23,409 bases of DNA from a virus: positions 1 through 23,409 of the IMG/VR virus record IMGVR_UViG_3300034062_003016; one strand, written 5' to 3'. The notes under the pieces were generated by a model. That model worked only from the letters and a program-made list of their open reading frames with translations, was not told the DNA's origin and did not search any database. Numbering within the stretch: the first letter of the stretch is position 1; every line of letters starts with the position of its first letter. The position numbers were made by a program, and so were the translations under genes. This document shows positions 1 to 23,409 of this stretch, piece after piece.

Positions 1-30
1 GTGCTGCGTAAGAACTTGCAAGGAATAGGG

Positions 31-354
31 TTACCCCTCCCGCCTGATCCTCACCTCCGCCGCCGTCTTACGGGCGTGGCATCGGAGGCACAGCGCTTGC
101 AGGTTCGACCGGTCAAGTCTCGGCCCACCATCAGCCAGCGCGACGATGTGGTCTACCATCTGCGAGGCGTTGATCTGGCAGTGTCGGCAGACTGGTTCCT
201 CCGCGCGAGCCATGCTGGACAGCCGTCCCCAGGTCGCATCGTATCCACGGCGGGTGGAGTCGGGTCTTAGGTCAGGTGCTCGCTGTTGCTCGGGGCATCT
301 CCCCTGGTGCGCTGCTCTACATCGGGGGCACCAGCGAGGCGGGGCGAGGGGCAT
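31..354 (-). CDS. HNH endonuclease
   Basis: A 107-residue protein. An N-terminal Cys pair (CPRC, about residues 9-12) is followed by the phage-typical RRGYDATWGRL segment, then CRHC (about 56-59), VDHIVALADGG (67-77) with the catalytic His, SNLQALC and CLRCHARKT (88-96). That is the complete order of an HNH nuclease with its structural zinc cysteines. In many tailed phages a stand-alone HNH protein is encoded next to the terminase and assists genome packaging; the terminase would lie just beyond position 1, so this role is inferred from position. The ATG at 354 has no clear Shine-Dalgarno sequence and is preceded by TTATAT. The 154 bp between this gene and the next one upstream (355-508) hold only a 23-codon frame without convincing coding character, and no tRNA. 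Family call is firm; the exact start is less so. Confidence 0.85.
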   Translation of the reverse strand: MPLAPPRWCPRCRAAHQGRCPEQQRAPDLRPDSTRRGYDATWGRLSSMARAEEPVCRHCQINASQMVDHIVALADGGPRLDRSNLQALCLRCHARKTAAEVRIRREG

Positions 355-508
355 ATAAGGCAGTTAAAGCGAGAGCCGTGCTAGGTCCTCAGTTATTCAC
401 CGGGTGGGAGGACTCCGCGCAATCCCGGTCCAGATGCCATCTGTTCACACGGCCGATGGCCCACGCTTCAACTGCCCTATGTCTCCAAGAACGACCGATC
501 AAACCGTC

Positions 509-712
509 TCACAGAAACTCGACAGTTGCCCGAGCCACAAACGAGCCTTCACCTATCAGGTTCCGAGCGTCAATCAGGTCAATCGAAGTGATATCCATTC
601 CGGTTTGCTTCTTGAACTCCGCCAGCATTTGAGCCAACTTCATCTCGAATTCGGCCTTGAGTTTCGCGGCATCAATCACCGTCATGTCCAGCGGGTACGT
701 TTTCGTACTCAC
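509..712 (-). CDS. small phage protein of unknown function
   Basis: I do not recognise this 67-residue protein. The GTG start at 712 is chosen because it overlaps the stop of the upstream gene as GTGA, the coupling style used throughout the window. An internal ATG at 685 (MTVIDAAKLK) is an alternative. The middle is a probable amphipathic helix rich in Lys, Glu and Ala (AAKLKAEFEMKLAQMLAEF), followed by a short sequence around GMDITSIDLIDA. No enzyme motif or membrane segment is visible. It is the second gene of the leftward unit that starts from the promoter at 1160-1187, before the HNH gene. Coding is supported by the coupled start and sensible composition only. Confidence 0.6.
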   Translation of the reverse strand: MSTKTYPLDMTVIDAAKLKAEFEMKLAQMLAEFKKQTGMDITSIDLIDARNLIGEGSFVARATVEFL

Positions 713-1086
713 CGCCGATAGCCCGCGCAAACGTCCATCCGGTGCTCATAGTACGATCCAACCGGAGCCTTCACCCGCCGCGCCGTGTGATTGCCTTCCG
801 CATCCAATCGGCCCCGCTCAGACTTCAGGATCGTGCGGACTTGCTGGATGGGCTTGATGAGCTTCCAAGCGTTGATCTTGCCTGTTTCGAGTCGCTTAGG
901 CTCCAGTGCTCTATACGCCAGAAGCGTCAGGATCTGCTGCTTCGTGGCCTGCAAAAAACGCTTGCCGTCTTTCCGTTTGACCTCGTAAACGGGATCAGCC
1001 AGAAAGGCAGCAAGCAGTTCAGAAGCGAGGAGAGATGGACTCGATGAAGACAAGAAAGCCCTCGGAGGTGAACGTCCCAACTGCAT
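709..1086 (-). CDS. unknown protein, first gene after the putative origin
   Basis: I do not recognise this protein of up to 125 residues. The convincing coding part begins around residue 20 (LASELLAAFLADPVYEVKRK) and is rich in Lys and Arg, with a conserved-looking end (APVGSYYEHRMDV). The start is uncertain. The ATG at 1086 lacks a Shine-Dalgarno sequence, while a TTG at 1053 follows CGAGGGC at useful spacing. It is the first gene downstream of the promoter at 1160-1187, with a leader of about 65-100 nt. Its basic character and place beside the repeat array make a nucleic-acid-binding role possible, but nothing in the sequence proves this. Confidence 0.6.
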   Translation of the reverse strand: MQLGRSPPRAFLSSSSPSLLASELLAAFLADPVYEVKRKDGKRFLQATKQQILTLLAYRALEPKRLETGKINAWKLIKPIQQVRTILKSERGRLDAEGNHTARRVKAPVGSYYEHRMDVCAGYRR

Positions 1087-1159
1087 CGCCGTTCGGGTGC
1101 TGGACTCTTTTGCGCTGTCCCAGGCAAGCGGTAGAATCGGCTAAACTCTACAGGGGCAG

Positions 1160-1187
1160 GATATACCAGATGTTGTGGTTGTGTCAA
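1160..1187 (-). promoter_or_regulatory. sigma70-like promoter for the leftward HNH unit
   Basis: On the minus strand a perfect -35 hexamer TTGACA (1182-1187) is followed by 16 bp and the -10 TATATC (1160-1165). Transcription would start near 1153 and run into the genes at 1086, 712 and 354. The promoter sits at the edge of the TGACACAG repeat array (nearest copy at 1224), so a protein binding the repeats could influence it. Confidence 0.65.
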
Positions 1188-1223
1188 CAGGTGGCACAAG
1201 ATATTGTGGTCGGCGAGCGATCC

Positions 1224-1406
1224 TGACACAGTGACACAGTGCTGACACAGACGAAAAAAGTCCTCTGTGTCACGCCAACCCCATGATTCTATTACTACTT
1301 ATACCATCTGACACAGATGACACAGAGAAAATACAAAACTAGTGAAAACACCATAGAGGAATTTAGAGAATAGGATTTTACTGTGTCATCTGTGTCAGGT
1401 GTGTCA
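1224..1406. other. iteron-like repeat array, putative replication origin
   Basis: The octamer TGACACAG occurs exactly at 1224-1231, 1232-1239, 1243-1250, 1309-1316 and 1318-1325. Its reverse complement occurs exactly at 1265-1272, 1381-1388 and 1390-1397. A further seven-base match lies at 1400-1406. Adjacent copies are spaced 8 to 11 bp apart. The DNA between the clusters (about 1281-1307 and 1326-1380) is strikingly AT-rich for this GC-rich genome. The segment is gene-free (1087-1464) and lies directly after the primase/helicase operon. Iterated initiator sites beside an AT-rich melting zone and replication genes are the classical layout of a phage or plasmid origin. An operator array for a repressor is the main alternative. 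Confidence 0.7.
1308..1398. repeat. 18-bp perfect inverted repeat around an AT-rich spacer
   Basis: CTGACACAGATGACACAG at 1308-1325 recurs as its exact reverse complement at 1381-1398, with 55 bp of AT-rich DNA between. Each arm contains two tandem copies of the TGACACAG octamer. The symmetry continues imperfectly inward as AAAAT/ATTTT. This forms the core of the putative origin. Confidence 0.9.
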
Positions 1407-1412
1407 GAACGC

Positions 1413-1441
1413 AGAAAAGCCCCGGAGGTTATCCGAGGCTT
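1413..1441 (-). terminator. rho-independent terminator of the replication operon
   Basis: On the minus strand AAGCCTCGGA (1441-1432), loop TAACC, then TCCGGGGCTT (1426-1417) form a 10-bp stem with one U-G wobble, followed by a short T run (TTTTC). The wobble pairs only on minus-strand RNA, which fixes the orientation. It starts 24 bp past the stop codon of the primase/helicase gene and separates that operon from the putative origin. Confidence 0.85.
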
Positions 1442-1464
1442 AAACTGCTGAAATGTAAAGACTT

Positions 1465-3519
1465 CTACTGCAATCTGACGCCGACGACGGCCCTGTCCCG
1501 CCTCTGGCCGAAGTAGACTGGGTTTTTCGTGATTTCCAGGCCAGCCGACCGCACCAGCGAAGCGAACCATTGCGGCTGCACTCGCTTGCCGTACCAGTTC
1601 GAGAATCGATCTCGGAAATCCGATATCCCAACCTTGGCGTCCGGGTCGATTTCACACTGGCTCTCCACGAACTCCGTGAGCGGATTCTGGCTTGCCCGAT
1701 ACTCCTCAACCTCAGCCCTGCCGACACCAGTAAACGTCCCGCCGTTCAGGTACAGCCGCTGCGCCCCGTACAGCGCCCAATGCAAGATGCCCTGGATCTC
1801 GCCGCGCAGCTTGTCCCAGATGGCCCGGTCCTGCTGCGCCAGCGGGATTACGTGATTGAACGATATCAGCAGCAGCCGGTTAAACGTGCCGCGACTACGG
1901 TCGTTGATTGTCGGCAAGACGTTCGTGACGATGACGTGCTTGGCGATCGGCACATCCAAAACGGGTGGCAAAAACTTCTCATCAAACAGGATCGGCTCCT
2001 CGGTGCTCACCAGCGTTTTGAATCCACCATCGGCGATCATGGCGTCCGAGGTAAGCTCCGTCAGGAGATTGACCAGCTTTCCCCTCAACGGTGCACGCTT
2101 CCGTGGGTCGTCCATCGCCTCGACTCCCACCGCGCAGCAGTTCGCTTGTCCGGCCAGAACTCGCAGTAGATACGGGATGGTCGATTTCCCGCAATCGGAT
2201 TCGCCTTTACAGAGGAGGGCCTTTTTGTAGGTCGCGTGCGGCATTAGACAGTAGCCGAAGAACTCCTGCAGCGCGTCCTGCTTGGCGTCCTGGTCAACGT
2301 CGCCACCGAAATACGTATCGAGGCACTCTTGCCAAACTGGGCACGTGCTTGAAGAGTCGTATTCATGCGGGACGCAGGATTGCAGGTAGTCCTGCTTTCG
2401 GTGGCTGCGCAGCGACATCGAACGCACGTCGATCACGCCGTTCATCAGCGGGATTTCGTACTTCTCTAGATTCCGCCAGTGCACTTTATCGTTCCGTGAT
2501 TCGTCCACAATGCGATTGGCGATCTCTGAGCGGCGTTTCATGTTCGAGTGCCGCGGCTCGGCTCGGAGTGCCAGGTGCTTCAGCGATCCGGCGTCGATCT
2601 GGCCCCAGTGCGTCCCGTTGTACTGGTAGAGCACGCCGTTGTGGTTGAGGAAGGCGTGCTGCTGCATCAGCCGGTCAGCGTGAGCGTTCGGCGTGAGCTT
2701 GGCGGGCACCTCGACGTCGCTCGATTCGTATTCGGCGTCGATCGGGGCGGGTTCGGCGACGGTGGGCGCGTTCGAGTATTCCGGCGACATCCCCGGCGCG
2801 TACCGCTTGCAGACGTCGGCCACCAGCTTAACGATGTTCTTCTCGGGAGGAACGATCTCACAGCGCTTCGATAGCGTGATGAGCGCTGGCAGTATCTCGG
2901 CCTCTTCCATGCCGTACTTGGAGCGCATCGAGCACGCATATTTAAACAGCGTCGTGTGCTGCTGCCCATGCGGAATGATGTTCGGCGCGGGTCCGACGCG
3001 CTGACTGCCGGTGGGCTTGAGACGTTCTAACAGCCAGTCCGGAGCCTCTGCCGGATGACCCACGGGGAACTCATCGGGGCAGTCCCAGGCATACTCCTGC
3101 TTCGTGTCTGGGTGGATCGACGGCGCCGCCACGATGTAGCCACCGACTCCGCGGATGTCGATATGGGGGCCGATCTTCGACGTAGAGTTCTGCACGGCGA
3201 ACTCCGGCGACTTAAACAGAAAATGCCTGCCGTCCGTTCCGGTGACTGCCGTGATGGTTTCCGGCAGGCTGACCGATTCCAGCCACTCGGCAGCATCGGC
3301 GTGCTTGCTGTCCACGTCAAGGACGAACCACATGACCCCGGTCTTGAGGCCGATGTTGTACTGCGGATTCTCGGTCCACCATTTGCGGATCGTGGATTCG
3401 TCCGTCGTGGCGTCCAGGCATCCGTGTTTCGAGGCAGGGATCTTCGCGAGTGGCTTGAGCGGATGCACCGGCCAGCCGCGGCGCGCGTAGTGTAGGGCGG
3501 CGTCGATTAAGCGGCTCAT
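1465..3519 (-). CDS. primase-polymerase/SF3 helicase, D5-like
   Basis: A 684-residue replication protein. The N-terminal 150 residues match the bifunctional primase/polymerase (prim-pol) family: ARRGWPVHPLKP (12-23), the metal-binding LDVD (67-70), GRHFLFK (97-103) with the conserved His, and DIRGVGGYIVAAPS (121-134). A linker follows. The C-terminal third is a D5/P4-type superfamily-3 helicase with Walker A GESDCGKST (439-447), an acidic LLTELTSD (485-492) and motif C-like HVIVTNVLPT (528-537), then the candidate arginine finger around FNRLL (547). It would make primers and unwind DNA at the origin, as in P4-like phages. It is the last gene of the long operon, starts by ATGA overlap with the upstream gene, and is followed by a terminator and the putative origin. 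No truncation is seen. Confidence 0.92.
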   Translation of the reverse strand: MSRLIDAALHYARRGWPVHPLKPLAKIPASKHGCLDATTDESTIRKWWTENPQYNIGLKTGVMWFVLDVDSKHADAAEWLESVSLPETITAVTGTDGRHFLFKSPEFAVQNSTSKIGPHIDIRGVGGYIVAAPSIHPDTKQEYAWDCPDEFPVGHPAEAPDWLLERLKPTGSQRVGPAPNIIPHGQQHTTLFKYACSMRSKYGMEEAEILPALITLSKRCEIVPPEKNIVKLVADVCKRYAPGMSPEYSNAPTVAEPAPIDAEYESSDVEVPAKLTPNAHADRLMQQHAFLNHNGVLYQYNGTHWGQIDAGSLKHLALRAEPRHSNMKRRSEIANRIVDESRNDKVHWRNLEKYEIPLMNGVIDVRSMSLRSHRKQDYLQSCVPHEYDSSSTCPVWQECLDTYFGGDVDQDAKQDALQEFFGYCLMPHATYKKALLCKGESDCGKSTIPYLLRVLAGQANCCAVGVEAMDDPRKRAPLRGKLVNLLTELTSDAMIADGGFKTLVSTEEPILFDEKFLPPVLDVPIAKHVIVTNVLPTINDRSRGTFNRLLLISFNHVIPLAQQDRAIWDKLRGEIQGILHWALYGAQRLYLNGGTFTGVGRAEVEEYRASQNPLTEFVESQCEIDPDAKVGISDFRDRFSNWYGKRVQPQWFASLVRSAGLEITKNPVYFGQRRDRAVVGVRLQ

Positions 3520-3863
3520 GAGTTCTCCTCGTCGAAGTGGGCCGCGAGTGCCTTCATGAATCGAGGATCTTGTTTCAGGATTGATATCAGGTGAGAGAAA
3601 ATACCTCCGTCGCCGCGTATTGGTAGTCCGTAATAAAAACCAGTGCCTATCGCTGGATCTTTGGGGTTATCCGCAAACAGCACGTCTTCAAGTGCTGATT
3701 TTAGGCCGATCATGCCATTCCTCATTCTGCTGTGGTGCTTATCGCACTTCCGAAGATGGCTGATTTTTTTAAGTATTTCTGATTCGCAGTGCTCGCAAAT
3801 GGCCAACAAAGATGCCAAATTCCTGTGCTGCTCGACCGTTAGTGCTGGTTTCTTGTTACGCAT
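3516..3863 (-). CDS. unknown protein between helicase and primase genes
   Basis: I do not recognise this 115-residue protein. It starts at an ATG overlapping the end of the helicase gene by 8 bp and stops in an ATGA overlap with the primase gene, so it is translationally tied to both. The N-terminal half has a CEHCESEIL segment (about 23-31) and later RKCDKHH (about 38-44), a Cys/His set that could bind one metal ion. The second half (GTGFYYGLPIRGDGGIF) resembles no family I know. Base composition is less GC-rich than its neighbours, suggesting a more recent arrival. Its position suggests a replication accessory, but that is inference. Confidence 0.75.
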   Translation of the reverse strand: MRNKKPALTVEQHRNLASLLAICEHCESEILKKISHLRKCDKHHSRMRNGMIGLKSALEDVLFADNPKDPAIGTGFYYGLPIRGDGGIFSHLISILKQDPRFMKALAAHFDEENS

Positions 3864-5373
3864 TGGCCGTCTCCATGTCTCGGCCTGATGCCGGGTTCCT
3901 CCCTAACCAGTCATACCAGTCCTCAGCGTATGTATTGACTAAGGATGGGTTGCCAGCGTTCCACTCTTTACGCCATTCAGATTTAGGCGGCTCCTTAAAC
4001 ATGGCCTCGTACTTCACAAACGCATACCCCTTCGAGAACGGGCTGCCGTCCTTCTTTGTCTCCGTGTGCTGGTCGCGCAGCAGCTTGAAATACTTCGCCT
4101 TCCGTTGCGCCTCGGTGTACTCCCGGATGCGCTTCTCGGTGACCTCTTCGAGCACGCCGTTATAGACCTTGAGTTGCTTCTGCTTCGACCGAACGGAGAA
4201 CACATACCCGCAGTTGCAGACGTCGGCCTGCAGTTCGTGAACCTCGCCGCAATCCGGGCATACCTTGAACGTCTCGGCATACGAAACCTGCTTGCCCCGC
4301 TTTCGCGTCGAATCGTCAAGAAGTTGCCAGTTCTGCTCGGCCGTCACCAGGCCGTGCTCCATCGTGCAGTTGCCATGGTCGAGGATAAGGCAGTCTGTCT
4401 TGCCGGGGGCCGTGCGGAGTCCGCGCCCTGCCATCTGCAGGTACAGCCCCTTCGATTTCGTCGGCCGCGCCAAGACGACGGCAGACACCACGGGCACGTC
4501 TACCCCTTCTGTCAATACCATGGCGTTGCTGACGACCGTCAATCGTCCATCGGCGAGGCGTTGCAGGATCGACTCGCGTTCTGGTTTGGGCGTCTCCCCG
4601 TCCAAGTGCGCCGCCTTGATACCAGCATTCAGGAACGCATCGACTATAGTCCGCGAATGCTTCACGCCCGCAGCGAATGCCATCGTCGGCCGTCCGTTCG
4701 CCAGTCGCAGCCACTCGGTCACGACGTCGCCCACGAGGTGCGGTTTGTTCATCGCATCGGCGAGTTCGTCCCGGTCGTAGTCATTGCCAGCGATCCGGAC
4801 GCCGTGAAGGTCGATGCGGCGCCCCGCGAACGAACGCGGCGGGACAAGGTAGCCCATGGCGATCAGTTCGTGAATCGGCGGACACTGCACCATCACGTCG
4901 AACATGGACGCAAGGCCCTTGCCGTCGCCGCGGATCGGCGTAGCGGTCAAGCCGATCTGGTACGGGTTGCCAGCGTTCTGAATTACCGACTGATACGACG
5001 CAGCCGTCGCCCGGTGCGCCTCGTCGATCATAATGAGCGATGGCGGGACGTCGAAGTCACGGTTAATGAGCGTCTGCACCGATGCCACCTGTACGAGTTC
5101 ATGTGGACGGTCACGCCAGTGCTGGCCCATGACGACGCCGTGACGGATGCCGAACTGGTCAAGGCGGGTGGAGCACTGTTCGATGAGTTCCTTCCGGTGC
5201 GCCAGAAACCAAACACGTCGGCCGCGCTCAACGGTCAGGCGGATGATTTCCGCGCCGATGGTGGTCTTGCCCGCGCCGGTAGGGGCGACGATGAGGACGC
5301 GGCGATAGGTTCGGAGGGCGTCGCGGGTCTGGATGACGGCAGTGGATTGGTAGGGGCGGAGGGTTTGGATCAC
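3856..5373 (-). CDS. DEAD/DEAH-type superfamily 2 helicase
   Basis: A 505-residue ATP-dependent helicase of the ResIII/UvrB-like type. From the GTG start: Q-motif-like LRPYQ (5-9), Walker A APTGAGKTT (30-38), motif Ia-like FLAHRKELIEQ (56-66), DEAH box (117-120), TAT (143-145), then the second RecA lobe with LTEGVDVP (287-294) and motif VI QMAGRGLRT (313-321). A small CPDC-x10-CNC cluster (372-388) probably binds zinc. The C-terminal 110 residues are unassigned and may bind DNA. The GTG at 5373 overlaps the upstream stop as GTGA and follows GGAGGGG, so I prefer it over longer in-frame starts. The gene directly upstream is a VRR-NUC-like nuclease, and the two may act together on DNA. The reading frame is full length. 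Confidence 0.92.
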   Translation of the reverse strand: MIQTLRPYQSTAVIQTRDALRTYRRVLIVAPTGAGKTTIGAEIIRLTVERGRRVWFLAHRKELIEQCSTRLDQFGIRHGVVMGQHWRDRPHELVQVASVQTLINRDFDVPPSLIMIDEAHRATAASYQSVIQNAGNPYQIGLTATPIRGDGKGLASMFDVMVQCPPIHELIAMGYLVPPRSFAGRRIDLHGVRIAGNDYDRDELADAMNKPHLVGDVVTEWLRLANGRPTMAFAAGVKHSRTIVDAFLNAGIKAAHLDGETPKPERESILQRLADGRLTVVSNAMVLTEGVDVPVVSAVVLARPTKSKGLYLQMAGRGLRTAPGKTDCLILDHGNCTMEHGLVTAEQNWQLLDDSTRKRGKQVSYAETFKVCPDCGEVHELQADVCNCGYVFSVRSKQKQLKVYNGVLEEVTEKRIREYTEAQRKAKYFKLLRDQHTETKKDGSPFSKGYAFVKYEAMFKEPPKSEWRKEWNAGNPSLVNTYAEDWYDWLGRNPASGRDMETANA

Positions 5374-5711
5374 TCGAACCCCTCCATGTGATACCAGCGC
5401 CGGAAAAGATCCAGCGAGTCCGCCCACGTCGCGGAAATGCCTTGATGGAGGCGCTTGGCGATGTACTCGAGCTGGGGCTTGCTCGGCTTCTTGCCGGGCC
5501 GCTTTACCTCGATCTCCAGGTACTCGACGATGCGATCCTGCTTCGTTGGACGCATGGCGGACCAGTCGCACATGCCTTCTTCGCCAACGCGGACCTTGCC
5601 GCCGTAGGGAGTCAGCAAAACGGCGCTATGCTGTCGCCGGATGATCCATCCGCGCTTGACTAGGAAGCCGATGATCTCGGCCTCCACGTCATTTTCTGTT
5701 ACAGTAGACAC
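5370..5711 (-). CDS. VRR-NUC-like nuclease
   Basis: A 113-residue protein. The N-terminus (TENDVEAEIIGFLVKRGW) has the first helix with the conserved Glu of restriction-endonuclease-fold nucleases. It is followed by a strand pair ending GMCDWSAMRP with the metal-binding Asp, then EYLEIEVKRPGKKPSKPQ, which contains the E-x-K core. The VRR-NUC family typically has GVPDLL...EVKxxxGxxSxxQ, and the present G-x-x-D, E-x-K and KPSKPQ fit that order. Such phage proteins often neighbour an SF2 helicase, as here. The GTG start at 5711 follows a strong AAAGGAGG. The stop overlaps the helicase start as GTGA. It could process replication or recombination intermediates, or supply the exonuclease that the Bet gene otherwise lacks. 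Confidence 0.75.
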   Translation of the reverse strand: MSTVTENDVEAEIIGFLVKRGWIIRRQHSAVLLTPYGGKVRVGEEGMCDWSAMRPTKQDRIVEYLEIEVKRPGKKPSKPQLEYIAKRLHQGISATWADSLDLFRRWYHMEGFE

Positions 5712-5734
5712 GTCTCCCCTCCTTTCAGGTTTAG

Positions 5735-5908
5735 TTATGTGGTTTGCGGCGCCACCCGCCGCACGAAATAGTGCCCCGGCGTTTTGAACACGCCGATGTG
5801 GTCCACGAACACGACGACGCGATCTTCGCTGTGACGCGCCGCCAAGATGTGCCGAAAGACCGTTTCGAGCGGGATGTCGGCCTCGTGCTGGATGATGATG
5901 CGGGTCAT
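5735..5908 (-). CDS. small unknown protein
   Basis: I do not recognise this 57-residue protein. It begins MTRIIIQHEADIPLETVFRH and has alternating strands and one helix (HILAARHSEDRVVVFVDHI). The ATG at 5908 overlaps the upstream stop as ATGA. The 23-bp gap after it contains the strong ribosome-binding site of the nuclease gene. No enzyme motif or membrane segment is visible. Confidence 0.7.
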   Translation of the reverse strand: MTRIIIQHEADIPLETVFRHILAARHSEDRVVVFVDHIGVFKTPGHYFVRRVAPQTT

Positions 5909-6099
5909 GGACGCCTCCGGACGACGCGAAGATCCTCTGGGAAGGCTCGCTCGATATCCTTCCAATAGAGCCCGCTGCGAAAGAAGACTTGATTCCATCC
6001 CAAGTAAGAGCTTGCCTTGTGGTGCTTAAACCCAACCACGGTTCCCTGGAGCCACGGATGCCGCTTATCCTGCACGATGTCGCCCTTCCTGATGTTCAT
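5905..6099 (-). CDS. small KOW/SH3-like protein of unknown function
   Basis: A 64-residue protein starting MNIRKGDIVQDKRHPWLQGT. The opening K-G-D-I-V...W-x-G-T-V-V-G pattern is that of a small beta-barrel (KOW or SH3-like) domain, which often contacts nucleic acid; this is a fold impression, not a family assignment. The rest (WNQVFFRSGLYWKDIERAFP) is aromatic-rich, with a basic C-terminus. The ATG at 6099 overlaps the previous stop as ATGA, and its own stop overlaps the next start. It is the third of four consecutive 4-bp-coupled small genes (7074 to 5908). Confidence 0.7.
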   Translation of the reverse strand: MNIRKGDIVQDKRHPWLQGTVVGFKHHKASSYLGWNQVFFRSGLYWKDIERAFPEDLRVVRRRP

Positions 6100-6440
6100 C
6101 CCGCCACCGCCTGATACAGCGCGTGGGCGAGGGCGGCGGCGGGTTGCTCGGAGTATGCGGACTTCGTTCGCCAGTCGGAGGGCCGCCCGTTGTAGCAGAT
6201 TCCGCGCATTCCCGCGTCTCCGTACTCGGGCGATGAGATCGACCAGCTTCGCGCCTCTTCGTCTTGCTTTCTCCACGCCTCCGCCGCCCGGACGGTATGC
6301 GGCAGGTACGCGCAATACTGGGGTAACGGCTCCCATAGCCCGCGATCGTCCGTGACCCAATACGCGTGCCGGTCCACGACGACGCGCAGGCCCTGGCACT
6401 TCTCCGCAATGATGCGGTCATGTTCTCTTGTCCAGGTCAT
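6096..6440 (-). CDS. phage ABA-sandwich-like protein
   Basis: A 114-residue protein opening with EHDRIIAEKCQGLRV, followed by a mid segment (WEPLPQYCAYLPHTVRAAEA), a central SWSISSPEYG and an end NGRPSDWRTKSAY...AAALAHALYQAV. This layout matches the phage ABA-sandwich domain family: short helix, the 'EKVMGW'-type start, P-x-Y-S-x-D-x-x-A, then AxAxxxAxL near the C-terminus. The function of that family is unknown. It is translationally coupled at both ends by ATGA overlaps. Family recognition is from pattern only. Confidence 0.7.
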   Translation of the reverse strand: MTWTREHDRIIAEKCQGLRVVVDRHAYWVTDDRGLWEPLPQYCAYLPHTVRAAEAWRKQDEEARSWSISSPEYGDAGMRGICYNGRPSDWRTKSAYSEQPAAALAHALYQAVAG

Positions 6441-6691
6441 GCGCTTCTCCTCAATCTCTCAATCGCTTCAATCAACATCTCCGCCTCCAGATCCGCCCGC
6501 CGCAGGTCGCCTCGCAGGGAGCGCAACCGGGCCAAGTCCATCCGGCCATCCCACCGCCGCACCACCTCTAACGTGTCCTCCAGGTGCTCGCGGCACCGTT
6601 CCACCCGCGCCCGCAGGGCCTCGACGGTCATCTCCGGGGCGCGGTCTGCGGCCGTGCGCCGGGAGCGGGGATGGGGTTTGGTGTGGGTCAT
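6437..6691 (-). CDS. small helical protein of unknown function
   Basis: An 84-residue protein, very rich in Arg, Glu and Leu. After a disordered basic start (THTKPHPRSRRTAADRAPE), residues 21-84 form long helices (EALRARVERCREHLEDTLEV and LEAEMLIEAIERLRRS), likely a coiled-coil hairpin. The ATG at 6691 is chosen for the ATGA overlap with the gene upstream; a longer frame to 6778 exists but overlaps that gene heavily. Function unknown. Confidence 0.7.
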   Translation of the reverse strand: MTHTKPHPRSRRTAADRAPEMTVEALRARVERCREHLEDTLEVVRRWDGRMDLARLRSLRGDLRRADLEAEMLIEAIERLRRSA

Positions 6692-7074
6692 TGAGGGCCT
6701 CGCATGGCGTCGATGGCGGCGCGGATGGCCTGCTGCGGTGTCTCGTCGTCCTTGTAGAAGTGGGAGGCGCGGTCCCATACTCCGTCATCGAACCAATCGT
6801 CTCCATTCAGTGACTCGTCAATGATGTAGGTCAGCCGCTCCGAATCCGCCACCAGTCCCGCCTCCCGCTCCATGGCGTCGGCGGCGGCGGAGAGTGCGGT
6901 GAGGCGGTTCGTCTGGATACTTGCGGTCAGTCGATACGCCCCGGCACTTCGCTCGTTGCCGCCCTCGTCCGCCTCGGCTGCAAACCGCAGGCAGCGGGCC
7001 TCTGAGTCGCGGATCTCCTCCGCCATTTCTCTCAGCCGCGCCACCTGGGCGGCGGTGTCTGGGTTATTCGGCAT
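6688..7074 (-). CDS. unknown early phage protein
   Basis: A 128-residue protein (MPNNPDTAAQVARLREMAEE...). The first 80 residues are two Ala/Glu/Arg-rich helices, and the last 45 are acidic and aromatic (LNGDDWFDDGVWDRASHFYK). The N-terminal N-x-A-x-x-ARLREM pattern resembles the start of the protein encoded at 12195-12476, so the two may share a small family. The ATG at 7074 is preceded by GAGGAG at good spacing and overlaps the end of the methyltransferase gene by 11 bp. No function can be assigned. Confidence 0.75.
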   Translation of the reverse strand: MPNNPDTAAQVARLREMAEEIRDSEARCLRFAAEADEGGNERSAGAYRLTASIQTNRLTALSAAADAMEREAGLVADSERLTYIIDESLNGDDWFDDGVWDRASHFYKDDETPQQAIRAAIDAMRGPQ

Positions 7075-9412
7075 AGCACGACTCCTCGGCGAACATATCA
7101 ACCTGTCCCGAACCGTCCATCTCGGCTTGCCGAAGATTCTTGCAGGCCAGTTCAAAGTACGTCGGCTTCAACTCGGTGCCGATGAACCGTCGCCCTTCTT
7201 TCAGGGAAACGTAGCCCTCACTGCCGATCCCCATGAACGGCGATAGCACCAGATCGCCAGGGTTAGACCACAGCCGGACGCCACGCTCGATGATGTCAAG
7301 CTGCAGCGGGCAAATATGCCGCTCGTCGTTCTGCTCTTTCGCGCCGTCGCGGTTCAGCGTCTTCGATTGCTGGATATCCATCCAAACCGGCGAAGCGTAA
7401 CGCTGCCACAATTCGACAGGAAACGACTCATGGGTTTTAGTCACGGGCTGAGGGTTTGCTCCCGGCTTCCGCATTGTAACGAGGTAATCCGGGATTCCCT
7501 GCCTGCTCATCGCTGAGTCTTTGCGGAGTTGCTTGTACAGCAGGCCAATCGCCTTGGTTCGCTGCATGGCAGTTACGGGGTCTTTCCATATACAGACCTC
7601 GGAATGAAAGATGAACCCGCAATCCTCGAACCAGCGGATCATTTGCCCTCGGAAGTCCCGGATGCCAATAAACCCGTCCCGTTCCTTGGAGAACGACAAG
7701 TTCATGCAATGGAACGACAGCAACCGCCCCGGCATGAGCACCCGATACAGTTGCGGGATCAAGAACTTGAAGTGCCGCTCGAAGTCCTCGTAGTTCTTGC
7801 AGTTCCCCATATCGCGGTCGCTGTTGCTGTAGGTGTACAGGGAAGCGAACGGCGGCGAGAATATCGAATATCCAACGCTGTCGTCCGGCATCCGGGAGAC
7901 GTGTTCGACGCAATCGCCCAGTAACGCCGTCCACGACTTCCCGCGCCGCTCATCTTCTGCGTATTCCGTCTTCTGGATCGCGCTAGAGAATACCTCTTTC
8001 TGCATCTCATCCTTCATGTACTCGACCATCCCTTCCATCATTCGCTCTGAATCACTCTCTTTCCGTTGAATGTTGCGCACCACAGCGCCCTCGATGTCAG
8101 CGCTGATGACATAGACATCGACGGGGTTCTTTTGCCCGAACCGCCAGCATCGGCGGACGGCTTGGTAGTACTGCTCAAACGAATCCGACAGGCCGACGAA
8201 TGCGATTTTGTGGCAGAACTGAAGGTTGAGCCCGAACCCTGCAATCTCCGGCTTCGTCACCAGGACACGCGCCTCGCCGTTGATGAACTTCAGAAGGTTA
8301 GCCTCCTTCTGTTCTTCCGATTGCGATCCCGTCACTTCGATTGCCCCACCGATGGCACCGGCCAGCTTCGAGCTTTCCTCGTTGCGTCCGCACCAGACTA
8401 CCCACTGATCCTGATCGCCATTGGCATACTTGGCGCATTCCGTAACACGCTGGTCGATGGTCAGCTTCCGCGCCTGCTGCCGCTCTTGCAGGGACTCGGC
8501 TTCAATCTGAAACAGCCGGCCATCCTGAACCACTCCGCTTTCCACCGTCACCTGATTAATGTTGAGCGGCGGAAGAGAGTAAGGGCCGTCATCGAAACCC
8601 AAGTCAGAAGGCTTTCGGATGGCGACGGCCCACGAGCATACCCACTTCCAAAAGACCGGCTCCGCGTGACGCTTCAGCCGCCACTTTGAGGTATCTGCCC
8701 CGTCGTGCGTGAAAAACATCGCCAACATCTCCGCGCACGTCATGACGCCTAGGTACTCGGCATGATTGCCGAGTTCCATGTAATCGTTCGGCGCGGGCGT
8801 GGCCGACGCGCAAAGGCGATACGGTATAACGGACGAGAACTCCGTTACTGCCTTTCTGAACTTGCCGTCGAAGCCTTTGAGAATGCTGGACTCGTCCAAG
8901 ACAATCCCTGCGTAATCGTTCGGATTGAACCGATGCAGCTTCTCGTAGTTCGTGACTTGGATGGCAGCATCGGTCGGTCCATGCACGTGCTCCACGCCAC
9001 CGATGCCGAACTTCTCGGCTTCGTTCTTCGTCTGCGCCCCCACTACCAGCGGAGCCAGCATGAGAACCTTGCCCGCCTTAGCGGAAACATGCCGCGCCCA
9101 TTCCAACTCCATGAACGTCTTGCCCATACCAGTGCCCGCGAATATCGCGCTTCGGCCTCGACGGACGGACCACTTTGTTATCACCGGCTGATGCAAGTGC
9201 ATTCGCGGGTTGATGTCATCGACGTGGAACCCGGCGACGGGCGCGGCGACGTGCTTACTGCCGATGTATTCTCTGTAGTTGTTTTCCATCTCCCTCTCCA
9301 TAAGAAACTCCTCTGCAAACCAGTCATGACACCCCAACCATGCGCCGGGGTCTGGGTAGAGCGCCGCGCATCGGAGCTGCTCAGCGCGGGCGTGGGCTAC
9401 TGTCCCGCTCAT
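7064..9412 (-). CDS. SNF2-like helicase fused to beta-class DNA methyltransferase
   Basis: About 782 residues with two enzymes in one chain. Numbering from the ATG at 9412: the N-terminal helicase has Walker A AGTGMGKT (92-99), DESS (173-176), SAT (203-205) and a SNF2-style motif VI QAVRRCWRFGQKN (417-429). After a linker, the methyltransferase has catalytic motif IV SPPF (519-522) followed much later by the SAM-binding motif around LVLSPFMGIGSEG (722-734). IV before I is the permuted beta order; SPPF would suit N4-cytosine or N6-adenine targets. It probably modifies phage DNA, with the helicase perhaps giving translocation. P1 DarB also joins methylase and helicase for anti-restriction, but homology is not claimed. 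The start at 9412 overlaps the upstream stop as ATGA. Internal ATGs at 9301 and 9289 have better ribosome-binding sites. Confidence 0.9.
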   Translation of the reverse strand: MSGTVAHARAEQLRCAALYPDPGAWLGCHDWFAEEFLMEREMENNYREYIGSKHVAAPVAGFHVDDINPRMHLHQPVITKWSVRRGRSAIFAGTGMGKTFMELEWARHVSAKAGKVLMLAPLVVGAQTKNEAEKFGIGGVEHVHGPTDAAIQVTNYEKLHRFNPNDYAGIVLDESSILKGFDGKFRKAVTEFSSVIPYRLCASATPAPNDYMELGNHAEYLGVMTCAEMLAMFFTHDGADTSKWRLKRHAEPVFWKWVCSWAVAIRKPSDLGFDDGPYSLPPLNINQVTVESGVVQDGRLFQIEAESLQERQQARKLTIDQRVTECAKYANGDQDQWVVWCGRNEESSKLAGAIGGAIEVTGSQSEEQKEANLLKFINGEARVLVTKPEIAGFGLNLQFCHKIAFVGLSDSFEQYYQAVRRCWRFGQKNPVDVYVISADIEGAVVRNIQRKESDSERMMEGMVEYMKDEMQKEVFSSAIQKTEYAEDERRGKSWTALLGDCVEHVSRMPDDSVGYSIFSPPFASLYTYSNSDRDMGNCKNYEDFERHFKFLIPQLYRVLMPGRLLSFHCMNLSFSKERDGFIGIRDFRGQMIRWFEDCGFIFHSEVCIWKDPVTAMQRTKAIGLLYKQLRKDSAMSRQGIPDYLVTMRKPGANPQPVTKTHESFPVELWQRYASPVWMDIQQSKTLNRDGAKEQNDERHICPLQLDIIERGVRLWSNPGDLVLSPFMGIGSEGYVSLKEGRRFIGTELKPTYFELACKNLRQAEMDGSGQVDMFAEESCYAE

Positions 9413-9795
9413 CGCCCCCACCCATGCATCGCCGGAATCCGCGTGACCTTATGCCCCCGGATATCCACCGGCTGCACCCGCTCGATCGCCTCGGGGCCGA
9501 TGACGACCTGGACATCCGGGACATACGACCGCACGACGACGGGCTTTGGCTTGGGGGCGGCGACGCGCACCGGCTTGACCTTCACCGCCCGTGGTTTCCG
9601 CGCCTTCTTCCGCGCCGCGTTCTCCGCATCCCGGATGGCCCGGAGCTTCTCCGGGTGCCGCTCGCGCCACCGTTGCGCGTTGCGGGACTCGGCCTCCTTA
9701 CGATGGGTTTCGCATAGGGCGTGGCGGCTGTTCTCTTCGCGGGGCGCGCCACAGACGGAGCAGGTGGTGCGGAGGGTGCGGGGTTTACGCGGCAT
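9409..9795 (-). CDS. small zinc-finger protein with a basic middle
   Basis: A 128-residue protein. Residues 12-29 carry CSVCGAPREENSRHALCETH, a C-x2-C...C-x2-H zinc-binding set. A strongly basic Arg/Lys-rich helix follows (about 32-75), then a Pro/Val-rich tail (KPKPVVVRSYVPDVQVVIG). The architecture suggests nucleic-acid binding. It overlaps the upstream gene by 11 bp and ends in an ATGA overlap with the helicase-methyltransferase gene, so the two are made together. No family with known function is recognised. Confidence 0.75.
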   Translation of the reverse strand: MPRKPRTLRTTCSVCGAPREENSRHALCETHRKEAESRNAQRWRERHPEKLRAIRDAENAARKKARKPRAVKVKPVRVAAPKPKPVVVRSYVPDVQVVIGPEAIERVQPVDIRGHKVTRIPAMHGWGR

Positions 9796-9988
9796 GGAGG
9801 ACCTCCGCGTCTGCCATCCACTCGCGCCACTGGTTCGGGTAGTAGAGACAGTCGCCCCTACCGTCCATCACGGCCAGCACGCATCCGTCGCGAACCTCCC
9901 TGACCTCGATTCGAGAGCGTTGCCACTGCGGACCGTAGATCAGCACATCCCCAGGCTGCGGGTCGATTCGGGGATCACGCGTCTGCAT
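9785..9988 (-). CDS. small beta-rich protein, copy A of a duplicated gene
   Basis: A 67-residue protein. Its core (PGDVLIYGPQWQRSRIEV, then DGCVLAVMDGRGDCLYYPNQ and WREWM) is nearly identical to the product of 12460-12672, and the DNA is also closely similar over about 170 bp. P-G-D-V-x-x-Y followed by strands looks like a compact beta-barrel. The function is unknown. The start ATG at 9988 overlaps the upstream gene by 14 bp. Confidence 0.8.
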   Translation of the reverse strand: MQTRDPRIDPQPGDVLIYGPQWQRSRIEVREVRDGCVLAVMDGRGDCLYYPNQWREWMADAEVLHAA

Positions 9989-10580
9989 TGGCAGCCTCCG
10001 CCTTCACCGCGTCATACCGCTGGATCGCCCACGCGATGGCGTAGCAGCACCAAACAAAATGGTACGAATACGTTTTCATGTCGATCTCCCAGATATCCTG
10101 GAATTGAAAGCCATCAAAGCTAAAGTCCCGAAGCTGGCTGATGATCCAATGCTCATCGTCGAAGTCCCACTGCTGGAGTTCTCGCCGGATAGCTCGCTTC
10201 TTTGCCGTGCTCAGGTCGTAGTTATCGAGCGACCACAGTACGCGGGTTTTGTAGGTGTCGCCGTCGTACACCTTGGCCGCGTCACTGCAACCATGCGTCC
10301 CATTCTGAAGCTTTTCGGCCCAGTAGCTTTTGTTGATCTTGCCGCCGTCCGTGCGGAAGAACTCGAACATGTCATCAAGCCGCGCAAAGACCCACGTTCC
10401 CATGTCGCCCGTAATCATCAGCCGCCAAGGTGTCGTGACGATCTCGAAGCGGTAAACGAATGAGTTCTTAGGCTGCTGAAAGACGATGTGCCGATACACG
10501 CCTTGGTCGAGCTTGATGAACATCTCGTGATTGGCGACGTCTTGCAGGAACTGCTCCTGTTTACATGTCTTACTCGCCAT
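9975..10580 (-). CDS. conserved phage protein of unknown function
   Basis: A 201-residue protein. I recognise the pattern KLDQGVYRHIVF (23-34), RLMITGDMGTWVFARLDDMF (53-72) and KINKSYWAEKLQNG (80-93). The same pattern occurs in a widespread family of phage and prophage proteins from Proteobacteria that has no established function. The C-terminal part is aromatic (YSYHFVWCCYAIAWAIQRYD) and may be a buried helix rather than a membrane span. The ATG at 10580 overlaps the upstream gene by 11 bp. Composition is less GC-rich than its neighbours, consistent with independent acquisition. Confidence 0.85.
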   Translation of the reverse strand: MASKTCKQEQFLQDVANHEMFIKLDQGVYRHIVFQQPKNSFVYRFEIVTTPWRLMITGDMGTWVFARLDDMFEFFRTDGGKINKSYWAEKLQNGTHGCSDAAKVYDGDTYKTRVLWSLDNYDLSTAKKRAIRRELQQWDFDDEHWIISQLRDFSFDGFQFQDIWEIDMKTYSYHFVWCCYAIAWAIQRYDAVKAEAANADA

Positions 10581-10860
10581 TCGCCACCATCCTCCCCCAC
10601 GTCTCCCAATCCACCACCAACACCGGCTGCCCCGGCACCCGCAGCCACGGGCCTTTGCTGGTCACGGCCTCGACGGTGACGTGGACGTTCGACCGCGTGA
10701 CATCGCCAACGGTCGGATGCCATACGATCCGGTGGACGGATCGCAGGGCGGGGCGGGTGAGTTTCTCGATTTCCATTCGTTCCTCCATTTGGTATTCCTG
10801 AATCTGCCATCGCGGGGTGCGCTCGATGGCGGGGTCGTCGTAGGGGATGCGGTTCAGCAT
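10570..10860 (-). CDS. small unknown phage protein
   Basis: A 96-residue protein starting MLNRIPYDDPAIERTPRWQI. The middle (ALRSVHRIVWHPTVGDVTRS) and end (GQPVLVVDWETWGRMV) look like a mixed strand/helix domain. The ATG at 10860 is preceded by a GAGGT-type site and overlaps the upstream stop by 7 bp. I do not recognise a family. Confidence 0.7.
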   Translation of the reverse strand: MLNRIPYDDPAIERTPRWQIQEYQMEERMEIEKLTRPALRSVHRIVWHPTVGDVTRSNVHVTVEAVTSKGPWLRVPGQPVLVVDWETWGRMVANGE

Positions 10861-11021
10861 CGCGCGTACCTCGCCAGCCGCTCCGGGTCCAGTCGCGACC
10901 GCACCGCGAAGAATGCGTCGGCCCAGGCGGGGAGGTGGAATTTGATATCCAACGGGGTGTGGTCGCCGTACTTCGCCAGCGCCGCCTCCAGGGCGTCGAG
11001 GTCGGCGGGGGTTATTCGCAT
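10854..11021 (-). CDS. small helical protein
   Basis: A 55-residue protein (MRITPADLDALEAALAKYGD...) made of helices, with a C-terminal DPERLARYARC. The ATG at 11021 overlaps the PAPS-reductase-like gene by 10 bp and lies in a leftward run of coupled genes. Too short and plain for assignment. Confidence 0.6.
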   Translation of the reverse strand: MRITPADLDALEAALAKYGDHTPLDIKFHLPAWADAFFAVRSRLDPERLARYARC

Positions 11022-11878
11022 AATCCGTACTTGCTTTCGCAAGCCTCCCGTTCGTGGAAAATCGGGAACAGCTGCTGGCGGCCGCCTCGCGATGTCTTGG
11101 CCCACTCCAAAACGTCATCCATGAAATTCGTAGCCATTCCAGGGACGCACGGCGAAAAGAACGTGCGCCCCGTCTCGCGCTCCAGCTTTCTGACTTTCTC
11201 GATCATCTCGGGCCGACGCATCTCCCAGTTCAAAATGTCTTCCTTGCCACTGTTGATGCAGGGCGCGCAGCCAACCCGGTTGAATCCCATGGCGTATAGC
11301 GGGTTGACCTTTTCGCCGTGCGCAATGACGTAGTCGAAGCACATCTGCTTCGTCCAGTCAGCGATCGGATACACCAGCGGGCAATCAAACCAGTCATCCC
11401 AGGCGTTGATCGGCGAGTCTTTCCGCGCCTGAGACTCGTCGCGGCGCACCCCGGTATACCGAACGTAGTCCCAACCATCGAACTCGCCGCCGGGGCTGAA
11501 GACTTGTTTGATCCATCGGCGTTGCGGAACGAGTTTCAGCTTCTCGGTACAGAATTGCGCCTTGCGCGACGGAGGACGGCCTTTGATGCGGACCATCTCG
11601 GTAAAGGTCAGTTCGTCGTCGCCATTCAGCCCCTTTGTCTCAGCGAAGCCAGGCGTCGCCCACATATCTTTCACCAGGGCATTGCACTTCGTGATGGGGT
11701 GGATGTTCTCGCTGTACCAGTCGGTATGCGCCATCGTTAGCGGATCCTCCCACTTGCCAGCGTCCGAGTTCGTAGCGATCACATCGGCCTTTGGATAGCG
11801 ATTCAGGACCCACCGCAGTGCTGCCTGACTATCAATCCCGCCAGAGAATCCGACAATGTGCTTTGTTCCATTCCCCAT
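11012..11878 (-). CDS. PAPS-reductase-like PP-loop protein
   Basis: A 288-residue member of the adenine-nucleotide alpha-hydrolase superfamily, in the phosphoadenosine-phosphosulfate reductase branch. The PP-loop is SGGIDS (12-17). Also present are QFCTEKLKLVP (109-118), the usual F-C-T-x-x-L-K-x-x-P motif, and YTGVRRDES (141-149). Cysteines at 204/207 (CAPC) and 280/287 are placed to bind an iron-sulfur cluster, as in DndC-type proteins. In phages such proteins are common, but their substrate is mostly unknown. Roles in sulfur transfer to DNA or tRNA are plausible; CysH-type sulfate assimilation is unlikely without partners. No DndD/E-like gene is visible. The ATG at 11878 has AGGAGGGG at about 8 nt. 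The neighbouring methyltransferase suggests, but does not show, a DNA-modification link. Confidence 0.88.
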   Translation of the reverse strand: MGNGTKHIVGFSGGIDSQAALRWVLNRYPKADVIATNSDAGKWEDPLTMAHTDWYSENIHPITKCNALVKDMWATPGFAETKGLNGDDELTFTEMVRIKGRPPSRKAQFCTEKLKLVPQRRWIKQVFSPGGEFDGWDYVRYTGVRRDESQARKDSPINAWDDWFDCPLVYPIADWTKQMCFDYVIAHGEKVNPLYAMGFNRVGCAPCINSGKEDILNWEMRRPEMIEKVRKLERETGRTFFSPCVPGMATNFMDDVLEWAKTSRGGRQQLFPIFHEREACESKYGLCE

Positions 11879-11880
11879 AT

Positions 11881-12198
11881 CTACTTCCCCTCCTGCGCAT
11901 CCACCCACGCGATTGCGGCGGCTTTCGCGGCGTCCACGTCGGCAGCCCGCCAACGCTTAACAAAAAGCACATCACCGTCGTACACGGTCCAGTAGGTTGG
12001 GTCCGATGCGCGGTCCACTCGTAGGAGATACCCGCCGTAGACAGCTAGGCAGCTTTCGCCTCCTTCTGTGTCCTCCCACCGCACCCCATCCCGCTCCCGC
12101 AACATCGCGGCGACTTCGCGGAGGAGGGCGGCGTCGGACGGCAGTAACATGCCATCTGCGATAGCCTCGATGCGGTCTGCTTTCTCTTCGTTCGTCAT
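11881..12198 (-). CDS. unknown early phage protein
   Basis: A 105-residue acidic protein. It begins with a helical segment MTNEEKADRIEAIADGMLLP and a leucine-rich ALLREVAAMLRERDG, a common opening in small phage proteins. Next come strands (LAVYGGYLLRVDRA, YWTVYDGDVLFVKRW) and a final helix. The ATG at 12198 overlaps the previous stop as ATGA. The stop lies 2 bp before the PAPS-reductase-like start codon, and the ribosome-binding site of that gene is inside this one. Function unknown. Confidence 0.75.
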   Translation of the reverse strand: MTNEEKADRIEAIADGMLLPSDAALLREVAAMLRERDGVRWEDTEGGESCLAVYGGYLLRVDRASDPTYWTVYDGDVLFVKRWRAADVDAAKAAAIAWVDAQEGK

Positions 12199-12476
12199 TT
12201 CCCCTCCAGCCGCGCCAGGGCGGCTTTGTATGCGGTCGCGACCGCGTGTTGATCGTTCGACAGAATGCGGTAAAACGAATTGCCGTCCATCGTCGGAGTG
12301 CCGTTGCCGATCTTCCACGCTTCGGCTTCCAGCGCCGCCTTCGCCACCTCGACGGCTTCCAGAGCCTCGGCCCCGGCGAGGAGGGCGGCGGCTCCATCGG
12401 CGTCCAGCCAGAAGCAGGCGAGATCGTCGATCATCTCCCGCAGCCGCGCCGCGTGCTGGTTATTCGGCTGCGACAT
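12195..12476 (-). CDS. small helical protein of unknown function
   Basis: A 93-residue, Ala/Glu/Leu-rich helical protein (MSQPNNQHAARLREMIDDLA...). Its start resembles that of the 6688-7074 product. A small middle segment (GNGTPTMDGNSFYRILSN) breaks the helices. The ATG overlaps the end of the duplicated gene (copy B) by 17 bp, and its stop overlaps the next start as ATGA. Possibly a coiled-coil adaptor; unassigned. Confidence 0.7.
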   Translation of the reverse strand: MSQPNNQHAARLREMIDDLACFWLDADGAAALLAGAEALEAVEVAKAALEAEAWKIGNGTPTMDGNSFYRILSNDQHAVATAYKAALARLEGK

Positions 12477-12672
12477 TAATTACCTCCGCGTCTACCATCC
12501 ACTCGCGCCACTGGTTTGGATAGTAAAGGCAGTCGCCTCTACCGTCCATGACGGCCAGCACGCAACCGTCTCGAATTTCCGTTACCTCTATTCGAGACCG
12601 TTGCCATTGCGGCCCGTATACAACCACATCCCCCGGCCTCGGATCGGTCAGCGGGGCGGTCGGGCTACGCAT
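12460..12672 (-). CDS. small beta-rich protein, copy B of a duplicated gene
   Basis: A 70-residue paralogue of the 9785-9988 product. From PGDVVVYGPQWQRSRIEV to DGCVLAVMDGRGDCLYYPNQ and WREWM, only a few residues differ. Most DNA differences are at third codon positions, so both copies have been kept under selection for protein sequence. The ATG at 12672 (MRSPTAPLTDPRPGD) is chosen to match the length of copy A; a frame to 12726 exists. It overlaps the upstream gene by 8 bp. Function unknown. Confidence 0.8.
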   Translation of the reverse strand: MRSPTAPLTDPRPGDVVVYGPQWQRSRIEVTEIRDGCVLAVMDGRGDCLYYPNQWREWMVDAEVINVAAE

Positions 12673-12994
12673 GGTTGCCCGCCTTGGCGTCTCGAATAAT
12701 CCGCGCCCACTCTTCGAGCAGTTCATATCGCACCTCGCTCGCTACCTTCACCCCTTCTTCCTTGAGGCCTTTGCGCCCCATCAGGTCATGCCATAGGCGC
12801 ATCGCTGCGCGGTCAGCCCAATCCCGTTTTCGCTTTGCTGGTGGCGCGGGCAGATAGTTGTCCTTTACGCGCCGAAGCATATCGACGATGCCGCTCGGTT
12901 GGTACGTCTCTCCGTTCTGAATCAGCCATTCGAGTTGCTGTTCGATGCAGTTCATCTGCTCGCGCAGCTGTAGGTTTTCGGCCTTCAGTGTCAT
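12665..12994 (-). CDS. unknown protein with N-terminal coiled coil
   Basis: A 109-residue protein. The first 25 residues (MTLKAENLQLREQMNCIEQQ) form a short leucine-type coiled coil. A basic stretch follows (PAPPAKRKRDWADRAAMRLW), then an acidic helical end. Dimerisation with nucleic-acid contact is conceivable from the layout, but no family is recognised. The start overlaps the upstream stop as ATGA. Confidence 0.7.
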   Translation of the reverse strand: MTLKAENLQLREQMNCIEQQLEWLIQNGETYQPSGIVDMLRRVKDNYLPAPPAKRKRDWADRAAMRLWHDLMGRKGLKEEGVKVASEVRYELLEEWARIIRDAKAGNHA

Positions 12995-13557
12995 TGCGGG
13001 TTTTCCCCCTTCCCCGCCCGCAGCGCGGCGGCTTCGGACTCAATCTGCTCGGCAGCGTACTGGCGGCCCTCCCACATTCCGATCTCGAACGGAGCAACGT
13101 CGCCGCCGTAGGGCGTGGGCGTCGTCTGCCGGATCAGGTTCGCAACCTGCGTAAGCGCCCCTTCCGCCGCCTTCCGCTCCCGCTGGGCGAGCCAGGCGAG
13201 GGCGGGTTGGGCTAAAGCATCGCGCTCCAGCATGATGAACTTCCACGCCACCCACAGATCGTAGTAATTTCCAGCGCCGATATCTTCCAGCGCTTGATCG
13301 AGGCTGACCTCATACGGAGGATGGCTAGGGCCAAGCAGCCCAATGAGCGCACTCGCGAGATGGTTGCCACCGATGAAGATCCGCTTGATGGCCTCCACGG
13401 CCCGAGCTTCCCCGGCGCGGGCCTTCTCCGCTCTCGCCTTCGCCGCGTCCCGCTCCCCCTCCAGTTCGGCGATGCGGGCGCGGAGGCACTGCGCTGCCAT
13501 TGAATCCCATCCGTCATCGGCCCCGTTTAACGGGTCGTTCCATTCGTTCACCGACAT
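12991..13557 (-). CDS. unknown protein with central helical region
   Basis: A 188-residue protein. An acidic start (MSVNEWNDPLNGADDGWDS) leads into a long Ala/Glu/Arg helix (RIAELEGERDAAKARAEKAR) typical of a coiled coil. A more structured part follows (FIGGNHLASALIGLLGPSHP and ALEDIGAGNYYDLWVAWKFI), which is the kind of short motif shared by phage early proteins. The start is immediately after the upstream stop (TAG then ATG). Function unknown; the gene sits in the variable middle of the operon. Confidence 0.7.
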   Translation of the reverse strand: MSVNEWNDPLNGADDGWDSMAAQCLRARIAELEGERDAAKARAEKARAGEARAVEAIKRIFIGGNHLASALIGLLGPSHPPYEVSLDQALEDIGAGNYYDLWVAWKFIMLERDALAQPALAWLAQRERKAAEGALTQVANLIRQTTPTPYGGDVAPFEIGMWEGRQYAAEQIESEAAALRAGKGENPQ

Positions 13558-13797
13558 CTATTTCCCCCTCGCCCGGTCAATCGCGGCGTCGCGGTCGGTG
13601 TCGCGAAGGACGAAACCATCGTCATCCACGAACCACGTAACGACCCATTGTTTTTCGATGTATGACCACCCCACAGCGGCCCTCCGCTCCTCGCACCACC
13701 GCGCCCGCTCGGCGTGTTCGCGCAGCGCGGCGATCTCGACGGCCAGGGCTTCGCGCAGGCGCTGGTCCTGCAGGGCGTGCATCTGGTCGTCAAGCAT
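13558..13797 (-). CDS. small unknown protein
   Basis: A 79-residue protein, with helix MHALQDQRLREALAVEIAAL and then a strand-rich SYIEKQWVVTWFVDDDGFVL. The ATG at 13797 overlaps the upstream gene by 8 bp. Unassigned. Confidence 0.65.
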   Translation of the reverse strand: MLDDQMHALQDQRLREALAVEIAALREHAERARWCEERRAAVGWSYIEKQWVVTWFVDDDGFVLRDTDRDAAIDRARGK

Positions 13798-14017
13798 TCG
13801 GAGCCTCCGCTGCCTCGACCTTCACCGGCTCCGGAGCCCACTCAGCGGCGTACAGCGCGTCGTTGGCTTCGCGCAGCGCCGCGGCGTCAGCGTTGGCCTT
13901 GCAGCGCGCCGCCAAGCGGCCCCAGACGTAAGCGCGGCCACGCTCACGAATCTGCAGCCATAGAATCACGGCAGCAGATACCGCGCACATCGTCAGTGTC
14001 GTAATCAGTGCGTCCAT
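13790..14017 (-). CDS. small single-pass membrane protein
   Basis: A 75-residue protein. Residues 2-21 (DALITTLTMCAVSAAVILWL) are a hydrophobic membrane segment, and the rest is a basic then Ala/Glu-rich cytoplasmic-type helix. The ATG at 14017 follows the very strong AAGGAGGAGAGG. It resembles the small membrane proteins encoded at 16846-17147, but the sequence is not the same. Possible roles include superinfection exclusion or membrane docking; neither is shown. A perfect hairpin lies 19 bp upstream of the start codon. Confidence 0.7.
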   Translation of the reverse strand: MDALITTLTMCAVSAAVILWLQIRERGRAYVWGRLAARCKANADAAALREANDALYAAEWAPEPVKVEAAEAPNA

Positions 14018-14135
14018 CCTCTCCTCCTTCCTCCGCCCCGTCCGCATCGGACGGGGGTTGTGTTTCTGGTTGCCAGAGCCACTGGGCACTGGCGAAATCG
14101 TGGCGGTCGCTGGTGGGGAGGTCGTCAGAATCCAC
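13944..14135 (-). CDS. possible overlapping small acidic protein
   Basis: A 63-codon frame starting GTG at 14135, overlapping the upstream gene by 11 bp and the membrane-protein gene by 74 bp in another frame. The first part (DDLPTSDRHDFASAQWLWQP) looks protein-like and fills the otherwise empty 14018-14124 gap; the last part may only be the shadow of the membrane-protein gene. Ribosome-binding signal AAGGTG is weak. It may be real, or the gap may be regulatory. Confidence 0.35.
   Translation of the reverse strand: MDSDDLPTSDRHDFASAQWLWQPETQPPSDADGAEEGGEDGRTDYDTDDVRGICCRDSMAADS
14036..14056. promoter_or_regulatory. perfect 9-bp stem hairpin upstream of membrane-protein gene
   Basis: CCCCGTCCG (14036-14044) and CGGACGGGG (14048-14056) are exact reverse complements with a 3-nt loop (CAT on the plus strand). 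No T run follows, so it is not a standard terminator. On the mRNA it lies just upstream of the strong ribosome-binding site of the gene starting at 14017, where it could slow ribosomes or RNase, or mark a processing site. Confidence 0.7.
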
Positions 14136-14319
14136 GACGCACCTTGGCTGAACGCTTCATCGCTTCAATCAGGTCGCGCCCGTTGCGGCCTTCCGCTTGA
14201 TCGGGCCGGACCTTGCGGGAGACCTCGACGCCATTGGGGTAGATCAGCGACACCGTAATCAGCGGGCCGCCCGTGTCGATGTAGCGGACCTGGGGATCAG
14301 AAGGGAACGTCGTCATCAT
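14125..14319 (-). CDS. small unknown protein downstream of SSB
   Basis: A 64-residue protein starting MMTTFPSDPQVRYIDTGGPL and continuing with strands (ITVSLIYPNGVEVSRKVRPD) and a basic helix (EAMKRSAKVRRGF). GGAGG precedes the tandem ATG codons at 14319/14316. It overlaps the end of the SSB gene by 23 bp. No family is recognised; the coupling suggests it serves the recombination or replication module. Confidence 0.7.
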   Translation of the reverse strand: MMTTFPSDPQVRYIDTGGPLITVSLIYPNGVEVSRKVRPDQAEGRNGRDLIEAMKRSAKVRRGF

Positions 14320-14713
14320 CGATGCCTCCGGCTGGGTAGTCGAACGGGCTCGCCTGCTTGGCCGCCCCACGCGGCTGGCTGACGATGCCCTCGTCGGCCT
14401 TCTTCTCGAACGTCTTGACGCCGTAGCTGTCGGCGACAAGCTTGGTCATGCTTTTCTTCTGACCGTCTTTGTCGTCCCATTCCTCGAACCGAAGGCGACC
14501 ATCGACCAGCACCAGCGCCCCTTTGGTGAGCCCCTTGGTGATGAACTCCGGCAGGTCCCACGCCTCCACGCGAATCCACGTCGTATGCGGCTTGTCCTTC
14601 GTGCCGTCAGCGATGGCGATGGACATCTGCGTGATGATCTTCTGGCCAGCCGCCCGCTGCTCGGCGTCGCGGCCCAGGTGGCCCATGATCGTAGCCTTGT
14701 TCAAATACGGCAT
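14297..14713 (-). CDS. ssb: single-stranded DNA-binding protein
   Basis: A 138-residue OB-fold SSB. It begins YLNKATIMGHLGRDAEQR (3-20) in the style of bacterial SSB (N-x-V-x-x-x-G-N-L-G-x-D-P-E). It continues with SIAIADGTKDKPHTTWIRVEAW (31-52), GALVLVDGRLRFEEW (65-79) and SMTKLVADSYGVKTF. It ends DDDDVPF, the acidic tip through which SSB recruits replication and repair proteins. The linker is short. It coats single-stranded DNA during phage replication and Bet-mediated annealing. Translation starts at a TAATG overlap with the Gp157 gene, so the recombination proteins are made in step. Full length and unremarkable. Confidence 0.95.
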   Translation of the reverse strand: MPYLNKATIMGHLGRDAEQRAAGQKIITQMSIAIADGTKDKPHTTWIRVEAWDLPEFITKGLTKGALVLVDGRLRFEEWDDKDGQKKSMTKLVADSYGVKTFEKKADEGIVSQPRGAAKQASPFDYPAGGIDDDDVPF

Positions 14714-15309
14714 TACTTGACCTCCAGGCGGAAGCCGCCTTGTAGTTTTGCTCCGGGAATATCCCGGCCTTGCTTAATGGCATTGCGGACTGCGGTCTTA
14801 TCGACGGACGTCTCCTGCTTGACCTCAGCCGCGTACCCCATCAGGATCGAGTCCGGCAGGGCGTCTAGGATGACCTGCCAAGCCACATGCGGCATCTTGA
14901 CCGTCACTCGCTGAAACTCCATAGGCACCGCGGATTCGTTCTCGACCAGAACCGCATCCGGTGTACCCTTCACGGACAGCTTCACGGTCTCGCCCTCAAG
15001 CACCTTGAGCTTGCCTTTCTCGTCCGGGCCGATCGTCAACACCGTGCGAATCACGAAATCCTCAACGCGCTCCCGCGCCTTGGAGTACTGGATCTTCAGT
15101 GCCTTCAGCCGGTCAATCTCACGATCGCAAGCGTCCTCGTGCGCCTCGCAATGCCGAAGAAACTCGCCCACCCGCTGCCGCTTGGCGATGCTGTTTTGTA
15201 GCGCCGCTTGCAACTCGACGGCGTACTGTTCGGCCATCTCCGGGCTGACCGTCTCCGCGCTATCGACCAGCGCCTGCAACTCTGTCTCGATCTCGTAGAG
15301 GTTAGGCAC
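14713..15309 (-). CDS. Gp157-like siphovirus protein
   Basis: A 198-residue protein. The N-terminal half is long helix (NLYEIETELQALVDSAETVS, then about 30-95 with RQRVGEFLRHCEAHEDACDR), a coiled coil. The second half has strands KLKVLEGETVKLSVKGTPDA and ends with VDKTAVRNAIKQGRDIPGAK and GFRLEVK. This is the layout of the phage Gp157 family, in which a K-x-x-I/V-K...G-x-x-V/I-P-G-x-x-L end is typical. The family is associated with phage resistance in Streptococcus thermophilus and usually neighbours recombinases; its biochemical role is not settled. The GTG start at 15309 has GGAGG at good spacing and overlaps the end of the Bet gene by 8 bp. Confidence 0.88.
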   Translation of the reverse strand: MPNLYEIETELQALVDSAETVSPEMAEQYAVELQAALQNSIAKRQRVGEFLRHCEAHEDACDREIDRLKALKIQYSKARERVEDFVIRTVLTIGPDEKGKLKVLEGETVKLSVKGTPDAVLVENESAVPMEFQRVTVKMPHVAWQVILDALPDSILMGYAAEVKQETSVDKTAVRNAIKQGRDIPGAKLQGGFRLEVK

Positions 15310-16120
15310 TGAGCGCCTCCAAGAGCTTCTCGTAGCAGGCGTGGGCATCGTCGGGACTGGCGAACGCCGTAGCGTCGGTCACGTCCCACATGCTGAGGAT
15401 GGCGAGGTAGTCGGCTCGCTCAGCGAAGCGGCCGGCGACTTCGTCGAACATCTTGACCATCTGGTTTTTGGTGGACCACGGGCGAACGCTGATAACCTTG
15501 GCGTCGATCACCGTTCCGGTAGGCTCCGGCTGCATCGGCGGCAGGTCGGCCTGTTTCATCTCGTCCGGGGTGTAGAGGCCGGCCAGATCCTCCGGGAATG
15601 CCTTGCGAATGGCCAACGATTCCGCGCACTTCGCCAACTGGTTGCAGGCCATCTTGGCCCACATGCTGTTGGGCTTGCCGTCCTTCTTCGTCTGGATGTA
15701 CTCGGCGTAATGCGCCACCGCGTAGATCGGGCGGTCGAATCCTTCGCGGAACACGCCAACGCGAGCGGCAACGGGCGGCTCCTGCTTAACCCAGACATCG
15801 AACCAGATGCCGTCCTCGCCGCACCAGTAAGGACCGTCTTGGCCACGGTATTTGCCCGTGCGCTCGGCGATCAGACGGAACCCGTCGATTCCTGTCTGGA
15901 AGGTAAGACCCATCGACTGCGAATCCGGGTCCCACCGCTTGACGGGCTGAATGTGCTTTGCGAAAGGGTCGAGCCGCTTTGCGCGGCACAACTCCATAAA
16001 CAGGCTGAACTCGGTATCGTTACAGCCCTTCGCGATCGTCTGCTTGAGCAGGTCGATCTGCTCTTTCGTGGCGACTTGCGGCGCGCTGGCCGTGGGTCGT
16101 AATGCTACTGATGTACTCAT
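15302..16120 (-). CDS. bet: Bet/Redbeta-type single-strand annealing protein
   Basis: A 272-residue recombinase. The N-terminal core has TKEQIDLLKQTIAKGCNDTE (18-37), then CRAKRLDPFAKHIQPVKRWD (45-64) and TFQTGIDGFRLIAERTGKYR (73-92), the signature of lambda Redbeta relatives. WAKMACNQLAKCAESLAIRK (154-173) and AFPEDLAGLYTPDEM (174-188) complete the domain. The last 80 residues are a helical C-terminal region that in relatives contacts partner proteins. It anneals complementary single strands for recombination-dependent replication, together with the SSB encoded downstream. The ATG at 16120 follows GGAGG; a longer in-frame opening upstream has no good start. No lambda-type exonuclease is adjacent, which is unusual. 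The 185 bp upstream (16121-16305) contain no recognisable gene. Confidence 0.93.
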   Translation of the reverse strand: MSTSVALRPTASAPQVATKEQIDLLKQTIAKGCNDTEFSLFMELCRAKRLDPFAKHIQPVKRWDPDSQSMGLTFQTGIDGFRLIAERTGKYRGQDGPYWCGEDGIWFDVWVKQEPPVAARVGVFREGFDRPIYAVAHYAEYIQTKKDGKPNSMWAKMACNQLAKCAESLAIRKAFPEDLAGLYTPDEMKQADLPPMQPEPTGTVIDAKVISVRPWSTKNQMVKMFDEVAGRFAERADYLAILSMWDVTDATAFASPDDAHACYEKLLEALSA

Positions 16121-16305
16121 GATTCTTGTCCTCCAGACAATACGGGGCCGCTGCGCTGTTTTGACTGAGCGCCGCTTCGTTGGTTTGGCCCCGATGGACC
16201 GGCCTAGGGTTCCACGCTTTCCACAGCGCACGAATCCGGTTAGCGACTCAACGGCGAGCCCCTCCTTTTTCGTAAGTTAGGCCGATCTATCCGGGCCACG
16301 CCGGA

Positions 16306-16548
16306 TTAGTTCCAAAACTGCAAGATATTGCCAAACAGCGACGCCAGGAAAAACCAGAGCAGCGCGTCGGCCCAGCGCTCGGAACGACGAAGGCGATGCG
16401 CTAGATGTCGCGTGCAGTGTTCGGCGTAGGCATTGCGCCAGCGGATAGCTTCCTTGATCGCCAACTGTCTATCTTCGGCGGGTAGCACCGCGGTTGCGTC
16501 AAACTGCGCGGCGCGGGATTCGAGTTCGTCTTTGCATGTCCAGTTCAT
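16306..16548 (-). CDS. small protein with C-terminal membrane segment
   Basis: An 80-residue protein. It starts MNWTCKDELESRAAQFDATA, with a helical middle (RQLAIKEAIRWRNAYAEHCT). It ends in a basic patch (RHLAHRLRRSERW) and a hydrophobic tail ADALLWFFLASLFGNILQFW that could insert in the membrane. A GAGGAG site precedes the ATG at 16548. Between it and the gene upstream are 124 bp with a sizeable hairpin. Function unknown; tail-anchored topology is inferred. Confidence 0.65.
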   Translation of the reverse strand: MNWTCKDELESRAAQFDATAVLPAEDRQLAIKEAIRWRNAYAEHCTRHLAHRLRRSERWADALLWFFLASLFGNILQFWN

Positions 16549-16567
16549 AGTGTTCTCCTCGGGATTC

Positions 16568-16614
16568 CCCCACCCTCCGGCTAGCCTAAGCCAGCCGGGC
16601 CGGGTCGGGTGGGG
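16568..16614 (-). promoter_or_regulatory. leader hairpin upstream of the 16548 start
   Basis: CCCCACCC (16568-16575) pairs with GGGTGGGG (16607-16614), and inside it CCGGCT (16577-16582) pairs with AGCCGG (16593-16598). On the minus-strand RNA this gives a long imperfect hairpin ending about 20 nt before the start codon at 16548. There is no T run. It may control translation or RNA stability ahead of the recombination genes. Confidence 0.55.
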
Positions 16615-16672
16615 CGTCAACCGTTACGTTCGCTACTTAATCCTCTACTCCTTGACAAATAAGAATGCCTCG

Positions 16673-16849
16673 TTACCCTGGGCGGGTGGCAGTGAAGCCA
16701 AGCAAGACCATGCGGGGCTTGCTTCGTTCCACTTCCTTGCGGAGCCGCTCCTGCTCGTTCCGCTCCTCGACCACCACCGCACCCTTTGCGATGTAGTGCT
16801 CGATCATGGCCTTGGCGGACGATTGGGACTCGATGGCGCGGCGGGTCAT
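16673..16849 (-). CDS. small helical protein of unknown function
   Basis: A 58-residue protein beginning MTRRAIESQSSAKAMIEHYI, continuing with a charged helix (EERNEQERLRKEVERSK) and ending in a hydrophobic PRMVLLGFTATRPG. The ATG at 16849 overlaps the stop of the upstream membrane-protein gene as ATGA. The stop codon is TAA at 16673-16675, followed by the longest gap of this part of the operon. No family is recognised. Confidence 0.65.
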   Translation of the reverse strand: MTRRAIESQSSAKAMIEHYIAKGAVVVEERNEQERLRKEVERSKPRMVLLGFTATRPG

Positions 16850-17034
16850 TGCCGCACCTGCCAGGCCAACTGCAGGCCAACCGCAGCGTTGAAGATCAGC
16901 ACGGCCGCAACCCCACCGAACGCCATCCGCTCGAACAGGTACAGGTGCGGGGTTGCCAGTGCGTGATACCCGCAGGAGACGCCACCGGCAAGCATGGCGA
17001 GGGCCATGAGGGCTACGACGATGGCCGCCTTCAC
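16846..17034 (-). CDS. small two-span membrane protein
   Basis: A 62-residue protein with two hydrophobic segments: AAIVVALMALAMLAGGVSCG (3-22) and MAFGGVAAVLIFNAAVGLQL (37-56), joined by ALATPHLYLFER. The GTG start at 17034 overlaps the upstream stop as GTGA and has GGGAGG in front. It is encoded right after another tiny membrane protein. Such pairs in phage early operons can act in exclusion or membrane takeover, but nothing specific can be said. Confidence 0.7.
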   Translation of the reverse strand: MKAAIVVALMALAMLAGGVSCGYHALATPHLYLFERMAFGGVAAVLIFNAAVGLQLAWQVRQ

Positions 17035-17147
17035 CGGGGCCTCCCGATGTCGCAAATGATCAGATACCCGAACCCGATCACCAGCGCCATCGTAAACGCA
17101 AACTGGATCGCCTCGCCGGGTGGGATGTTGAGGAGGGCGGCGGTCAT
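17031..17147 (-). CDS. very small membrane protein
   Basis: A 38-residue protein (MTAALLNIPPGEAIQFAFTM...) whose second half (FAFTMALVIGFGYLIICDIG) is a single membrane span. The ATG at 17147 overlaps the stop of the ribbon-helix-helix gene as ATGA and is preceded by GGAGGTAGCCGC, a good ribosome-binding site. The short length makes it easy to miss. Function unknown. Confidence 0.65.
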   Translation of the reverse strand: MTAALLNIPPGEAIQFAFTMALVIGFGYLIICDIGRPR

Positions 17148-17317
17148 GCGGCTACCTCCGCCGCCTGCAACTGCGCCAAGCGCATCCGAATGTACTGCGC
17201 CTGTGTCAACTTGCACGCCGCCGCCTCCGTAGCCACCCATGCGATCTGATCCGGTTCAAGTGCGACGCAGATTCGCTTTGCGTCAATTTGCGTCATTTCG
17301 TTACGTTCTGCGTCCAT
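17144..17317 (-). CDS. ribbon-helix-helix (Arc/CopG-like) DNA-binding protein
   Basis: A 57-residue protein. After about 13 residues comes a strand KRICVALEPDQIAWVATEAA, then CKLTQAQYIRMRLAQLQAAE: one strand followed by two helices, with the typical 'x-V-x-L-x-P-x-x...A...x-x-x-S/T-x-A-x-Y-I-R' spacing of ribbon-helix-helix repressors. It is the first gene of the long early operon, with a promoter whose -10 box is only 6 bp before the ATG. So it probably regulates its own operon or the neighbouring cassette promoter, binding one of the dyads at 17362-17377 or 18414-18433. An internal ATG (MTQIDAKR) is an alternative start. The family call rests on pattern alone. Confidence 0.7.
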   Translation of the reverse strand: MDAERNEMTQIDAKRICVALEPDQIAWVATEAAACKLTQAQYIRMRLAQLQAAEVAA

Positions 17318-17323
17318 GTGGCA

Positions 17324-17353
17324 AGATTACGCCAGATGGCCGTAGGCCGTCAA
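17324..17353 (-). promoter_or_regulatory. promoter of the early operon, leaderless start predicted
   Basis: Minus-strand -35 TTGACG (17348-17353), 18-bp spacer, -10 TAATCT (17324-17329). The ATG of the ribbon-helix-helix gene begins 7 nt after the -10 box, where transcription normally starts. No Shine-Dalgarno sequence fits between them, so the mRNA should begin at or next to the start codon. The spacer contains the palindrome GGCC-TAC-GGCC. Confidence 0.65.
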
Positions 17354-17361
17354 TAGAAATC

Positions 17362-17377
17362 TTTCGATGTGTCGAAA
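17362..17377. promoter_or_regulatory. operator-like dyad upstream of the early promoter
   Basis: TTTCGA (17362-17367) and TCGAAA (17372-17377) form a perfect 6-bp inverted repeat with a 4-nt centre, 8 bp upstream of the -35 box. It is placed where an activator or a small repressor could bind. The ribbon-helix-helix protein encoded just downstream is a candidate ligand. Confidence 0.5.
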
Positions 17378-17395
17378 ATTCTCGCCCACAAACGC

Positions 17396-17426
17396 AAAAA
17401 GCCCCCGCCGGTTAGGGCAGGGGCTT
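17396..17426 (-). terminator. rho-independent terminator of the four-gene cassette
   Basis: On the minus strand AAGCCCCTGCC (17426-17416), loop CTAACC, GGCGGGGGCTT (17409-17399) make an 11-bp stem with one U-G wobble, followed by TTT before GCG. It lies within a 51-bp direct repeat (17396-17446) whose other copy terminates the late operon. It insulates the cassette from the early promoter just beyond. Confidence 0.9.
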
Positions 17427-17446
17427 GAGTGTCTACGGCAGTGCGG
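17396..17446. repeat. 51-bp direct repeat, copy 1
   Basis: Positions 17396-17446 are identical, base for base, to 18460-18510. The repeat contains a complete terminator plus 20 bp of preceding DNA (GAGTGTCTACGGCAGTGCGG). The two copies are 1064 bp apart and flank the cassette. Confidence 0.95.
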
Positions 17447-17515
17447 CCGGAAGGGGTGTCAGTGCTTGACTTGGACCGGTGGGATTGGGTGGCGGCCATC
17501 CCCTGAGACGCAAGA

Positions 17516-17536
17516 GACCCCGCGCTAGGCGGGGTC
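17516..17536 (-). terminator. weak hairpin at the end of the cassette's last gene
   Basis: GACCCCGC (17516-17523) and GCGGGGTC (17529-17536) form a perfect 8-bp stem with a 5-nt loop that contains the stop codon of the 17525-17692 gene. On the minus strand it is followed by TCTTG, too few T bases for a good terminator. It may assist the stronger one at 17396-17426 or protect the mRNA end. Confidence 0.45.
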
Positions 17537-17692
17537 ATGGGGGCACGGGCGGCGGCGAAGGCGGGCCGATACCACAGCGCCGCACTGCGGGCACGGCGCC
17601 AGCTTGGGCGGCTTGCCTGGTGGCCGCTTGCGGCGGGCCAGTTCGGTTTCGAGGGCTTCGCGGGGGATGCGGGAGAGGTCGGGAAGTTTCAT
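17525..17692 (-). CDS. small zinc-ribbon-like protein
   Basis: A 55-residue protein. KLPDLSRIPREALETELARR (2-21) is a basic helix; KLAPCPQCGAVVSARLRRRP (33-52) and a final CPHDPA carry a CPQC...C set that could hold a zinc ion. Phage proteins of this shape (a short helix with a Cys knuckle) are frequent, and their function is unknown. The start ATG at 17692 overlaps the stop of the gene upstream as ATGA. The stop codon sits inside a hairpin. Confidence 0.65.
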   Translation of the reverse strand: MKLPDLSRIPREALETELARRKRPPGKPPKLAPCPQCGAVVSARLRRRPCPHDPA

Positions 17693-17949
17693 GCGGCACC
17701 GCCCGGCCGTGTGAGCCACTCGAATTGATCGAGTAGTGACAGGCCGCTTGGCATGGTCTTCTGCCGCCGCAACTGCTCCAACTTGGCCGCCCTTCGCCGA
17801 TCAGACCACAGGCCACGTCTGGGCGATACATTCTCTCGCTCAATTGCCCGATACACCGCAGGAAAGCACTGATAGAAGTGCGTGCGCTGCTGTTCGTTGC
17901 TCAGTGATCGGTACAGGACGCGCAGGGCTCGGAATTGGCGGCGGGTCAT
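17689..17949 (-). CDS. small basic protein of the cassette
   Basis: An 86-residue, Arg-rich protein (MTRRQFRALRVLYRSLSNEQ...). It has a helical first half with QCFPAVYRAIERENVSPRRG, then RRAAKLEQLRRQKTMPSG, and ends in LLDQFEWLTRPGGAA. High positive charge suggests nucleic-acid binding. The ATG at 17949 overlaps the upstream stop as ATGA. No family is recognised. Confidence 0.7.
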   Translation of the reverse strand: MTRRQFRALRVLYRSLSNEQQRTHFYQCFPAVYRAIERENVSPRRGLWSDRRRAAKLEQLRRQKTMPSGLSLLDQFEWLTRPGGAA

Positions 17950-18182
17950 TCCGCACCTCCCTTCACCGGCTCCGCATTCACCCACAGCACCGCGTTTGCG
18001 CCGTACTCGGGCCATCCGGCATTGGCCCATGCGGTGTTGGCCGATCCGGTGTAGATGTGCCGCTTGTCGCCGTTGGAAGCGGTCAGGATGTACCCGTCGT
18101 TACGCTTGTTCCAGCGGCGGCGGATCGGCGTGAGTTCGCGCTGGCAGCAGCGGCTGAGGGCGTCTTGGGTTTTGTAGTGCAT
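17946..18182 (-). CDS. small cassette protein of unknown function
   Basis: A 78-residue protein. MHYKTQDALSRCCQRELTPI is a basic helix, and RWNKRNDGYILTASNGDKRH with IYTGSANTAWANAGWPEYGA looks like beta strands and turns. The ATG at 18182 uses a TAATG overlap with the first cassette gene. No motif recognised. Confidence 0.7.
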   Translation of the reverse strand: MHYKTQDALSRCCQRELTPIRRRWNKRNDGYILTASNGDKRHIYTGSANTAWANAGWPEYGANAVLWVNAEPVKGGAE

Positions 18183-18361
18183 TACGCTACCACCTTACGC
18201 GCCATGCGCTCGATCCGCGCCCGCTCTGCTGGCGTCAGGGTGGCCAGCAGTTCATCGCTGATCGCGGCAGCATCGCGCCGGGTCCACTGCTGGCGAAACA
18301 CGCTCCAGAGGGTTACCGTCCCGTCGCGATGGAAAGTCGTCTTGTATGCGTCGTTTGTCAT
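18182..18361 (-). CDS. first gene of the cassette, unknown
   Basis: A 59-residue protein starting MTNDAYKTTFHRDGTVTLWS and continuing VFRQQWTRRDAAAISDELLA, with a C-terminal helix LTPAERARIERMARKVV. The ATG at 18361 has GAGGAG 8 nt upstream; an ATG two codons earlier (18367) is too close to that site. It lies about 40 nt after the -10 box of the cassette promoter. Function unknown. Confidence 0.7.
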   Translation of the reverse strand: MTNDAYKTTFHRDGTVTLWSVFRQQWTRRDAAAISDELLATLTPAERARIERMARKVVA

Positions 18362-18407
18362 TTTCATCTTCTCCTCAGCCGCCTCAGCGGCTTCTCTCTA
18401 CACCTCC

Positions 18408-18436
18408 AGAATACACATACTCCACAGTATGTGCAA
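18408..18436 (-). promoter_or_regulatory. cassette promoter containing an operator-like dyad
   Basis: Minus-strand -35 TTGCAC (18431-18436), 17-bp spacer, -10 TATTCT (18408-18413). The spacer and the edge of the -35 box are filled by a perfect dyad: CACATACT (18414-18421) and AGTATGTG (18426-18433) around CCAC. A protein bound there would block RNA polymerase, so the four downstream genes are probably repressed until needed, for example in a lysogen or early in infection. Confidence 0.75.
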
Positions 18437-18455
18437 GGGAAAAACGCACGCCCCA

Positions 18456-18490
18456 AATAAAAAAGCCCCCGCCGGTTAGGGCAGGGGCTT
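18456..18490 (-). terminator. strong rho-independent terminator of the late operon
   Basis: The same 11-bp stem as at 17396-17426 (AAGCCCCTGCC, loop CTAACC, GGCGGGGGCTT, one U-G wobble), here followed by a longer T tract (TTTTATTT). It lies 23 bp after the stop codon of the exported fibre-like gene and 19 bp before the cassette promoter. Confidence 0.92.
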
Positions 18491-18510
18491 GAGTGTCTAC
18501 GGCAGTGCGG
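18460..18510. repeat. 51-bp direct repeat, copy 2
   Basis: Exact copy of 17396-17446. It begins at the T tract of the late terminator and ends 3 bp before the stop codon of the fibre-like gene. Sequence outside the 51 bp differs at once on both sides. Confidence 0.95.
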
Positions 18511-18513
18511 GCT

Positions 18514-19116
18514 TTACCACGTCTGAATTTGGACGCGCTTCCATGCGCCGCTCGAAACGCAGAAATACAGATAATCCACATCCCCGGCGATGGTTCCTGC
18601 CGTACACGCTGCCGCCGCTGAGGCTGGAGTCGTCGGGCCAACGACCAGAGACCAAGGGGCCCAAGCCGCGCCGTTCCATCGGAGCAGTTGCCCAAGGGTG
18701 GCGGAGGCCTGCGTAATCTGTGACGGCGTGAACATCGTTCTCGGCGTCGGCACGGTTGTCGAGCGGATCGCGCGGATGGTGGTCGCGCCGGTCGGGACAA
18801 CCCAGGTCTCTGACCAGCCCGCGCCACTCGTGGGCGAATAGCGGGCCGTGTACGACGTCCCGGTGGGCGTGATGGCGTCGTTGGGGTAGAGCGAAATCGA
18901 GAACGCGCCGTTCGTGACGGTCACAGTCTGCGACCAGCCGGAGAGCGTTTCCGAGCCAGCGTAAAGCGGTTGCGCGGTCGCCGGGTTGTTCAATGTCACG
19001 ACGACCGTACCGCTCCAGTTGCCGCCCATGGGCGTTTTGATAGTGTCGGTGATAGTTACGGTCGTCTGCGCGTCAAGCATCGCCCCGGCGAAGGCCAGGT
19101 AAATCAGTAGTTTCAT
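18514..19116 (-). CDS. exported fibre-like protein
   Basis: A 200-residue protein. Residues 1-17 (MKLLIYLAFAGAMLDAQ) are a signal peptide with a predicted cut at or near Ala-Gln. A beta-sandwich region follows (about 18-115), rich in Thr/Val/Gly, with NGAFSISLYPNDAITPTGTS and SETWVVPTGATTIRAIRS. Next is a fibre-type motif SQITQASATLGQLLRWNGAA (about 134-153), and it ends YLYFCVSSGAWKRVQIQTW. The S-Q-I-T-Q-A-x-A-x-x-G-Q-x-L-x-W-N-G-x-x-W pattern is common in phage tail and fibre proteins. A signal peptide on such a protein is odd and suggests a secreted or surface adhesin-like role. It has an AGGAGCACC site before ATG 19116. It is the last gene of the late operon. Confidence 0.7.
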   Translation of the reverse strand: MKLLIYLAFAGAMLDAQTTVTITDTIKTPMGGNWSGTVVVTLNNPATAQPLYAGSETLSGWSQTVTVTNGAFSISLYPNDAITPTGTSYTARYSPTSGAGWSETWVVPTGATTIRAIRSTTVPTPRTMFTPSQITQASATLGQLLRWNGAAWAPWSLVVGPTTPASAAAACTAGTIAGDVDYLYFCVSSGAWKRVQIQTW

Positions 19117-19123
19117 GGTGCTC

Positions 19124-19513
19124 CTATTTGTTCGTTTCCGCGTTGACCTTCGCCAATGCGTCGGTGAGGAATTTCGGCAAGCGCCAGCCCGCGCGGCCGA
19201 CGTTCTCGGCGATGCTGATGAGTTCAGTGGCACAGAACCAAGTCGCCGTCATGGAGGCGAGGTCGAAGCCGATCGGGTGCGCTGCGACAAACGCATGGAT
19301 GGCCGCGATCAACAGCAGCGCCACGGCCTTCTTCACGAATCCTCGGCGCGATACATCCGACGACACCGCGCCGGTTGACCACGCGACGAGAAAGCCCGTA
19401 GCGAAGTCGATGGCTTGCAGCATCAGGAGTGCTTGCAGTGCCACGCTCATTGACAGAAACACCCCCATTAATGCGCCCGGTAGGGCCAGGATCATCTTTT
19501 TCGCTGCGGTCAT
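19124..19513 (-). CDS. phage holin (holin 4/TcdE-like)
   Basis: A 129-residue membrane protein. There are hydrophobic segments at about 7-33 and 66-80. The family signature AIDFATGFLVAWSTGAVSS (34-52) is followed by SRRGFVKKAVALLLI (55-69) and the late ELISIAENVGRAGWRLPKFL (97-116). This order (D-x-x-T-G, then S-x-x-x-x-x-G-x-x-K-K, then E-x-x-S-I-x-E-N) is that of phage holins in the Phage_holin_4 group. It would open the inner membrane at lysis. It starts by ATGA overlap with the gene upstream. Neighbours include an L,D-transpeptidase-like protein, but no classical lysozyme is seen in the window. Confidence 0.88.
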   Translation of the reverse strand: MTAAKKMILALPGALMGVFLSMSVALQALLMLQAIDFATGFLVAWSTGAVSSDVSRRGFVKKAVALLLIAAIHAFVAAHPIGFDLASMTATWFCATELISIAENVGRAGWRLPKFLTDALAKVNAETNK

Positions 19514-19836
19514 TCGGGCTTCCCTCCAACGGCTTTGGTGATGAGCACCTGGAACTCAGCGAGCTTCTGCATTGCGTCGGCCAAGGCTTCCTCGTTGACG
19601 ATCTCCTTGCCCGTCACCCGCTCGACCTCACGGGCGATCAGCGGCGCAGACCATTCGAGCGTCCGCATGGCGTTCTGCAGCTTCTCCGGCCCCGCGCCGC
19701 CCGCTTGCTCTGCCGTGAGCACCGCGTTGTAGACCGTCTGCGCCACGGCTTGGAACGGCGGCGGCGTGAACATCAGCGCGATGGGCGCGGCGGTCTTCAC
19801 TCCGCGCCCCAGTTTCTTCAACCAGCCCCACGCCAT
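19510..19836 (-). CDS. unknown late protein next to holin
   Basis: A 108-residue protein. It opens MAWGWLKKLGRGVKTAAPIA, an amphipathic basic segment, then LMFTPPPFQAVAQTVYNAVL and a helix-rich acidic rest (EREVERV-type, NEEALADAMQKLAEFQVLIT). The position before the holin and a TAATG-coupled start suggest a lysis-accessory or virion role. No family is recognised. The N-terminal amphipathic helix could touch membranes. Confidence 0.7.
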   Translation of the reverse strand: MAWGWLKKLGRGVKTAAPIALMFTPPPFQAVAQTVYNAVLTAEQAGGAGPEKLQNAMRTLEWSAPLIAREVERVTGKEIVNEEALADAMQKLAEFQVLITKAVGGKPE

Positions 19837-20228
19837 TACGGCCGCTCCAGGTCGTTGTACACGCGCCGGTAGCCATCCTCGCCATTCACGGCAATCTGGT
19901 AGGCGGCGTCGTGGACCTCGATCATCCGCTCGAACTGGCCCATGTCGTAGCGCAAATGGAGGTGGATGGGCTTGTCTGCCGGAAATCCTTCCCGGACCAT
20001 CTCCTCGGCGTCGAAGTAGGTCTCACCCACGCCGCCGCCGTTGGCGACCAGCTTCGGCGTCGGCAGGCCCATGCCGTTCCGGTAGCGCATGGACTTCGCG
20101 GAGAGCTCCTCGGCGAGCAACCGGCCTTCCTGCACGGTCGCTGTGTCGGTGTCCAGCTTCCCGGCGAAGGTCGCCTGATACTTCTTCAAGATGTCGGGCT
20201 TGCCGACTTTTACGATGCGATCAAACAT
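19836..20228 (-). CDS. unknown late protein
   Basis: A 130-residue protein. It starts MFDRIVKVGKPDILKKYQAT, with a middle KSMRYRNGMGLPTPKLVANG and GVGETYFDAEEMVREGFPAD, and ends with HLHLRYDMGQFERMIEVHDA. The last part looks like strand-helix with acidic residues. No catalytic motif is certain. The ATG at 20228 overlaps the transpeptidase-like gene by 8 bp. The frame could extend to 20315 but would then lie inside that gene. Confidence 0.7.
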   Translation of the reverse strand: MFDRIVKVGKPDILKKYQATFAGKLDTDTATVQEGRLLAEELSAKSMRYRNGMGLPTPKLVANGGGVGETYFDAEEMVREGFPADKPIHLHLRYDMGQFERMIEVHDAAYQIAVNGEDGYRRVYNDLERP

Positions 20229-20685
20229 TTTCAGTCTCCAATGTTTCAATGGTTTCGGGTTCGCCAAACGTAGCCGCCAAGAGCCATATCTGCCGCATGT
20301 CGTCATCGGCCACACGCAAGCATCCGAACGTGGGTCGCAAATACGCCCAGACCGCCGCCCGCCCCGGTGCCCCGCCGTGCAGCCAGATGCCGCAGCGCTT
20401 CGACGCCCTCAGCGCATCCCCGCCGATCGGGTTCATCACAACCACCGGATGTACACCGTAGGTTGACGCCGGGGACACCGGGCCGCGTTTCGAGCACTGC
20501 CACAGCCCCGTGGGCGTGTCGCCGAACGGTAGCAGCGGGTTTCGTGTCGGGTTGCCTTCCTGGCGTGCCCGTGCGTTGTCGGAACGCCCCAGAACCGGGC
20601 AACGGTGGATAACCGCGCCATCGTCGAGGGCGACGAGTTCGCCGGGGATGTCGCGGTTTTTGGGGAGGGTTGCGCGGAGGATCAT
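20221..20685 (-). CDS. YkuD-like L,D-transpeptidase domain protein
   Basis: A 154-residue protein. PFGDTPTGLWQC (53-64) matches the T-P-x-G region of YkuD L,D-transpeptidases. IWLHGG (100-105) provides the H-G of the active site, and RPTFGCLRVADDDM (117-130) matches the S/T-H-G-C-x-R catalytic motif with Cys122 and Arg124. The usual His before Gly is Phe120, so activity may be altered. YkuD enzymes cross-link or attach to peptidoglycan via the catalytic Cys; in a phage it could act on host peptidoglycan in virion entry, lysis or wall remodelling. No signal peptide is seen, so export would need the holin or virion. It is coupled to the gene upstream by ATGA. Confidence 0.75.
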   Translation of the reverse strand: MILRATLPKNRDIPGELVALDDGAVIHRCPVLGRSDNARARQEGNPTRNPLLPFGDTPTGLWQCSKRGPVSPASTYGVHPVVVMNPIGGDALRASKRCGIWLHGGAPGRAAVWAYLRPTFGCLRVADDDMRQIWLLAATFGEPETIETLETENV

Positions 20686-20918
20686 GGCTTCAGCCGATAG
20701 TGCGGGACTCGCCGCACCCCGGCAGGCGTTTGGGCCTTGAACTCGCGCATCTCAACGCGACCGGCCGAAACGCCGGAAGACAGCAGCGTTGACGTATGGG
20801 GGCGGCTTAGGCTCCACGCCTCGGCCCACTGCTGGCAGGTCCGCCAGCCGTCCGGGATGGTTTCGACGTTGCCCGAGATTTCGCGCCGGAGTAGCGCGAG
20901 GGCTTCTAGAGCATCCAT
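20682..20918 (-). CDS. small possible winged-helix DNA-binding protein
   Basis: A 78-residue protein. After a helix (MDALEALALLRREIS) comes PDGWRTCQQWAEAWSLSRPH with TSTLLSSGVSAGRVEMREFK, a helix-turn-helix-like arrangement with a following strand. It ends VRRVPHYRLKP, like the wing of a winged helix. Its place in the late operon would be unusual for a regulator. The ATG at 20918 follows GGAGGATGTCCG and overlaps the phosphoesterase gene by 13 bp. The fold call is tentative. Confidence 0.6.
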   Translation of the reverse strand: MDALEALALLRREISGNVETIPDGWRTCQQWAEAWSLSRPHTSTLLSSGVSAGRVEMREFKAQTPAGVRRVPHYRLKP

Positions 20919-21634
20919 CGGACATCCTCCTTCTCGCCGTGACGGCATGGCCACGATTCGAGGTATAGATGCGATTGCGTGTCACTAAAACAGCCCCAGA
21001 CCATGCCGTGCCCCCAGCGCAGAGTGTTCCGGCGATCTGCCGCATAGTCGAACTTGTACGGGTCCCCCATCATTCCGACGCACCACGCTTGCGCCGCCTC
21101 CCAGTTCCGCGCTATCGCGGTGCCGGGTACATGCAGGTGGGCAATGACGCATCGACCATAGGCCTCGGCGTGATCCCGGATGGCCTGCTCGTTGTACATC
21201 CAGCCGTGGCCCCAAAGCGTCCCGCCGAACTCGTGCCAGCCGCCGCGCTGCCGGTAGGGCTTGACGATTGTTCCATTCTCCCGATCTACTTCGGCCAAGT
21301 CGTTGAACAGCGCCGATGCTGCAAAGCGGATGATCTTGTTTGGGTGATTCGATAGCTTCGTCACCCGGTTGTCGTGGTTCCCGAAGCAACGATGGGTAGG
21401 TTGGTACATCTCCAACCAACGCTTGGACGCCGCGAAGTCTTCGACCAGATCCTGGTCCAAGTCTCCGGCCCCGGCCCCAGTCCGGAACGCGGCCCAATCG
21501 TTGATGTCGCCGAGATCAAGCGAGACGTCGGGTTCGAACTGCCGCTTGAACTCTACGACGGCAGCAGCAGCAACCGGGCATATCAATGGGCCGTGAGTAC
21601 AACCCACGGCCATGATCTTGCGCCAGGAGGACAT
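20906..21634 (-). CDS. calcineurin-like metallophosphoesterase
   Basis: A 242-residue protein of the metallophosphoesterase superfamily. Metal-binding motifs in order: GCTHG (11-15), LDLGDINDW (39-47), GNHDNR (85-90), WGHGW (141-145) and AHLHVPG (165-171). These match D-x-H, G-D-x-x-D, G-N-H-D, G-H and G-H-x-H, except that the first Asp is Cys12, which would change one metal site. Substrates cannot be told from sequence; phage relatives may act on DNA ends, nucleotides or phosphoproteins. The ATG at 21634 is 3 bp after the previous stop; ATG at 21613 (MAVGCTHG) is an alternative. Its position in the late operon between an exported protein and a small HTH-like protein gives no clear role. Confidence 0.85.
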   Translation of the reverse strand: MSSWRKIMAVGCTHGPLICPVAAAAVVEFKRQFEPDVSLDLGDINDWAAFRTGAGAGDLDQDLVEDFAASKRWLEMYQPTHRCFGNHDNRVTKLSNHPNKIIRFAASALFNDLAEVDRENGTIVKPYRQRGGWHEFGGTLWGHGWMYNEQAIRDHAEAYGRCVIAHLHVPGTAIARNWEAAQAWCVGMMGDPYKFDYAADRRNTLRWGHGMVWGCFSDTQSHLYLESWPCRHGEKEDVRWML

Positions 21635-21637
21635 CGG

Positions 21638-22063
21638 CTACGGGACCGCCACCTTCGCCGACTCCCGCAATTCCGTCACCTCAACCGCCACGATCTCGAC
21701 CTCGCCCAACACCCAGCCCGCGCCGGATTCATACGTTTCGTGGGCGTCGGTGTATTTCACCAGCGTGTCCAGGTGGCCGTCCTTGCGGAAGGTCATGGCG
21801 ATGCGATAGGCGCGGATGGTCGGGTCGGAAGACCGCACCCATACCTGCTGGCCCTTCTCGTTGGGGAACATTGTTGCGCCGGTCGTCTTCCGCAGCATCG
21901 GGTAGTCGATGCACTGCACCCGAACGTAGCCGGTGGCCGTTTTCGTTTCGCGACCGCAGAGGTCGGAGGGTTGCGCGGAGGCCACCGCAGCCCATGCGAA
22001 GCACGCGGCCAGAGCGATGACCGCAAACGTGAACAGGTCAATGAGGAACGTCCGAATACTCAT
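21638..22063 (-). CDS. membrane-anchored or exported protein of the late operon
   Basis: A 141-residue protein. The N-terminus (MSIRTFLIDLFTFAVIALAA, then CFAWAAVASAQPSD) is a membrane segment or signal peptide with an ASAQ end. The mature part has strands and two Cys (LCGRETKTATGYVRVQCIDY), and continues GQQVWVRSSDPTIRAYRIAM to KYTDAHETYESGAGWVLGEV. No family is recognised. The ATG at 22063 overlaps the stop of the gene before it as TAATG. A periplasmic role, perhaps in lysis or host-surface change, is an inference. Confidence 0.7.
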   Translation of the reverse strand: MSIRTFLIDLFTFAVIALAACFAWAAVASAQPSDLCGRETKTATGYVRVQCIDYPMLRKTTGATMFPNEKGQQVWVRSSDPTIRAYRIAMTFRKDGHLDTLVKYTDAHETYESGAGWVLGEVEIVAVEVTELRESAKVAVP

Positions 22064-22326
22064 TACTTCTTCACCTCCGCCTTCGCCTCGGCCTTCTTCA
22101 CCGACGCCGTGGCCTGGTCGAACTGGCACGCGGCAAGGTCGATCCCAGCGCGCTTGCAAGCGGACTCGAAGACCTTCTGCGCGTCGGCCTGGATGTCTTT
22201 CTTCTGGCTCTCGAGCAGCGCCAGCTTGAGTTGCGCGTTTTCGAGGGCGAGCTTTTCCTCGTTGGTGAGCGGAGTCTGCCCGAGGGCAAGCGCCGCAATG
22301 GTCAGTGTCAGTGTGATGGTACGCAT
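22063..22326 (-). CDS. small exported coiled-coil protein
   Basis: An 87-residue protein with signal peptide MRTITLTLTIAALALGQ, then a long charged helix (NEEKLALENAQLKLALLESQ onward), two Cys (ACKRAGIDLAACQF) and a Lys/Ala tail. The layout, a short secreted coiled coil beside a membrane-anchored protein, recalls spanin-like lysis pairs, but no lipobox is present and the assignment is only a possibility. It is encoded 4 bp after a longer exported protein of similar build. Confidence 0.7.
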   Translation of the reverse strand: MRTITLTLTIAALALGQTPLTNEEKLALENAQLKLALLESQKKDIQADAQKVFESACKRAGIDLAACQFDQATASVKKAEAKAEVKK

Positions 22327-22330
22327 AAAA

Positions 22331-22723
22331 TCATTGCGCCTTTGCCGCATCGAACAGGGCCTTCCGCGCCGTTTCGATAGCAGTTTCGCGGGCTTTGAGA
22401 TCGTCGATCAGCGGCTTGAGTTGAGAGGAGGGATACAGCGGCGCGAGTTCCTTCGCCTTCTCGATGACGAGGGCGCGGACGTACAGCGCGGGGTTCGCAA
22501 ACTTCGCGCGGCAGTTGATCTTGTTGCCGTCGGCGTCCAGGTCGCATGCCTGTTCTGCCGCGATGGACTGCTGCAGAATCTGCAAGCCGGCTGCGGCTGG
22601 TGGGCCAGTGATGACAGATTCATGCTTCGTCCCGTCTGGCATTGTGACTACGATGCGAAGCGCGGACTTATCTTGGGCAAGCGCGAACGCCGCGAAAATT
22701 AAGAGTAGTAGGGTGGTACGCAT
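22331..22723 (-). CDS. small exported helical protein
   Basis: A 130-residue protein with signal peptide MRTTLLLLIFAAFALAQ. The mature part has a strand region (SALRIVVTMPDGTKHESVIT), a Cys pair (ACDLDADGNKINCRAKF) and long helices (RALVIEKAKELAPLYPSSQL, then AIETARKALFDAAKA). The signal peptide resembles that of the next gene (MRT-start, A-Q end), so the two may have arisen by duplication and divergence. ATG 22723 is chosen as the natural start of the signal peptide, 7 bp past the stop of the fibre-like gene. Function unknown. Confidence 0.7.
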   Translation of the reverse strand: MRTTLLLLIFAAFALAQDKSALRIVVTMPDGTKHESVITGPPAAAGLQILQQSIAAEQACDLDADGNKINCRAKFANPALYVRALVIEKAKELAPLYPSSQLKPLIDDLKARETAIETARKALFDAAKAQ

Positions 22724-22730
22724 AAGTCGT

Positions 22731-23409
22731 TTAGCAGGTGCCGCCCGTGAGGAGGCCACCAGAGAAAACCAAAGTGCACGTGCCGGTTCCGGCTGAGTTG
22801 CGGACGGTGACGGTTGCTGATATGCCGCTATTGCCGTCTGGAGCGGTGACAGTTGCGCCTTGTACGTTCAGTTCGCCATATGCGAATACGTTGGTTCCGT
22901 GGATGCCAAGCCATCGTGAAACGCTGCTTCCCAGGTTATAGGTGGCGGATGGCGATGGCGTTACAGATCCGCTCATCGTCCCGCCTGATGTTGTGTAGCA
23001 GGTCGGGCACGAAATAGTCCCGGTTGTTGTGATCGTCCCGCCGCTTATCGGTGAGCTAGTGGCAATCGACGTTACTCCAGTACTGCAAGTCCCCCATGAC
23101 CCATTGCCGCTTGCGTCGGACTTCCAGCAGTAGCCGTTCACTGCGCCAGTTGGGAAGCGAATAGTCCCAGTAACGTCAAGGTCAGTAAACCACCCCTTGT
23201 TGAACGGGTAACCGCTTCGGCCAATACTGCTAGTGTTCGTGGTTTGCGGTGCGATATATCCGCCACTCGCCATCTCCGCGGCCTTTACCCATAGGGCGTT
23301 GTAGTTTCTAGCCGGGTCGCCTAAATCCCACGTAACATTGGCATCCGGTTGCACCTTCTTTGTATTCGTTGTCGATGCCGTAAGATTCCCGTAAATATTG
23401 GTTCCGTAA
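22731..23409 (-). CDS. fibre-like structural protein, C-terminal part
   Basis: An open frame of 225 codons that runs off the right end; the N-terminus lies outside. It is rich in Gly, Ser, Thr and Asn, with beta-helix-like repeats: NVTWDLGDPARNYNALWVKA, SIGRSGYPFNKGWFTDLDVT, then ATYNLGSSVSRWLGIHGTNV and ELNVQGATVTAPDGNSG. The N-L-G-S-S-x-x-R-W-x-x-I-x-G-x-N pattern is typical of phage tail-fibre or tailspike repeats. It ends NSAGTGTCTLVFSGGLLTGG plus TC. Several Cys occur in T-C or C-P-T-C-Y contexts. Probably a receptor-binding or baseplate fibre of the late region. Confidence 0.75.
   Translation of the reverse strand, partial: YGTNIYGNLTASTTNTKKVQPDANVTWDLGDPARNYNALWVKAAEMASGGYIAPQTTNTSSIGRSGYPFNKGWFTDLDVTGTIRFPTGAVNGYCWKSDASGNGSWGTCSTGVTSIATSSPISGGTITTTGTISCPTCYTTSGGTMSGSVTPSPSATYNLGSSVSRWLGIHGTNVFAYGELNVQGATVTAPDGNSGISATVTVRNSAGTGTCTLVFSGGLLTGGTC

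Follow-up and report, generated by a model that had tools for sequence, protein, structure and literature searches.

In SaPI elements, the C-terminal domain of Rep recognises iterons downstream of its own gene (PMC7581432). Likewise, the isolated C-domain of the SCCmec protein Cch2 binds a putative origin, with direct repeats downstream of the gene (PMC7581432), and the winged helix of P4 alpha binds origin repeats (as cited in PMC4234260). In the plasmid pRN1, a stem-loop of 100 bp located 3' of the PrimPol-SF3 gene is required; an inverted repeat about a 58-nt loop is essential, and 3-bp deletions in the loop abolish replication, as fixed spacing would predict (PMC4234260, PMC3869888). pRN1 has been reported without iterons, and gel shifts with the pRN1 homologue gave no specific binding (PMC4234260).

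The locus described here lies in a 23.4-kb virus record (the window), which may be a fragment. It is like SaPI Rep/ori in having a primase-helicase as probable initiator, iterons immediately 3' of the gene (likewise in close relatives) and a C-domain predicted to read them, but belongs to a phage, uses different octamers and has word and C-domain switched between close relatives. With Cch2 it shares a D5/P4-type helicase, a C-domain and repeats 3' of the gene; Cch2 differs in having only three 5-nt iterons, and primase activity in separate proteins. P4 alpha also unites primase, helicase and winged helix in one protein, and the window protein scores above the curated NCBIfam 'P4 family' cut-off (TIGR01613, P4-family primase; 141.4 bits vs 108.7), although its primase domain is an archaeo-eukaryotic PrimPol whereas that of P4 alpha is of the bacterial type (Toprim). 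The pRN1 protein ORF904 has the same PrimPol-SF3-winged helix order, with a 58-nt loop at its origin compared with a potential 18-bp stem and 55-nt loop here; the pRN plasmids, however, are archaeal plasmids. From comparison of related sequences, the array is very probably the phage replication origin and the adjacent primase-helicase its initiator, the octamers probably being read by a predicted winged helix formed by residues 613–684.

The octamer array and the adjacent primase-helicase

The left part of the window consists of minus-strand genes, the last of which encodes the 684-residue primase-helicase (1465–3519, minus strand). Pfam places a PrimPol domain at residues 8–162, D5_N at 297–404 and an SF3-type helicase domain (DUF5906) at 438–542, and the PHROG match is DNA primase. 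The best relative by sequence in the PDB is 7ola (E 2.4e-22, residues 239–619), labelled 'DNA primase', which we take to be SaPI5 Rep. In the AlphaFold2 (AF2) model of residues 560–684, roughly the last 70 residues have pLDDT values greater than 90, and the order helix, strand, helix, helix, strands is that of a winged helix. In fold comparisons the model was most similar to the DNA-binding domain of RFX (Foldseek, E 6.8e-4; VIA, Z 7.7–8.0) and to the AsfvPrimPol C-domain (Z 7.8), Z scores near 8 being modest. The full-length model is itself modest (pLDDT 71.5), and residues 459–526 are too uncertain for the helicase to be discussed. A winged-helix C-domain is thus predicted at residues 613–684 (1468–1683, minus strand), and these models, together with the incongruence and AU tests given below, make it the probable octamer reader.

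The first-pass annotation had described a gene-free gap after this gene, with AT-rich DNA between clusters of a repeated octamer, and the gap is as described (1087–1464, 378 bp; 1326–1380 is 73% AT, the window 39%). Between 1224 and 1406 there are eight exact copies of TGACACAG and one near copy, TGACACAC, in both orientations. Nine exact copies occur in the window, eight of them packed into 174 bp, against a chance expectation of 0.64 for the whole window and a maximum of 3 in 100 shuffles, so that the array is real; furthermore, the best octamer of the gap scored 18, compared with 6 or less in 40 shuffles. The octamer is not scattered, the sole exact copy outside the array being at 17201, and in the nearest relative (L003), whose contig is 42 kb long, all eight exact copies lie inside the array. 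GC skew showed no turning point at the array within the 23.4-kb fragment, skew being uninformative for a fragment of this kind.

Read in the direction of the gene, the array comprises three forward iterons, 55 bp, two reversed iterons, 36 bp, one forward and three reversed iterons. Iteron 1 is the near copy (1399–1406, minus strand), and is followed by the exact iterons 2 (1390–1397, minus) and 3 (1381–1388, minus), spaced by 9 bp. Spacer 1 (1326–1380) is, from its composition and folding, a candidate unwinding element and the loop of a large stem-loop; on its far side stand iterons 4 (1318–1325, plus) and 5 (1309–1316, plus), again spaced by 9 bp. The tandem pairs 2–3 and 4–5 are thus inverted about 55 bp of AT-rich DNA, and fold prediction gives them a potential 18-bp stem with a 55-nt loop (z -5.7). 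The 36-bp spacer (1273–1308) contains an element, ATAGAATCA, conserved in an alignment of eight relatives, and its equivalent measures 35–36 bp in relatives that retain iteron 6. Iteron 6 (1265–1272, minus) and iteron 7 (1243–1250, plus) are predicted hairpin partners; the L167 stretch that was folded (7253–7295) gave none, as it did not include iteron 6. Iterons 8 (1232–1239, plus) and 9 (1224–1231, plus) complete the array.

In the stretch that separates the stop codon of the primase gene from iteron 1, direct reading revealed a terminator-like hairpin followed by TTTT (1418–1440, minus strand), which was not among the matches of the terminator scan; similar hairpins are seen in the alignment in L167, L004 and L091. 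On the other side, a promoter-like site, TTGACA-18-TATCCT (1158–1187, minus strand), points away from the array. A one-mismatch octamer site at 1179–1186 coincides with its TTGACA and was set aside as a promoter-like -35 box; it is probably not a further iteron, since both L003 and L004 keep TTGACACC here whatever the word of their arrays.

Covariation of the octamer word and the C-terminal domain

Relatives were fetched with the primase-helicase as query, and their proteins divided into an N-part (residues 1–612) and a C-part (last 72 residues). Repeats were found at the same location in homologous phages, as would be expected of the proposed origin; layout and place are common to the relatives, and the word varies. 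Arrays of TGACACAG occur in the window, L003 and L167, and arrays of TGGAACGC in L004, L005, L006, L010, L091, L093 and L009. The array of L007, located about 560 bp from its primase-helicase gene, contains TGACACGG and CGGCACGG together with one TGACACAG; these mixed iterons (L007:7613–7837) perhaps represent an array in transition between words.

Between the window or L003 and L004, L005, L006 or L010, the N-parts are 95–97% identical and the C-parts 51% (97% and 51% for the window vs L004), with the words TGACACAG and TGGAACGC, respectively. In a sister set, L167, L091 and L007, the N-parts are again 95–97% identical, and three words accompany three C-domains (C-parts 43–50% identical; 43% for L167 and L091). 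Conversely, the window and L167 share both TGACACAG and a C-part at 86% identity, and L009, with an N-part identity of 67%, has the same word as L004 and a C-part identity of 81%. By these comparisons the word tracks the last 72 residues of the primase-helicase and not phage kinship. Among the 105 possible assignments of words to the seven distinct sequences of the main comparison, which the permutation tests treat as exchangeable, the actual one gives the best separation of the C-parts, and the N-parts show no such fit. Moreover, AU tests on groups chosen after the words and identities had been seen rejected the word clade on N-part data (p 1.6e-7) and the N-part clades on C-part data (p 3e-79 and 1.6e-4). 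That word and C-domain switch together points to the primase-helicase as initiator, with its C-domain the best candidate for the octamer reader, and the suggestion in the first-pass annotation of a defined origin with its own initiator is well supported by the comparative evidence.

At the start of the second C-domain helix (alignment A5), LP[DE][LM]R occurs with TGGAACGC and TGGAATTC, ISDFR with TGACACAG, and TSxFI with C/TGGNACA words, a residue pattern that offers a lead to a recognition code.

The switch itself appears as a block of low identity (27–67%) between the window and L006, which begins with the C-domain (about 1680) and stops where the array does (about 1230); mostly 73–100% identity is found on either side, and one 30-column stretch of AT-rich spacer inside the block reaches 87%. 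Import of a diverged segment is more probable than point mutation, since synonymous sites of the C-part are near saturation between switched relatives. Spacer 1, between iterons 3 and 4, tracks the N-part (Mantel r 0.87, with 6 of 720 permutations as high, falling to 0.60 when the most distant sequence is left out) and not the C-part (r -0.21), whereas the iterons on either side of it track the C-part. A single block transfer therefore does not account for the whole array, and we infer that iterons have been repeatedly exchanged or converted. Together with the iterons on either side, 1326–1380 and its counterparts in relatives form a mosaic on the scale of tens of bases.

Proposed mechanism and alternative readings

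In the mechanism that we propose, the winged helix (residues 613–684) would bind the octamers. The inverted tandem pairs 2–3 and 4–5, on either side of the spacer, would act with iterons 1 and 6–9, which flank them, to load helicase rings. Once these rings had melted the 55-bp AT-rich spacer, both strands would be primed by the fused PrimPol domain, and replication would be bidirectional. The position of the array directly 3' of a P4-family primase-helicase gene and the fact that neighbouring proteins do not switch favour this assignment. Against it stand the distance of the L007 array from its gene, the pRN1 gel shifts, in which no specific binding was seen, and L221 and most very distant relatives, which show no array.

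Iteron origins often rely on a Rep protein encoded separately, and the array could be an origin whose octamers are read by another protein. The protein encoded at 709–1086, which the first-pass annotation had put forward as initiator, is basic and adjoins the array, but it is 95–96% identical in L005, L006 and L010 and 74% identical in L004, all of which carry the other word, and in L091, L093 and L167, three relatives that do have the array, a homologue was not found; this candidate is therefore abandoned. The small basic protein at 17144–17317, taken to be the one that the first-pass annotation labelled ribbon-helix-helix (the label is its own), has no Pfam or PHROG match and was rejected as reader, being 98% identical in an other-word phage vs 86% in a same-word phage. 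A host factor, in turn, would not predict word switches that track the C-terminus of the primase-helicase, and we consider any of these readers very improbable. Slightly less credit still can be given to a packaging (cos/pac) or transcription-control site in place of an origin. An HNH nuclease gene does follow and the promoter-like site adjoins the array; however, the HNH protein, where it was aligned (L004, L005, L010), remains 91–93% identical although the word has changed, with no homologue found in the stretches examined for L167 and L007; L003 and L004 retain the promoter-like site irrespective of the word, and the word tracks the C-domain encoded by the gene 3' of which the array sits.

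Word and C-domain could also form a hitch-hiking recombination block with no functional tie. The near-saturated synonymous divergence of the C-part speaks for import, and the dip in identity, with recovery on both sides, has the form of such a block. Indeed, adjacent C-domain and array can move in one recombination, so linkage accounts for part of the association. As the whole explanation it is unlikely: spacer 1 lies inside the block and yet follows the N-part while its flanking iterons follow the C-part, each array has one word throughout, and distant relatives have their own word each at the same place.

Breadth of the architecture and its biological context

The array stood clearly above shuffles in 17 of the 20 sequences scored, the window included; two of the 20, L212 and L214, have weak arrays, and by the same score L221 has none. 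Words of further relatives include CGGAACAC, CGGCACAC, TGGGACAA and CGGTAACA. In most scored relatives the inner pairs are spaced by 9–10 bp and inverted about 53–57 or about 90–95 bp, two spacer classes that lie approximately 36 bp apart. The 350 bp after the gene contain a strong array in 18 of 57 helicase relatives at greater distance, compared with none of 293 control stretches. CCTGACC-like octamer arrays are found right after primase-helicase genes in Desulfoluna chromosomes (L169, L170, L172 and L187), with two such loci in one chromosome. By the same score, no clear octamer array follows the primase gene in phages Kurnik, CHPC1152 and LincolnB, the values for CHPC1152 and LincolnB being only slightly above shuffles, and reading by eye showed no clear array beyond the primase of a Thermaerobacter plasmid. 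In Streptococcus phage CHPC1152, a 534-bp gene-free gap after the primase-like gene (L229:4824–5357) holds two similar AT-rich runs and is possibly a duplicated origin. A scan of viral contigs with TGACACAGNTGACACAG returned 76 stretches, including the known relative L003/L015, the bare motif alone not being diagnostic.

The first-pass annotation had raised a phage-plasmid lifestyle. In the contig of L003 there is a tyrosine integrase frame with a single TAG interruption (G001:37705–38934), and G006 and G007 have uninterrupted matches, so that 3 of the 11 records searched have an integrase; a ParA ATPase (PF13614) was not found in these 11, any of which may be a fragment. On this evidence an ordinary temperate phage is more likely than a phage-plasmid. 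The host group is probably Acidobacteriota, on the basis of one MAG contig (L167); among primase homologues from 396 genomes of its phylum, the only close relative was L167 itself. A single 785-residue frame at 7064–9421 joins a helicase-like part to an N6/N4 DNA methyltransferase part.

The comparison with the pRN plasmids covers their stem arms. In pRN1, pRN2, pHEN7 and pSSVx the best self-match of the arm (longest run) lies at offset 9, the pair spacing of the window, and in pDL10 it does not; offset 9 as the best of seven in 4 of 5 plasmids has a chance of about 0.002 by a simple binomial that assumes independence, which these plasmids do not have. We hypothesise that the pRN stem is an inverted iteron pair. 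More broadly, one architecture could extend from bacterial phages to archaeal pRN plasmids, with 9-bp-spaced word pairs inverted about an AT-rich spacer and an exchangeable C-terminal winged-helix reader. Word and helix would be swapped together, perhaps under selection against cross-talk with co-resident elements of the same word, and the pRN 'stem-loop' would be such an inverted iteron pair; we advance this view tentatively, and hold its chances to be a little short of even.

A probable initiator is here assigned to an origin from sequence comparison alone. Near-identical phages, differing in the word and in the 72 residues that are its probable reader, provide a natural swap series, and a winged-helix recognition code of primase-helicases becomes testable with three proteins and three DNAs. 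The comparison also yields a rule for locating origins in uncultured phages and a new and testable reading of the stem-loop origins of the pRN plasmids, which the layout may underlie.
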